DNA of 61,042 bases. Source: Chitinophaga pinensis. Lineage in GTDB: Bacteria; Bacteroidota; Bacteroidia; UKL13-3. The notes beneath the pieces were generated by a model that saw nothing but the letters and a program-made list of their open reading frames with translations, searched no databases and was not told where the DNA came from. Location: the NCBI GenBank assembly GCA_945861965.1, contig CAMAWM010000011.1, positions 1 through 61,042 on the forward strand. Reading direction: 5' to 3'. Of the stretch, positions 1 to 61,042 are shown piece after piece. Each line of letters starts with the position of its first letter. The first letter of the stretch is position 1. Made by a program: the position numbers and the translations under genes.

Positions 1-588
1 TTGAATGCCTCTATCGCTGTGATGGATGAGATTCAAATGGGTCTCTGCCCTCAAGGCAGAGAGAGCCATTTGCAAGGCATGGATGCTTTCAATGGCTTCC
101 ATTGTTTCAGCTACTTGATAGCCAACAATTTTATGTGAGTAAGCATCGGCAATAAAACTGATGTAAAGATGTTCGCCAGTGTTGATTTTCCAGTAGGTAA
201 TATCACTCACCCAAAGTTGATTGGGTGCAGTAGGAACAAACTCCCGAATCAGATTGGGATATTTCCTCAACCAATGATAAGAGTTGGTAGTTTGTATTCT
301 ACGTTTGCGTCTTCTTACCAACAAATGATTTGCTGAAAGCATATTAAACAGTGCATCTCCGCCTATTTTTATTTGATGTTCCAGTATAAATGGTTGCAGC
401 ATTTCATATAATTTTCTTGTTCCCATTCTGCGATGATTTTCACGAATTTGTTTTACCCGTTGTATTATTAAATCTTCTTCCAAGGTAGTTGAAATTCCTT
501 CCCAATTATTTTGATAATAAGCCTGTCTGGTGATACCAAACCATCCACATAACCTGGCTAATCCTATGTGTGCAAAGTTGTTTTTCAT
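1..588 (-). CDS. IS3-family transposase OrfB (partial, C-terminus outside window)
   Basis: The frame runs from ATG at 588 off the left edge, giving about 196 residues. The N-terminal part has the HTH_21-like region (IRENHRRMGTRKLYEML). It is followed by the start of the rve/DDE integrase core: the first catalytic Asp in the motif WVSDITYW and the second in HHSDRG, close to the edge. The third catalytic residue (Glu) would lie beyond the window. The frame stays open upstream of this ATG into orfA and is in the -1 frame relative to orfA, so the natural product is probably an OrfAB fusion rather than free OrfB. No stop codon or frame break is seen in the visible part. Confidence 0.85.
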   Translation of the reverse strand, partial: MKNNFAHIGLARLCGWFGITRQAYYQNNWEGISTTLEEDLIIQRVKQIRENHRRMGTRKLYEMLQPFILEHQIKIGGDALFNMLSANHLLVRRRKRRIQTTNSYHWLRKYPNLIREFVPTAPNQLWVSDITYWKINTGEHLYISFIADAYSHKIVGYQVAETMEAIESIHALQMALSALRAETHLNLIHHSDRGIQ

Positions 589-593
589 TGCTT

Positions 594-1025
594 CTATGGT
601 TTGGTATTGAGCTTTTTTCTGATAGGAATTTTAAACTCCTTTTCTGCAATATCCACCATCGTTGAGAATGCAATTGCTTTTAGCTCTGCATCTTTTAATT
701 GCTTTTCTAATTCAGCTATTCGCTTTTTTAGTTGCAGGTTTTCAAAAGATTCATCATCTGTATTATCCGCCTTTGGCGGATTGATTTTCTTCTGTGCCAT
801 CGGATATAAATTTGACACAATGTTAGGTCTTCTGGTTTTAATTCCAGTGTTGTAGCCCAGTTGTTTCATCCAGCGAAGCAGTTGGCCGTGCTCTTCTTCT
901 TCCCCTGTGTATTTCTCCCAAAGTTCAACTTTGGTACATTGGGTTTCAATTAACTCCTGAATGATTTTGTGTTTCTGCTCTGCGGTAAAATATTTACCTG
1001 CTTTTTGAATGATTTTTTTGTCCAT
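594..1025 (-). CDS. IS3-family transposase OrfA
   Basis: This is a 143-residue DNA-binding subunit of the IS3 transposase. Residues about 12-60 look like a helix-turn-helix. Residues about 97-118 form a leucine-zipper-like coiled coil (LQLKKRIAELEKQL), the usual OrfA multimerisation element. The gene ends six bases before the orfB ATG. The heptamer A AAA AAG lies in the correct zero-frame phase at 618-612 (minus strand), and a -1 slip there enters the orfB frame directly. This is the known IS3 strategy for making OrfAB; that it works here is inferred. Confidence 0.85.
   Translation of the reverse strand: MDKKIIQKAGKYFTAEQKHKIIQELIETQCTKVELWEKYTGEEEEHGQLLRWMKQLGYNTGIKTRRPNIVSNLYPMAQKKINPPKADNTDDESFENLQLKKRIAELEKQLKDAELKAIAFSTMVDIAEKEFKIPIRKKLNTKP
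612..618 (-). promoter_or_regulatory. Programmed -1 frameshift site (A AAA AAG)
   Basis: Read on the minus strand, the orfA codons here are AGA AAA AAG CTC, which contains the X XXY YYZ heptamer A AAA AAG. After a -1 slip the next codon is GCT, in the same frame as the orfB ATG at 588, with no stop in between. Such sites are established for IS3-family elements. I did not identify a downstream stimulatory structure with confidence. Confidence 0.7.
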
Positions 1026-1163
1026 TTTTGTCCTGTTTTTTAGTTTACTATGTGTAAACCTATTTCAGGACAAGACAGTTGCGCAATTTAATAAGTTGGC
1101 GACATAGAAACACAAATATTTCTATGCCACCGAATCTTAAATATTTAGATATAAAGCACTAAA

Positions 1164-3362
<2,199 letters not shown>

Positions 3363-3405
3363 TTATTTTGAATTTGTCTTTTATTTGATTTTTAGAAATT
3401 TAATC

Positions 3406-4206
3406 TTACTTCTCTGTTAAGTATTCTTTTAGTTTGTTCCATGTTTCTGTCGCTAAAACTGCTTCTGACTTTTCATTCTTTTTGCCAATGTATTTAATAA
3501 TATATTCTGCTCGTTCTTTTGAGTCGGGATGTGTGCTTATCCAAGAAAAATATTTCATGCTTGTTGATTCGCTATCGCCAAGTCGGTATAAAAAATTTGC
3601 AAAATGCTCTGGATTGATGTTTGAATTTGTCATATAATCTACTGCTTTTATATCAGCCTCTTTTTCCAAATTTCTATCGTAAGCGGATGATGACAATAGC
3701 TTTGCAGTTTCTTTAATTTTTTCTGCGCCACCATTACCAGCCGTCATTGAAATTAACACCGATAAGCCCACTTCTTTTATTAGTTTCTTCATCACATGGT
3801 TTAGTTCCATGTGAGCAATTTCATGGCTAATTACTCCGCACAGTTCTGCTTCATTCTCGCATGCTAAAATTAAACCACTATTTATAACAAGATGCTTATT
3901 GGGCAATGCAAAGGCATTTATTTCATCGCTATTAATTAAGTGCAATTTAATTTGGCTTTTATCAATGTTATTTGAATTGCAGATTTTAGACAAAATACTG
4001 TCTAAGGGCAAATTGGCTTTTTCGCTTTTAATTTCTTTTTCTGCTTTGTTGTACAAATCCCATAATAAATCACCTAATTTTTTTTCTGTTGTTTGGGTAG
4101 CTTGTTCAACTTTAAAAATGCCCATCCAATCAATTTTACTTAGTACAAACCACAGACTAAAAAATAGCGATACGATTACAACAATTTGAAATACTATTTT
4201 CTTCAT
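3406..4206 (-). CDS. M48-family zinc metalloprotease, membrane anchored
   Basis: A 266-residue protein with one N-terminal hydrophobic segment (about 4-22), then a short periplasmic linker and an M48 peptidase domain. The zinc site is visible: His128 and His132 in HEIAH, with the third ligand Glu183 in the EKEAD motif about 50 residues later. The family includes HtpX, Oma1 and BepA-type proteases that degrade or help assemble membrane and outer-membrane proteins; this one lacks the TPR tail of BepA. It is the last gene of a compact operon and starts two bases from the stop of the preceding membrane-protein gene, which suggests a job linked to those membrane proteins. Substrates are unknown. 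Confidence 0.88.
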   Translation of the reverse strand: MKKIVFQIVVIVSLFFSLWFVLSKIDWMGIFKVEQATQTTEKKLGDLLWDLYNKAEKEIKSEKANLPLDSILSKICNSNNIDKSQIKLHLINSDEINAFALPNKHLVINSGLILACENEAELCGVISHEIAHMELNHVMKKLIKEVGLSVLISMTAGNGGAEKIKETAKLLSSSAYDRNLEKEADIKAVDYMTNSNINPEHFANFLYRLGDSESTSMKYFSWISTHPDSKERAEYIIKYIGKKNEKSEAVLATETWNKLKEYLTEK

Positions 4207-4207
4207 A

Positions 4208-4639
4208 TTATGGTTTGCAAATTAAGTTTGTTAAGTTACCATAGAACCACCATTCCACATGAAATCCTTTTCGGGTGCGTATTGCAGTATAAATTGTTGC
4301 AACAAACTCAACGATATTAAAAACAAAAACAGTAATGATATAAGCAATATAATTGCTACTAATTGTTTCGGAAGCAAATAGTATTGACATTGTCCACCAG
4401 AATCCAAAACTATTCATTAACAATAATGAAAACTGCGATAACAGCGCTTGTGTGCAATGCCAACGAACAAAATAAGTTCCTTTGCGATTGCCTAAATAAA
4501 ATATGAATGTTGCAATAAGATTTATTATTGGAAGAGGCAAACCTGCAATTAATGCGATAAGCGACATAAGGTAACTATTTGAAGCTTTTTCTGCTTCGTG
4601 TTCACCGGGATCGTAACTAAATTTATTTAACAAAATCAT
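4208..4639 (-). CDS. Small integral membrane protein, DUF4870-like
   Basis: A 143-residue protein with about three predicted transmembrane helices (about 26-48, 66-88, 97-120). The stretch VRWHCTQAL between the first two helices resembles the conserved His/Gln segment of DUF4870/Tic20-like proteins, which is the basis for the family suggestion. The function is not known. Its ATG overlaps the stop of the upstream DUF2752 gene (ATGA, 4636-4639), and the M48 protease follows two bases after its stop, so translation of the three is probably coupled. Confidence 0.6.
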   Translation of the reverse strand: MILLNKFSYDPGEHEAEKASNSYLMSLIALIAGLPLPIINLIATFIFYLGNRKGTYFVRWHCTQALLSQFSLLLMNSFGFWWTMSILFASETISSNYIAYIITVFVFNIVEFVATIYTAIRTRKGFHVEWWFYGNLTNLICKP

Positions 4640-5055
4640 AAACCTTTATAAATATTCCAAAACCAATTTGCTAAAACCAAAAACAGTGCAGGTATGGCAA
4701 TTTTTTTCTGTCGAAGAATTGTTTCGGCTTTGTTGTAAAACTGTACTAGCGAATTTTTTTTTGTTGCGCAATCGAAGGTAATCCAAATAGGAATTGTAAC
4801 CGCAATTAAAATGAGAATAAAGCCTAAAGGATTCCAATAGAGCGCCTCTAAATATTCTCCCTGTAATATTGACAATACTGATCTTGTTGCGCCACAAGAG
4901 GGGCACGGTATGTTAGTAATATGCTTAATCATACAAACAGTAATTTCATTGGTGTTGTTAACCAAATGATTTGAACTGTTTAGAAAAAGCCAAACACACC
5001 CTGCAATACAAGATAAAATTAGTATTGCATATAATCGGTTTCGGCTTATTGCCAT
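4636..5055 (-). CDS. DUF2752-family membrane protein
   Basis: A 139-residue membrane protein of unknown function. It carries the DUF2752 signature PCPSCGATRS at residues 50-59, with Cys51 and Cys54 placed between hydrophobic segments (about 9-26, 77-96 and 120-135). The paired cysteines suggest metal or thiol chemistry at the membrane face, but this is inference. I chose ATG at 5055 because it overlaps the stop of the TM2 gene as TAATG; a longer in-frame extension to 5154 would lie inside the TM2 gene and gives an unlikely N-terminus. DUF2752 and TM2 genes are often adjacent in Bacteroidota. Confidence 0.8.
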   Translation of the reverse strand: MAISRNRLYAILILSCIAGCVWLFLNSSNHLVNNTNEITVCMIKHITNIPCPSCGATRSVLSILQGEYLEALYWNPLGFILILIAVTIPIWITFDCATKKNSLVQFYNKAETILRQKKIAIPALFLVLANWFWNIYKGL

Positions 5056-5393
5056 TAATATAAAACTTGTTGAAGTTTTGCCATGTTCTTTTCTCTTGTT
5101 GCGCCCATTATCATAAACCAATCTATGATAGCCCAAATACCAAACCCACCACACGTCAAAAGTTTTCCAACTCCCAAACCCGTGTCTCCAATTATAAACC
5201 TGTCGATACCTAAACTACCGCCCAATAACGAAACAATTAAACTTGTGGTTGGGTCTTTAAATTGCAGTATTGATACCATTACCCATTTTGAATCATCCAG
5301 GGCAATAAGTCTATCTCTGATTACATTAATTTGATGGCTTTCAAAGAATTTGCCATTTGTCATGATAAACATGTCTACTTTTTGTGCTTCCAT
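5055..5393 (-). CDS. TM2 domain-containing protein
   Basis: A 112-residue protein with a soluble N-terminus (about 1-48) followed by a TM2 domain: two hydrophobic helices (about 50-67 and 74-97) carrying the motif GIDRF (62-66) and the DW pair (91-92) typical of TM2 proteins. It is the first gene of a four-gene operon in which each junction overlaps or nearly touches (TM2, DUF2752, DUF4870-like, M48 protease). No signal peptide is needed. The role is unknown; TM2 proteins are usually described as small membrane proteins without enzymatic motifs. Confidence 0.85.
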   Translation of the reverse strand: MEAQKVDMFIMTNGKFFESHQINVIRDRLIALDDSKWVMVSILQFKDPTTSLIVSLLGGSLGIDRFIIGDTGLGVGKLLTCGGFGIWAIIDWFMIMGATREKNMAKLQQVLY

Positions 5394-5549
5394 TTTGTTG
5401 TTTTGGTTTTAGTGAACACCACTTTTGAAGTGCAATATTAATAATTTGTCAGGCAGTCAAAAATAAATTTTATTGGCTATTGTGTTTGTTCGCTTATTAA
5501 TTGGCAGCAAGAAACAAAACTATATTGCAGACTTACTAAGTTCAGAGGA

Positions 5550-5700
5550 TTAAAAATAGTTAATCTCTCTTTCGCAAATGGATATTGGCACATCGTTTTC
5601 AAATTCAATTCTTTTTATCCAATTTAAATTTTTGTCATAGTCATACTTGTAGGTATATTTTGTTTTAAGAATTCCGTCCGAATTGTACCAATTTGTTTCT
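5550..5700 (-). pseudogene. 3' remnant of a YD-like/hypothetical gene
   Basis: Only the last ~48 codons make sense as protein: a run containing YTYKYDYDKNLNWIKRI and ending EREINYF before the stop. This resembles the C-terminal end of Bacteroidota secreted hypothetical proteins with a YxYDxxGNW(I/V)KR motif. Upstream of about 5700 the frame continues but the composition changes, and it runs antisense to the lipoprotein remnant. No credible start or signal sequence exists. I read it as the tail of a deleted gene. Confidence 0.5.
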
Positions 5701-6184
5701 GCAAACCTGCAAAAAGGACACCTCACCATGTGTGGGTAAAAAGACTTATTATAATTTAAGCGATGTTGATAAAGCGAAGGTTCCATATACAGGAAACGAC
5801 ACCTTGGTTTTTGTAAGCAATACTAATGATACTGCAATTTGTATCGGTCAAGGTAAAGAGCAAATCTATACAGAAGTGTGCTTTACATCGGTTGAGTGTG
5901 AACCAAATTGCGATTACTTTGACGGCTATAAATATTCTTTTTTTGATAAAAATAATTTACCTAATCTACTTATAAATCAAACACAAAGGGATGAGGTAAT
6001 GGATATTTATGTCAGTAATACAAGATTATATCCTATTAATCTAAGTTTTTTAACTCAAAAATATTATGATGACTCAGTAACAACAAATAAAAATACATAT
6101 TTGTCCGTGGTTGGCGTCCTCGCCAATCACACAAAAACTAAAATACTGCAAAAGCAAATTTCTGTTAAACTTATCCGATTGTAA
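5693..6184 (+). pseudogene. 5'-truncated putative lipoprotein gene
   Basis: The frame gives about 163 residues. It begins near a lipobox-like LQTCKKD but has no signal peptide: the bases upstream in frame encode unrelated residues back to a stop at 5666. The body (PYTGNDTLVFVSN, TAICIGQGKE) looks like a Bacteroidota lipoprotein family of unknown function, and the 3' part is open to 6184. A TTG at 5693 is the only nearby start, so export as a lipoprotein seems impossible unless the start is elsewhere. It is most likely the truncated partner of the remnant on the other strand, joined at about 5690-5705. Confidence 0.55.
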
Positions 6185-6248
6185 TCGGATAAAAACGCAT
6201 ATTTCCGACAATAACTGTTTACACTCCGACTAAGTTTTTTTGCCATTC

Positions 6249-6256
6249 TATTTTTG
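6249..6256 (+). promoter_or_regulatory. Possible Bacteroidota -7 box upstream of ssb
   Basis: TATTTTTG matches the Bacteroidota -7 consensus TAnnTTTG. No clear TTTG/TTG -33 box lies about 20 bases upstream, so this is weak. If used, the ssb leader would be about 135 bases long. The rest of the 6185-6397 spacer shows no gene or strong structure. Confidence 0.25.
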
Positions 6257-6397
6257 CATCGTCAAATTATCAAACACCTAATTGCACTCTGATAGCTATC
6301 GTGTAAATAGAGAAATGATTCTTGGTTATAAATTAAAACAACTAAGAAGTTTGACAAACAAGTTAAATCAATTTATTAAAAATTAAAAAAAACACGT

Positions 6398-6739
6398 ATG
6401 AACAACTTAAAAAACAATGTTCGCCTAATTGGCAACTTGGGAATGAATCCTGAAGTGAAAGAAACCACTAACGGAAAAAAATTAGCAAAATTTAGTATTG
6501 CTACCAACGAACAGTATCGCAACGAAAAAGGCGAGGAAGTAAAAGAAACGCAATGGCACAATTTAATTGTGTGGGGCAAGCAGGCAGACATTGCCGGCAA
6601 GTATCTAAAAAAAGGCAGCGAAGTAGCTATTGAAGGCAAACTTAGCAACCGCAACTACACCGACAAAGAAGGTGTAAAACGCTACGTAACCGAAATAGTG
6701 GTGAATGAATTTTTGATGCTTGGCGGCAAAAAAGATTAG
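6398..6739 (+). CDS. ssb: Single-stranded DNA-binding protein, short form
   Basis: A 113-residue OB-fold protein: VRLIGNLGMNPEV, KFSIATNEQY and the QWHNLIVWGKQAD strand match the SSB core nearly end to end. It stops at GGKKD, so it lacks both the flexible linker and the acidic hydrophobic tip (such as DDDIPF in E. coli) that recruits repair and replication partners. That suggests a secondary SSB paralogue rather than the replicative one; this is inference. It stands alone on the plus strand, with a strong bidirectional terminator immediately downstream. Confidence 0.92.
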   Translation: MNNLKNNVRLIGNLGMNPEVKETTNGKKLAKFSIATNEQYRNEKGEEVKETQWHNLIVWGKQADIAGKYLKKGSEVAIEGKLSNRNYTDKEGVKRYVTEIVVNEFLMLGGKKD

Positions 6740-6757
6740 CTCATCCTTTTAAAAGTA

Positions 6758-6788
6758 AAAAGCCGCAAACCTGAAGTTTGCGGCTTTT
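6758..6788. terminator. Bidirectional intrinsic terminator
   Basis: A perfect 13-bp stem (AAAAGCCGCAAAC pairing with GTTTGCGGCTTTT) with a CTGAA loop and T runs on both sides lies between convergent ssb (plus) and the OmpA-family gene (minus). Confidence 0.9.
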
Positions 6789-6793
6789 CTTTT

Positions 6794-7732
6794 TTAGGGC
6801 TTTATGAGTTTGAACAATTCGTCCAGTTTTGGCGAAAGTATAATTTCGGTTCTGCGGTTTTTTGCTCTGCCTTCAGCAGTAGCATTATCGCCTTTGGGCA
6901 TAAACTGCCCGCGCCCAGCAGCGGTTAATCGCTTTGCATTTACTTTGTGCGTTTCGTTTAGCAGCCTAACAATGTTTGTAGCTCTTGCTGTGCTCAAATC
7001 CCAGTTGTCTTGAAACTGTGCGGTTTTGATCGGAACATTGTCTGTATGGCCTTCAATCAATACATCCACATCGGTATTTTTATTCAATACTTCGGCTAAT
7101 TTTTTTAGCGCTTCCATTCCTTTTTCTTCTACATCGGCACTGCCCGATTTGAATAGTAATTTGTCGCTGAGCGAAACATACACTTTTCCGTTTTTCATCT
7201 CCACCGTTAACTCATCGCTAGTAAAACTCAACAATGCTTTTTTCATAATGTCGTTCAGCTCTTTGGTTATCGAATCTTGTTTGCGAATAAGTGATTCCAG
7301 TTCGGCTAAGCGTTTTTCTCGTGCCAATAAAATTTCTTCTTTTTGTTTCAATGCCAAATTTAATTGTTCAGTTTTGCTCAACGATGATTTTATCAAATCG
7401 GTGTAACGCTTGTTCATTTCGGCATAATCAATTTTCAGGTCTTTGTGTTTAATTTCCAACTCGGCCAATTGAGTTGTCATATCACTTATCATCGATTCTA
7501 AATAACGCAATCGCATTCCTCGCTCTGTTGTGTCTTTGTCAAAATACACAGCCATACTGTATAAAGAATCGCGCTGTTTGGTCGATTTTTTTAATCGTTT
7601 TGACATCAATAAATTATACGACTTTTGATTGAAACCTTTCGGATTTTTTATCTCGCTTTTGGGATTGTTAATTTGTGCAAATGCATTGGCAACAAATAAA
7701 ATTGCAATACAGAGTTGTGTTATTTTTTTCAT
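6794..7732 (-). CDS. OmpA-family outer-membrane/peptidoglycan-binding protein
   Basis: A 312-residue exported protein: Sec signal peptide ending near AFAQ (about residue 20), a long Glu/Lys-rich coiled coil (about 65-170, many heptad-like LAELE/KEEILLAREK runs), then an OmpA_C peptidoglycan-binding domain (about 185-300) with the motifs EGHTDNVP and NRRTEI. It lacks an N-terminal beta-barrel, so it resembles MotB/Pal-like linkers that hold the outer membrane or an envelope machine to peptidoglycan. ATG at 7732 is preferred over an upstream GTG because it puts the signal peptide at the N-terminus. Confidence 0.9.
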   Translation of the reverse strand: MKKITQLCIAILFVANAFAQINNPKSEIKNPKGFNQKSYNLLMSKRLKKSTKQRDSLYSMAVYFDKDTTERGMRLRYLESMISDMTTQLAELEIKHKDLKIDYAEMNKRYTDLIKSSLSKTEQLNLALKQKEEILLAREKRLAELESLIRKQDSITKELNDIMKKALLSFTSDELTVEMKNGKVYVSLSDKLLFKSGSADVEEKGMEALKKLAEVLNKNTDVDVLIEGHTDNVPIKTAQFQDNWDLSTARATNIVRLLNETHKVNAKRLTAAGRGQFMPKGDNATAEGRAKNRRTEIILSPKLDELFKLIKP

Positions 7733-7848
7733 ACGTAAATTATTGTTCACGCAAAATTGTCGGATAAAATTGGAACTGGCAACACGTTGAAGCTATACTT
7801 ATTCATAGCCTTGTAAACATGAACAGTTTTGAGTTCAGCTTGATAAAA

Positions 7849-9681
7849 TTAATTCAGCAACTCGCCAACTGTATGTTGCGCCAATGGATGGTACTTATTG
7901 CGCGCTTTTTCAAAAATTTGTTTTGCCAAAATTTTCCCCTCAGCGGTTTTTATATACGCTTTGTACAGCGGAGTTAAAAATTTTCTTCGCCCTACACTTG
8001 TCAAAAACTTTTCGATAAAAGCTTGTGCAACTGTGTAATTATTTACAATGCAGTGGTAATACCAATCGCATTGAATTTCGCTGTTGGTCGAATGAGTAAA
8101 ACCAAAAGCATTGTCCAAATTTTTCATTTGTTCAAGCGAAAGCGAATCGGGCAAATTTCTTAAAAAATACAACCACTGATGCGTGTTCCAGTTTTGTGTT
8201 TTCGATTGTGTTGGAATTATTCCATTTGCTTGCATTGCGGCATCTACTTCTTCAAACAATGTGGCTTTTACCTTTGGACAATTTGCTGGAATTCCGGGAC
8301 CAAAAACCCATGCATCGATGTTAATTTTTTGTTTCAGCGCTTCGTCATCTTTCAATAATTCGTCATTCAAATACTGTAAAAAATCTTCGGTGGTCATAGA
8401 TTGAAAAGCATGCTGACTAAAATATTTGTTTACAAATTCATCCCATCTTTTTCGTCCGATAGCCTCTTCAATGCTTCGTAAAAAAAATCTTCCTTTTTCG
8501 TAAGCAATTGCATTTACCGATTCGTCTGGATCTTCGTCTTTCATATCCAAAAGCAAATGTGTTTTTACGCTAGTATCGCCAAACTCTTTTACTTGTTCAA
8601 GCAATTCGCCATAACCCAAATATTCCAACATATCTGCATATTCTTTTCCGTACAATTCTTCCATTATTCTGTTTTCAAAATACACAGTAAATCCTTCGTT
8701 CAACCAGAAGTCGTCCCAGGTTGCGTTGGTTACCAAATTGCCGCTCCAGCTGTGTGCCAATTCGTGCGCAACCAATGCCACCAAACTTCTATCTCCGGCA
8801 ATTATGGTTGGTGTCGCAAATGTCAATCGAGGATTTTCCATTCCGCCAAAAGGGAAACTTGCAGGCAATACAACCACATCGTATTGCTCCCATCTGTAGG
8901 CGCCATATAATTTTTCAGCCGCATCAATCATTTTTTGCATATCGGCAAATTCGTAAACTGCTTTTTCTAGCATTTCTGGTTCGGCATATACTCCACTGTT
9001 TCGCCCAATTTTTTTATACTCAAAATCTCCAACGGTTAATGCAAGTAAATAACTTGAAATCGGCTGGTTCATTTTGAAATGATAAACTCCATCGGCATGT
9101 TTCACAGTATCATTTTCGGCACTCATCAATGCCATTAAATTTTGTGGAACTTTGATAGTAGCATCGTATGTAAATTTTACTCCAGGTCCGTCTTGACATG
9201 GAACCCAACTACGCGCTAATATTGCTTGCGATTGTGTAAATAAAAAATCCGCTTTCCCTTCGGTTTCTACCCATTGAACCGCTGCGGCATTGGGCGAAGT
9301 TTGGTAATAAACGGTTAGCGATTTTGTGTCCGAAGTGATATCTACACTTAAGGATTGTCCCATAAATTCTTTAAATTTCCCAAGCTCAAATTTGGTTTCG
9401 GTTTTATCGTCAAGCCGAATTTTTTCAATGCTTAAATCGCGCGTATCCAAAATTATTTTCCTAGCATTCGATTTGTTGTCGATGTTTAATTTTGCATAAC
9501 CTTTCATGGTATGTTTTGCAAAGTCTAAATCTAGATTTAAACTCATGTGAGTTATTGCTACTTCTTCGGGATTTGAAAATGAATGAACGTCTTTTTTCAT
9601 GGTTGATTTTGTTTGTTTTTGATTGCAGGAAATTAACAGAATACTTAAAATTATTAAACTCGTTTTTTGCAGTGCGCTCAT
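7849..9681 (-). CDS. M1-family aminopeptidase (leukotriene A4 hydrolase-like), lipoprotein
   Basis: About 610 residues. It starts with a lipoprotein signal (LLISC, Cys19), then the M1 N-terminal beta domain, the substrate-binding GGMEN motif (279-283), the zinc site HELAH (His306, His310) and the third ligand Glu329 in NEG, and an LTA4H-type C-terminal helical domain. It removes N-terminal residues from peptides; anchoring would place it in the periplasm or on the outer membrane. ATG at 9681 follows the upstream stop directly; an ATG four codons earlier (9693) overlaps the upstream gene and is also possible. It is probably co-transcribed with the upstream ABM-fold gene. Confidence 0.93.
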   Translation of the reverse strand: MSALQKTSLIILSILLISCNQKQTKSTMKKDVHSFSNPEEVAITHMSLNLDLDFAKHTMKGYAKLNIDNKSNARKIILDTRDLSIEKIRLDDKTETKFELGKFKEFMGQSLSVDITSDTKSLTVYYQTSPNAAAVQWVETEGKADFLFTQSQAILARSWVPCQDGPGVKFTYDATIKVPQNLMALMSAENDTVKHADGVYHFKMNQPISSYLLALTVGDFEYKKIGRNSGVYAEPEMLEKAVYEFADMQKMIDAAEKLYGAYRWEQYDVVVLPASFPFGGMENPRLTFATPTIIAGDRSLVALVAHELAHSWSGNLVTNATWDDFWLNEGFTVYFENRIMEELYGKEYADMLEYLGYGELLEQVKEFGDTSVKTHLLLDMKDEDPDESVNAIAYEKGRFFLRSIEEAIGRKRWDEFVNKYFSQHAFQSMTTEDFLQYLNDELLKDDEALKQKINIDAWVFGPGIPANCPKVKATLFEEVDAAMQANGIIPTQSKTQNWNTHQWLYFLRNLPDSLSLEQMKNLDNAFGFTHSTNSEIQCDWYYHCIVNNYTVAQAFIEKFLTSVGRRKFLTPLYKAYIKTAEGKILAKQIFEKARNKYHPLAQHTVGELLN

Positions 9682-9682
9682 T

Positions 9683-9997
9683 TTATTTTCCATATTCCAT
9701 TTCTACTTTGCATATTCTAATTGTATAATTTTTGTACCAAGTATCCTTCCCTTTTTCTTGAGCCAATAAATGCTCTTCATTGGCTTTCCAGTTTTTATTT
9801 GCTTGCAAATTTTTCGAATACGAAACCGTAATTCCTACTTCGTTTCTTGCACTTTCAATACCCAAAAATCCTTCTTGCATTTTGGCAAGCTCTTCCATTC
9901 GCATCGAAGTTTGCTCATAGCCATCTGCTACTTCGGTTCTTGTTGAAGTAAAAATAACTGCATAGTATGGCGGTTTTGGAGTTTCTGATATTTTCAT
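9683..9997 (-). CDS. Antibiotic biosynthesis monooxygenase (ABM) domain protein
   Basis: A 104-residue single-domain protein matching the ABM/dimeric alpha-beta-barrel pattern: an N-terminal strand (YYAVIFTS), a central helix (MRMEELAKMQEGFLGIES), GITVSYSK and a Trp in NWKANEEH. Similar proteins are usually homodimers; many have no known substrate, so the enzymatic name is a family label only. It ends where the M1 aminopeptidase gene begins and lies ten bases after the serine hydrolase gene, all on the minus strand. Confidence 0.8.
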   Translation of the reverse strand: MKISETPKPPYYAVIFTSTRTEVADGYEQTSMRMEELAKMQEGFLGIESARNEVGITVSYSKNLQANKNWKANEEHLLAQEKGKDTWYKNYTIRICKVEMEYGK

Positions 9998-10007
9998 TGA
10001 TTCTATT

Positions 10008-11162
10008 TTATTTCAGTTGCAAAGCGGCATCTAAGTATACAAAAATATCTTTGGGCAGCTCATCGCCAATTTTTTTTGCGCGTTTGTGACCCAACCTCAC
10101 CACAATCATTTTTTCATCGGGAATAGCAAAAATGTATTGACCTAAAATTCCTCTACAATAAAAAATTTCATGGCGCTTATATTTCATCATCCACCATTGA
10201 TATCCGTATTGATCATTTTCTGCACCATCGCGTTTTTTTAATGGTGCAAATGAAAGCGATTGTTGGATATAATTTGTGTCTATAATTTGTTGTCCGTTCC
10301 AGTTTCCATACTGCATGTATAATTTTGCAATGCGCGCAAAATCTCTTGCATTGGTATACCAACAACAACTTACTTTTTCCATTCCTTTTTCGTCCAAACT
10401 CCAAAATGCTGGATACTCAGCACCCAATACTTCCCATAATTTTTCAGAAGCATAATCTGCAACATTTTTTCCTGTAGTTTTTTTCAATATCATTCCCAAT
10501 AATTGTGTGTCGCCACCTTTGTAAATCCATGTTTTGCCGGATTCTGATTTTGTATTTGCCTTCAAAGTCAATTCGTTTACATCAGCGCCATAATACGATT
10601 CGCTTGGCCAGGCAAAAGGATTATTATAAGTTTCATTAAAATCCAAACCGCTGCTCATACTAAGCAAATGTTTGATCAAAATTTTTGACTTTTGGCCTTG
10701 GTTAAACTCAGGAATATAATTTCCAATCGGCTCGTCCAAACTTTTTATTTTCCCTTCTTTTAATGCAATTCCTATCAAGGCACCAACAAAACTTTTCGCC
10801 ATACTAAATGAATTGCTAAAACTTTTATAAGAATAATTTTCCCAATATTTTTCAAAAACAATTGAATCGTTTTTGATTACTAAAAACGAAACGGTTTTAT
10901 AGTCTTCGCACTTTTTAATGCTTTCTTTACTTACTTGTAACAACCCAAAATTTTTTGAAATGGGCCACACTTGTGGAGTTCCATTTTTTATTTCTCTCGA
11001 TGGAAATTTTTCTAACTCATCAATGCCTGGACCAAACCGACCTTTTAATATTGTCATAACAAAGACCTTATTCAAAAAAGTTTTGCCTGAAATTAATATA
11101 GCCAATTCGGCAATTATCAGAATGGCAAAGAGAGAAACGAAAACGAGTTTAATTTTTTTCAC
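10008..11162 (-). CDS. Serine hydrolase, class C beta-lactamase-like fold
   Basis: A 384-residue protein with an N-terminal hydrophobic anchor (about 5-25) and a beta-lactamase/penicillin-binding-like domain. The catalytic SxxK is Ser120-Met-Ala-Lys123, followed by the family segment LLSMSSGLDF. GGDTQLLG and the GILGQ motif near the C-terminus also fit this family (esterases, peptidases and true class C enzymes all share it). Nothing points to antibiotic resistance. The start codon at 11162 is GTG. It is the first gene of a likely three-gene minus-strand unit with the ABM protein and the M1 aminopeptidase. Confidence 0.85.
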   Translation of the reverse strand: MKKIKLVFVSLFAILIIAELAILISGKTFLNKVFVMTILKGRFGPGIDELEKFPSREIKNGTPQVWPISKNFGLLQVSKESIKKCEDYKTVSFLVIKNDSIVFEKYWENYSYKSFSNSFSMAKSFVGALIGIALKEGKIKSLDEPIGNYIPEFNQGQKSKILIKHLLSMSSGLDFNETYNNPFAWPSESYYGADVNELTLKANTKSESGKTWIYKGGDTQLLGMILKKTTGKNVADYASEKLWEVLGAEYPAFWSLDEKGMEKVSCCWYTNARDFARIAKLYMQYGNWNGQQIIDTNYIQQSLSFAPLKKRDGAENDQYGYQWWMMKYKRHEIFYCRGILGQYIFAIPDEKMIVVRLGHKRAKKIGDELPKDIFVYLDAALQLK

Positions 11163-11268
11163 TGAATTTGTTTTTTAAGTCTGCGAATGTAAAAAAACTA
11201 AAATAAATCACTAATGCGCTAAAATCCAGTTATTTCAAAAAAAATCGCACAAATTATTTTCAAATCCT

Positions 11269-11276
11269 TATTTTTG
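11269..11276 (+). promoter_or_regulatory. Candidate -7 box for the rpmF-plsX-fabH operon
   Basis: TATTTTTG agrees with the Bacteroidota TAnnTTTG consensus and lies 20 bases before the first start codon of the operon. A -33 TTTG is not evident, so the call rests on the -7 box and its position. Confidence 0.4.
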
Positions 11277-11295
11277 TCGGCTTTATTAGTGCGTT

Positions 11296-11817
11296 GTGAA
11301 GTTAATGGATTACACGATTGAATTCTCAAAACTTGTTCATGGCTTGAACAAGTTTAGCTTTTCAATTGACGAAAAGTTTTTATGTAATTTTGATTTTTCG
11401 CCCATTAAAAAAGCGGATTGTAAGGCAAAGCTAGAACTTTTGAAAAGCGAAAACATGCTTGATTTAAATTTTAGTTTTGAAGGAACAGCGCATTGTGTTT
11501 GTGATATTTGTTTGGATGAATTTGAAATACCAATAGAAAATGAGTTTTCGCTTTTAATCAAATTCACTGATGGATTGAACAATTTAGATGACCAAGAAAT
11601 TATATATTTGAATCGCAAAGAACACATGTACGACTTAAGCGCTTTTTTATACGAAAGTTTTTTGTTGTCAATTCCAACAAAAAAAAGTTGCGAATTGGCT
11701 AATAAAAAACACAACGAAACAGTAATTGAAAAACTAGAAAAAACGAACTCTAATACAGAAAACCAAACAAATGACCCACGTTGGGACAAATTAAAAGAAC
11801 TATATAAAAACAATTAA
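11296..11817 (+). CDS. DUF177/YceD-family protein
   Basis: A 173-residue protein placed directly before rpmF, the conserved position of DUF177 (YceD). The middle contains HCVCDICLDEF, a cysteine pattern typical of the family, and the C-terminus has DPRWDKLKELY, a frequent closing motif. In other bacteria and plants the family is linked to 23S rRNA or ribosome maturation; the exact reaction is unknown. GTG at 11296 is the outer start; ATG at 11305 is equally plausible. The stop is 15 bases before rpmF. Confidence 0.85.
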   Translation: MKLMDYTIEFSKLVHGLNKFSFSIDEKFLCNFDFSPIKKADCKAKLELLKSENMLDLNFSFEGTAHCVCDICLDEFEIPIENEFSLLIKFTDGLNNLDDQEIIYLNRKEHMYDLSAFLYESFLLSIPTKKSCELANKKHNETVIEKLEKTNSNTENQTNDPRWDKLKELYKNN

Positions 11818-11832
11818 AAGGAGAAAAATAAA

Positions 11833-12018
11833 ATGCCAAATCCCAAACGAAAAATAAGTAAATCGAGAAGAGATAAGCGCAGAACACATTACAAAGGCGA
11901 AAATCCAACTATTGCAGTAGATTCAACTTCTGGCGAAGTGCATTTGCGTCATCGTGTTACAGCAGACGGTTATTACAGAGGAAAACATGCTTTCCCTGAT
12001 ATGAAAAAAGATGTTTAA
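11833..12018 (+). CDS. rpmF: 50S ribosomal protein L32
   Basis: A 61-residue basic protein beginning [17 protein letters not shown], the classic L32 N-terminus, with the HYKG and [14 protein letters not shown] segments. No zinc-binding cysteines are present, so it is the Cys-free form. The gene order yceD-rpmF-plsX-fabH is conserved across many bacteria and links ribosome and lipid synthesis. An AAGGAGAAA run just upstream is one of the few convincing ribosome-binding sites in the window. Confidence 0.98.
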
Positions 12019-12098
12019 TTAATCATGCATACGAATTGTAGATTGGTTTTATTTTATTAAAACATAGTTCAAAATTCGTTAATCAACTTTTACCTAAA

Positions 12099-13055
12099 AT
12101 GAAAATTGGTTTTGACATAATGGGTGGCGACTACGCACCTAAAGAAGCAATTATAGGCGCGATGCAGGCATTAAAAAAACTTAATGCCGATGACAGAATT
12201 GTACTAATTGGCGACTCTGAACAAGCGCAAAATTTATTAGATTCATTGGGCGGCAATTCTGAGCAATTCGAATTGGTTCATACAAGCGAAGAGATTGGAA
12301 TGGGCGAACATCCAACAAGAGCCATTACACAAAAAAAAGATTCAAGTATTGTTGTAGGATTTCGACTTTTATCAAGTAAAAAACTGGATGCATTTGTAAG
12401 TGCCGGAAATACAGGTGCTATGTTAGTAGGCAGTATGTTTTCGGTAAAACCAATTGAAGGAGTAATTCGTCCGGCAATATCAGCAACCATTCCAAAGCCA
12501 AACGGAAAATTTGTGCTTGGTTTGGATATGGGCGCCAATGCAGATTGCAAGCCAGATGTGTTGTATCAATTTGCTTTACTTGGAAGTTTAACCATGAAAC
12601 ATGTTTATGGAATTGCTGATCCTCGTGTTGGTTTATTAAGCAATGGAGAAGAAAAAGAAAAAGGCAGTTTGGTTACAATTTCAGCACACCATTTGATGGA
12701 AGAAAGCAATGCATTTCATTTTATTGGAAATGTAGAGGGCAGAGATTTTATGAGCGATAAAGCCGATGTTATCGTTTGCGAAGGGTTTACAGGAAATGTA
12801 GTTTTAAAAGCTTTTGAATCTTTTTTTCATGTCATGAGAAAAAGAGGAATAAAAGACGAATATTTAGAGTCATGCGATTATGAAAACTTCGGAGGCATGC
12901 CAATTTTAGGCGTAAATGCACCAGTTCTTGTTGGTCATGGAATATCCAATGCAAAAGCATTTATGAATATGATTTTAGGCGCTCGCGATATAGTAAATTC
13001 AAACTTGTGTAATATTGTGCGTGAGCAATTCCAAAATCTTGTTCCTGTTCAATAA
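12099..13055 (+). CDS. plsX: Phosphate acyltransferase PlsX
   Basis: A 318-residue enzyme that makes acyl-phosphate from acyl-ACP, the first committed step of phospholipid synthesis by the PlsX/PlsY route. The N-terminus MKIGFDIMGGDYAPKE, the central FVSAGNTGAM motif, GLDMGAN and VCEGFTGNV are family hallmarks, and the length is normal. It acts as a peripheral inner-membrane protein. It is followed 23 bases later by fabH. Confidence 0.97.
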   Translation: MKIGFDIMGGDYAPKEAIIGAMQALKKLNADDRIVLIGDSEQAQNLLDSLGGNSEQFELVHTSEEIGMGEHPTRAITQKKDSSIVVGFRLLSSKKLDAFVSAGNTGAMLVGSMFSVKPIEGVIRPAISATIPKPNGKFVLGLDMGANADCKPDVLYQFALLGSLTMKHVYGIADPRVGLLSNGEEKEKGSLVTISAHHLMEESNAFHFIGNVEGRDFMSDKADVIVCEGFTGNVVLKAFESFFHVMRKRGIKDEYLESCDYENFGGMPILGVNAPVLVGHGISNAKAFMNMILGARDIVNSNLCNIVREQFQNLVPVQ

Positions 13056-13078
13056 TTTTATTAAATAAATAAAATAAA

Positions 13079-14068
13079 ATGAAAAAAATTACAGCTGCAA
13101 TTACTGCTGTTCACGGATTTGTTCCGCCTGATATATTAAGCAATTCTGATCTCGAAAAAATGGTTGAAACCAACGATGAATGGATTGTTGCAAGAACCGG
13201 AATTAAAGAACGAAGAATTCAAAAAACACCCGGATTGGCTACTAGTGATATGGCTGTTGAAGCGGTAAATGGTTTACTGCAAAAAAGAGGAATTACTGCT
13301 GCAGACATAGATTTAATTATTTTTTGTACCATAACAGGCGATATGATTTTTCCTTCGGCAGCTTGTATTTTAGCCGATAAAATTGGGGCTAAAAATGCAT
13401 TTGGTTATGATTTAGCAGCCGCATGCTCAGGGTTTTTATTTGGATTAGAAACAGGTGCTACTTTTGTAGAAAGTGGAAAATATAAAAAGGTTTTGGTTTT
13501 AGGTGGAGACAAGATGAGCTCAATTATAGATTACACAGATCGCAATACCTGTATAATTTTTGGCGATGGTGTTGGATGTGTTTTGTTAGAACCAAACGAA
13601 GATGGTTTGGGCGTAATAGATTCCATTTTAAAAATTGACGGACAAGGAAGACAATATCTTTATCAAACAGCCGGTGGCAGTTTAAAACCACCAACCCACG
13701 AAACCATCGATGCGCGCGAGCACTATGTTTATCAAGACGGAAAAGCAGTTTATAAGTTTGCGGTGATAGGAATGGCTGAGGTTTCGGCTCAAATAATGGA
13801 ACGAAATAATTTAACTTCTGATGATATAAATTGGTTGGTTCCGCACCAAGCTAATTTGCGAATAATAGACGCTACCGCAAAACGCATGGGATTAAATCAA
13901 GAAAAGGTAATGATAAACATTGACCATTTTGGAAATACAACCAACGGCACAATCCCACTTTTGCTTTGGGAGTTCGAAAATAAACTTAAAAAGGGCGACA
14001 CGCTTGTTTTATCAGCATTTGGTGGCGGATTTACTTGGGGAGCGATTTATTTAAAATGGGCGTATTGA
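13079..14068 (+). CDS. fabH: 3-oxoacyl-ACP synthase III (KAS III)
   Basis: A 329-residue enzyme that condenses acetyl-CoA (or a branched primer) with malonyl-ACP to start fatty-acid synthesis. The catalytic triad is intact: Cys116 in AAACSGF, His256 in VPHQAN and Asn286 in HFGNTTNG. Many Bacteroidota make iso-branched fatty acids, so branched-primer preference is possible but not visible here. It is within the plsX operon; 131 bp separate it from accB, enough for a second promoter, though I see no clear one. Confidence 0.97.
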   Translation: MKKITAAITAVHGFVPPDILSNSDLEKMVETNDEWIVARTGIKERRIQKTPGLATSDMAVEAVNGLLQKRGITAADIDLIIFCTITGDMIFPSAACILADKIGAKNAFGYDLAAACSGFLFGLETGATFVESGKYKKVLVLGGDKMSSIIDYTDRNTCIIFGDGVGCVLLEPNEDGLGVIDSILKIDGQGRQYLYQTAGGSLKPPTHETIDAREHYVYQDGKAVYKFAVIGMAEVSAQIMERNNLTSDDINWLVPHQANLRIIDATAKRMGLNQEKVMINIDHFGNTTNGTIPLLLWEFENKLKKGDTLVLSAFGGGFTWGAIYLKWAY

Positions 14069-14199
14069 TATTCGTCCTGTTTTGAATTATATTGTCTGAT
14101 TTACAACAACATAAATATAGAAAAGGCAGTCTGATAATAATATTTATTGACATTATTGATTAAAAAAATACTTTTACCATTCGTTTAAACTGAAAAATT

Positions 14200-14655
14200 A
14201 TGGAATTAAAGGAAATTAAAGAATTAATTAAGCTAGTTGCCGAGATGGGAGTTTCGGAAGTTGAAGTTGAAAGAGGCGATTTTAAAGTATCTATTAAAAA
14301 AACCTCAGAAAAAACAACAGTTATACAACAACAGGTTTCACCGGCTAACGTAGTTACTATGGCTCCTGTTAGTGCAGCTCCTGTAGTTGCACCGACACCA
14401 ACACTTGTTGCAAACACTATTATCATTAAATCTCCAATGATTGGAACGTATTATAAATCACTATCGCCAGACAAACCCGATTTTGTAAACATTGGCGATG
14501 AAATAAAGCCAGGCAAAGTACTTTGTATTATTGAGGCGATGAAATTATTCAACGAAATTGAATCCGAAGTTTCAGGTAGAATTGTAAAAATTTTAGTTGA
14601 CAATGCATCTCCAGTTGAATACGATCAACCGCTTTTTCTTGTAGAGCCAAACTAA
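14200..14655 (+). CDS. accB: Biotin carboxyl carrier protein of acetyl-CoA carboxylase
   Basis: 151 residues: an N-terminal helical segment (MELKEIKELIKLV), an Ala/Pro/Val-rich linker (about 46-72), and a biotinyl domain with the motif EAMK, Lys115 being the biotinylation site. It carries CO2 from AccC to the carboxyltransferase, making malonyl-CoA for fatty-acid synthesis. The accA and accD genes are not in the window. accC follows after 69 bp in the same direction. Confidence 0.96.
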   Translation: MELKEIKELIKLVAEMGVSEVEVERGDFKVSIKKTSEKTTVIQQQVSPANVVTMAPVSAAPVVAPTPTLVANTIIIKSPMIGTYYKSLSPDKPDFVNIGDEIKPGKVLCIIEAMKLFNEIESEVSGRIVKILVDNASPVEYDQPLFLVEPN

Positions 14656-14724
14656 ATTCAAAGCTTTCAGATTTACCATTGAATACATTTTTATTCCTGC
14701 GATCTAAAAATTACACATCAAAAA

Positions 14725-16071
14725 ATGTTTAAGAAAATACTTATAGCAAATAGAGGAGAAATAGCTTTGCGAATCATTCGAACAGCTAGAGAAATGGGTA
14801 TAAAAACTGTAGCCGTTTACAGCACTGCAGACACCGAAAGTCTTCATGTTAGATTTGCTGACGAAGCAGTTTGTATTGGTCCTCCACCATCTGTCCAATC
14901 GTATTTAAACATGGCTAGTATTATTGCCGCTGCTGAAATTACAAATGCTGACGCCATTCATCCGGGGTATGGTTTTTTGAGCGAGAACGCAAAATTTTCT
15001 CAGGTGTGCCGTGATCACGGTATAAAATTTATTGGCGCATCGCCCGAAATGATTAATTCAATGGGCGATAAAGCGAACGCAAAAAATACCATGAAAAAAG
15101 CCGGAGTTCCTGTAATACCGGGAAGCGATGGTTTGGTTGAAAGCGTTGAAGAAGGAAAAAAAATTGCAAAAAAAATTGGATACCCAGTTATCATTAAAGC
15201 AACTGCTGGTGGTGGTGGTCGAGGCATGCGAATAATTTGGGCAGATAAAGAATTTGAACACAATTGGGACAGCGCAAAACAAGAATCTAAAGCTGCATTT
15301 GGCAACGATGCCATGTACATGGAAAAATATATAGAAGAGCCTAGACATATCGAAATTCAATTAGCAGGAGACCAATACGGAAAAGTTTGTCATCTTTCTG
15401 AGCGTGATTGTTCAATTCAACGAAGACATCAAAAATTAATTGAAGAAAGTCCATCGCCATTTATTACAGAAGAGTTGCGAATTAAAATGGGCGAAGCCGC
15501 AAAAAAAGGAGCGGCTTCCATTGGTTACGAAGGATTGGGAACGATAGAATTTTTGGTTGATAAGCATCGCAATTTTTATTTCATGGAAATGAATACGCGC
15601 ATTCAGGTTGAACATCCTGTAACCGAAGAAGTAATTAATTACGATTTGGTGAAGGAACAGATTTTGATAGCTGCAGGAGTTCCAATTAGTGGAAAAGATC
15701 ACTTTCCGATGAAACATGCCATTGAAGTAAGAATTAATGCAGAAGATCCTTACAATAACTTTAGGCCAACACCAGGAAAAATTGAAAACTTACACAAACC
15801 CGGTGGTCATGGAGTAAGAGTAGACACACACATTTATGCTGGATATACCATTCCGTCACATTACGACAGTATGATTGCAAAAATGATTGTAAGCGCACAA
15901 ACCAGAGAAGAGGCAATAATAAAAATGGATAGGGCTTTGAGCGAATTTATTATTGAAGGACCTGGAATAAAAACGACCATTCCGCTTCATCTAAAATTGA
16001 TGCGAAACGAGGATTTCAGAAAAGGAAATTTTACTACTGCTTTTATGAATACGTTTGATATTCTAAAATAA
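14725..16071 (+). CDS. accC: Biotin carboxylase subunit of acetyl-CoA carboxylase
   Basis: A 448-residue enzyme that carboxylates biotin on AccB using ATP and bicarbonate. It starts [16 protein letters not shown], the standard N-terminus. The ATP-grasp glycine-rich loop [10 protein letters not shown], the [13 protein letters not shown] segment and [16 protein letters not shown] (metal and catalytic residues) are all present. The length matches stand-alone AccC. It closes the lipid operon and is convergent with the bacilliredoxin gene. Confidence 0.97.
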
Positions 16072-16088
16072 ACAAAAGCATTTAGTTT

Positions 16089-16505
16089 TTAGCAAAACTC
16101 TTCAAAAGCTGCTTTCAAATTTTCAGCAATCATTTCTGAGCTACGTCCTTCAATCATGTGGCGTTCGATAAAATGAACCAATTCGCCATTTTTGTATAAT
16201 GCTACGCTTGGCGAAGATGGAGGAAACGGTGCAGTATATTCACGCGCTTTTGCTACCGCTTCGGCTTCTTGTCCTGCAAATACGGTTAATAATTTATTTG
16301 GCAATTTTGATGATTCTTTCACCGCTTTAATTATACCTGGACGAGCTGTACCTGCAGCACAACCACAAACAGAATTAAAAACCAATAACTTGGTTCCACT
16401 TTTTTCGTTCAATTCGTTTTCAACTTCTGCGGCATTCATTAAAGATGAAAAACCCGCATCGGACAATTGCTGCCTCATGGGCGCTACTAACATTTCTGGA
16501 TACAT
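16089..16505 (-). CDS. BrxA/BrxB-family bacilliredoxin
   Basis: A 138-residue thioredoxin-fold protein with the atypical active site Cys47-Gly-Cys49 in NSVCGCAAGTARPG and a C-terminal Cys, as in the YphP/YqiW family. In Firmicutes these proteins remove bacillithiol from proteins. ATG at 16505 (MYPEM) matches the usual N-terminus; a TTG further upstream is the outer limit. It stands alone, convergent with accC. Confidence 0.9.
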   Translation of the reverse strand: MYPEMLVAPMRQQLSDAGFSSLMNAAEVENELNEKSGTKLLVFNSVCGCAAGTARPGIIKAVKESSKLPNKLLTVFAGQEAEAVAKAREYTAPFPPSSPSVALYKNGELVHFIERHMIEGRSSEMIAENLKAAFEEFC

Positions 16506-16588
16506 TTTGTTTATATAATTTTGCAACGAAGATAAAACCAAATTTCGGTTGCTTTGTTTTTTATTCCTTGATTATTCTGTGTTATTTA

Positions 16589-18544
16589 TCAATTCCCCAA
16601 ACTTCTAATTCCTTTCATTACAATTAATAAATCTTTTTCTAGCGAGTAATCTTTGGCATAAAGAAAGTTTAATTTTTGAAGCGTAATGCTATTGATATTT
16701 TTGTTTTTTTCTGCCGGACTCAATACGCCTTGTTTTATAACCGGCAAGAGTTTAATGTTTTCGGAATATGAATATCCAACCCAAGTTTTTTCGCCAATCA
16801 AAACCTTTATTAGGTTGCTAAAAAAATTCATTTTGTTTCTCACAAATAATATAATTAATGGCGAAAGCGGCAATAATAGTGCGCTTAAAACAATATCAAA
16901 TACACGTTTTTTTTGCTGTTCCCAAGGTCTGCTTAGCGACAAATGAATATCGAGTGTATAAAAATCTCCAGGTGCGTTTTTGCTATTGCTGCCTATTATA
17001 AACAAACTTTCCTCTGGTACTATTTTAAACAGAATATCTTTTTGCATAAGACGACCCATCCATTCTATAATTTGCGCAGCGCCTAAATCTTTTGAGCAAA
17101 AAATAATTTCTTCTATTTTAAATAAATCGCTTATTTCGTTCAGTTGTGAAATTTCACCTAAGTAATGATCGTCATTTTTGGTTGTATAATCAGCTACCGA
17201 AACAAATCCAAGGTACTCAGTTTTTGATTTTGATTTTACCAACAATTCTTGAACTCGGTTAACTTCTAATTTATTTCCAACAATAATAGTTCTCAAATTA
17301 TTGCTCATGCTTAAATTTGGTTTTCCGCTTTTAATCCAATGACCAAAAAATCTTTCTGCAAATACGAGAAGTATTGACACGCCCGTTCCAATCACAATTA
17401 AGGCACGCGAAAATCGATATCCTTCATCTACAAAAGCATAAAATACCGCAATAGATAAAGTGCCAATTGCTATGCCTTTAACTACGCTTAAAAAAGTTTT
17501 TCGCTTGTTGTAAGCGCCAGCTAAATAAAGTCCGAACATCCAAAGTAAGCCGTAAACAATACTATTGATAATAACAACTTTTTCGGAGTACGCTTGCAAC
17601 ACATCAAATTTGTAGATTGAATAAACGCGGCTGAGCAAAAGCATTGTAGAAACAATGAAAATAAAATCAAGAACTGGCAACCACAACATTTTTAAAGTTC
17701 GCGCAAAAATTGCAGAAGCTGCGCGTAAATAAATGGCAATATTAATAATTGCGGCAAAGCTGCTTGCGTGTTTTTGTGAATAATGTTTATTAGCAAAAAT
17801 TATCATTGCTCGGTAAAAAGTAAAAACAAAATTTACGCTTGTTTTTTTTGTGCTTTCGCCTTTGTAATGAATAATTGTTGTTTCGGGGAAATAATAATTT
17901 TTGAATCCTGATTTTGAAATTCTGTACGATAAATCAATGTCCTCGCCATACATAAAATAATCTTCGTCAAGCAAACCAATTTTATCTAAAACGGATTTTC
18001 GTAACATCATAAATGCGCCCGCTAAAACATCAACCACATGTGTTTTGTTTTTATCTAAATACCCAAGATGGTATTTTCCAAATCGCTTAGATTTTGGAAA
18101 CAAACTAGCAAGTCCCGAAATTTTATAAAATGCCACATCTGGCGTTGGAAGTCCACGTTTTGATTCGGGCAAAAAATTTCCCGATCCGTCAATCATTTTA
18201 ACGCCAACCGAACCAGCATTAGGCGTATTTTGCATAAAAGCAATTACTTTTTTAAAACAATCTTCTTCAACTACAGTATCTGGATTTAGCAATAAAATAA
18301 ATTCGCCTTTTGCCTGTTTTATTGCTTGATTGTTTGCTTTGCTGAATCCAGTGTTTTCATTGTTTTCAATCAATGTAACTTCAGCAAATTTTCTTTTAAT
18401 CATTTCACAACTGCCATCCACCGATTTGTTGTCTACTACAAATATTTCTGCGTCTATTCCAAAGCAAGCTTTTCGAACAGAGTGCAATGCCTGTTCAAGA
18501 AAATACTTTACATTATAATTGACAATGATGACAGAAAGTTTCAT
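16589..18544 (-). CDS. Fused GT2 glycosyltransferase and degenerate sugar-phosphate transferase-like membrane protein
   Basis: 651 residues in two parts. Residues 1-about 250 are a rhamnosyltransferase-like GT2 domain: SVIIVNYN, the NPDT nucleotide-sugar motif (87-90), and GEDIDLSYR near 203. Residues about 270-405 contain several transmembrane helices, followed by a Rossmann-like CoA-binding type domain (LRTIIVGNK onward) and a C-terminal segment starting KKRVFDIVLSALLLPLSPLI, the entry helix of polyprenyl-phosphate glycosylphosphotransferases. The rest of that catalytic domain is reduced and I cannot find its usual Lys/Arg-rich active-site motif, so it may only anchor or regulate. Probable role: surface polysaccharide synthesis. 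Confidence 0.8.
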   Translation of the reverse strand: MKLSVIIVNYNVKYFLEQALHSVRKACFGIDAEIFVVDNKSVDGSCEMIKRKFAEVTLIENNENTGFSKANNQAIKQAKGEFILLLNPDTVVEEDCFKKVIAFMQNTPNAGSVGVKMIDGSGNFLPESKRGLPTPDVAFYKISGLASLFPKSKRFGKYHLGYLDKNKTHVVDVLAGAFMMLRKSVLDKIGLLDEDYFMYGEDIDLSYRISKSGFKNYYFPETTIIHYKGESTKKTSVNFVFTFYRAMIIFANKHYSQKHASSFAAIINIAIYLRAASAIFARTLKMLWLPVLDFIFIVSTMLLLSRVYSIYKFDVLQAYSEKVVIINSIVYGLLWMFGLYLAGAYNKRKTFLSVVKGIAIGTLSIAVFYAFVDEGYRFSRALIVIGTGVSILLVFAERFFGHWIKSGKPNLSMSNNLRTIIVGNKLEVNRVQELLVKSKSKTEYLGFVSVADYTTKNDDHYLGEISQLNEISDLFKIEEIIFCSKDLGAAQIIEWMGRLMQKDILFKIVPEESLFIIGSNSKNAPGDFYTLDIHLSLSRPWEQQKKRVFDIVLSALLLPLSPLIILFVRNKMNFFSNLIKVLIGEKTWVGYSYSENIKLLPVIKQGVLSPAEKNKNINSITLQKLNFLYAKDYSLEKDLLIVMKGIRSLGN

Positions 18545-18670
18545 GTTTGAAAAAGCGAAAATAATTAATTGCTAACGAAAAAGGATTTAAACCAGTACAA
18601 TTATATTTTCAATTCAATAAATAACAAACTTTGATAGCGTTGATATTTTTATTTCCTTTGAAAACAAGGA

Positions 18671-19759
18671 ATGAAATTTTTTGGTCAAATAATACTTTTA
18701 ATTAACTGGTTTGCTGCTTTGTGTTTGCTTGGCGCTTATTTATCGCAATTTATTAGCCCAGCAAATTCATGGATTTTTGCTTTTCTAGGATTAACATTTC
18801 CAATTTTGGTACTTGTAAATGTTGCGTTTGTAATTTACTGGGCATTTAGTTTTAATTCAAACATTGCCTATTCGGCAATTGCACTTTTAATAGGTTTTTG
18901 GCACATTCCGCGATTCATACAATTTGGAACAGTAAAGACAAACGAACACAACAACAAATGCATAAACATTGTTGATTTTAATACGAAAAACTTTGGTGCA
19001 TACGATGAAGTAAAGTATGACACTTCCGTTTTTTTTAGCGCACTCAGAAACCTTAATCCTGATATAATTTGTTTTCAAGAGTTTGTAAATTTCAAAACTG
19101 AAATTGAAAAGCCCGTTTTCATCGGATTGTTTAAAGAATATAAGAATTTTTTTAAGCACAATGTTGACGAGAATTCAACCGAACCGACAGGTCTTAGCGT
19201 ATCCATTTTTTCTCGTTTTCCAATTGTCCATTCTGGATTTATTGAGCGTATAAATGGTGGAGGAAACTATACGATATTTGCAGATTTAAAAATAGACGAG
19301 GATACGATTCGTGTTGTAAACACACATTTAAAATCAATTGCTTTTGACAAATTAGATTATGAAACTGTTGAAGAAATTGAAGAAAACGATAACGAAACCG
19401 ATATACGTTGGTACCATTTTAAACATATTGCACATAAGCTGAAGAATGCATTTGTGGCTCGTTCAAGACAAGCAGAAATGATTAAAAATAAACTAGAAAA
19501 AAGCAAGTATAAAGTAATTTTATGTGGCGATTTTAACGATTCGCCAGCTAGTTATTCATACAAAACTATTAGAGGGAAAATGAAAGATGCATTTATCGAA
19601 TCTGGCTCTGGCTTTAGTTCTACCTATATTGGAAAAATGCCATCGTTCCGTATTGATTATATTTTATGCGACAAAAGTTTTGAGGTTTTCAATTACAAGC
19701 CAAGCGCTATGAATTTTGGCGATCATCTTATGCTATCGGCTACAATAAAATTGAAATAA
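18671..19759 (+). CDS. Endonuclease/exonuclease/phosphatase (EEP) family protein, membrane anchored
   Basis: 362 residues: two or three N-terminal hydrophobic segments (about 5-85), then an EEP domain. Catalytic motifs are visible: Asn104 in VDFNTKNF, Glu137 in ICFQEF, NTHLKS, CGDFNDSP, and the closing pair DYILCD / GDHLML. The fold covers DNases, phosphodiesterases and lipid phosphatases; with membrane segments first, an extracytoplasmic phosphodiesterase is likely, but the substrate is unknown. It ends five bases from the recF stop on the other strand. Confidence 0.85.
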   Translation: MKFFGQIILLINWFAALCLLGAYLSQFISPANSWIFAFLGLTFPILVLVNVAFVIYWAFSFNSNIAYSAIALLIGFWHIPRFIQFGTVKTNEHNNKCINIVDFNTKNFGAYDEVKYDTSVFFSALRNLNPDIICFQEFVNFKTEIEKPVFIGLFKEYKNFFKHNVDENSTEPTGLSVSIFSRFPIVHSGFIERINGGGNYTIFADLKIDEDTIRVVNTHLKSIAFDKLDYETVEEIEENDNETDIRWYHFKHIAHKLKNAFVARSRQAEMIKNKLEKSKYKVILCGDFNDSPASYSYKTIRGKMKDAFIESGSGFSSTYIGKMPSFRIDYILCDKSFEVFNYKPSAMNFGDHLMLSATIKLK

Positions 19760-19764
19760 TTTCT

Positions 19765-20865
19765 TCAATTTATTTTATCCTTATTTACTTTAAAATACTT
19801 TATTTCGGTATTTTCAATTGCTCCAAAAATTTCTTTCGATCTCTTTTCGTGAGTATCTGTAATAAATATTTGTCCAAACTCGTGACGGCTTATTTTTTCC
19901 AAAAGTTTAGTCAATCGCAGCGTGTCTAATTTTTCAAAAATATCGTCCAATAACAACAAAGGTTTTTTGCCAGTTTGTTCCTCAAGGTAATTGTATTGAG
20001 CGAGTTTTAATGCAATCACAAAACTTTTTTGTTGACCTTGAGATCCAAATTTTTTTAATGAAAAATTATTGATTGTGAAACTGAAATCGTCTTTATGAAT
20101 TCCACGACATGTTCGCTGAGATGAAATATCAGCGCCTTCTGAATTTTTTAATAATTGATCAAAAGTTATGTCGTTTAAATCGCTTTCGTAAATTATATTT
20201 ACCTCTTCGTCAGATTGAGATATTTCGGTATAATTATTTTTGAATACCAATGAAAAACTTTTTAAAAACGCAACCCGTTTTATATATATATAAGTTCCTT
20301 TTTCAATCAATATTTCATTATAACTTTCTAACAAATTTCGGTCAAATTGTTTTCGTTCAAAAAATAATTTAAGCAACTTATTCCTTTGGTCTGTACATCT
20401 GTTATACGACAACAATTCATGTAAATAAGTTTTGTCCAATTGCGAAATAGTTCCATCAATAAATTTTCTTCTTGCGCTACTCAATTCATCAACTAAATTA
20501 ATATCTGCCGGCACAATAATTACAAGTGGATATTGACCAATATGCTCTGACATTCTTTGGTAATCGGTTTCATTAAGTCGCACTATTTTTGCTGCGTTTT
20601 TATTTAATACGAGTTGTATTTTCTGTTCGTTTTTATCATCAGAAAAAATGCCTTCAACACTTGCTTCTGTTTCGCCATGTTTTATATTATTTGCGTCTTG
20701 AGATTGAAAATAACTTTTGGTAAGCGACAAATAATAAATGGCATCCAATATATTTGTTTTTCCAGTTCCGTTCATGCCAGTAATGCAATTCAAACGTGAA
20801 CTAAATGAAAGCTCCGCAGTATCGTAATTCTTAAAATTATACAGTCGTAAATTTTTTAAGTACAT
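19765..20865 (-). CDS. recF: DNA replication/repair protein RecF
   Basis: A 366-residue SMC-like ATPase that loads RecA at gaps. The N-terminus YLKNLRLYNFKNY is typical. Walker A is GMNGTGKT (30-37), the ABC-type signature is GSQGQQKS, and Walker B is LLLLDDIFEKLD. It lies apart from dnaA/dnaN, here 26 bases after pth on the same strand. A (TA)n run near 20281 encodes an IYIYIKR-like stretch inside the gene and causes no frame break. Confidence 0.96.
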   Translation of the reverse strand: MYLKNLRLYNFKNYDTAELSFSSRLNCITGMNGTGKTNILDAIYYLSLTKSYFQSQDANNIKHGETEASVEGIFSDDKNEQKIQLVLNKNAAKIVRLNETDYQRMSEHIGQYPLVIIVPADINLVDELSSARRKFIDGTISQLDKTYLHELLSYNRCTDQRNKLLKLFFERKQFDRNLLESYNEILIEKGTYIYIKRVAFLKSFSLVFKNNYTEISQSDEEVNIIYESDLNDITFDQLLKNSEGADISSQRTCRGIHKDDFSFTINNFSLKKFGSQGQQKSFVIALKLAQYNYLEEQTGKKPLLLLDDIFEKLDTLRLTKLLEKISRHEFGQIFITDTHEKRSKEIFGAIENTEIKYFKVNKDKIN

Positions 20866-20891
20866 AAATTCAGCAATTCAAATTCGAAAAA

Positions 20892-21452
20892 TTATTTGTT
20901 AAACTCAGTCATTGTAAGAGCCAATCCTCGAAGCACAAAACTCTCAGCAGCCAAGGCGGCTTTTGAAACTAAAGCAGAAACATTTTTTTCTTCCTCCAAA
21001 TTCCATTTGCTCAACACAAAATTAATTTGTTTGCCTTTTGAAAAATTATTTCCAATACCAAATCGTAGTCTTGAATAGTTCTGTGTGCAAACCAATTCGT
21101 TAATATTTTTCAATCCATTGTGTCCAGCATCGCTTCCTTTTCCTCTCAATCGCAAAGTGCCAAATTCAATCGCAAGGTCATCCACTAAAACCAAAGTGTT
21201 GTCAATTGAAATATCAAGTTTTTGCATCCAGTATCGCATTGCCTTTCCGCTTAAATTCATAAAAGTTGTCGGTTTAATTACGTGAACTTTTTTTCCGCGT
21301 AAATTAAACTCAGCATGAAAAGCATATCGATCGTCTTTGAAAGTTGCTTTGTTTTTTTTGCACAATTCATCAGCAATCTCAAATCCTACATTGTGCCTTG
21401 TTTGAAGGTATTCATCACCAATATTTCCGAGTCCTACTAGTAAAAATTTCAT
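20892..21452 (-). CDS. pth: Peptidyl-tRNA hydrolase
   Basis: 186 residues. It releases tRNA from stalled peptidyl-tRNA. Active-site residues are present: Asn10 and His20 (TRHNVGFE), Asn66 in TTFMNLSG, Asp91/92 in LVLVDDLA, and Asn112 in GHNGL. ATG at 21452 gives the standard N-terminus MKFLLVGLGN; a TTG five codons upstream is less likely. It probably shares a transcript with recF downstream. Confidence 0.97.
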   Translation of the reverse strand: MKFLLVGLGNIGDEYLQTRHNVGFEIADELCKKNKATFKDDRYAFHAEFNLRGKKVHVIKPTTFMNLSGKAMRYWMQKLDISIDNTLVLVDDLAIEFGTLRLRGKGSDAGHNGLKNINELVCTQNYSRLRFGIGNNFSKGKQINFVLSKWNLEEEKNVSALVSKAALAAESFVLRGLALTMTEFNK

Positions 21453-21542
21453 GTATAATTTGTACAATAATACAAAGTAAATAACAACTTATAAAAGTCT
21501 TTTTTTATGGATTAATTCGAGTTCGTTAAACTTAAAAATTAT

Positions 21543-21863
21543 TCAATCCAAAGCATTTAGTTTTTTCATTTCTTCAACACTAACAGTTGGGGGCATTTGT
21601 CCTTTGGTTATTTTTTTGATAACTAATTTTGCAACAATTCGCGCTCGTTCCTTTGTTTTAAATCCTGCGTTTCCTTTCAATGCAGGTATATTGGGCTGAT
21701 GAATTATTTTTTTCTTGTCACAAAATATTTCATACCCAAATGTGTTGCTTTTTGCTTTTATTATTTGGTATGTATAATGTCCGTTCGGTTTTTCAATTGG
21801 TTTTTGAGCAAAAACAAAATGACTTGAAATAAAACACATCAACAAAACAGTATAAAATTTCAT
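21543..21863 (-). CDS. Exported DUF4907-like protein
   Basis: 106 residues with a signal peptide ending near VFAQ (about residue 19). The body contains FGYEIFCDKKKIIHQPNIPALKGNAGF and GQMPPTVSVEEM in short conserved runs typical of DUF4907. The family's function is unknown; the HQPNIPA segment is its strongest mark. It is alone between pth and a membrane-protein gene on the same strand. Confidence 0.75.
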   Translation of the reverse strand: MKFYTVLLMCFISSHFVFAQKPIEKPNGHYTYQIIKAKSNTFGYEIFCDKKKIIHQPNIPALKGNAGFKTKERARIVAKLVIKKITKGQMPPTVSVEEMKKLNALD

Positions 21864-21889
21864 TTATAGTGTATAGATTAAATTTGAAA

Positions 21890-22498
21890 TTAAAATCGTA
21901 GAAGCATGATAAACATAATTGTAAATCCTAAAGCATAACCCGAAATGACTTGACTAAAATTATGCGATTGTAAAAAAATTCGTGTAGAAGCTACAAAGCC
22001 ACTAACTAAAAAAACAAGCGCAATTTCAAGTCGCAAATCATTTTTGAAAAAAATAGTTGAAAAAAGAAAGATTGCCAACAAGGAGCCGAGTGATGTTAAA
22101 TGAATGCTAATTTTCCAATAATGATTAATAATGAATACCAAAATAACGATGACAGAACATGCATTAAGGTACGATAAAATTAGGTGCGAAATACCAGCTT
22201 CGCGTAAAATATAATAGCAAAACATATATCCAATTGCAGTTATTAAATAGGGGATTTTACGCTCTTCTTTTGTATGCATTTGAATGGAATTTATTTTACC
22301 TGTAAGTTTAAGAAACAATATCGTTATCATTGGAATTAGCGCAGTAGAAAAAAATACAAAACCCGCCAAAAAAAGTTGGTTTCTAAATTGAAATCCTTGC
22401 AAGGAAGGAAACACCCTAAATAAAATTAAAAAACCAAATAAGTTAAGGAAAACAGGATGAAATACAGTAGATATAAGCAAGCCTAATTTGTTATTCAT
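21890..22498 (-). CDS. Multi-pass membrane protein, possibly PAP2-related
   Basis: 202 residues with about six hydrophobic helices, so an inner-membrane protein. A stretch THLTSLGSL-like (IHLTSLGSLLA) and SHNFSQVISGYALGF recalls the topology of PAP2-superfamily phosphatases, but the full KxxxxxxRP, PSGH and SRxxxxxHxxxD motifs are not present, so enzymatic activity is doubtful. It is six bases from the ridA stop, suggesting co-transcription. Confidence 0.55.
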   Translation of the reverse strand: MNNKLGLLISTVFHPVFLNLFGFLILFRVFPSLQGFQFRNQLFLAGFVFFSTALIPMITILFLKLTGKINSIQMHTKEERKIPYLITAIGYMFCYYILREAGISHLILSYLNACSVIVILVFIINHYWKISIHLTSLGSLLAIFLFSTIFFKNDLRLEIALVFLVSGFVASTRIFLQSHNFSQVISGYALGFTIMFIMLLRF

Positions 22499-22504
22499 AC
22501 TTTT

Positions 22505-22885
22505 TTATTTCACAGCAATCACACTTATTTCTACATTTGCTCCTAAGGGCAATTTTACAACTTGAACCGTTTCGCGAGCAGGATAATTACCAGTAAAAAA
22601 ACCACCATAAACTTCATTTATCGTAGAAAAATTTGAAAGATCGGTGCAATAAATTGTTGCTTTTGTAACATGCTTAAAATCCATTTCTGCTTCTTTTAAA
22701 ATGGCATGTATGTTTTCCATCACTTTTCTAGTTTCGGTTTTAATATCGCTTTGAATCATGTTTCCAGTTTTGGCGTCTTTTGCAACCTGACCGCTAACGT
22801 AAAGCGTGTTTCCAACTAAATTTGCGTGGCTATACGGACCAATTGGAGTGGGTGCATCTGGGCTTGAGATTATTTTCTTTTCCAT
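22505..22885 (-). CDS. ridA: RidA-family reactive intermediate deaminase
   Basis: A 126-residue trimeric-type Rid protein that hydrolyses reactive enamine/imine products of PLP enzymes. Motifs PIGPYSHAN, YVSGQVA, the catalytic Arg in YPARETVQV, and the closing LPLGANVEISVIAVK are all present. ATG at 22885 gives the usual length. An in-frame extension to an ATG at 22993 would add a signal-peptide-like segment, but it lies antisense to the start of the next gene; I judge it a shadow. Confidence 0.92.
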   Translation of the reverse strand: MEKKIISSPDAPTPIGPYSHANLVGNTLYVSGQVAKDAKTGNMIQSDIKTETRKVMENIHAILKEAEMDFKHVTKATIYCTDLSNFSTINEVYGGFFTGNYPARETVQVVKLPLGANVEISVIAVK

Positions 22886-22932
22886 ATTTATTCTGGGATT
22901 ATTTTTTTGTTTTGACTTAATTTGCTGCGAAT

Positions 22933-23616
22933 ATGAAAATTTTGGCCAGAGGAACCAACTTACAGACAGAAGAATTAAAACAAAAGTTTTCATCGGTTGA
23001 TATTGACTTAATTTGCGAAGACGAAAATACAATTAGTGTTTGTAAAGATGAAACATTCCTTGCAATTTTTGATTTAAACGCGGATGATGCTAAATTCAAC
23101 CCGCTTGCGGCATACAATGATTTAATTACAACACCTGTTTTTGTAGCTGCTGTAAAAAAATCGTTGGCAATGATGGCACAAACGCATCAACAAAAAATAA
23201 ATTTTCCATTATTCGGCATCAACGCGTTACCAACTTTTATTAATAGAAGTATTGCAGAAATTTCAGTGTTTAATTCCGCTCAAAAAAACTGTTTAGAAAT
23301 TATTTTCTCAAATTTAAATTGGAATTTTAAACTAGTAGACGACCGCGTTGGGATGGTAACTCCCCGAGTATTGTTTATGATAATAAACGAAGCTTGCTAT
23401 ACTTTAGAAGAAGGAACTGCAACTATCAATGATATTGACATTGCCATGAAATTGGGTACAAATTATCCATTTGGTCCTTTTGAGTGGGCCGATAAAATTG
23501 GAATAAAACCTATCTATGAAACTTTGAATGCTTTGTTTGAAGACACTCAAGACGAACGCTACAAAATCTGCCCATTACTTAAAACAAAATATTTGAGGGG
23601 AGAAAAATTCTTTTAA
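22933..23616 (+). CDS. 3-hydroxyacyl-CoA dehydrogenase C-terminal domain protein lacking the NAD domain
   Basis: 227 residues. The C-terminal part (about 135-225) is a clear 3-hydroxyacyl-CoA dehydrogenase C-terminal domain: VGMVTPRVLFMIINEACYTL, then GTNYPFGPFEWADKIG. The N-terminal ~130 residues have no GxGxxG NAD-binding loop, so the usual Rossmann domain is missing or has been replaced. It may bind CoA esters without oxidising them, or act with a partner. Divergent from ridA with a 47-bp gap, and its stop overlaps the next ATG as TAATG. Confidence 0.75.
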   Translation: MKILARGTNLQTEELKQKFSSVDIDLICEDENTISVCKDETFLAIFDLNADDAKFNPLAAYNDLITTPVFVAAVKKSLAMMAQTHQQKINFPLFGINALPTFINRSIAEISVFNSAQKNCLEIIFSNLNWNFKLVDDRVGMVTPRVLFMIINEACYTLEEGTATINDIDIAMKLGTNYPFGPFEWADKIGIKPIYETLNALFEDTQDERYKICPLLKTKYLRGEKFF

Positions 23617-26075
23617 TGAATCACACAAGATTATTTTTAATTCTATTTTTTCAGTTTGTTATTTTCAGTGAAATTACTTTTGCTCAACACAACGAGAAAA
23701 ACGGACATTCATCGGGTAAAATTTTTGGAAAAATTACCGATTCTAACACTGGCAAAGCACTAGAATATGCAACTCTTGGTTTGCAACGCGTAAGCGATTC
23801 TTCAATATTGGCTGGAGTTGTAACAAATGCAAAAGGTCAGTTTCAGTTTGAGAATGTTGTCAATGGCGTTTTTGTTTTAAGAATATCTTTTCTTGGTTAC
23901 AACACATTTACAACGGCATCTATTTTGTTAAAACCAGAGGATAATTTTATAGATCTTGGATTAATTAAACTTATGCAACAAGGAAAAAAATTAAACCAAG
24001 TAGAAATTAAAGGCGAAAAATCTGACTTCACAATTCAGCTAGATAAAAAAACGTACAGTGTCGAAAAAAATTTAACCAATGTGGGCGGAACTGCTTCTGA
24101 AGTGTTGCAAAATATACCTTCAGTTTCCATTGATATGGAAGGCAAAGTGAGTTTGCGTGGCAGCGAAAATGTTACCATTTTAATTGATGGAAAAGCGTCT
24201 ACAATTACTGGAGGAAACCGACAAGCGGTTTTGCAGCAACTGCCTGCAAGTGCAATTAGCGAGGTTGAAATAATTACAAATCCATCGGCAAAATACGATG
24301 CAGATGGCCAAGCCGGAATCATAAACATTAAAACCAAAAAAGATAAAACCAAAGGCGTGAATGGAAACGTTCAAGCCAGTTTGGGAACAAATGATAAGTA
24401 TAATATTACGTTTGGATTGAACAATCGAAGAGAAAAATACAACGCATATTGTAACTACACTTTCAGACACGAAAAAAGAGACATGAATGGTTTGGGTGCG
24501 CAAATAAATTATTTACCCCTTGACACTTTTTCATTTAAAAGCAACTACAACGGCTACACTTTTAACGATTTGAATAACGGGAAAATTGGATTGGATTTGT
24601 TTTTGAATAACTACAATACCTTAGGTTTTTCGGCAAATATTAATTCCAATATTCAACAAAAAAACGAAGAAATTGAGTACAATTATTTTGATGCCAATTC
24701 TCCAATGCCGTCATTAAATAGAAATAATTTGGGCAACGAAAATAATTTTACAATTGACGCTGCATCAGATTACAGAAGGGTTTTCAAAAAAAACAAATCA
24801 GAGTTTACTTCAAGTGTTTTGTTTTCTACCAACATAAAATCTATCAATGATGATTATAAATTAATAGGCGTTGCATATAGCGATATGCCGTTTCAAATAA
24901 ATAAAAATACAGCTCAATTCAGCAATTTCATAATTCAAGCAGATTATATATTGCCATTAAATAAAGTCGCAAAATTTGAAACGGGATTGAAAAGCACAAA
25001 CAGAAATATCGATAACAACCAAAGAGGATCAAAGTTTGATACGCTAAATAAAACGTATGTTTCTGATTTTCGCTTTGTAAACCATTTGGTTTTTAATGAA
25101 CAAGTGAATGCTGCTTATGCATTGTATATGGGCAAAAAAAACAAGCTTGAGTACCAATTGGGTTTGCGTGGCGAGTGGGCATTTATTGAAGGAAATAACA
25201 TCACTAACAATACAAAATTTGACAACAACTATCCAGGAATTTTTCCAAGTGGATTTTTGAAATATACTTTTTCAAACGATCAAGTTTTTCAGGTAAATTA
25301 TAGTCGAAGAGTTAACAGGCCAAACTTTGAATCGCTGAATCCTGTAATAGACTACAGCGATTCGGTAAATCTACGAAAAGGAAATCCAAAATTAATGCCT
25401 GAATACATTAATTCATTTGAAATAAATTATTCCAAACAAATAAAATCGTTGTCTATTAACGCAACTTTTTATTACAGAAATACCGAAAATATTATTTCTC
25501 GGTTTCGTACAGTTGATTCGTTAAACGGTCAAGGAATTATGTCGTTTTACAATTTCAATTCATCACAAAATATTGGCGCTGAAATAATTTTACGCTACAC
25601 GTCAAATAAATTTGGAAGCCTGATGTTAAGTTCAAATGCGTTTCAGAATAAAATTAATGCAAGCAATGTGCAAACATCTTTGCAAAGCGAAATTGTAACT
25701 TGGAATGTAAAGTTGATGTACAATACCAAAATTGGCAAATCAACTTTTGTTCAAATTGCTGGAGTGTATAATGCGCCAATTCGTTCAGGCCAAAGCACTG
25801 TTTGGGGAATGATGAATGCTGCAGACATTGGCATTAGGCGCGATTTGTTTAAAGGCGCTGCATCGCTCGGAATAAATTTAACGGATGTGTTTAACACAAG
25901 GCACTTTGAAATTTCGCAAGATGGAATTAATTTTCATTACGAAGGAATGCGCAAACGCGAATCAAGAGTTGCAACCGTAAGTTTTACGTATCGATTTGGT
26001 ACAGAAAGCAATGTGTTAATCAAGAAAAAACCGATACAAATTCAACAATCAGAAAATACCGAACAGGGATTTTAA
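23616..26075 (+). CDS. TonB-dependent receptor with carboxypeptidase-regulatory-like N-terminus
   Basis: An 819-residue outer-membrane protein. After a signal peptide (ending near TFAQ, residue 24) comes a carboxypeptidase D regulatory-like domain (GKIFGKITDSNTGKALEYATLGL), then a plug domain (SEVLQNIPSVSIDMEG, RGSENVTILIDGKAS, VEIITNPSAKYDADGQAGIINI), then an outer-membrane beta-barrel of the Bacteroidota 'OMP_b-brl_3' type with the TonB-energised plug. The ligand is unknown; no SusD partner follows. It is translationally coupled to the upstream gene and convergent with apaG, overlapping it by four bases. Confidence 0.92.
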   Translation: MNHTRLFLILFFQFVIFSEITFAQHNEKNGHSSGKIFGKITDSNTGKALEYATLGLQRVSDSSILAGVVTNAKGQFQFENVVNGVFVLRISFLGYNTFTTASILLKPEDNFIDLGLIKLMQQGKKLNQVEIKGEKSDFTIQLDKKTYSVEKNLTNVGGTASEVLQNIPSVSIDMEGKVSLRGSENVTILIDGKASTITGGNRQAVLQQLPASAISEVEIITNPSAKYDADGQAGIINIKTKKDKTKGVNGNVQASLGTNDKYNITFGLNNRREKYNAYCNYTFRHEKRDMNGLGAQINYLPLDTFSFKSNYNGYTFNDLNNGKIGLDLFLNNYNTLGFSANINSNIQQKNEEIEYNYFDANSPMPSLNRNNLGNENNFTIDAASDYRRVFKKNKSEFTSSVLFSTNIKSINDDYKLIGVAYSDMPFQINKNTAQFSNFIIQADYILPLNKVAKFETGLKSTNRNIDNNQRGSKFDTLNKTYVSDFRFVNHLVFNEQVNAAYALYMGKKNKLEYQLGLRGEWAFIEGNNITNNTKFDNNYPGIFPSGFLKYTFSNDQVFQVNYSRRVNRPNFESLNPVIDYSDSVNLRKGNPKLMPEYINSFEINYSKQIKSLSINATFYYRNTENIISRFRTVDSLNGQGIMSFYNFNSSQNIGAEIILRYTSNKFGSLMLSSNAFQNKINASNVQTSLQSEIVTWNVKLMYNTKIGKSTFVQIAGVYNAPIRSGQSTVWGMMNAADIGIRRDLFKGAASLGINLTDVFNTRHFEISQDGINFHYEGMRKRESRVATVSFTYRFGTESNVLIKKKPIQIQQSENTEQGF

Positions 26076-26458
26076 TTAAAGCGAAAGGGCGCTATTAATT
26101 TAAATTCGGGGATACGAACGCGAAAAAGTTTTCCGTCAAATTGTTTTTCAAAAAGATAGTTGCCATACATTTTTCCAATATCGCTTTTTAACGCACAACC
26201 CGAAACGTATTGATGCGATTCGCCTGGCTCAATAATTGGTTGTAATCCAATAACACCCTCGCCTTCAATTTCGTTTTTTCCGAAAACCGAATCGATGATA
26301 AACCAATGTCTGCGAAGTAACTTTATTGTGTGGTCGCTTTGGTTTGAAATTGTAACTCTGTACGCAAACATGTGATCGCCATCCGCATTTGGAATTTTTC
26401 CATTCTGATATGACGTTTCAACGCTTATCTTAATATCGTTTGTAGTTGCAGTTGACAT
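26072..26458 (-). CDS. apaG: ApaG domain protein
   Basis: 128 residues covering one ApaG domain (fibronectin-like fold): ISVETSYQ, the typical FAYRVTISN, LLRRHWFIID and GEGVIGLQPIIEPGESHQYVSG. ApaG has been linked to Co2+/Mg2+ resistance, and its structure is known, but its molecular role is not. The stop overlaps the receptor gene on the other strand. Confidence 0.95.
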   Translation of the reverse strand: MSTATTNDIKISVETSYQNGKIPNADGDHMFAYRVTISNQSDHTIKLLRRHWFIIDSVFGKNEIEGEGVIGLQPIIEPGESHQYVSGCALKSDIGKMYGNYLFEKQFDGKLFRVRIPEFKLIAPFRFN

Positions 26459-26590
26459 AAATGTTTTACAAGTATATTATTAATGTTCCAAAAGCCAAAT
26501 ACATTTTCAATTTTGTTATATAATTAATGTTGTATTATTCAGTTTTAATGATTTTTTGATCCGCTTTATTCCTTGTCAATTAAAGTAAAT

Positions 26591-26616
26591 TTGATAAAAA
26601 AATATGTTTAGTTTTG
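26591..26616 (+). promoter_or_regulatory. Candidate promoter for corA
   Basis: TTG at 26591 and TAGTTTTG at 26609-26616 fit the Bacteroidota -33 and -7 pattern, although the 15-base spacing is shorter than the usual 19-21. It lies 36 bases before the corA start. Confidence 0.3.
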
Positions 26617-26651
26617 TCGCTACGTTTTATTAACCTAGATTTCTTTTTGAA

Positions 26652-27596
26652 ATGATTCGTATTTATTATAAACAAGACGGAAAAGTATTGAAAGAGGCCG
26701 ATGTACGGCTGCTTGGCGAGTTGCAAAACCTGATTTGGATTGATATGCAAGCGCCAACTCAGGAAGAGGAAGAATGGGTAGAAAGCAAGTGTAACATTAG
26801 CATTCAAACACCGCAAGAAATTGCAGAAATCGAATCAAGTTCGCGTTATTTTGAACGCAACGGTGAAATTACAGCCAATTCCAATTTTTTAAAATTAACG
26901 GACGGATCGTATTCAAAACATCCCGTTTCGTTTATAATTAAAGACGCCATTTTATACACCTATCGCCAAACTGATTTTGCGAGTTTTGCCGATGTTGTAA
27001 GAAAAATAAAAGCCAACAACGAGGTATTTAATTCTGGGTTTGATGTTATGATGAGTATTCAGGAAACGCGCGTGGATTTGGATGCAGATTTGATTGAAAA
27101 GGTTTCGGTTGAGATTACGCAATTCAGTCGCGAGTTGATGAACACACAAAAAACAAACTCAGACATTCTTTTAGAGATTACTGAAATGCAGGAAAACACG
27201 ATGATGTTTCGCGAAAATATTATTGACAAACAACGCGTACTTTCTTACCTATTAAAAAGCGATAGTTTTCCTGAAGATAAAAAACAAAGACTAAGAATTA
27301 TTTTAAAAGATATCACTTCAATTATTGAGTATACAGCTTTCAATTTTGAAAGATTAGAATACCTACAAAACACTTTGATGGGATTGATTAATATAGAACA
27401 AAATAAAATTATAAAACGATTTACCGTTTTTTCAATTGCGTTTTTGCCAGCTACTTTAATCACAGGTATGTTTGGAATGAATTTCGATTTAATTCCAATG
27501 GCACATACAAATCTCGGTTTTATGTTTTCTATTTTATTTATGATGCTTTCATCGGGCTTGGTATTGCTTGTGTTTAAACGCAAAAGATGGATTTAA
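26652..27596 (+). CDS. corA: CorA-family magnesium/cobalt transporter
   Basis: 314 residues: a large cytoplasmic N-terminal domain, a long helix, and two C-terminal transmembrane helices (about 257-277 and 287-307). The selectivity motif GMN is present in TGMFGMNF between the helices. It lets Mg2+ (and possibly Co2+) enter the cell. It is divergent from apaG, itself linked to the same metals in E. coli, so a functional link is possible but unproven. Confidence 0.93.
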   Translation: MIRIYYKQDGKVLKEADVRLLGELQNLIWIDMQAPTQEEEEWVESKCNISIQTPQEIAEIESSSRYFERNGEITANSNFLKLTDGSYSKHPVSFIIKDAILYTYRQTDFASFADVVRKIKANNEVFNSGFDVMMSIQETRVDLDADLIEKVSVEITQFSRELMNTQKTNSDILLEITEMQENTMMFRENIIDKQRVLSYLLKSDSFPEDKKQRLRIILKDITSIIEYTAFNFERLEYLQNTLMGLINIEQNKIIKRFTVFSIAFLPATLITGMFGMNFDLIPMAHTNLGFMFSILFMMLSSGLVLLVFKRKRWI

Positions 27597-27630
27597 GAAA
27601 CAAATTTATTAGACAAGAATTATTAAAAAT

Positions 27631-28086
27631 ATGACGTTACAAGAAAAAGTAAACGCAGATATTATAACTGCAATGAAAGCAAAAGATGAATCAGGTTTGC
27701 GTGCGCTTCGTGCAATGAAGTCGGCTTTGTTGCTTGTTGCTTCAGAAAAAGGTGCAAGCGAAGATGGAAAAATAACGGACGAAACATCGATAAAAGTATT
27801 TCAAAAACTGGCCAAACAACGCAAAGAATCAATGGAAATATTTTTGCAAAATGACAGAAACGAATTGGCACAAAAAGAAATCGAAGAATTAAATGTTATC
27901 GAAAAGTTTTTGCCACAACAAATGAGCGAAGATGAAGTAAAAGCAGCACTCGAAATAATTGTAAAAGAACTTGGTGTTTCAAGTGCTTCAGATTTAGGAA
28001 AAGTGATGCCTGTTGCCATGAAACAATTAGCCGGAAAAGCAGATGGAAAAATTATTTCATCTGTATTAAAATCAATTTTGATATAA
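27631..28086 (+). CDS. GatB/YqeY domain protein
   Basis: A 151-residue helical protein, the stand-alone YqeY form that resembles the tRNA-binding tail of GatB. Motifs: LRALRAMKSALL, KQRKESMEIF, EIEELNVIEKFLPQQMSEDE. The cellular function is not settled. It is 34 bases after corA, seven before the next gene, so probably in one transcript. Confidence 0.93.
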   Translation: MTLQEKVNADIITAMKAKDESGLRALRAMKSALLLVASEKGASEDGKITDETSIKVFQKLAKQRKESMEIFLQNDRNELAQKEIEELNVIEKFLPQQMSEDEVKAALEIIVKELGVSSASDLGKVMPVAMKQLAGKADGKIISSVLKSILI

Positions 28087-28093
28087 AAAAATA

Positions 28094-28801
28094 ATGACAG
28101 ACGAAGAGAGAATAAAAAAAGCCTTTGCCAAAAAAGATTGGCCCGAAATAAAAGTAACCGACAGTTGGGCTACTTTTAAAATCATGAGCGAATTTGTTGA
28201 AGGATTTGAGAAAATGAGCAAAATCGGACCCTGCGTTTCGGTATTTGGTTCAGCTCGAATAAGCTCCGATAATAAATACTATGCCCTTGCCGAAGAGGTT
28301 GCTCAAAAACTTGTCAAAGCAGGTTTTGGTGTTATTACTGGTGGCGGTCCAGGAATTATGGAAGCGGCAAACAAAGGCGCATTTGAAGCCAAAGGGAAAT
28401 CTGTTGGTTTAAGCATTGACTTGCCTTTTGAGCAATTCAACAACAAATATATTGACAGCGATAAAATGATAAACTTCGATTACTTTTTTGCTCGAAAAGT
28501 AATGTTTGTAAAATATTCGCAGGGCTTTATTGCAATGCCTGGAGGATACGGAACTTTGGACGAATTGTTTGAAGCATTGACATTGATTCAAACACAAAAA
28601 GTGGCTCGCTTTCCAGTTGTTTTAGTTGGCACCGAATATTGGAGCGGCTTAATTGATTGGATGAAAAATGTAATGTGCGAACGCGAAAAAAATATAACGT
28701 TAAAAGACCTTGAGATGTTCAAATTAGTTGATACTGCCGATGCGGCCGTAAATTATATTTTGGACTACTATGCCGAGATGAGCATTAAACCTAATTTCTA
28801 A
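28094..28801 (+). CDS. LOG-family nucleotide 5'-monophosphate phosphoribohydrolase
   Basis: 235 residues, Rossmann-like. Both LOG signatures are visible: GGGPGIMEAANKGA and PGGYGTLDE. The family (TIGR00730) cleaves the base from nucleotide monophosphates, including cytokinin ribotides and AMP-like substrates; the actual substrate here cannot be read from the sequence. Within the yqeY-LOG-DUF2079 run. Confidence 0.9.
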   Translation: MTDEERIKKAFAKKDWPEIKVTDSWATFKIMSEFVEGFEKMSKIGPCVSVFGSARISSDNKYYALAEEVAQKLVKAGFGVITGGGPGIMEAANKGAFEAKGKSVGLSIDLPFEQFNNKYIDSDKMINFDYFFARKVMFVKYSQGFIAMPGGYGTLDELFEALTLIQTQKVARFPVVLVGTEYWSGLIDWMKNVMCEREKNITLKDLEMFKLVDTADAAVNYILDYYAEMSIKPNF

Positions 28802-28823
28802 TTTCAGAAACCATTTGGGTTTT

Positions 28824-30314
28824 ATGCTCAAACTAGATTCAAACAAAAAAACAATTGGTATAATGATGGCTTTTTTCGCCATTGTTTATGCGTTAATTTC
28901 TTTAGTCAATCATTATACTTTTAGAACTTACGCACTTGATTTGGGCTTGCACAATCACGCGCTGTACGATTATTCTCACTTCAGATTTAATTACTCGTTA
29001 ATTCTTCAGCCGCTTTTTGAACCTCGCAATCAACTCAGCGATCATTTTGATTTAATGGTGATTTTACTCTCGCCATTGGTTTGGATTTTTGGGAGTTGGA
29101 CATTGCTCATTGTTCAAATTGCAGCTATCCTTTTTGGAGGGTTTGGTATATATAAATATTTTAAAAATAAAACCACAAATCCATCGCTTCCTCTTTTAGC
29201 CATGTTTCATTTTTATAGCATTTGGGGAATTTATTCTGCATTGTCGTTCGATTATCATAGCAATGTAATGGCTGCTATGTTTATGCCTTGGTACATTTAT
29301 TTTTTTGATAAGAAAGATTGGAACAAAACAATTTTGTTTTTCATATTGATGATAATTTGTAAAGAGATAACTGGTTTGTGGTTGTTTTTTATAAATATTG
29401 GTTTGCTAATTCATTATCGAAAACAAAAAGAATATAGAGTAAAATCATTGCTGTTTTCAATCATTTCCATTGCCTATTTTTATTCAATGATTCGATTTAT
29501 TATTCCTGCGCTTTCGCCAAGTGGAAATAATTATATTCATTTTAGTTTCGATGCACTAGGAAGAACTCCAGAAGATGCAATCAACGCAGTTCTAAGAAGA
29601 TTTCAATATGTAATTAGTTTGCTTTTCGAAAGCCCCAATCAAGGATATTTTGCCATTAAAACCGAGCTGCATTTTTATGTGTTGTTGTCAGGTGGTTTTG
29701 CTTTGTTTTATAAGCCTCAATTTGCCTTAATGCTCATTTCAATTTATGCTCAAAAACTTTTTCATTCCGATCCAACAAAATGGGGAATTAATTATCATTA
29801 CAGCATCGAGTTTGTGCCCGTTATAACCTTAGCACTTTTTACTTGGCTATGCGAAAAAAATATCAATTCAAATAAACAAAAAAGACTTGCGTTTATATTT
29901 ACCGCCATTTCATTTGTTGCAGGAATTGCATCGTTGGATCATAGATATTCTGTTTATTACGACCGATCTCAAGCGTGTTTTTTTGATGATAGGCATTACA
30001 AACAACCCTTCAACCCTACAGAAATTCATCATGCAATAAATAAAATTCCTGCTTTGGCAAAGGTTTCTGCTGGCGCTTCGCTTGTTCCTCATTTAGCAAT
30101 GCGCGATAGCATTTTCTGCTATCCTTATATTGGAAATTCAGATTTTATAGTTTTACTTAAAAAAGGAGGAAGCACTTTTCCTCAATATCCAAAAGAATTC
30201 AAAAAATCATTGCTTGAACTTTCTAGGGATTCAATGTATGTCAAAGTTTTTGATGAAAACGAATTGCTTATTTATCAAAACAAAAAGTATCAGCAAGTGT
30301 TAAATTTTAAATAG
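28824..30314 (+). CDS. DUF2079 multi-pass membrane protein
   Basis: About 496 residues with roughly nine hydrophobic helices. The segment TYALDLGLHNHALYDYS and HFDLMVILLSPLVWIF match DUF2079, a family related in topology to GT-C glycosyltransferases. The C-terminal ~110 residues are soluble. ATG at 28824 is chosen over an in-frame TTG at 28815. It ends two bases before the methyltransferase start, suggesting joint action, perhaps on a polyprenyl-linked sugar (inference). Confidence 0.8.
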   Translation: MLKLDSNKKTIGIMMAFFAIVYALISLVNHYTFRTYALDLGLHNHALYDYSHFRFNYSLILQPLFEPRNQLSDHFDLMVILLSPLVWIFGSWTLLIVQIAAILFGGFGIYKYFKNKTTNPSLPLLAMFHFYSIWGIYSALSFDYHSNVMAAMFMPWYIYFFDKKDWNKTILFFILMIICKEITGLWLFFINIGLLIHYRKQKEYRVKSLLFSIISIAYFYSMIRFIIPALSPSGNNYIHFSFDALGRTPEDAINAVLRRFQYVISLLFESPNQGYFAIKTELHFYVLLSGGFALFYKPQFALMLISIYAQKLFHSDPTKWGINYHYSIEFVPVITLALFTWLCEKNINSNKQKRLAFIFTAISFVAGIASLDHRYSVYYDRSQACFFDDRHYKQPFNPTEIHHAINKIPALAKVSAGASLVPHLAMRDSIFCYPYIGNSDFIVLLKKGGSTFPQYPKEFKKSLLELSRDSMYVKVFDENELLIYQNKKYQQVLNFK

Positions 30315-30316
30315 AA

Positions 30317-31063
30317 ATGGATAGCCAATACTTTAAAGAATATTACCAGCTGGAACGCAGCAATTGGTGGTTTACGGCACGATTGGAAATTTTAAAATCG
30401 CAAATCAAAGAATTGTCTAACAACCGAACCGATTTAAAAATATTAAACATTGGTGTTGCAACTGGTGCAACTTCAGAAATGTTAGAACAATTTGGCAAGG
30501 TAAAATCCATTGAGTTTGATGAAAATTGTTTTGAGTTTGTTAAAAATACATTGACAATTGACATTGAAAAAGGCAGCATTTTAGAATTGCAATTTGAAAA
30601 AGAAAGTTTTGATTTGGTTTGCGCTTTTGATGTAATTGAGCATGTTGAAGACGATAAATTAGCGGCCATCGAAATGAAAAGAGTTTGCAAAAACAATGGA
30701 TTTGTTTTCGTTACAGTTCCTGCATTTATGAGTCTTTGGGGGCAACACGATGTAGTAAATCATCATTTCAAAAGATATAAAAAATTTGAATTAGAGCAGT
30801 TGTTTTCTGAAAACGGAAAAATTAAATTTTCGACTTATTTCAACGCTTGGTTTTTTATTCCAGCATTTCTTATTCGAAAATTGACAAATAGCTTCCCCAA
30901 TATATTTAAACGCGATGGTTCCGGTAGCGATCACAGCATGTTTAAACTTGGCTTTTTAAACACCGTTTTTCATTACGTATTTTTGAGTGAAAATAGTCTG
31001 CTAAAAAACAAAATCAGTTTGCCATTTGGCGTGTCGGCAATGATTTGTTGGAACAAAAAATAA
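30317..31063 (+). CDS. Class I SAM-dependent methyltransferase
   Basis: 248 residues of the Methyltransf_11/UbiE-like type. The SAM loop is ILNIGVATGATSEML, the adenine-binding acidic residue is in SIEFDENC, and motif VCAFDVIEHVEDD is the classic post-II segment. The substrate is unknown. The N-terminus (YYQLERSNWWFTARLEIL) is common in methyltransferases of surface-sugar loci. Two bases after the DUF2079 gene. Confidence 0.88.
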   Translation: MDSQYFKEYYQLERSNWWFTARLEILKSQIKELSNNRTDLKILNIGVATGATSEMLEQFGKVKSIEFDENCFEFVKNTLTIDIEKGSILELQFEKESFDLVCAFDVIEHVEDDKLAAIEMKRVCKNNGFVFVTVPAFMSLWGQHDVVNHHFKRYKKFELEQLFSENGKIKFSTYFNAWFFIPAFLIRKLTNSFPNIFKRDGSGSDHSMFKLGFLNTVFHYVFLSENSLLKNKISLPFGVSAMICWNKK

Positions 31064-31071
31064 TCTCGGGT

Positions 31072-31794
31072 TTACATTCTCACTAAATATTCATCCTCAA
31101 GAATTGGCAAAAGCGGAGTTGTATTTTTTTGCAAGCAAAAACTCACATCGTCAGTTTGCAAATGCAATAACTTAAATCTTTTAGCGTGCGATGACTGACG
31201 AATAATTTCTTCCAAATTAGTTTCGTGTTGACTATACAAACTTTTGGCGGCAATTGCCGAATCGCAATCTACTATGAAATGCTTTTCTAGTTGCAATACC
31301 ACAGCACCAGCAAATAAAGAATCTTCGATGTTGAATTTATCTTTCCATCCTGAACATAAAAGCACAACAGATTCGTTTTGGTTTAATAACCAATTGCACA
31401 AAAAATCAATATTTAAAAACGAAGCAATTACAATTTTGGCAGCACCATTTTCTTTTGCAAGTTTGATGGCTTTTGTTCCATTGGTAGTTGTAAATGCAAT
31501 ACTTTTTCCGGCTAACAATGGATTTTCAAATTCAAAAGGCGAGTTGCCTAAATCAAAATTTTCAACTTTCATTGCATTTCTTTCAGCAGCAATTACAAAG
31601 TCAAACTCTTTATATATTTTACATTCTTCGGGAGTTGCAACAGGAAGAATTTTTTTTACTCCAGTTTGAAACGCAACACAAATGGACGATGTAGCGCGAA
31701 GAATATCAATTACCACAACGATTTTGTTTTTTACATCGTGAAATTGAATCAGTGCTGGAGAAAAAACCACTTCAATACTTTTATTAGTTGTCAC
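31072..31794 (-). CDS. comB: 2-phosphosulfolactate phosphatase
   Basis: 240 residues of the ComB family, which removes phosphate from 2-phosphosulfolactate to give 3-sulfolactate. Motifs VVIDILRATSS, NSPFEFENP and TTTNGTKAI agree with the family. The start codon at 31794 is GTG. The partner enzyme comA is about 5.5 kb away at 37272 on the other strand. Coenzyme M is not expected in Bacteroidota, so the product probably feeds another sulfonate. Confidence 0.88.
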   Translation of the reverse strand: MTTNKSIEVVFSPALIQFHDVKNKIVVVIDILRATSSICVAFQTGVKKILPVATPEECKIYKEFDFVIAAERNAMKVENFDLGNSPFEFENPLLAGKSIAFTTTNGTKAIKLAKENGAAKIVIASFLNIDFLCNWLLNQNESVVLLCSGWKDKFNIEDSLFAGAVVLQLEKHFIVDCDSAIAAKSLYSQHETNLEEIIRQSSHAKRFKLLHLQTDDVSFCLQKNTTPLLPILEDEYLVRM

Positions 31795-31942
31795 AAATTC
31801 TATTTGATTATTTTTAACACTTGCAAATGTATAAAATTTCCAAAACTTTGATTTTCATGCGCAAATGATTTTTTTGTAATTGTACAACTATAAAAATCCC
31901 CTTTCTTCGCATTAATGTATTTATCAAAAACGCAAAAAAATT

Positions 31943-33832
31943 ATGAGCGAGAAAATATTTTCAAGATACAAGCAGTTTAAATCACTGCATTACATGCTTC
32001 GAAATGTAGCAAACACAATTAAAAAACCTTCGGATGTTTTTTTGATGGTAAAAACAAAAGATAAATACGAAGGGATAACCTATGCAGAAATATTTGAGCA
32101 AATCAATGCGATCTCAGCTTTTTTGTACAACAAAGGAATTCGAAAAGGAGATAGAGTTGCATTGATAATTGAAAACTGCCCCGAGTATATGGCTTTCGAT
32201 CAGGGATTGTTGCAACTTGGTTTGGTCAATGTTTCTATTTATCCAACTCTTGGAGAACCCGAAATTGAATACATTATTAACGATTCGGGCGCAAAAGCAA
32301 TATTGGTTGGAACTCCATTTTTGCTCAAACGAATTAATAAAATTAAAAGCAATTGTCCTTCTCTTGATCTTGTCATTGCAGCATTTGACGCAAAAGATAA
32401 TGAGATGACTTACGCCAAAATGATAGAAGAAGGAAAAGCGCTTTATCCCTCACTAAAAAACGAAATCGAAACTGAATTAGAAAAGGTTACTTACAGTGAT
32501 TTGGCTTGCCTTTTATATACATCTGGAACTACCGGAAAGCCAAAAGGCGCAATGCTATCGCACAACAATTTCATGAGTAATTTGGCAATGGCCGTTGATT
32601 TGTTTCCTATCATAAGTAAAGACTTTAAATTTCTGTCTTTTCTTCCTCTTTGCCATGTGTACGAAAGAACTTGCACGTATTATTTAAGTTGTTTTGTTGG
32701 AAGCACAATTGCATTTGCGCAAAGCATGGAAGCGCTTACTACAAATATTCAGGAAGTGAAACCCACTGCTATTTGTACTGTTCCACGTTTGCTTGAAAGG
32801 ATTGAAGAAAAGGTGCGAAAAACAGCAACTGCTCAAGGCGGAGTTAAATTGAAAATTTTTAATTGGGCTTTGGGTGTTGGAAAAACACAACGCCTGAATA
32901 AACAAAATGGAAGAAAGAATAGTTTGTTTTTAAACCTACAATTGGCAATAGCTGAAAAATTGGTTTACAAAAAAATTAAAGCCAAACTTGGCGGAAATAT
33001 GTCGATAATGATAAGTGGAGGAGGCGCATTACCACAACATGTTGGCGAGTTTTTTGCCGATCTTAATATGTTGGTTATTGAGGGGTATGGATTAACAGAA
33101 ACATCGCCTTTTGCTACTGCAAATCCAATCGAATTACAAATTTGGGGAACTGTAGGAAAGGTTGCCGAAGGAAACGAAATTGGAATTCAAAATGTAGAAA
33201 CTAAAGAATTCATTACCATTCAAACCAATTCGTCTTACGATCCTAATTTTGAATGTGCCGAAGGAGAAATTTTTGTAAAAGGACCAAATGTAGTTTCTGG
33301 CTATTGGAATTTGCCAAAAGAAACTGCAGAGGCTATTGACAAAGATGGATGGCTACATACAGGAGATATCGGAAAATTTCACAAAGGATATTTAAAAATC
33401 ACCGACCGAATAAAAAATATTTTGGTCAACTCGTTTGGAAAAAATATTTATCCAACTCCCATCGAAAATGTGTACATAAAATCAAACCGAATTGAGCAAA
33501 TATTTTTACTAGGTGACAAGCAGGAATACTTAACAGCTATAATAGTTCCAAGCCGAGAAGAAATGAAAGATGTATTTAAATTTACGGATGAATATTTTAA
33601 TGACCCCGAAAATTTTATTACAGATCAAAATATAATTTCATGGGTAAATGAAGACATGAAGAAATTAGAAACTGAGCTCGGAAAATTTGAACGAGTAAAG
33701 TCGTTTATACTTAAAAGAAGACCATTTAGTATTGAAGGAGGTGAACTGACTCCAACTCAAAAAACAAAAAGAAAAGTAATTGAAACTAAATTTGAAGCGG
33801 AAATTAAAGGGATGTACTCCAATATTTCATAG
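31943..33832 (+). CDS. Long-chain fatty acid-CoA ligase (AMP-forming)
   Basis: 629 residues of the FACL/FadD15 type. The AMP-binding P-loop is YTSGTTGKPKG, followed by the gate region, MISGGGALPQHVGEFF, the EGYGLTETSP motif and the hinge DRIKNILVNSFGKNIYP; the C-terminal Lys is in LTPTQKTKRK. It activates fatty acids for beta-oxidation or lipid synthesis. No transmembrane segment is needed. Convergent with the SBBP/T9SS gene, eight bases apart. Confidence 0.93.
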   Translation: MSEKIFSRYKQFKSLHYMLRNVANTIKKPSDVFLMVKTKDKYEGITYAEIFEQINAISAFLYNKGIRKGDRVALIIENCPEYMAFDQGLLQLGLVNVSIYPTLGEPEIEYIINDSGAKAILVGTPFLLKRINKIKSNCPSLDLVIAAFDAKDNEMTYAKMIEEGKALYPSLKNEIETELEKVTYSDLACLLYTSGTTGKPKGAMLSHNNFMSNLAMAVDLFPIISKDFKFLSFLPLCHVYERTCTYYLSCFVGSTIAFAQSMEALTTNIQEVKPTAICTVPRLLERIEEKVRKTATAQGGVKLKIFNWALGVGKTQRLNKQNGRKNSLFLNLQLAIAEKLVYKKIKAKLGGNMSIMISGGGALPQHVGEFFADLNMLVIEGYGLTETSPFATANPIELQIWGTVGKVAEGNEIGIQNVETKEFITIQTNSSYDPNFECAEGEIFVKGPNVVSGYWNLPKETAEAIDKDGWLHTGDIGKFHKGYLKITDRIKNILVNSFGKNIYPTPIENVYIKSNRIEQIFLLGDKQEYLTAIIVPSREEMKDVFKFTDEYFNDPENFITDQNIISWVNEDMKKLETELGKFERVKSFILKRRPFSIEGGELTPTQKTKRKVIETKFEAEIKGMYSNIS

Positions 33833-33840
33833 TACAATTT

Positions 33841-36594
33841 TCACTCTTTCACAAACTTTGTGTGGTACACTTTTTCTTCACTTTGCAGCTGCAAAATGTA
33901 CAAACCCTGAGGCAGTTCAGCAATATTTATTATCTGTTTCCCTTTTTCTAAATGCAGCGTTCTTACTGTTTTGCCTTCGGTATTTATTATTTTTAAATCG
34001 GCTTGGGTTTTTTGTTCTATGGTTAAAAAATTGCTTGCAGGATTGGGATATACCAAAATATTTTCATCGCCAACAAAATTTACAGAAACGATTTTCGAAT
34101 ACTCAAAACTTGCATCGAAATCTATTATTTTTAATCTATAAAAAACTGTAGAGAGATGGCTGTCAAAAGAGGAAAGCTTATCGTCAATAAATTGATAGTT
34201 TTTTTCGGTGTTTGAATTTCCTGATGCTGAAATGCTGCCAATGTTTTCAAAAAATTTTCCGTCAAGCGAGCGCTCAACTGAAAAATTTCTACAGTTTTGT
34301 TCACTTGCAGTTTGCCAACTCACTAAAATATTTTCATTGATTTTTTTTGCTGAAATATTTAAAAATGTAACCGGCATAGTACCCGACATAACTCCACTGC
34401 TTGTAAAGCATACAATATATGCATCTCCTCCAATCCAATTATATATACCTTGTCCCCCAAAAATGGTTTGATAAGCACCTGTGGTTGCAATGTATGTGTT
34501 TGCTCTTACAGCCCCTGTAATATAAATATTCGAATCGCTTGTAACAATGCTATACCCAACAGTACTATCACCGTAATACGTAGCATATATGCGTGTACCA
34601 CCTGAAGTAAATTTCGCAAAAAAACAATCGCTTGAAGCCAACAAAACTGTTTTATATGCTCCGGGAGAAGCTATGCCAGATATTGAAAAGGTCCTTCCTG
34701 TGAATAACATATTATTATTTTTATCTACCGTTATTCCCCATCCTGCATCATATGCTGCCCCGCCATAATAAGTACCCCATAATCTATTTCCGGCTGTATC
34801 AAATTTTACTATGAAGGCATCCGTTCCACCGCCAAGGGTTGATTGATAAATTAAAATAGAGGTTGTATCAGTATTAAAGGCAGCCATCCCAGTTGGTGAT
34901 TGTGTCCATCCGGTAACACATATATTATAATTATAATCAGTAATTATATCTTTACCTACATCTGCTAAAGCGCCTCCGTAATACGTTCCCCATAATCTAT
35001 TTCCAGTGGGTCCAAACCTGACAATAAATGCATCCCAATTGCCCCCTGCAGTAGTTTTAAAAGCACCCGTTGTGGCTATATCGGTAGCAGATGTAGTGTG
35101 TCCGGTTACTGAAATATTCCCAAATCTGTCTGTAGCTACGCCATTTCCCTGATCAAAACCTGTACCCCCATAATAAGTTCCCCATAACAATGAAGTGCCT
35201 GCTGAATTAAACTTTGCAATAAAGGCATCAACTCCTCCCGAATAAATTGTATCAAAAGCCCCACTTGTAGCAATGCCAGTGCTTAATAATGTACCGCCTG
35301 TAATAAAAACATTACCGCTTAAGTCAACAGCAATCCCATTGTTGATACCAGCATTACTTGCACCGTCACCATAGTAGGTTCCCCATAGTCTTTGTCCGGC
35401 TGAATTAAATTTTGCAACAAAATAGGCTTGTCCTGCCCCTCTATAGGATTGATAAGAACCAGTAGTTGCTATTCCGGTATCAGATAGAGTAGTTCCTGTA
35501 ACCAATATATTTCCGTTGATTTCTGTTACAATACTCATACCCCAATCATCATCATTTCCTCCATAATACGTGCTCCACAAGCGACTTCCGGTTGCATTAA
35601 ATTTTGCAATAAAAACATCCGCTTTTATTAATGCATAATTCCCACCGTTCCAAATAGTGCGGAATGCTCCTGTTGAAGCTATTGCTGAAGAAGACATTGT
35701 CATACCGGTTATCAATAAATTTCCGCTTGTATCTTTGCCTATATCTTCTGCCCAATCGTTGCCACTACCTCCAAAGTAAGTAGCCCAAGGTGCGGGGTCA
35801 ATAATTAATACTTTACTTACATCAAAATTTTTCACATCAACACCAAAAATATTTTGATTGGTTTGTTTAAATGATGCTTGTACTGCTGCGCTTCCTGAGC
35901 CTGTCGAAGGAAGCTGGTAACTGTGCGGTATTTGTTCTTCAATATTTCCGTAATCGGTTTCGATTAAAATATTTTTAGCTTCAGTTAATGAAACACTATT
36001 TGCCCCATCAAATTTTAATTTAATATCGGCAACATTACCGCCCGGACGAACGATGAAATTATACTTAAACCCTCCGCAATTTTTGTCATCACCTAAAATA
36101 AATTCAACATCAATGTTTGCGTAAATATTTTGATATAAAACTTTTTTGTAATGATGCACAAATGTGGTTCCGGCTTCGTTTGTACCCGTTGTATAATAAT
36201 TTATGTAATCGCTCGCAACATCGCTTGCAACAATTGTTGGGTTTGTATTTGAGCCAATAAAACTTATATCAATGCGATGAAAATTAAAAGTATAATCTAA
36301 CGAATCCGCATCAAGTTTATGTGGTATTGATTGCTCATTTGTCTTGGTAAAAGTCTTGGGCTTAGTTTCTAATTTTATAACCTCATAACTAAAACTATTT
36401 TGCTTTAACTGCACATGCAAACCATTTCCATTGTACAAATACAAAACATTTTTGTTAGGTAAGTTATTCTGGTCAATTATCTGTCCTTTGTTTTCTATAA
36501 AGCCATTTGCTGAAATAGTAGTATTGCAAATATTCTGTGAGAATAGTTTACCCCAAAAACAATAAAAAAATACAATCAATAAATATTTTTTCAT
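33841..36594 (-). CDS. SBBP-repeat beta-propeller protein with T9SS sorting domain
   Basis: About 917 residues. Signal peptide ending near LFSQ, an N-terminal domain of the DUF7948 type (to about residue 265), then seven repeats of about 62-75 residues each opening with a W/YxTYYGG-like motif (WATYFGG, WSTYYGG, WGTYYGD, WGTYYGG three times, YATYYGD). Seven units fit a seven-bladed propeller. A fibronectin-like stretch follows (FLNISAKKINENILVSWQTA), and the end is a T9SS type A sorting domain (VYPNPASNFL ... GLYILQL). It should reach the cell surface through T9SS. The ATG at 36594 follows a GTG codon. Function unknown, possibly adhesion. Confidence 0.88.
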   Translation of the reverse strand: MKKYLLIVFFYCFWGKLFSQNICNTTISANGFIENKGQIIDQNNLPNKNVLYLYNGNGLHVQLKQNSFSYEVIKLETKPKTFTKTNEQSIPHKLDADSLDYTFNFHRIDISFIGSNTNPTIVASDVASDYINYYTTGTNEAGTTFVHHYKKVLYQNIYANIDVEFILGDDKNCGGFKYNFIVRPGGNVADIKLKFDGANSVSLTEAKNILIETDYGNIEEQIPHSYQLPSTGSGSAAVQASFKQTNQNIFGVDVKNFDVSKVLIIDPAPWATYFGGSGNDWAEDIGKDTSGNLLITGMTMSSSAIASTGAFRTIWNGGNYALIKADVFIAKFNATGSRLWSTYYGGNDDDWGMSIVTEINGNILVTGTTLSDTGIATTGSYQSYRGAGQAYFVAKFNSAGQRLWGTYYGDGASNAGINNGIAVDLSGNVFITGGTLLSTGIATSGAFDTIYSGGVDAFIAKFNSAGTSLLWGTYYGGTGFDQGNGVATDRFGNISVTGHTTSATDIATTGAFKTTAGGNWDAFIVRFGPTGNRLWGTYYGGALADVGKDIITDYNYNICVTGWTQSPTGMAAFNTDTTSILIYQSTLGGGTDAFIVKFDTAGNRLWGTYYGGAAYDAGWGITVDKNNNMLFTGRTFSISGIASPGAYKTVLLASSDCFFAKFTSGGTRIYATYYGDSTVGYSIVTSDSNIYITGAVRANTYIATTGAYQTIFGGQGIYNWIGGDAYIVCFTSSGVMSGTMPVTFLNISAKKINENILVSWQTASEQNCRNFSVERSLDGKFFENIGSISASGNSNTEKNYQFIDDKLSSFDSHLSTVFYRLKIIDFDASFEYSKIVSVNFVGDENILVYPNPASNFLTIEQKTQADLKIINTEGKTVRTLHLEKGKQIINIAELPQGLYILQLQSEEKVYHTKFVKE

Positions 36595-36632
36595 CACTTA
36601 TATTGTATTGTTAGTTATAGTTTAATATAATA

Positions 36633-37019
36633 CTAAAGACATGTTATATCATACATTCCGGCTCCATCTATACAAACTTGAGCACCGAGACCATTAGGAC
36701 AACTAGGGCATGGGAGTGGTGTACAAGTTGTACCTGAGGCAGGAACTGTAAAAATACCTGCGCCTGTACCAAAATCATAGCCGGTTATGGAGTTGGCTGT
36801 AAATCCTCCGGGAAGTCCGGATAAATAAGCGCCAACACTAAAATCTGAATTTGCGTTGTGGGTGTAGCTGGCAGACTGCGGATTACTTGACCCGTCAACG
36901 TAATAAACGGTAACAGAATAGGTACACCCAGTATGGTTATGACAATCGGGTGCCTGGCTAAACGATTTTGTTATTCCCATTCCAAACAAAAATAACATGA
37001 TTAAAGTAAATTTTTTCAT
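36633..37019 (-). CDS. Small Cys-rich exported protein, unknown function
   Basis: 128 residues: a signal peptide ending near SFSQ (about residue 22), then a short Gly/Ser/Thr-rich mature protein with nine cysteines, two in HNHTGCTYS/DCH and a cluster in GTTCTPLPCPSCPNG, then ICL-type ends VCIDGAG and TCL. I recognise no family. The cysteines suggest disulfides or metal binding outside the cytoplasm. It is 38 bases upstream of the SBBP/T9SS gene on the same strand and probably co-transcribed with it. Its upstream region carries a 20-base-spaced direct repeat. Confidence 0.7.
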   Translation of the reverse strand: MKKFTLIMLFLFGMGITKSFSQAPDCHNHTGCTYSVTVYYVDGSSNPQSASYTHNANSDFSVGAYLSGLPGGFTANSITGYDFGTGAGIFTVPASGTTCTPLPCPSCPNGLGAQVCIDGAGMYDITCL

Positions 37020-37050
37020 TGTTTTTGAGTTTTTAAATTAAGAATATACA

Positions 37051-37083
37051 AAGGACACTCTTTATATACGAAGGACACTCTTT
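37051..37083. repeat. Two direct repeats of AAGGACACTCTTT, 20 bases apart
   Basis: Identical 13-base copies lie at 37051-37063 and 37071-37083, upstream of the small Cys-rich gene (start 37019) in its transcription direction. The 20-base centre-to-centre distance is about two helical turns, the pattern of a paired operator site. No regulator is known. The rest of 37084-37271 shows no other gene or clear structure. Confidence 0.6.
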
Positions 37084-37271
37084 TTTTAAAATAAAACAAA
37101 AAAACTTTTAACGTACAAAATTAAAAAAGTGTAAGCAAAGCAACTTAATCTGCTTGGTACTTCCTGCACCAAATTTGCGGTGTTGATGGGGCAACTATTA
37201 ACAAATTGAGTCCTCTCAGTTTTTTTTACTCAATCAATGGTTACTTTCGCAGTATTAATTGTGCAAATTAA

Positions 37272-38063
37272 ATGAAAGAAATTAAATTAAAAATGATGCC
37301 CGAACGCATTGCGAAACCTCGTCAAAAGGGATTAACAATGGTTATGGACAAAGGTCTAAGCATTCGCGAAGCCGAAGACATGCTTTCAGTATCTGGAAAT
37401 TATATTGATATCGTAAAATTGGGATTTGGTACTGCTATACTAACTCCAAATTTGGAAGATAAAATTAAATTATACCAATCGAATAATGTACTTGTTTACT
37501 TTGGCGGAACATTATTTGAAGCATTTTTAGTTCGAAATCAATTTGAAGATTTTATAAAATTTCTTGAAAAATATAAATTAAAGCATGCCGAAATTTCTGA
37601 TGGTTCAATTGATTTGCCACACGAAAAAAAATTGGAATACATTAAAATTCTAAGCAAACACGTAACGGTTTTGAGCGAAGTGGGAAGCAAAGACGTAGAA
37701 AAAATAATGCCTCCGTATCAGTGGATTGAATTGATGCAAGCCGAATTAAAAGCCGGAGCATGGAAAGTAATAGCTGAAGCGCGCGAAATGGGAAATGTTG
37801 GTGTTTACAGAAGCAGTGGCGAAGTACGCGAAGGATTGGTACAGGAAATTTTGACAAAAATTCCGAGCGATAAAATTATTTGGGAAGCGCCTTTGAAAGC
37901 ACAACAAACGTATTTTATTAAATTGGCTGGCACGAATGTTAACCTTGGAAACATTGCCACCAACGACATTATTCCTCTCGAAACATTAAGACTTGGATTG
38001 CGTAGCGATTCGTTTAATTTCTTTTTAGGAAGAGGCACAAAGTATGTTTCTAAAAAAAGATAA
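37272..38063 (+). CDS. comA: Phosphosulfolactate synthase
   Basis: 263 residues of the ComA family, a TIM barrel that adds sulfite to phosphoenolpyruvate, giving 2-phosphosulfolactate. The N-terminus with GLTMVMDKGLS, the middle VKLGFGTAIL and YFGGTLFE, ISDGSIDLP, VLSEVGSKD and the GLRSDSFNFF end agree with the family. Together with comB this would make 3-sulfolactate. It is monocistronic, divergent from the Cys-rich gene, and convergent with the LuxE-like gene. Confidence 0.88.
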   Translation: MKEIKLKMMPERIAKPRQKGLTMVMDKGLSIREAEDMLSVSGNYIDIVKLGFGTAILTPNLEDKIKLYQSNNVLVYFGGTLFEAFLVRNQFEDFIKFLEKYKLKHAEISDGSIDLPHEKKLEYIKILSKHVTVLSEVGSKDVEKIMPPYQWIELMQAELKAGAWKVIAEAREMGNVGVYRSSGEVREGLVQEILTKIPSDKIIWEAPLKAQQTYFIKLAGTNVNLGNIATNDIIPLETLRLGLRSDSFNFFLGRGTKYVSKKR

Positions 38064-38088
38064 AAACTTATTTCTGATTAAGCAATTA

Positions 38089-39072
38089 TCAAATAGTTAA
38101 TAGACTGCAACCTCTCAAATCGCTATTGTCTAACCTACCTAAAACTTCAAATGTTTCATCGTCAAAAACTTTTCCAATGTCCGAAGTTTTCAAAAAACAG
38201 CAAGAGTAAATATTAGCCAAGTCAATTACATTTATAATACCATTTTTAGCGTTTTGAGTTTTAGAAAATACATCGTTTATTTCAGTAGTAAATACTTTCA
38301 CCCATGGCGGGGATTCAAATTTTCCATCTTGTTTTGCGTAAGCCTGACTTAGCATTTCTGTCATTCCATATTCTGAATGAATGTTTGAAACACGAAATGA
38401 TTTTTTTAAATATTCGTGCACTTCAGGTCGTGTAATTTCTTTTCTTCTTCCTTTCATGCCACCGGTTTCCATAACTATCAACTCAGGAAAATCAATTGAA
38501 TATTCTTCTACAAAATCTAACAATGCAAAAGTAGCACCCAGCAAAATTGTTTTCTGGTTTTGTGCTTTTAGTTGCATTAAATTTTGTTTCAAATTATCAA
38601 ATTCATTCAAATAAAATCCACTTAGTTTATGCTTGCTTGTTGTAATTAATTGTTTGCACATGTACACAAGCGAAGAGTTTTCTCGTTCGAGATACGAAGG
38701 AAGCAATGCCAGAAAACAATAGGTTTCTATATCGCCATAAAAGAGTTCAAATCCCTTAAAAAAACTCTTTTTATAAATTTCAATGTCGGCAACAAAATGT
38801 TTGCTTTTAGTTTCTCCGCTGCTTTCAAAAATTATTTCCGACTTCTTTTGGTTTAAAAGGATTGATTTATTTTTAAAAAACTCGATAGGAATAAATGGAA
38901 TCTGCGAAAGATTTTTAATAGTATTGTTATCCAATACGCCAACAAGTTTGCAATATTCATTGTACACATCGTTGTTGTTGTATTGATAATGAAAAGCATC
39001 CAATGCTAATTCGTCAAAATTTTTTAACTTTGAACTGAAAATGCAGTTTATGAATTTTTTTATGTCAAACAT
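38089..39072 (-). CDS. LuxE/PaaK-family acyl-protein synthetase-like enzyme
   Basis: 327 residues. The adenylating motif is FESSGETKSKH, close to the FxSSGTTG-type motif of LuxE; later segments KTILLGATFALLDF, VMETGGMKGRRKE and HSEYGMTEMLSQAYA also match LuxE-like proteins. In luminous bacteria LuxE activates fatty acid with ATP and passes it to the reductase; no lux genes are here, so it more likely activates an acyl group for surface-polymer or lipid synthesis. Divergent from the lipoprotein gene. Confidence 0.85.
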   Translation of the reverse strand: MFDIKKFINCIFSSKLKNFDELALDAFHYQYNNNDVYNEYCKLVGVLDNNTIKNLSQIPFIPIEFFKNKSILLNQKKSEIIFESSGETKSKHFVADIEIYKKSFFKGFELFYGDIETYCFLALLPSYLERENSSLVYMCKQLITTSKHKLSGFYLNEFDNLKQNLMQLKAQNQKTILLGATFALLDFVEEYSIDFPELIVMETGGMKGRRKEITRPEVHEYLKKSFRVSNIHSEYGMTEMLSQAYAKQDGKFESPPWVKVFTTEINDVFSKTQNAKNGIINVIDLANIYSCCFLKTSDIGKVFDDETFEVLGRLDNSDLRGCSLLTI

Positions 39073-39097
39073 TTTTTATGCAACAAGAAATTATTTT

Positions 39098-39625
39098 ATG
39101 CTCTTGTTTTGTTTTTTTGTTTTGATTGGAGCATGCAAAGAAAAAGAAATTTATCCGGCTATTCCCAGCATTCAATATAAATCGGCATACTTTATTTCTG
39201 GCTCAAATGGAAAAGATTCATTAATGAAACTGATTTTTACATTTAAAGATGGAGATGGAGATATTGGATTAAAAAATGAGGATACACTTTCTCCATTTAA
39301 TCCTGTTTTTGATTCAACAAACAAAAGTCTAAATCCATACTATTTTAATTTATATGTAAATTATACGCATAAAATAAATGGCGTTTTTGAACCTTTTATT
39401 TTTCCATTCACTACCGATTCTCTCAATTACCAATATCGAATTCAGTATTTAACTCCAGACGGAAGACACAAAGCCATTCGTGGCGACATTGAAGTGATGC
39501 TTGTGCCAGCACCAATTTTTAGCACAGCAATTTACGACACTGCAAAATATTCGTTTTATATTTACGATCGCGCCTTGAACAAAAGCAACAATACAGAAAC
39601 GCCCCCATTGGTTTGGAGACGTTAA
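39098..39625 (+). CDS. Putative lipoprotein, unknown function
   Basis: About 175 residues. It starts MLLFCFFVLIGACKEKE, a lipoprotein signal with the lipobox IGAC. The middle contains FTFKDGDGDIGL, a Gly/Asp motif common in Bacteroidota lipoproteins of unknown role (calcium binding is possible but not shown). I chose ATG at 39098 because it places the lipobox correctly and avoids overlap with the divergent LuxE-like gene; an ATG at 39062 would overlap it. Confidence 0.7.
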   Translation: MLLFCFFVLIGACKEKEIYPAIPSIQYKSAYFISGSNGKDSLMKLIFTFKDGDGDIGLKNEDTLSPFNPVFDSTNKSLNPYYFNLYVNYTHKINGVFEPFIFPFTTDSLNYQYRIQYLTPDGRHKAIRGDIEVMLVPAPIFSTAIYDTAKYSFYIYDRALNKSNNTETPPLVWRR

Positions 39626-39649
39626 TTCAATATTTAATGTATTCGTGAT

Positions 39650-39916
39650 TTAAAATTCATCATCGTCATCGTCATCAAAATCTTCGTATGAAGTTTCTTT
39701 AATTTTTATTTCTTTGTCGTCAATATCTTCTTCTCCCTGATCGTCTTGATCTACATCGTTATAATCATCTACTTTCTTTTCATCATCATCAGCGTCTAAA
39801 TCATCGTCTTCCAAATCCTCCAAATTTTTATTCTTGTTCATATGAATTTCATGTCTGTTAGCTTCAGAAAAAATGCTTTGTGCAAGTTCGGTAGCAGATA
39901 TTGATTTCACTTTCAT
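39650..39916 (-). CDS. Highly acidic small protein, unknown function
   Basis: 88 residues. The first ~30 residues look ordinary (SATELAQSIFSEANRHEIHMNKN); the remaining two thirds are dominated by Asp and Glu, including runs DDDLDADDDE and FDDDDDDEF at the end. No signal peptide or membrane segment. Such tails resemble intrinsically disordered nucleic-acid-mimic or chaperone segments. I do not recognise a family, and low complexity makes the coding call less certain, although the frame is closed and the start is a clean ATG. Confidence 0.6.
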   Translation of the reverse strand: MKVKSISATELAQSIFSEANRHEIHMNKNKNLEDLEDDDLDADDDEKKVDDYNDVDQDDQGEEDIDDKEIKIKETSYEDFDDDDDDEF

Positions 39917-40156
39917 TTTTTTATAAAACTTAAATGCAGTACAAATTTAAAAATAATTTTTTTTATAAACGAAAAGATTTTTAATAAAGATTTCTGCGTG
40001 TAAAATAAATTTACAGAAGATTAAAAAGCAAGTATTTTTCAAACTATTTTTTTTGATTTATTTATAATTGTTCTAAAAAAAGAAATGATAAGAAACAAGC
40101 AGTGTAAGTTATTTAAAAACTTTTTATAGTTTAGCCTCCTAAAAATTAATATTATT

Positions 40157-41257
40157 TTGAAAATAGCAGTTTTAAAAGAAACACGCCAAAACGAAAATCG
40201 TGTAGCATTAACGCCCAGTGTTTGTTCGCAATTAATTAAACAAGGTTTTGAATGTTTGGTTGAGCAAGGAGCTGGCTATAATTCAAATTTTGATGATTCG
40301 GTTTATGAAAATGCGGCTTGTAAAATAGTTTCAAAAGAAGAAGCATTGACCACAGCGCAAATTGTAATTAAGGTGAATCCCCTAAGCGATGAGGAAATAA
40401 ATACAATAAAAGAAGGAGCGGCATGCATTTCTTATTTATATGCATCAACACATCCCGAATTGGTCCAAAAACTAGCAGCCAAAAATATTTCTGCATTTTC
40501 GATGGACGCAATTCCGCGAATAAGCCGAGCGCAGAATATGGATGCACTAAGTTCACAAGGAAATCTTGCTGGATACAAAGCGGTTATTTTAGGCGCAAAT
40601 CATTTGTGTAAAATTTTTCCTTTAATGATGACAGCGGCTGGTACAATTACCCCTTCGCGCGTTTTAATTTATGGCGCTGGTGTTGCAGGTTTGCAAGCCG
40701 TTGCTACAGCTAAACGATTGGGCGCAATTGTAGAATGTACAGATGTTAGGCCTGATACCAAAGAACAAGTTGAATCATTGGGAGCTAAATTTATTCAAGT
40801 AAATACAGAAGAGGTTGCTAAAGTAGAAGGTGGTTATGCCAAAGAAGTTTCTGAAGATTATTTACAAAAACAAAAAGAAGCGGTAGACAAAAGTTTGTTT
40901 CAGGCCGATTTGGTAATTGCTACTGCATTGGTAATGGGTAAAAAAGCGCCTGTTTTGATCACCGAAGCGCAAGTTAAAAAAATGAAATTAGGAAGCGTAA
41001 TTGTTGATATGGCAGTTGAACAAGGCGGAAACTGCACACTCAGCGAACACGATAAAGTGATTACTAAATATGGAGTTACCATAGTTGGCAAAAGCGATTT
41101 TGCCTCATCATTAGCGCAAAATGCAAGCGAACTTTTTGCAAAAAACATCCAAAACCTACTCATACATCTTGCAACTAAAGATGGTTTTAAATGGGAAATG
41201 GAGGAAGAAATTACCAAAGGAACTTTAATTACTCATCAAGGAAAAATTTTAAAATAA
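40157..41257 (+). CDS. pntAA: NAD(P) transhydrogenase subunit alpha, part 1
   Basis: 366 residues: the cytoplasmic NAD(H)-binding domain I of proton-translocating transhydrogenase. It begins MKIAVLKETRQNENRVALTPS, the family N-terminus, translated from a TTG codon at 40157; no ATG lies close by in frame. The NAD loop is LIYGAGVAGLQAVATAKRLGA, with DVRPDTKEQVESLGA after it. The three-gene split (AA, AB, B) is the usual Bacteroidota form. The 240-bp spacer 39917-40156 shows no gene or recognisable structure. Confidence 0.95.
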   Translation: MKIAVLKETRQNENRVALTPSVCSQLIKQGFECLVEQGAGYNSNFDDSVYENAACKIVSKEEALTTAQIVIKVNPLSDEEINTIKEGAACISYLYASTHPELVQKLAAKNISAFSMDAIPRISRAQNMDALSSQGNLAGYKAVILGANHLCKIFPLMMTAAGTITPSRVLIYGAGVAGLQAVATAKRLGAIVECTDVRPDTKEQVESLGAKFIQVNTEEVAKVEGGYAKEVSEDYLQKQKEAVDKSLFQADLVIATALVMGKKAPVLITEAQVKKMKLGSVIVDMAVEQGGNCTLSEHDKVITKYGVTIVGKSDFASSLAQNASELFAKNIQNLLIHLATKDGFKWEMEEEITKGTLITHQGKILK

Positions 41258-41272
41258 ATTAATACTAAAAAT

Positions 41273-41575
41273 ATGGAAACGGTTTTTGCTTTTGTAACAA
41301 ATCATCTCGAAATGTTCTATTTAGTTATACTTATGATTTTTGTAGGTATTGAGCTTATTGGACATGTTCCTTCAGTGCTTCATACTCCATTAATGAGCGG
41401 AGCCAATGCCATTCATGGCGTTGTTATTATCGGTTCAATCATAGTTATGGGACAAGCAAAAGAGACCTCGTCTTTAATTCTTGGTTTTCTTGCAGTTGTA
41501 CTTGGGACATTAAATGTGGTTGGTGGATTTGTAGTTACCGACAGAATGCTTGAAATGTTCAAAAAGAAGAAATAG
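41273..41575 (+). CDS. pntAB: NAD(P) transhydrogenase subunit alpha, part 2
   Basis: A 100-residue membrane subunit with three hydrophobic helices (about 16-36, 46-62, 65-88). The LHTPLMSGANAIHGVVIIG stretch is the conserved membrane-domain II motif, including the GxNAIHG segment. It forms part of the proton channel with PntB. It starts 15 bases after pntAA; a foreign element separates it from pntB. Confidence 0.93.
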   Translation: METVFAFVTNHLEMFYLVILMIFVGIELIGHVPSVLHTPLMSGANAIHGVVIIGSIIVMGQAKETSSLILGFLAVVLGTLNVVGGFVVTDRMLEMFKKKK

Positions 41576-41601
41576 GGGTTAGTTGATGGTTGTTAGAAAA
41601 C

Positions 41602-42067
41602 AATATTGAATATCGAATAAGAAATGTTGAAGTAAAAAACAACTAAAATGCAAAATAACGAATTGAATGAAAAAAGGAAGTTTGACTTAGAAGATAGGTT
41701 AATTGATTTTGCAATTAAAGTTATTGAAATAGTTGAATTAATACCTTCTTCAAGAGCAGGGAGTCATATTGCAGGGCAGTTAGTAAGAAGTGGAACATCA
41801 CCAGCATTGAATTATGGTGAAGCACAAAGTGCAGAATCAAGAAGTGATTTCATACATAAAATGAAAATATGTTTGAAAGAATTGAGAGAAACAAAAATTA
41901 GTTTAAAAATTATCTATAAAAAACCACTAGTAATAGAATTAGAAATAGTACAAAAATTGATAACTGAAAATGACGAATTAATATCCATTTTTATGAAAAG
42001 TGTCTCAACGGCTACCGAAAATAAAAAAACTTCATAATTTATTATTCCTTATTCAGTGTTTGATATT
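41602..42067 (+). mobile_element. IVS-like element: inverted-repeat-flanked four-helix-bundle gene inside the pnt operon
   Basis: A 466-bp insertion between pntAB and pntB. Its ends form a long RNA stem when transcribed: 41602-41626 (AATATTGAATATCGAATAAG...) pairs with 42043-42067 (TATTCCTTATTCAGTGTTTG...), about 25 positions with only two non-pairs if G-U wobbles are allowed, and a few more pairs inward. The loop encodes an S23-type four-helix-bundle protein. This is the architecture of intervening sequences in 23S rRNA, which RNase III excises. Here the host is an mRNA, so the element may be a mobile IVS relative that tolerates or exploits processing. The boundaries are inferred from the repeats. 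Confidence 0.65.
41648..42037 (+). CDS. Four-helix-bundle protein (23S rRNA intervening-sequence protein family, S23/IVP)
   Basis: 129 residues, all helical. The segments LEDRLIDFAIKVIEIVELIPSS, HIAGQLVRSGTSPALNYGEAQ, SRSDFIHKMKICLKELRET and AENDELISIFMKS-like end agree with the S23/IVP family, relatives of which (bAvd) bind RNA or assist diversity-generating retroelements. The gene is enclosed by inverted repeats and interrupts pntAB-pntB, although it leaves all reading frames intact. Its base composition is similar to the neighbours. Function of the free protein is unknown. Confidence 0.85.
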   Translation: MQNNELNEKRKFDLEDRLIDFAIKVIEIVELIPSSRAGSHIAGQLVRSGTSPALNYGEAQSAESRSDFIHKMKICLKELRETKISLKIIYKKPLVIELEIVQKLITENDELISIFMKSVSTATENKKTS

Positions 42068-42082
42068 AAATAAAAAAGAAAA

Positions 42083-43540
42083 ATGGAAAACAACATTCTA
42101 CAAATAATCTACTTAATTGCCTCAGTTACTTTTATACTTGGTTTAAAATACTTGGGCAATCCTGGCACTGCTCGAAAGGGAAATTTGATTGCCGCTTTTG
42201 GAATGGCACTTGCAATTTTTGCAACCATTTTTTTGTATAAAAACGAAGAGGGGAATAACCTTGGAAATCTTCAATATATTTTTGGAGGGATCTTACTAGG
42301 AACTATTATTGGTTGGCTTGCAGCCAAAAAAGTGCAGATGACAGCCATGCCCGAAATGGTAAGCTTATTTAATGGAATGGGAGGCGCTTGTGCCATGTTA
42401 ATTTCTGCTATCGAATTTAATCACATAATAACTTCGCTAAATGAAGCTCCAGCATTTTTTTTGCTAGTACTTGGCGAAAACGGATTTAATCCATTTGCAG
42501 GAATATTGTTAACCATTATCACAGGCCTTGTTATTGGTTCAGTTTCATTTGCCGGAAGTATAATAGCTTGGGGTAAACTTAGCGGAAAAGTAAAAGACAA
42601 GTCTTTTCCGTTTCAACAATTTATAAACGTAGGAATGCTTTTAGTAATTCTGTTTTTTTCATATCAAGTTGTTGCAATGAAATCAGAACAATTTGTAACA
42701 ATATTTTATTTAGTTTGGTTTCTTGCACTGCTTTATGGGGTGTTATTTGTGTTGCCGATTGGCGGTGCCGATATGCCTGTCGTCATTTCATTGTTAAACT
42801 CTTTTACAGGAGTTGCAGCTGCTTGCGGTGGGTTTTTATACGACAACAAAGTAATGTTAGTTGGTGGAATTTTAGTTGGTTCGGCAGGTACACTTTTAAC
42901 CATAGTAATGTGCAAAGCCATGAATCGATCTTTGTTAAATGTATTGATTGGAAATTTTGGTGGAAGCGCAAAAGGCGAAGCATTAACTTCAGCTTCTTTT
43001 CAAGGATCTGTAAAAGAAGTGAAAGCAAGCGATGCTGCGATTTTAATGAAATACGCCAAAAAAGTAATCATCGTTCCTGGTTACGGTTTGGCTGTTGCAC
43101 AAGCACAACATGTTGTTCATGATTTGGAAAATTTATTAGAGAGCGAAGGTGTAGAAGTAAAATATGCAATCCATCCTGTTGCCGGAAGAATGCCAGGACA
43201 TATGAATGTATTGTTGGCAGAAAGCAATGTTAGCTACGATAAATTAATAGAGATGGAACAAGTAAATCCTGAATTTTCTACAACCGATGTTGTTTTAGTT
43301 GTTGGTGCAAACGATGTGGTAAATCCTGCCGCCAAAACGGATCCTTCTTCGCCAATTTACGGTATGCCAATATTGGAAGTTGAAAATGCTGCCCATGTTA
43401 TTGTAAATAAAAGAAGCATGAAAGCCGGTTATGCCGGAATTGAAAATGAATTATTCTACAAACCAAAAACCAGCATGTTATTTGGCGATGCTAAAAAAGC
43501 ATTGACCGAACTGGTAACGGAAATAAAAAACCTGGGATAG
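42083..43540 (+). CDS. pntB: NAD(P) transhydrogenase subunit beta
   Basis: 485 residues: about eight to nine membrane helices in the first 270 residues, then the NADP(H)-binding domain III (about 310-485) with GYGLAVAQAQHVVHDL, GRMPGHMNVLLAE, VVLVVGANDVVNPAA and a closing MLFGDAKK. With PntAA/PntAB it uses the proton gradient to make NADPH from NADH. It begins 15 bases after the end of the IVS-like element, so its mRNA may be separated from pntAA/AB by processing. Confidence 0.95.
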   Translation: MENNILQIIYLIASVTFILGLKYLGNPGTARKGNLIAAFGMALAIFATIFLYKNEEGNNLGNLQYIFGGILLGTIIGWLAAKKVQMTAMPEMVSLFNGMGGACAMLISAIEFNHIITSLNEAPAFFLLVLGENGFNPFAGILLTIITGLVIGSVSFAGSIIAWGKLSGKVKDKSFPFQQFINVGMLLVILFFSYQVVAMKSEQFVTIFYLVWFLALLYGVLFVLPIGGADMPVVISLLNSFTGVAAACGGFLYDNKVMLVGGILVGSAGTLLTIVMCKAMNRSLLNVLIGNFGGSAKGEALTSASFQGSVKEVKASDAAILMKYAKKVIIVPGYGLAVAQAQHVVHDLENLLESEGVEVKYAIHPVAGRMPGHMNVLLAESNVSYDKLIEMEQVNPEFSTTDVVLVVGANDVVNPAAKTDPSSPIYGMPILEVENAAHVIVNKRSMKAGYAGIENELFYKPKTSMLFGDAKKALTELVTEIKNLG

Positions 43541-43627
43541 TTCAAGTATTTTTCCCAAATAATTTTATTGAACGACTTAAAAATTTATTGCAAAAATTAG
43601 TTTTCCAAAACTGAAATTAAAATTACA

Positions 43628-43852
43628 TTTGCCTCGCTTTCGGTTTCCGATATTCAATATCGGAATGAAAAGGGAACACCGTGAAAAACGGAGACAGTAC
43701 CCGCTGCTGTAAGCACCTTTTGAGATTTATGATTGGATTTTTTCAAACTAAAACCTCAAGTTTTTACCTCTTCGTTGTCACTATTTCTCAAGTATCGAAA
43801 TGGGAAGGCAAGGTAAAAAAGGTGTAAGTCAGAAGACCTGCCGCATTGCAAA
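43628..43852 (+). promoter_or_regulatory. Cobalamin riboswitch
   Basis: A B12-sensing leader. Seen in order: a basal helix (TTTGC 43628-43632 with GCAAA 43848-43852), a perfect palindromic helix TTCCGATATTCAATATCGGAA (43645-43665), AAAGGGAACACCGTGAAAAACGG, CCCGCTGCTGTAAGC, TCACT...GAAATGGGAAGGC, and the B12 box-like AGTCAGAAGACCTGCC. These are the conserved elements of the class, as in other Bacteroidota. The expression platform before the btuB ATG (43853-43994) has no clear terminator, so control may act on translation. This leader fills most of the 454-bp gap 43541-43994. Confidence 0.9.
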
Positions 43853-43994
43853 ACAAAAAATCATTGCCGCTTTCGGGAAAAAAAGCAGATGATGCGATAG
43901 GTAAAATTTTGCTTTATTGATGCAATAAAAAACCCAATTCGTTTCGTTTATTTTTTTAACTGATGGCAATTTAATTGTTCGATTAAAATTTGTC

Positions 43995-45869
43995 ATGTTA
44001 AAATATTTTTTTACATATTGTATTTTGATGTTTTGTTTGTTGAGTGTTTTTGCTCAAAACAAAGTTGCGGATACTATCTATTTAAACGAAACAAATATTC
44101 AAACTTTTCGTGCCAAGCAATTTTTTATTGGAAGCAATCTTCAGTTGATCGACTCGCTTTCAAAAAGCACAAAACAACAACAATCTTTAAGTGAATTGTT
44201 AAATGAAAACGCAAGTGTTTTTATTCGCAACTACGGCAACGCAAGTTTATCGACAGCCAGTTTTAGAGGAAGCAATTCTTATCACACAGCGGTTTTATGG
44301 AATGGAATTAATTTGCAAAATCCGATGAACGGGCAAATTGATTTTTCGTTGATGCCAGTTTTTTTAAGCGATGAAATTACGATTCAATATGGCGGAAATG
44401 GTAGTTTGTTTGGCTCGGGTGCAGTTGGAGGAGTGGTGCATTTAAACGACAAGCCAAAATTTAATTCTGGATTTAAAAGCGAAATACTTTTAGGCGCAGC
44501 AAGTTTTGAAAACTTTCAGCAAGCAGTTAAAATTAGTTACGGAAACAATACATTTTATACATCAACAAAAGTTTTAAATCAAAATGCAGCAAACAATTTC
44601 AATTACATTTATAAGGAGAAAGAATTTAATCAAACACATGCAGGTTTTGTTGCACAAGGATTTCAGCAACAGATAAGTTTATTATTAAAAAAACAAAAAC
44701 AACTGACTATTTATGCTTGGTGGCAACGTAACGAAAGAGATATTCCTTCGGCACTGTTAACTACAAATATTCATTCAAAACAAAACGATGAAACCCAACG
44801 ATTGGCAATTGAATTTAAACAATCAAATAAAAAACATCTGATTAATTTTCGCACAGCATTGTTGAATGATGAATTGAATTATACAGACGACAATACAGCA
44901 AAACAAAAAAACAACAGCCGCGCATTCAACACGCAATTGGAAGATTTTATTTTTGTCAATTCAAAAAATAAAATTCATGTTGGCATCAACCATATTTTCG
45001 GTTCAGCTCAGGTTGATGGGTACGACAAAGAAATTTCGCAACACCGAATTTCGGCATTTGCTTTTTATCGTTCGGCATTTTTAACTAATAAAATCATCAG
45101 TGTTTTTGGTTTACGGCATGAATTGATCGATGGGAAATCTATTCCTGTTATGCCAAGTTATGGATTTGAAATTTTGTTAAATAAATTTAAATTTTTTGGA
45201 AATGTTTCTCGCAGTTATCGAATTCCAACCTTCAATGATTTGTATTGGAAAATAGGAGGAAATCCAAATTTGAAATCAGAAGAAGGGTGGAATCAAGAAT
45301 TAAGCTGTTTATTTAACACACAACATTCAGCAATTAATTTATCTGCTACTTTAACAGGATTTAATCGAAACATGAATGATTTGATTCAATGGTTGCCCGA
45401 TGCAGGAAATTATTGGACACCATTAAATGTTAGTAAAGTTTGGAGTCGTGGCAGCGAGTTTCAAACAAAAATAATTGGAGATTTATACAGCATAAAAATT
45501 ATTGCTGCATATTCTAACACCTATGTAATTTCAACTAACGCAGGCGAAACGGATAACAATTATCAAAAGCAATTGATTTACGTTCCGCGATGGAAACACA
45601 CTACAAATGTTTCTTTACTTTATAAAAAACACTATTTAAGATTTAACCAAAATTATGTCAGCACAATTTTTACTTCCTCAGACAACAATAGTTGGCTAAG
45701 TCCTTTTTATGTTTCAAATTTATTCTGCGGAACAGCTTTTTCATTAAAAAAATTGCAACTGAAAATCGCTGCTGGCATCAATAATTTATTGAATGAAAAC
45801 TACCAAGTAGTATTAAACCGACCGATGCCATTACGAAATTATCAATTATCAATAAACATAAATCTATAA
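43995..45869 (+). CDS. btuB: TonB-dependent outer-membrane receptor, BtuB-type (B12 uptake)
   Basis: 624 residues. Signal peptide ending near SVFAQ (about 21); plug domain with SELLNENASVFIRNYGNASLSTASFRGSNSYHT and GVVHLNDKP; then a barrel of about 500 residues ending in an aromatic-type strand (NYQLSININL). Its place directly behind a cobalamin riboswitch and before BtuG-like and T9SS surface proteins makes vitamin B12 (corrinoid) the likely ligand. It needs TonB-ExbBD; an exbB/exbD pair is at 59199-60279. Confidence 0.88.
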   Translation: MLKYFFTYCILMFCLLSVFAQNKVADTIYLNETNIQTFRAKQFFIGSNLQLIDSLSKSTKQQQSLSELLNENASVFIRNYGNASLSTASFRGSNSYHTAVLWNGINLQNPMNGQIDFSLMPVFLSDEITIQYGGNGSLFGSGAVGGVVHLNDKPKFNSGFKSEILLGAASFENFQQAVKISYGNNTFYTSTKVLNQNAANNFNYIYKEKEFNQTHAGFVAQGFQQQISLLLKKQKQLTIYAWWQRNERDIPSALLTTNIHSKQNDETQRLAIEFKQSNKKHLINFRTALLNDELNYTDDNTAKQKNNSRAFNTQLEDFIFVNSKNKIHVGINHIFGSAQVDGYDKEISQHRISAFAFYRSAFLTNKIISVFGLRHELIDGKSIPVMPSYGFEILLNKFKFFGNVSRSYRIPTFNDLYWKIGGNPNLKSEEGWNQELSCLFNTQHSAINLSATLTGFNRNMNDLIQWLPDAGNYWTPLNVSKVWSRGSEFQTKIIGDLYSIKIIAAYSNTYVISTNAGETDNNYQKQLIYVPRWKHTTNVSLLYKKHYLRFNQNYVSTIFTSSDNNSWLSPFYVSNLFCGTAFSLKKLQLKIAAGINNLLNENYQVVLNRPMPLRNYQLSININL

Positions 45870-45882
45870 TAAATAAATAAAC

Positions 45883-46866
45883 ATGAATTCAATTCTAAAA
45901 AAAATCAAAACAACGGTTATTGTAGTTGCAATAACAGCGAGCGCCAATTCGCAAACAGTTTCAACATTTGAAAACTTTAATCTTTTACCAGATTCATTTA
46001 TTGACGGAAGATTAATTAATCCTGGAAATTCAATTAGTTTTCAAAGTGGCAATGCATCGTTTTCAAATTTTTACGACTCATCTTTTGGTGGGTTTTGGGG
46101 AAGTGGTTTTGCGATTTCTAGTATGCGCGATACGGTTTCTTCGTCATTCGTAAATCAATTTAGTTCGGCAAACGGAAGCGGCCACAATTCTATTTCTTAC
46201 ACAGTTTTTCAAAGAGAAGGAACAGTAAAATTAATTTCAAACGCAAGCGGAAAACAAATCAAAGGTTTTTACATTAATAACTCAACTTATTCATACCTGA
46301 GTATGAAAAATGGCGATGCATTTGCTAAAAAATTTGGTGGTTTAAGTGGCAACGATCCTGATTGGTTTTTGCTTACAATTAAAGGATGGAAAAGCGGAGC
46401 AACTTTATCCGATTCAGTTAATTTTTATCTTGCCGATTTGCGAAATGCAGACAACAGCAAAGACTACATTTTGAAAAATTGGACTTGGGTAAATTTACTA
46501 AATCTGGGAAATGTTGACAGCATTTCGTTTGTTTTAAGTTCGTCAGATAATGGAACTTTTGGAATGAATACGCCTGCTTATTTTTGTATCGATAATTTTA
46601 CAACGCAAGATATTGGAGTTGCTGTGAAAACCGTTTTGAATAATTCAGATGTTAGAATTTATCCAAACCCGGTTTCTGATTTTTTGAGTATCGAAACCGA
46701 AAAAATAAATCCTGTTTCGATTGAAGTTTATGATGTTTGTGGAAATAAAATAATGGATGTTATTTCATCAAATAAAATTGACGTTTCTATGCTTAAAAGT
46801 GGAGTTTATTTTTTGAAAATAAATGGCATTGAAAATTTAATTATCTCAAAATTTATTAAAGAATAA
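45883..46866 (+). CDS. DUF4465-like secreted protein with T9SS sorting domain
   Basis: 327 residues: signal peptide ending near ANSQ, a DUF4465-type body (FENFNLLPDSFIDG, WGSGFAISSMRD, GSGHNSISYTVFQ, FYINNSTYSYLSMKNGD) and a C-terminal T9SS type A domain (IYPNPVSDFLSIE ... GVYFLKIN). DUF4465 proteins recur in B12 uptake loci of Bacteroidota; a role in binding or transferring B12 at the surface is inferred from the locus. It is 13 bases after btuB, so under the same riboswitch. Confidence 0.82.
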   Translation: MNSILKKIKTTVIVVAITASANSQTVSTFENFNLLPDSFIDGRLINPGNSISFQSGNASFSNFYDSSFGGFWGSGFAISSMRDTVSSSFVNQFSSANGSGHNSISYTVFQREGTVKLISNASGKQIKGFYINNSTYSYLSMKNGDAFAKKFGGLSGNDPDWFLLTIKGWKSGATLSDSVNFYLADLRNADNSKDYILKNWTWVNLLNLGNVDSISFVLSSSDNGTFGMNTPAYFCIDNFTTQDIGVAVKTVLNNSDVRIYPNPVSDFLSIETEKINPVSIEVYDVCGNKIMDVISSNKIDVSMLKSGVYFLKINGIENLIISKFIKE

Positions 46867-46876
46867 TTTATAAAAA

Positions 46877-47872
46877 ATGTTCCGATATTTTGTTTGTGTT
46901 TTAATTTTTACGTTTCCATTATTGGCAAAAGCCCAATTTGATGGATCCGCTGGAACAATTGGCTCTAGAGCTATTTACAAAGATTCAAGCATCATAAAAT
47001 CTTGGGCCAATAAATGCACAATAATTCGCGGTTGGCAAAATATTGCAGATACAGGATTGGGAAAAACAACTGTTGGTGATAGCAGCAATGCCATTGGAAA
47101 ATCGGATGGATCAATCGTAAGTTTGGGCGATGCCGGAGTTGCAATTGTTGAGTTTGAAAATCCAATAATTAACGAAAACGGTTTTGATTTTTGTGTGTTT
47201 GAAAATGGTTTTATGGTTCAATCTGATTCTAGCTATTTTCTTGAACTTGCCTTTGTTGAAGTTAGCAGCGATGGCGTTAATTATTTTCGTTTTCCTGCAA
47301 CATCTTTTTTAGACACAAACACACAAATTCAGAACGGACAAGGAATTGATCCAAGAAAAATAAACAACCTTGCCGGAAAATTTGTAAGCAATTATGCAAC
47401 GCCTTTTGATTTGGAAGAACTCAAAAACATTTCGCAGCTTGATTTAAACAACATTACACATGTAAAAATTATAGATGTTGTCGGATCTATTAATGACACT
47501 TTTGCTGAACGGGATAATTCGAAAAGAAAAATAAACGATCCTTGGCCAACTCCATTTTCATCATGCGGATTTGATTTGGATGCAGTGGGAGTAATTCATG
47601 AAAAGGCAACAAACAAAGTGACTGAAGTTGAAATCAAAAAAAATATTTTAGTTTATCCAAACCCAATAAAAACAGATGAAATATTGATAATAGAGAATAC
47701 TAATTCTGCTTGTCAATTAAAAATTACTGATTCAAAAGGAATAGTATTGAAAACTATTTTGCTTGGCGAAAAACAAAATAAAATTCAGCTTGAAGACTTT
47801 TGCAAAGGATTGTATTTTATAGAAATAAAAAACGAAGAAATGCGAGTTGTAAAAAAACTAATTGTTAATTGA
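46877..47872 (+). CDS. Secreted surface protein with T9SS sorting domain
   Basis: 331 residues. Signal peptide ending near AKAQ, then a domain of about 230 residues with VEFENPIINENGFDFCVFENGF and LDLNNITHVKIIDVVGS motifs, common in Bacteroidota cell-surface proteins found near btuB, then a T9SS sorting domain (VYPNPIKTDEILI ... GLYFIEIKNEE). No enzymatic motif is visible. Co-transcribed in the B12 operon, ten bases from its upstream neighbour. Confidence 0.78.
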   Translation: MFRYFVCVLIFTFPLLAKAQFDGSAGTIGSRAIYKDSSIIKSWANKCTIIRGWQNIADTGLGKTTVGDSSNAIGKSDGSIVSLGDAGVAIVEFENPIINENGFDFCVFENGFMVQSDSSYFLELAFVEVSSDGVNYFRFPATSFLDTNTQIQNGQGIDPRKINNLAGKFVSNYATPFDLEELKNISQLDLNNITHVKIIDVVGSINDTFAERDNSKRKINDPWPTPFSSCGFDLDAVGVIHEKATNKVTEVEIKKNILVYPNPIKTDEILIIENTNSACQLKITDSKGIVLKTILLGEKQNKIQLEDFCKGLYFIEIKNEEMRVVKKLIVN

Positions 47873-47873
47873 A

Positions 47874-48947
47874 ATGAAATTTTCTTTTAAAATAATATTC
47901 GTTCCGCTAATACAATTTTTTGTACAGTTATTTTGTTTGTCAACTTTTACTAGTTGCGAAAAAGAACCAAACAAATCGCAAATCATACTTCAAAATGATT
48001 CTACCACAAACGGAGTTTTTATAATCAATGAAGGAAATTTTCAGCAAGCAAATGCAAGCCTTGGTTTTATTAATTACACAAACAACATTAAATATGACGA
48101 TGTGTTTGAACCAAGTAACGGACGAGAACTTGGTGATGTTTTACAATCGATGACGATTTACAAAAACAAAATTTATTTGGTCGTCAACAACTCGGGAATT
48201 ATAGAAATTATCCATCCTCAGACATTTAAATCAATTGCAAGTATTTCAGGTTTTCGTTCTCCAAGATACCTTTTGCCAATTGACTCAAACAAAGCTTATG
48301 TTAGCGATTTATACGACAACGCTATTTCGGTTTTAGATTTAAATTCAAAGCAAATTGTAAAAAAAATTCCGCTAATCGGATGGTCTGAAGAAATGATTTC
48401 ATTGAATGGGAATACGTATGTTACCAATATGCGAAAAAATTTCATATCCGTTATTGATAATTCAACAGATGCAATTGTGGATACAATAACAACACCCTTT
48501 GCGCCTAAAAATATTTTACTCGATTCGGCAAATCGAATTTGGATTTTGTGTGGCGACAATGTTTCAAGTATCGACAACAAATATTTTATTGTAAGACTTG
48601 ATTCGTTAAACGAAAATGTAGAAATCAAGTTTGAAATTAAAACAACAAATGTTTCTGCAAATAAATTACGAATTAATAAAGATGGAAACACTCTTTTTTG
48701 GATTGATAAAGATGTATTCAAAATGAGCATTTATTCAAAAGTTTTGCCTACTCAACCAATTGTGTACTCAAATGGTAAATCATTTTATGGATTGAATATA
48801 GATCTAAAATTTAAAGAAATTTGGGTTAGCGATGTAAAAGATTTTAATTCAAACAGCGATGTATTTCAGTATGATTTCAGCGGAAATTTGCGAGGATCAT
48901 TCACCGCAGGAAAAATAACAGGCGATTTCTATTTTAGTTATAAATAA
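47874..48947 (+). CDS. btuG: BtuG-like surface lipoprotein (DUF5074/YncE-type propeller)
   Basis: About 357 residues. Lipobox FTSC (about residue 28), then a beta-propeller-like body with INEGNFQQANASLGF, GRELGDVLQSMTIYKNKIYLVVNN and GFRSPRYLLPIDSNKAYVSDLYDN. These segments recall BtuG of Bacteroides, which captures B12 with very high affinity and hands it to BtuB. Assignment rests on this resemblance and the riboswitch operon. ATG at 47874 follows the upstream stop by one base; a TTG further up is not needed. Confidence 0.75.
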   Translation: MKFSFKIIFVPLIQFFVQLFCLSTFTSCEKEPNKSQIILQNDSTTNGVFIINEGNFQQANASLGFINYTNNIKYDDVFEPSNGRELGDVLQSMTIYKNKIYLVVNNSGIIEIIHPQTFKSIASISGFRSPRYLLPIDSNKAYVSDLYDNAISVLDLNSKQIVKKIPLIGWSEEMISLNGNTYVTNMRKNFISVIDNSTDAIVDTITTPFAPKNILLDSANRIWILCGDNVSSIDNKYFIVRLDSLNENVEIKFEIKTTNVSANKLRINKDGNTLFWIDKDVFKMSIYSKVLPTQPIVYSNGKSFYGLNIDLKFKEIWVSDVKDFNSNSDVFQYDFSGNLRGSFTAGKITGDFYFSYK

Positions 48948-48970
48948 GTGTATTTTTGTGCTGCAATAAA

Positions 48971-49813
48971 ATGAAACTGAAAGTTGAAATAGATGAGCAC
49001 TCTGGTTTTTGTTTTGGAGTTGTGTTTGCCATAAAAATGGCAGAAGATATTTTGGACGAAAGCGACACTTTGTATTGCCTTGGCGATATAGTACATAACG
49101 ATGAAGAAGTGTCAAGATTGAAAGCAAAAGGTTTACAAATAATTAATCACGAAGAATTTAAAAAATTAAAAAACCAAAAAGTTTTGATTCGCGCACACGG
49201 TGAACCACCCGAAACGTATAAACTTGCTTTGGAAAACAATATTGAATTAATAGATGCAAGTTGTCCGGTTGTTTTAAAACTTCAAAACAGAGTTCGCGAA
49301 GCGTTCAACGATGACGAAAAAATAATGATTTATGGAAAACATGGACATGCAGAAGTGAAAGGTTTGGTGGGACAAACAAATGGTGAAGCAATTGTTGTAG
49401 AAACATTCGAAGATTTAGAAAAATTTGAATTGCCAAAAAAAATTCAATTGTTTAGTCAAACCACCAAACGCACAAAAAATTTATATGCCTTGAAAGCAAA
49501 TTTAGAAAATAGAGGAATAGAAGTTGATTTTAACGATACACTTTGTCGTCAGGTTTCAAACAGAGACATTCAGTTGCGCGAATTTGCAAAAGGGTTTGAT
49601 AAAATTGTTTTTGTTGCTGGAATTAAATCGTCCAATGGAAAAGTTTTGTACGATGTATGTAAAGAAAACAACCCAAATACTTTTTTTGTAAGCAGTAAAA
49701 ACGAATTGAAAACCGATTGGTTTAATGAAAACGAAAGCGTTGGAATTTGCGGAGCGACTTCTACGCCTCAATGGCAAATGCAGGAAGTAAAAGATGCCAT
49801 TTTATCTATGTAA
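48971..49813 (+). CDS. ispH: 4-hydroxy-3-methylbut-2-enyl diphosphate reductase
   Basis: 280 residues; the last enzyme of the MEP isoprenoid pathway, making IPP and DMAPP with a [4Fe-4S] cluster. The three cluster cysteines are present: Cys14 (SGFCFGV), Cys98 (DASCPVV) and Cys192 (DTLCRQV). The catalytic HGEPP segment and SQTTKRT are seen too. ATG at 48971 gives the standard N-terminus; a TTG five codons earlier is unlikely. Confidence 0.96.
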   Translation: MKLKVEIDEHSGFCFGVVFAIKMAEDILDESDTLYCLGDIVHNDEEVSRLKAKGLQIINHEEFKKLKNQKVLIRAHGEPPETYKLALENNIELIDASCPVVLKLQNRVREAFNDDEKIMIYGKHGHAEVKGLVGQTNGEAIVVETFEDLEKFELPKKIQLFSQTTKRTKNLYALKANLENRGIEVDFNDTLCRQVSNRDIQLREFAKGFDKIVFVAGIKSSNGKVLYDVCKENNPNTFFVSSKNELKTDWFNENESVGICGATSTPQWQMQEVKDAILSM

Positions 49814-49823
49814 TTTTTTTTGA

Positions 49824-50405
49824 ATGAAGTATAAATTTTTAATAATTTTCACCTTGAGTATTCTATCTTTTATTGTTTGTGGTTTCAAAAATATTTTTCA
49901 GCAAGCCAACCAAATAAATTTGGTTAAAGGCAAAACATTTCACGAATTATTTATTAATTCACTGGATGGAAAATCCAAAATAGATTTCAATCAGTTTAAA
50001 GGCAAAAAAGTTTTATGTGTAAATGTAGCAAGCGCATGTGGCTATACTTACCAATACGAAGGATTGGAAAATCTTCATCGAAAATACAAAGAAAAATTAA
50101 TTGTTGTCGGATTTCCATGCAATCAATTTGGTGGGCAAGAACCTGGATCTGCTGAAGAAATTTTGGACTTCTGTAACAAAAAATATGGAGTAACTTTTGT
50201 ACTAAGCGAAAAAATTGATGTGCGAGGTGAAAAGCAACATCCAGTTTATCAATGGCTTTGTCAACAAACTAATAATGGAAGTAAAGATGTGGAAGTGAAA
50301 TGGAATTTCGGAAAATTTTTGATTGATGAAAACGGAGAATTTGTCGAATATTTTTCATCAAAAATTAAACCAGAAGACGAAGAAATTATAAAATACCTAC
50401 GCTAA
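49824..50405 (+). CDS. Glutathione peroxidase family protein, membrane-anchored or exported
   Basis: 193 residues. An N-terminal hydrophobic stretch (about 4-20) comes before a GPx domain (about 33-193). The peroxidatic Cys72 is in NVASACGYT, with the catalytic partners Gln in GGQEPG and Trp in VKWNFGKF, and a second Cys in FPCNQF. Such bacterial enzymes usually use thioredoxin rather than glutathione. The anchor places it outside the cytoplasm. It follows ispH by ten bases. Confidence 0.9.
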   Translation: MKYKFLIIFTLSILSFIVCGFKNIFQQANQINLVKGKTFHELFINSLDGKSKIDFNQFKGKKVLCVNVASACGYTYQYEGLENLHRKYKEKLIVVGFPCNQFGGQEPGSAEEILDFCNKKYGVTFVLSEKIDVRGEKQHPVYQWLCQQTNNGSKDVEVKWNFGKFLIDENGEFVEYFSSKIKPEDEEIIKYLR

Positions 50406-50413
50406 ATTTATTT

Positions 50414-51931
50414 TTAATATTCTGAACCGCCTGAACCAATTTTGCGGTTAAAATTAAATTTTATTCCCATATAAAAATCAGCTCCCCAAATTTGTTTGGT
50501 ATACCCAAACATTTCAAAAATACGATCGCTACCTATATAAAAATACCTAACTTTCAGTGCGGCTCCAAATGCCAATTGTTGGTATTCGATCAAGCGAACA
50601 GGAAAAGAAACTTCAAGCCAACGGCTTTCAAAACGAGGTGTAAATGCAAGTGTGTTCATTCTTCTTGCATGAACAGTATTTCCATAAGGTATGCGTTGAA
50701 TCCACGTTGCATTCATGTAAATTCCCCAAATCAATCGTGCATCTGCCTGAACGCTTATACAAGTTGGTAAAAATGCCATGAAGCTTTCAGTTGAAGTAAT
50801 ATTTGCTCCGGGCAAATTGGAATAAATCCCAGTAAAAGTTCTTTCAATTTTTACAAGGTCAAGCCCATATAAAGTATCTTGTTTTACCCAACTGTGCGAA
50901 AAATTCTGATAGTTGGTTTTTTTTGTTTGGTGATTAAAATAAATAAACCCAAAATCGAGTAGTGAAACGCCTAAACGCCATTTGTTTTTGGTAAATCGTT
51001 CAAAATAGCCAAACACATTTGGGCAATAATCAAATTTGCGAACCGCGTCACCTTTTCTTAATATTACTAATCCAACGTCCAATCCCAATCCATATCCGCG
51101 CGGAAGGTAAGCTTGTCGTTCATCAGGATCGTCTTTTGCTAAGGAATAAGCCAATGTAAAATCTGCATTTCTAATTTCCATAGTTGTATTGGGTCTGTAA
51201 TAGGCCTCAGTTCCTCTGTCGTAAAAACCACCTGCAGTTAAACCAAATAACAATTTTCCGCTTGCTCCACCTTTTAGCATGTATTTAAAGTTTTCTTTCA
51301 AAACCTTAGCTTTCGTAAAACCAACTTCGTACCAACTTAAAAACCCTACATGCAAACTATTCAAATCAATTTTTTTATCCCAAAACCTAGTCATATTTAA
51401 CCCATCGTAAAAAGTATAGGTTGCATTATAATTTGAGTTGGTTAAGCTAACATAGTTTCGCAATGAGGTTGTAATTGCAAATGCCGAATTTCTTTTATTT
51501 ATCAATATGGATGGACCCATGACAAGAAGTTCGCCCATTACATATGAAATGTCTTTTACATCTCTTACAAGCGAGTGACGATATTTTCCGTCTGTCGTAT
51601 AAATAGCAGTATCTCTTGCACCCACTCTGATATTTAAATTGTTATTCATTAACCTTTGCGGAATATTGGCTTTGGGCAAATAATAACTGTTGTTGTTAAT
51701 TCCCATTCCGGTCGAAACAACATTTACATCAACATCAAATGGTTGGTTTACAATGTTTGCAGGATTGATATAAACGCTTTGTATTCCAGCGTAATTGCTA
51801 CTTATAATTCCCCATTGATTTTGTGCTGAAATCTGATTTCCCCAAATTAACTGGAAAATTAACAAACTAAAAATTCGATATGAAAATGATTTTCTATTCA
51901 AAAAGATTGAAATATAATTGGGTTTATGCAA
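50414..51931 (-). CDS. Outer-membrane-associated hypothetical protein, DUF5723-like
   Basis: 505 residues, an exported protein: a long N-terminus, a hydrophobic segment (IFSLLIFQLIWG) and a cleavage region ISAQ near residue 37. The body is rich in aromatic/alternating strands (WGIISSNYAGIQSVYINPANIV, FGLTAGGFYDRG, FTPRFESRWLEVSFPV), suggesting an outer-membrane beta-barrel of the DUF5723 type. The C-terminus runs FYMGIKFNFNRKIGSGGSEY. The only start I find is TTG at 51931. Function unknown. Confidence 0.68.
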   Translation of the reverse strand: MHKPNYISIFLNRKSFSYRIFSLLIFQLIWGNQISAQNQWGIISSNYAGIQSVYINPANIVNQPFDVDVNVVSTGMGINNNSYYLPKANIPQRLMNNNLNIRVGARDTAIYTTDGKYRHSLVRDVKDISYVMGELLVMGPSILINKRNSAFAITTSLRNYVSLTNSNYNATYTFYDGLNMTRFWDKKIDLNSLHVGFLSWYEVGFTKAKVLKENFKYMLKGGASGKLLFGLTAGGFYDRGTEAYYRPNTTMEIRNADFTLAYSLAKDDPDERQAYLPRGYGLGLDVGLVILRKGDAVRKFDYCPNVFGYFERFTKNKWRLGVSLLDFGFIYFNHQTKKTNYQNFSHSWVKQDTLYGLDLVKIERTFTGIYSNLPGANITSTESFMAFLPTCISVQADARLIWGIYMNATWIQRIPYGNTVHARRMNTLAFTPRFESRWLEVSFPVRLIEYQQLAFGAALKVRYFYIGSDRIFEMFGYTKQIWGADFYMGIKFNFNRKIGSGGSEY

Positions 51932-52004
51932 AGATTAAAATTATTTTATTGATTGAAAACAAAATTTTATAACAACAGTTTATTCTCGTTTAAAAAAGTA
52001 GAAT

Positions 52005-53678
52005 TTAATGAATATTTTTAAATCGAACTCTATGAGGAGAAACATCGCCCAAGCGTTGTTTTTTATTTTCTTCGTAATCGCTGTAGTTGCCTTCAAAATA
52101 ATACACTTGAGAGTCGCCTTCAAAAGCTAAAATATGCGTTGCAATTCTATCAATAAACCATCTATCGTGACTAATTACAACCACACATCCTGCAAAATTA
52201 TCGATGGCTTCTTCAAGCGAGCGCAGTGTGTTTACATCAATATCGTTTGTTGGTTCGTCAAGCAACAAAACATTTCCACCCTCTTTCAATGTCATAGCAA
52301 GATGAACGCGATTTCTTTCTCCGCCAGAAAGCATTCCTACTTTTTTGCTTTGATCGGTTCCGCCAAAATTAAATTTTGATATGTATGCTCGTGCCGGAAC
52401 TTGTTTTCCTGCTACTAGCATGGTTTCTGTACCACCGCTAATTACTTCAAATACTGATTTTTCGGGCAATAAATCTTTATGGCTTTGATCGACATACGCT
52501 ATTTTAACGGTTTCGCCAACATTGAATTCACCCGAATCTGATTTTTCCAATCCCATTATCATGCGGAATAAAGTTGTTTTTCCAACTCCATTCGGACCAA
52601 TGATTCCAACAATTCCTCCTTTTGGCAAACTAAAATTTAAATTCTCATAAAGCAATTTTTCGCCATATCCTTTGCTTACATTTTTTGCTTCAATCACAAC
52701 ATCGCCTAAGCGTGGTCCTGGTGGTATAAATAATTCTAATTTTTGTTCTTTTTCTTTTTGTTCTTCATTCAGCATCCGATCGTAGGCATTCAATCTTGCT
52801 TTTTGTTTGGCTTGTCTTCCTTTTGCGCCCAATCGAACCCATTCCAATTCGCGTTCCAGAGCTTTGGCTCTTTTGCTTTCTTGTTTTTCCTCTTGCTTTA
52901 GTCTTGAAGATTTTTGTTCCAACCAATTGGTGTAATTCCCTTTATAAGGAATCCCTTCGCCTCGGTCAAGTTCTAATATCCAACCAGCTACATTGTCTAA
53001 GAAATAACGATCGTGAGTTACTGCAATTACAGTTCCTGGAAAATTTTTGAGAAACTGCTCAAGCCAATCAACGCTTTCGGCATCCAAGTGATTCGTAGGT
53101 TCATCCAATAGCAATATATCCGGATTGGAAAGCAACAATCTGCACAATGCAACACGTCTGCGTTCGCCTCCAGATAAAATATTTACTGGCGAATCGGCAT
53201 CCGGACAGCGCAACGCATCCATTGCTTTTTCTAATTTATTATCCAATTCCCAAGCATCGTTTTGATCTAATTTTTCCATCACCGCAGCTTGTCTATCTAA
53301 AATCTTCATCATTGCGTCTCCCTCAAGGTTTGGATCTGCAAGTTTGTTGTTGATTTCTTCAAACTCAGCTAACAAATCTGTTATTTCTTTCACGCCTTCT
53401 TTCACACATTCCAACACAGTTTTGGTTTCGTCAAGTTGTGGTTCTTGTTCCAAAAATCCAATGCGATAATCTTTATCAAATACTACTTCGCCATTAAATG
53501 ATTTATCTACTCCTGCAATTATTCTAAGCAAACTTGATTTTCCAGATCCGTTCAATCCCAATACACCGATTTTTGCTCCGTAAAAAAACGAGAGATAAAT
53601 GTCTTTTAATACTTGTTTATTTGGTGGATGGATTTTGCTTACTCCAGCCATCGAAAAAATAATCTTATTATCTGCCAT
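52005..53678 (-). CDS. ettA: Energy-dependent translational throttle protein EttA (ABC-F)
   Basis: 557 residues with two ABC domains. First Walker A is GLNGSGKSS, signature LSGGERRRV, and Walker B LLLDEPTNHLD; second Walker A GPNGVGKTT, signature LSGGERNRV, and LLLDEPTNDID. The linker (about 245-310) is the tRNA-interacting arm with many charged residues. EttA binds the ribosomal E site and gates translation with the ATP/ADP ratio. It is 53 bases downstream of the tRNA on the same strand and ends next to nothing else. Confidence 0.95.
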   Translation of the reverse strand: MADNKIIFSMAGVSKIHPPNKQVLKDIYLSFFYGAKIGVLGLNGSGKSSLLRIIAGVDKSFNGEVVFDKDYRIGFLEQEPQLDETKTVLECVKEGVKEITDLLAEFEEINNKLADPNLEGDAMMKILDRQAAVMEKLDQNDAWELDNKLEKAMDALRCPDADSPVNILSGGERRRVALCRLLLSNPDILLLDEPTNHLDAESVDWLEQFLKNFPGTVIAVTHDRYFLDNVAGWILELDRGEGIPYKGNYTNWLEQKSSRLKQEEKQESKRAKALERELEWVRLGAKGRQAKQKARLNAYDRMLNEEQKEKEQKLELFIPPGPRLGDVVIEAKNVSKGYGEKLLYENLNFSLPKGGIVGIIGPNGVGKTTLFRMIMGLEKSDSGEFNVGETVKIAYVDQSHKDLLPEKSVFEVISGGTETMLVAGKQVPARAYISKFNFGGTDQSKKVGMLSGGERNRVHLAMTLKEGGNVLLLDEPTNDIDVNTLRSLEEAIDNFAGCVVVISHDRWFIDRIATHILAFEGDSQVYYFEGNYSDYEENKKQRLGDVSPHRVRFKNIH

Positions 53679-53693
53679 ACTTAAAAAATTTGT

Positions 53694-53725
53694 TTAAAAA
53701 ATTAAGCCGGTAATTTGCCGGCTTA
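53694..53725 (-). terminator. Intrinsic terminator downstream of the tRNA
   Basis: On the minus strand an 8-bp stem (TAAGCCGG pairing with CCGGCTTA, 53703-53725) is followed by a T-rich run (about 53694-53702). It sits just after the 3' end of the tRNA and before ettA. Confidence 0.8.
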
Positions 53726-53730
53726 GTTTG

Positions 53731-53804
53731 TGGGCCCTGTTGGAATCGAACCAACCACCCCCTGATTATGAGTCAGATGCTCTAACCGAATGAGCTAAGG
53801 GCCC
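53731..53804 (-). tRNA. tRNA with CAU anticodon, probably tRNA-Ile2 (lysidine type)
   Basis: Read on the minus strand it starts GGGCCCUUAGCUCA and ends AGGGCCC plus discriminator A; the 7-bp acceptor stem pairs perfectly. The D arm is GCUC...GAGC, the anticodon loop is CUCAUAA (anticodon CAU), and the T arm has GGUUCGAUUCC. CAU can mean elongator Met, initiator Met or Ile2. The GGGCCCUUAGCUCA start and GACUCAUAAUC loop look more like E. coli ileX than either Met tRNA, so I favour Ile2, modified by TilS. CCA is not encoded. Confidence 0.9.
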
Positions 53805-53877
53805 CCTTTAATAAAAAAGGTGGGCAAAAGTAGCTTTTTCTTTTCTTGTTGCAAAGCTACTTTTGAGAAAAACTTTC

Positions 53878-54504
53878 ATGCAAAAAATTAAAGCAATACT
53901 ATTTGATTTGGGTGGTGTAATCTTAAATCTTGATACTCAAAAAACCATTGATTCTTTTATAGCTTTAGGTGCCGATTTAAATGTGTTTCAAACAAAATCA
54001 GCAATTTTTGAAATGTACGAATGCGGTAAAATTAGCACAAGCGATTTTATACTTTCATTGAAAAAAGAGTTGCCCGAATATATAAGTGAAGCATTAATTA
54101 TTGAAGCATGGAATGCGATGCTTCTTGATTTGCCAGCACAAAGTTTAGAAATTCTAAAAGAATTAAAATCTAAATACAAACTCTTTTTGATTAGCAATAC
54201 CAACGAACTTCACATATCTGGGTTTGATAAAATATTTGAAAAATCGTATCCCTTAGATTCTTGGAAAAACTATTTTGATGCAATTTATTATTCACATAAT
54301 ATTGGATTGCGAAAACCAAATGCTTCCGTTTTTAACTTTATTTTAATGGAACAAAATTTGACAGCAAGAGAAACTGTTTTTATTGACGACACTGAAATGC
54401 ATTGCAATGCAGCCAGCGAATTGGGATTAAAAACAATTCATGCTAAGCAAGTACTTGGCACTTGGTTTTTTGAGGAGCTAAAAAAAATCGAAGAAGAAAA
54501 ATAA
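53878..54504 (+). CDS. HAD-superfamily hydrolase, YihX-like
   Basis: 208 residues. HAD motifs in order: LFDLGGVILNL (nucleophile Asp with Gly two residues later, as in YihX/epoxide-hydrolase-type HADs), LISNTNE (motif II), GLRKPNASVF (motif III Lys) and VFIDDTEMH (motif IV). A cap domain of four helices lies between motifs I and II. It probably dephosphorylates a sugar phosphate or nucleotide. ATG at 53878 is used; a TTG five codons up is unlikely. Confidence 0.88.
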   Translation: MQKIKAILFDLGGVILNLDTQKTIDSFIALGADLNVFQTKSAIFEMYECGKISTSDFILSLKKELPEYISEALIIEAWNAMLLDLPAQSLEILKELKSKYKLFLISNTNELHISGFDKIFEKSYPLDSWKNYFDAIYYSHNIGLRKPNASVFNFILMEQNLTARETVFIDDTEMHCNAASELGLKTIHAKQVLGTWFFEELKKIEEEK

Positions 54505-54519
54505 AAACGCAATCTGCAA

Positions 54520-56604
54520 TCAGACAATTTCGTTCAAAGGCTTTTCAATTTTCTGCTCTTCGTTTTCAGGTATTACTTTTTCGTTTTCTGCAGTTTTTGC
54601 AGCATTCATTTCGTCCAATTCTTTGTGTTTGTAATCAAAGGGACGTTTACCCAATACAATTTCCAAATCGTGCTGAAAAATAATTTCTTTTTGCAAAAGT
54701 AATTTTGCTACTTCTTCTAACTTCTCGCGTTTTGAGATAAGAAGTTCTTTTGTTTTTTCGTAGCAGAGTTCTATTTGTTTTCTTACCTCTTCGTCAATTA
54801 ATTCTGCTGTTTTATCGCTATATGGTTTTGTAAATCCATATTCGTTGTTTGGATCATTGAAACTTATATTTCCAACCTTAGAATTCATTCCGTAAATGGT
54901 AACCATAGCATACGCCATTTTTGTTATTCTCTCCAAATCGTTTTGAGCTCCCGTGCTAATTTTTCCAAATACAATGTCTTCCGCAACTCTTCCGCCCAAT
55001 GTCATACACATTATATTTATCATTTGCTCGGTGGTATAAAGATATTGGTCTTTGGGTAAATACTGCGCATAACCCAATGCGGCTACTCCCCGAGGAACAA
55101 TAGATACTTTTACCAATGGATCAACGTGCTCAAGAAACCATCCAGAAATTGCGTGGCCGGCTTCGTGATAAGCGATGATTTGTTTTTCCTCGTCCGATAT
55201 AACTTTATTCTTTTTTTCAAGCCCACCAATTACTCTATCAATTGCAGCTTGAAAATCGTTCATGTCCACTTTATTTTTATTGCCTCTGGCAGCAATCAAT
55301 GCAGCTTCGTTGCACACATTCATAATTTCGGCACCAGCAAAACCAGCAGTTTGAGTAGCTAATTTATTTTCGTCAACATCGTCAGCGCGTTTTATTGGCT
55401 TTAAGTGAACTTTAAATATGGCGGCTCTTCCTTTCAAATCAGGTTTGTCAATTGAAATTTGCCTGTCAAATCGTCCAGGGCGAAGCAATGCTGGATCTAA
55501 AATATCAGGGCGATTTGTTGCGGCTAAAATTATAATTCCAATATCGGTAGAAAATCCATCCATTTCGGTCAACAATTGATTCAGCGTATTTTCACGTTCA
55601 TCGTTTGAGCCTTGCATAGCTGTTCTTCCTCGAGCCCTACCAACGGCATCAATTTCATCAATAAAAATTATACAAGGCGCTTTTTCTTTTGCTTGACGAA
55701 ACAAATCGCGAACTCGGCTTGCTCCAACTCCAACAAACATTTCGACAAAATCGCTTCCCGAAAGAGAGAAAAATGGCACGGCTGCTTCTCCAGCAACTGC
55801 TTTTGCAAGCAACGTTTTTCCTGTTCCTGGCGAACCAAAAAGCAGCGCACCTTTTGGAATTTTACCTCCAAGCGAGGTGTATTTTTTAGGATTTTTCAGA
55901 AAATCAACAATCTCCATTACCTCTTCTTTGGCCTCGTCTAGGCCGGCAACATCTTTAAATGTTATTTTTACATGTGCTTCCTTGTCGAAAAGCTGCGCAC
56001 GAGATTTCCCAATATTAAATATCTGAGAACCCCCTCCTGAACCTCCGCCACCCGACATTCTGCGAAACATGAATACACTAAATCCAATTAAAATTAAAAT
56101 AGGAAGCCAATTTAATAAACCACCAAATAAATCGCTTTGTGTAACGTACTCAACCGAAATTTTTTCGTTATCCAAAAAATCTTTTTGAGCGTCTTTTAAG
56201 TCATCGTTAAATTGTTTTACATCGCCAATTTCAAAATAATAGTGAGGCCCAACATTGTCAGTAAAAACGCCTTTATCTCTAAGTTTTTTGTATTTTTCGT
56301 TGCTTAGTGATTCTTTTTTTAAATACACATCTGCACGGTTTTTATTTACGATAATAATTTTTGATACATCGTGCGATTTCAGCATGTTGTTGTTTACCTC
56401 AAACCAAGTTGATTTTAATGCAACATCGTGCGGTATAAACCAAGTAGCCAAAAAAACAACGGCAATAACTCCGTAAATCCAATAAAAGTTAAATTTTGGA
56501 AGATTGGTTTTTTTCTTAGTTGCTGTATCTCCGTTTTCAGGTCTTAAATCGTCTGAGTTTAGCGGATTATTATTTGATGAGTTTTCGTTTGTATTTTCTG
56601 CCAT
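54520..56604 (-). CDS. ftsH: ATP-dependent zinc metalloprotease FtsH
   Basis: 694 residues. Two membrane helices (about 41-57 and 165-181) flank a periplasmic domain. The AAA module has Walker A GSPGTGKT (257-264), Walker B IIFIDEID and the second region of homology ([17 protein letters not shown]). The protease site is HEAGH (480-484). The C-terminus is Glu/Lys-rich. It degrades unneeded membrane and regulatory proteins. The opposite-strand HAD gene ends 16 bases away. Confidence 0.97.
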
Positions 56605-56656
56605 TCTTATCCTATTTTTTGTAAAAGTATAAATTGTTATTTGCTGTCAAAACCAA

Positions 56657-57154
56657 TTAAATGGAAACTGGTTTTTTATTTATTGAACTATAATACCAAG
56701 TTGATTTTATTGGAACCTTCCAAAAATTATCAAACTCTGCTTTTGTTGTAATTGAATTATTGAATGCGGTAGTGTTTTCATCCATCAATCCAGATTCAAA
56801 AAAATCTTCAACTTGTAATTTATTTGTTATAATAAGTTGCTCGTTTTGTAAAATCTGAATGGCTTTTCTGTCAAATAAATTTAATTCAAATTCCTTTTCT
56901 GTTTGCCGAATAAATTCAACCGATTTATCAATACCACAACCACTAATCGCATTATATTTTTCATCTACACCTATCACCAAAAAGCAATTGTAAAATATGT
57001 CAAAGCTCGCAGCTAGCTTATTTTCATGAGCAGTCCAGTTATTAATAAACACTTCGGCTTTCTTTTTTATAGCCGTCACAGTGTCATCGGTCAAGATTTT
57101 ATTTGACGCATAAACCCACACTTTTGAGTGTGCTGGCATTTGAATAAAAGACAT
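56657..57154 (-). CDS. Conserved hypothetical protein
   Basis: 165 residues, cytoplasmic, no signal or membrane segment. Segments: FIQMPAHSKVWVYASNK, a central AASFDIFYNCFLVIGVDEKYNAISGCGIDKSV and the end WKVPIKSTWYYSSI. Similar proteins in this class are often labelled 'ABC transporter ATPase', but I see no Walker A or signature motif, so that name looks wrong. The ISGCGIDKS run may be its functional core. It lies 52 bases before ftsH on the same strand. Confidence 0.7.
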   Translation of the reverse strand: MSFIQMPAHSKVWVYASNKILTDDTVTAIKKKAEVFINNWTAHENKLAASFDIFYNCFLVIGVDEKYNAISGCGIDKSVEFIRQTEKEFELNLFDRKAIQILQNEQLIITNKLQVEDFFESGLMDENTTAFNNSITTKAEFDNFWKVPIKSTWYYSSINKKPVSI

Positions 57155-57270
57155 AGTTTGAAATTTTTAAAAAAGCAAATGTAACCAAAAATCAAGCCAT
57201 TGACATAAAGGCAGTTTTGATAAAAAATAAAATTGCTTTTAGAAGTTTATGCGTTTTTGATTTTTGAAAA

Positions 57271-58047
57271 TCAATGACCTTTAAAATTCGCTTTTCTTCT
57301 TTCTAAAAAAGCAGTGGTTCCCTCTACAAAATCTTCGCTTCCAAAAAAATTACCAAACTCATTTATCTCAGCATTATTCCCATCTATTTTTTTTTCGTAA
57401 TGTGCATTTACGCATCTAATAATACTGCTAATTGCAAGTGGCGATTTGCTTTTTATTTTTTCAATAATTTCTTCGCATTTAGCAATTAAATTTTCTTGTG
57501 GAACCACATAATTAATCAAGCCAAAATTGAGTGCTGTTTGCGCATCTATGATGTCAGCAGTCATTAATAATTCAAGTGCTTTGCCTTTTCCTACTAATTG
57601 TGCCAAACGCTGTGTTCCAGCATATCCAGGAATTATTCCTAAATTTACTTCGGGCTGACCAAACTTAGCATTTTCACTTGCCACTCTAATATGGCAGCTC
57701 ATCGCCAATTCGTTTCCGCCACCTAAAGCAAAACCATTTATGGCAGCAATTACAGGTTTAGGACAATTTTCAATTGCTCGCAAAACTGCATGCCCATCAG
57801 CACTCATTCGAGTTCCTTCTTCTACATTAAATTTTGCAAATTCTTCAATATCGGCACCAGCAGCAAATGCTTTTTTCCCGCTTCCTGTAATAATAATTGC
57901 ACTTACGCTGTGATCATCGTACGTGCTTAAAACCGCAGTTTTAATTTCAGAAAGTGTTTGTATGTTGAGCGCGTTTAGTTTTGATTCGCGATTGATGCTT
58001 ATGTAAAAAATCAGATTTTTTACTTCTGTTAACAGTGTTTGATACAT
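57271..58047 (-). CDS. Enoyl-CoA hydratase/isomerase (crotonase) family protein
   Basis: 258 residues. Crotonase motifs: AFAAGADIEEFA (oxyanion hole), AINGFALGGGNELAMSCHIR and GQPEVNLGIIPGYAGTQRL, carrying the two catalytic Glu residues (in GGGNE and QPE). The usual length and intact residues predict hydration of enoyl-CoA in fatty-acid or amino-acid breakdown. It is alone on the minus strand; the 58048-58167 spacer shows nothing recognisable. Confidence 0.93.
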   Translation of the reverse strand: MYQTLLTEVKNLIFYISINRESKLNALNIQTLSEIKTAVLSTYDDHSVSAIIITGSGKKAFAAGADIEEFAKFNVEEGTRMSADGHAVLRAIENCPKPVIAAINGFALGGGNELAMSCHIRVASENAKFGQPEVNLGIIPGYAGTQRLAQLVGKGKALELLMTADIIDAQTALNFGLINYVVPQENLIAKCEEIIEKIKSKSPLAISSIIRCVNAHYEKKIDGNNAEINEFGNFFGSEDFVEGTTAFLERRKANFKGH

Positions 58048-58167
58048 TGATTGAGTAAGCGATTTTTATTAAAAATTGCATGCAACTTTAAGGATTTTTT
58101 TAATAAAAAGTAAATTTGATTTCTTGCAGAAAAAATCTTGCTAGTTTAACGCATGGAACAAAAAATA

Positions 58168-59031
58168 CTATCCAAGATAAGCTTTTAGTATTTTGCTTTT
58201 TGAAGATTTACGCAATCTGCGCAAAGCTTTTTCTTTAATTTGACGAACACGTTCGCGAGTCAAACCAATTTTTTCGCTTATATCTTCCAGCGTATGTGCA
58301 GGTCCGCCATCTAATCCATAGTAATATTTCAAAACATCTTTTTCTTTATCACTAAGTGTTGAAATTACTCTATTTATTTCTTTTTGTAGCGACTCGTTTA
58401 TTAGTTGAACATCAGGTCTAGGTTCATCGTTGCTGTCTAATATTCCAAGCAAGGTATTGTCTTCGCCATCGGTAAGCGGTGCGTCAATTGACAAGTGTCT
58501 TCCTGTTGATCGCAAAGCGTTTTCAACTTCTTGTATTGGAATATCCATTGCCAATGCAATTTCTTCAACAGTGGGTTCGCGCTCAAGTTCTTGTTCCAGT
58601 TTTGCAGCAGCATTGCCAATTCTTCCAATCGATCCAACTTTATTTAATGGCAAACGCACAATACGACTTTGGTCTGCCAAGGCTTGTAAAATAGATTGAC
58701 GAATCCACCAAACGGCATAAGAAATAAATTTAAATCCACGCGTTTCGTCAAATCGTTTTGCTGCTTTTATAAGTCCTAAATTTCCTTCGTTTATCAAATC
58801 GCCCAATGTCAAACCTTGGTTTTGGTATTGTTTTGATACCGAAACCACAAATCGCAAATTGGCATTTACCAATCGTTCCAAAGCAACTTGATCGCCTTCG
58901 CGAATTCTTCGTGCCAACTCTACTTCCTCTTGCGCATCAATCATTGACACTTTACTTATCTCGTTTAAATACTTATCAAGTGATTTGCTTTCTCGGTTGG
59001 TAAACTGTTTGCTGATTTTTAACTGTCTCAT
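58168..59031 (-). CDS. rpoD: Primary sigma factor, RpoD/SigA family (short Bacteroidota form)
   Basis: 287 residues, short as in Bacteroidota: it lacks the long region 1.1 and the non-conserved insert. Region 1.2 is [12 protein letters not shown], region 2 has [56 protein letters not shown], region 3 follows, and region 4 ends with [18 protein letters not shown]. This protein reads the TAnnTTTG/TTTG promoters of the group. Upstream (59032-59198) is a spacer with no gene. Confidence 0.95.
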
Positions 59032-59198
59032 TCTGTATTTGTAACTTTAGTAAATATATTTTGGAATCAAAAAAAAGGGCTGCAAATGTCGCGAAAAAAT
59101 ATTCCTTATTTTGTCATTTGCAAGAAATATTTTTCAAATCTTTAACTTACAGGCATTTAATATTTAAACCGATGAATTTCCTAATTTATTAATGACGG

Positions 59199-59621
59199 CT
59201 AATTTACTGCCTGAGTAGCCATAACCACACGTACTTTTATTTTAGTTCCCGTAGCCAAAATATCCACTAAATCTTGAATGCTTAAAGTGGCATCCATTCT
59301 TAGCAAAATTGTGGGTTCTGTTATGCCTGCGGTTGATTTTAAAATGGCGTTTTCTAAATCGGCAGGCACCACCAATTCTTCGGTGGTTTTTCCTTCGTGT
59401 TTTACTTTTAAATAATATTCTTTGCTTTTGGTAACGGTAAGTGAAACGGTTTTTTTATTAATTACTTTTTGATTGTCTGCCTTTGGAAGCAATACTTTTA
59501 TAACACTTGGATTAGCAATAGTTGATACAATCAAAAAAAACAGCAGCAAAAAAAACATGATATCGTTAAGCGATGAAGTGGCTACTTCGGCTTCAAATCT
59601 TTTTGTTTTTCTTAGTTTCAT
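59199..59621 (-). CDS. exbD: Biopolymer transport protein ExbD
   Basis: 140 residues: one transmembrane helix (about 22-42) and a periplasmic domain. The membrane Asp is in SLNDIMFFLLLFFLIVST, the conserved residue for proton coupling; the KAxNQKVI-like start of the periplasmic part also fits. It works with ExbB to energise TonB. It follows exbB by 31 bases on the minus strand. Confidence 0.92.
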   Translation of the reverse strand: MKLRKTKRFEAEVATSSLNDIMFFLLLFFLIVSTIANPSVIKVLLPKADNQKVINKKTVSLTVTKSKEYYLKVKHEGKTTEELVVPADLENAILKSTAGITEPTILLRMDATLSIQDLVDILATGTKIKVRVVMATQAVN

Positions 59622-59652
59622 TTTTTTTGAAAAAACTTAATTTTAGTTTTGA

Positions 59653-60279
59653 TTAACTATCTAACATATCAATAAAATCGACTGCCATGCTTTCAACATG
59701 CGTAGTAAATTTATCAATCATTCCGTTTAATAAATGGTAACCTGTGTATGCCACAACGCCAACTACTAATCCAGCACAAGAGGTTATCATTTTTTGATAT
59801 AGCCCGTTTGCAATTACACTGATGTCAAAATTGTTACTAACTGAAATATCGAAGAAAATATTGATTACCCCAATGATGGTTCCTATAAAACCCAACATGG
59901 GTGCTGTACCGGCTATAATTCCAAGCCAATTCATTTTTTTCTCAAGCTTCGAAGTTTCGAGCGCTGCCGTGCTTTCCATCGAGCTTTCAATGTCTTTTAT
60001 TGGTTTTCCAATTCTCATTACGCCTTTTTCAATAATGCGACTTAGCGGAACATTCAATCGTTGGCAATAGGCGCGAGCTGCTTTTACATCTCCTTTGGCA
60101 AGCAGGTCTTTTAGGTTTAATAAGAAACTGCTTTCAATTTTTGACGAATTCCTAATAAACACATATCGCTCGATAATTAAGTAAACACTGATGACCGATA
60201 GAATTCCGATGGGAATCATTACAATTCCTCCTTTCATCAGCAAACTAAAAAAATTTAAACTCTGTTGCGTAGTTTCCAT
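59653..60279 (-). CDS. exbB: MotA/TolQ/ExbB proton-channel family protein (ExbB)
   Basis: 208 residues with three membrane helices (about 13-32, 110-136, 153-176). The family segment LGFIGTIIGVINIF is the channel-lining motif, and the C-terminal stretch ISVIANGLYQKMITSCAGLVVGV is typical. Together with the ExbD gene it probably powers the TonB receptors seen in the window; no tonB is visible here. Its 5' spacer (60280-60524) has no gene. Confidence 0.92.
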   Translation of the reverse strand: METTQQSLNFFSLLMKGGIVMIPIGILSVISVYLIIERYVFIRNSSKIESSFLLNLKDLLAKGDVKAARAYCQRLNVPLSRIIEKGVMRIGKPIKDIESSMESTAALETSKLEKKMNWLGIIAGTAPMLGFIGTIIGVINIFFDISVSNNFDISVIANGLYQKMITSCAGLVVGVVAYTGYHLLNGMIDKFTTHVESMAVDFIDMLDS

Positions 60280-60463
60280 GTATGTAAAAAAATTATTGAC
60301 TCTATTGAAAGAAGCGAAAGTATTTGAATTGCTTATAGCTAAATTTTATTTTTCTTAACAGGATGTAAATAGTTAAGAGAAAAATTCCAGAAAATTGTTC
60401 AGACTTTTTTTAGGATAGATAAGCCGTTTTTATTCTTAATTAATTCTTTATACTGCTTCCAAA

Positions 60464-60496
60464 TTTGCTTTTTAAAGTATAAAAGCCGAATCTTTG
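60464..60496 (+). promoter_or_regulatory. Candidate promoter for the secreted-protein gene at 60525
   Basis: TTTG at 60464-60467 and AATCTTTG at 60489-60496, separated by 21 bases, fit the Bacteroidota TTTG and TAnnTTTG pattern with one mismatch. The start codon is 29 bases beyond the -7 box. Confidence 0.35.
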
Positions 60497-60524
60497 AATT
60501 TTACAAATTAAAACTCCCTTAATT

Positions 60525-61042
60525 ATGAAACCCACAGAACAGAACAAAACACGCGCAAATAAAAGCCTGTTCAAAAAATTTATTGCCATGTTGGTAATTG
60601 GATTAACAGCGGCTTTGTATCCAACTAACATTTATTCGCAATGCCCAACTACACCAGTACCACCACCTTGTGCAAGTGGTGCTAATAAGACACTTTATAG
60701 TAATTTTAGCTCTCCATATGATTGGACAGAAGCAACGGGAATATTTGCTACCGGAGAGCAAATGACTATTCGACCAGCTGCGTTTAGCACCAGCACTAAT
60801 CTTTTCGTTAGTGAATATTTATTTAGGAGTGATGGCGGGCGTTTAGCACAATTATCACCCATATTTCCGGCTGGTGGTAGCAATCCAAGTTATAATGGAG
60901 AAACTGAACTTTCCCAACTTGTAACATTTCCAATATGTCCAGTTAAATTCAATGCGCCTGGATTTGAACCAGAACAAATTCCAGTTGGTCCATTTATAGA
61001 ACCGCCAACTACTAAAGATGTTACTCTAATTGAATCAATGCT
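60525..61042 (+). CDS. Secreted protein, partial (runs off the window)
   Basis: About 172 codons are visible from the ATG at 60525 with no stop. The N-terminus has a long, charged lead (about 20 residues) and then a signal peptide with cleavage near YSQ (about 39). The mature part begins CPTTPVPPPC and contains LYSNFSSPYDW, FATGEQMTIRP and FVSEYLFRSDGG, giving a low-charge, Ser/Thr/Pro-rich profile as in T9SS cargo. The C-terminus, where a sorting domain would sit, lies outside the window, so function is open. Confidence 0.75.
   Translation, partial: MKPTEQNKTRANKSLFKKFIAMLVIGLTAALYPTNIYSQCPTTPVPPPCASGANKTLYSNFSSPYDWTEATGIFATGEQMTIRPAAFSTSTNLFVSEYLFRSDGGRLAQLSPIFPAGGSNPSYNGETELSQLVTFPICPVKFNAPGFEPEQIPVGPFIEPPTTKDVTLIESM

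Follow-up and report, generated by a model that had tools for sequence, protein, structure and literature searches.

The window, that is, the whole 61,042-nt stretch of DNA analyzed here, probably harbors a compact, intervening-sequence (IVS)-like S23 element, which was acquired as a unit, in sense, between pntAB and pntB, and whose heptad core matches its S23 type. It is apparently a mobile, patchily distributed IVS-type cassette and not a regulator of pnt. The element and its surroundings comprise the following features:

40157..41257, + strand: pntAA, NAD(P) transhydrogenase alpha part 1, TTG start (ORF; Pfam AlaDh_PNT_N and AlaDh_PNT_C)
41273..41575, + strand: pntAB, 4TM part, host gene 5′ of the element, intact (ORF; PNTB_4TM, E 3e-32)
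41579..41596, + strand: TTAGTTGATGGTTGTTAG, perhaps left over from an earlier element of another type, type C (direct reading, with inference)
41602..41633, + strand: left arm, degenerate heptads GAATATC GAATAAG GAAATGT TGAAGT (duplex and fold energy; lag-7 excess 0.14 in gap 41576-41647)
41648..42037, + strand: S23-type four-helix-bundle gene, 129 aa (ORF, profiles, AlphaFold model, Foldseek)
42029..42067, + strand: right arm, inverted heptads (duplex and fold energy; lag-7 excess 0.26 in gap 42038-42082)
42083..43540, + strand: pntB, host gene 3′ of the element, intact (ORF; PNTB, E 1e-180)

The S23 gene and its arms

An earlier note had described an IVS-like S23 element, an ORF inside terminal inverted repeats, inserted between pntAB and pntB without breaking a frame, and this description was confirmed. 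The S23 ORF was the sole gene within the element, the ORF listing giving no second one. Its product matched both PF05635 (E 3e-11; 43.9 bits, cut-off 33.8) and TIGR02436 (E 2e-21; 76.4 bits, cut-off 24), and its AlphaFold model was a four-helix bundle (pLDDT 88), for which Foldseek returned 2rld, a solved S23-family protein, as best match, and also 2gsc. By profile scores above the curated cut-offs and by fold, the product is a member of the S23 (23S rRNA-intervening-sequence) protein family. The gene is under purifying selection, with a dN/dS of about 0.05 against the copy in the relative G076, and its expression probably relies on the pnt promoter. Against Rfam, the element gave nothing at the gathering threshold. 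Apart from the element, we noted that the pntAA start codon at 40157 appears to be TTG, not ATG, that a Cobalamin riboswitch (RF00174, 80.7 bits) lies at 43624-43859, 5′ of an ORF at 43995 resembling a TonB-dependent receptor, and that a tRNA gene is located at 53731-53804 on the - strand.

The arms paired in two registers. In that of the earlier note, 41602-41626 with 42043-42067, there were 18 Watson-Crick pairs, five G-U pairs, and two non-pairs, as claimed, while the minimum-free-energy (MFE) register joined 41602-41633 with 42029-42060 through 25 Watson-Crick and two G-U pairs over 32 positions. The right arm, which overlaps the final 9 nt of the S23 ORF, thus ends at 42067 in the former register and at 42060 in the latter, and the two lie exactly 7 nt apart because the arms are built of 7-nt units. 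The duplex of the arms alone reached -25.2 kcal/mol, versus -12.1 ± 2.9 kcal/mol for dinucleotide shuffles, none of which (0/2000) was as good. Folding of the transcript, a check proposed in the earlier note, placed the terminal stem in both the MFE and the centroid structures (z = -2.84; 0/100 as good). Under scoring without a G-U reward and with wider flanks, the window copy was weak, with z = 2.0 and 5% of shuffles scoring at least as high. Taken alone, it is a weak and degenerate copy, so the case for the arms rests on the family of relatives. Within the window, the only intergenic stretches above the threshold for a 7-nt period were the two S23 flanks and a terminator-like gap at 6740-6793.

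Heptad arms across S23 loci

Our survey covered 167 usable, distinct S23 loci, some orthologs included, from relatives, pnt loci, plasmids, and GTDB genomes; the relatives' genomes (G handles) are partly metagenome-assembled and some are contaminated. Inverted-repeat flanks (score z > 3) were present at 122 of the 167 loci (73%), versus eight of 332 size-matched control positions in the same loci (2.4%). The remainder, about 27% of S23 loci without a clear inverted repeat, counts against our preferred explanation. Both S23 flanks displayed a 7-nt period with harmonics at 14, 21, and 28, and the lag-7 excess was 0.119 in S23 flanks and 0.022 in intergenic DNA elsewhere in these loci, with 60% and 11%, respectively, lying above the threshold. 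In most loci, the heptad units were oppositely oriented on either side of the S23 gene. Plasmid copies had such arms as well: all 10 cyanobacterial copies examined had z of at least 4.6, mostly with plain repeats, such as the TAATTCG units on either side of the gene in Dolichospermum and the successive CAGTGAC units in Euhalothece, and a Treponema plasmid copy also carried such arms (z of at least 4.6). Additionally, a Planktothrix S23 gene (L287) was flanked by CCCCAAT units, which we take to match the STRR1A primer. The layout, an S23 gene inside heptad-built inverted repeats, is common to many bacterial phyla.

Between co-directional genes, 119 of 124 elements were in sense, and the upstream gene was on the S23 strand for 132 of 141 elements, compared with 53 of 71 control genes. 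Since control genes were also mostly co-directional, this same-strand excess is moderate, though significant; such a bias would be expected if the elements are expressed by read-through. At the pnt locus of G060 (L136), the left arm had about 18 GAATNNN heptads and the right arm about five, an inequality which implies that arm length changes by gain and loss of heptad units. We also observed S23 genes adjacent to CRISPR adaptation genes on two cyanobacterial plasmids, between cas2 and cas1 on the opposite strand in Anabaena cylindrica (L146), and directly 5′ of cas1 in Pseudanabaena (L285).

Across loci without DNA-similar neighbors, heptad-spectrum similarity tracked S23 protein identity (Mantel r 0.37, p 0.001), the mean cosine rising from 0.13 below 40% identity to 0.28 at 60-70% and 0.375 at 70% or more. 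Dissimilar S23 genes within one genome did not share heptads above background. Judged from these sequence comparisons, the heptads follow the S23 protein and not the host genome, and belong to the element. Type-A heptads recurred in Bacteroidota, Planctomycetota, and Thermodesulfobacteriota, with arms of approximately GAATATCGAATATCGAACAAGGAAT... in Brocadiaceae, Desulfobacteraceae, and Bacteroidota, the window arms resembling an eroded form of these. Within an S23 type, an element's own arms were mostly not the best pair, and arms were largely interchangeable, on which ground locus-specific compensatory evolution of the arms was rejected. Carriage by phages was likewise rejected, as IMG/VR gave no type-A relative and only two distant phage matches.

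The search for similar flanks with an S23 gene at other sites, which the earlier note had called for, uncovered such elements in further operons, nuo and kor among them. In nuoJ-nuoK, an element was present in G019, while its congener G007 had a 6-nt gap there (gene identity by Pfam). In korA-korB, the element of G017 (L267) was intact, and that of the window's own genome (L229; G000:C3 near 37946) was internally deleted with both heptad arms kept. A warning attaches to 'four helix bundle' genes within operons, which are not to be taken as operon parts. In the covered part of the window genome's 23S rRNA, we detected no large insertion. Against our preferred explanation also stands that the analysis revealed neither a transposase nor a target-site duplication nor active movement. 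Elsewhere in the same genome, at a contig edge (L265/L004; G000:C39:1-700), a bAvd-type gene (PF22296) followed the apparent end of a DGR variable protein, with no reverse transcriptase recognized on the 6 kb fetched.

The strongest competing explanation is that heptad arrays are independent, STRR-like intergenic repeats in or near which S23 genes merely land. Most GAATNNN arrays of the family do stand alone: among the 33 fetched, 32 had no S23 match and 27 had no convincing inverted partner, and the pnt gap of G034 contained a strong heptad hairpin with no gene. Arms and gene are hence not inseparable, which is the main caution on the link that we propose. Yet such landing would not account for the opposite orientation of units across the S23 gene, for heptad identity tracking S23 type rather than genome, or for how seldom a 7-nt period occurs in the remaining intergenic DNA of these loci, and we regard it as unlikely. 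One lone array of ATTCAAC heptads (L231; G000:C27 near 19519) was situated in an apparent coding sequence similar to that of a glycine dehydrogenase.

The pnt site in the family and the proposed selection on RNA

Among about 60 pnt loci of the family, the site was empty in about 40 and occupied in 19. The pntAB-pntB gap was bimodal in the scored loci, falling within -5 to 118 nt in one group and within 457 to 687 nt in the other. All 18 long gaps held an S23 gene, as did G032, which was counted outside the 18 because its locus is split over two contigs; the genes were of three unrelated types with different heptads. The start of contig G032:C1 (L035) showed a snap-back, its last 22 bases being the reverse complement of the S23 gene start, likely an assembly artefact, with contig C130 continuing the locus. 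Occupied sites were distributed over seven genera, and genus g6 alone included S23 types A, B, and C as well as empty sites. Several loci looked scarred. By eye, the gap of G086 resembled both type-B arms joined, and that of G001 retained the right end of a type-A element, while the S23 copies of G027, G032, G066, and G004 contained stop codons. Immediately outside the window's left arm, TTAGTTGATGGTTGTTAG at 41579..41596 resembled, again by eye, the left arms of the type-C elements that G005, G080, and G081 carry at this site, and is a possible relict of an earlier element.

Between the window and G076, which belongs to another genus, the S23 protein was 94% identical (dN 0.026, dS 0.49) and pntB 72% (dN 0.40, dS 1.35); the pairs L107/L108 and L113/L114 were left out of the S23 dN/dS comparison since their reading frames were misaligned. 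Identity fell outside the cassette, at the pntB start and in pntAB, from which it follows that the cassette was acquired independently of its neighbors, by insertion or local recombination. Horizontal acquisition of the cassette is thus shown, as is a patchy pattern in which several S23 types occupy the site. The types at pnt could be exchanged by homologous recombination rather than insertion, and the AU test did not reject one common origin for the type-A copies at pnt (p 0.32).

In the earlier note, the stem was proposed to be cut by RNase III and selected as RNA, separating the pntAA-AB and pntB mRNAs and thereby balancing the subunits. The stem is present in the predicted structures, as given above, the sense duplex in the window is more stable than the antisense one (-25.2 vs. 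-18.7), and rRNA IVS undergo RNase III cutting (PMC4990558). Nonetheless, the argument from wobble pairs to selection on RNA failed. If RNA pairing were selected, G-U should exceed A-C, and the arm mismatches over 99 loci comprised 339 G-U and 353 A-C (p = 0.62), with 93 G-U and 88 A-C in the best-paired arm cores; heptad copying could blunt the signal in this test, and its positive control of six tRNAs was too small to use. Nor did orthologs clearly favor pairing on the sense strand, with 19 pairs kept and 29 broken in sense versus 17 and 33 in antisense, and in the sister copy of G076 the antisense duplex was the more stable one. A pnt-specific balance of subunits is also at odds with a site empty in about two thirds of family loci and otherwise occupied by three unrelated S23 types, as it is with the same kind of element in the unrelated nuo and kor operons. 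As for an empty pnt locus that still contains both repeats, which the earlier note held to speak against its proposal, a heptad hairpin without a gene does exist, most clearly in G034, but its heptad differs from that of the window. We consider RNA-level balancing of the subunits very improbable. The transcript could still fold into the stem and be cleaved there; the stem sequence bears no sign of its RNA form being maintained.

The least credible alternative, which we disfavor, takes S23 to be an ancestral gene of the host's pnt operon, passed down vertically and since lost from many lineages; the recurrence of occupied sites across seven genera and the purifying selection on S23 would fit it, but it is contradicted by three unrelated types at one site, all of them together with empty sites inside genus g6, by an S23 gene less diverged than its neighbors between the window's genome and G076, and by the copies with stop codons.

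Under the preferred reading, a mobile S23 cassette, a single S23 gene lies between terminal inverted repeats of 7-nt units whose core sequence is tied to the S23 type, and the whole would have entered in sense between pntAB and pntB as one unit, with the host pnt promoter presumably driving its expression. The arms would be the element's ends, which the S23 protein would recognize in DNA or RNA form, as suggested by the heptad-S23 correlation and the Avd-like fold, and spread would most likely be selfish. The stem would perhaps be trimmed by RNase III, as in rRNA, harming neither cistron; a cut would be tolerable in a polycistronic mRNA because each cistron remains whole.

Comparison with known systems

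To our knowledge, IVS, known since about 1990, have no agreed origin or function, and the intergenic heptamer repeats that we know of have been described as of unknown function. Those IVS that carry an S23 ORF have been reported in the 23S rRNA of Coxiella and Leptospira; the Coxiella IVS is 428 nt long, with heptameric repeats directly upstream of S23p and a decaying S23 gene (PMC4990558). The window element is akin to these in its gene family, its similar size (about 470 nt), the enclosure of the ORF by terminal inverted repeats that pair into a stem, and a sporadic, horizontally acquired distribution. It also has heptameric repeats upstream of S23, degenerate in the window and plain in relatives, a likeness to a trait reported for Coxiella only and not a proven part of the definition. 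Unlike rRNA IVS, it lies between the mRNA cistrons pntAB and pntB and not in a 23S rRNA helix, and for this reason of location we call it IVS-like rather than an IVS. Moreover, purifying selection acts on its S23 gene, which is intact, in contrast to that of Coxiella, and its excision is putative.

The cyanobacterial STRR are 7-bp units able to form hairpins between operon genes, as in hupS-hupL (PMC2670836). The window element is similar in having a 7-nt period and a hairpin between operon genes, and differs in that its heptads are degenerate and that STRR, as described, enclose no gene. Heptamer repeats with the sequence TAACTGA, known from Beggiatoaceae, Cyanobacteria, and Bacteroidetes, are intergenic and of unknown origin (PMC4679880). 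These too are 7-nt direct repeats from overlapping bacterial groups, but a link to S23 was not reported for them, and the S23 flanks surveyed here contained no exact TAACTGA doublet. Finally, Avd works with a reverse transcriptase in DGR retrohoming (PMC10053308) and shares its fold with the window's S23 protein (TM about 0.70 by Foldseek to the Avd structures 4dwl and 8ub7, more distant neighbors than 2rld). The identity of the window protein as a DGR accessory protein was rejected, as it matched PF05635 and not bAvd PF22296, and no reverse transcriptase or TR/VR was recognized among the ORFs of 38000-45500, part of which were searched with profiles.

The protein family is established. What we propose in addition is that some heptamer repeats are arms or remains of S23 elements; in the open-access literature we found no account of an S23-heptad link beyond the single Coxiella remark. 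We tentatively raise a broader possibility, which we hold with less than even confidence: S23 elements may make up a class of bacterial mobile elements with one gene each, their ends being heptad arrays particular to the S23 protein that the element encodes. On this view, rRNA IVS would be those that happened to enter rRNA, and heptad hairpins lacking a gene, STRR among them, would at least in part have arisen from such elements by deletion. Movement might proceed by some host or reverse-transcription route, with S23 as the recognition factor, by analogy with Avd in DGRs. S23-matched heptad arms would tie rRNA IVS to intergenic heptamer repeats and provide a rule for finding S23 elements and their decayed remains, and the match suggests a direct biochemical question, namely whether each S23 protein binds its own heptads.
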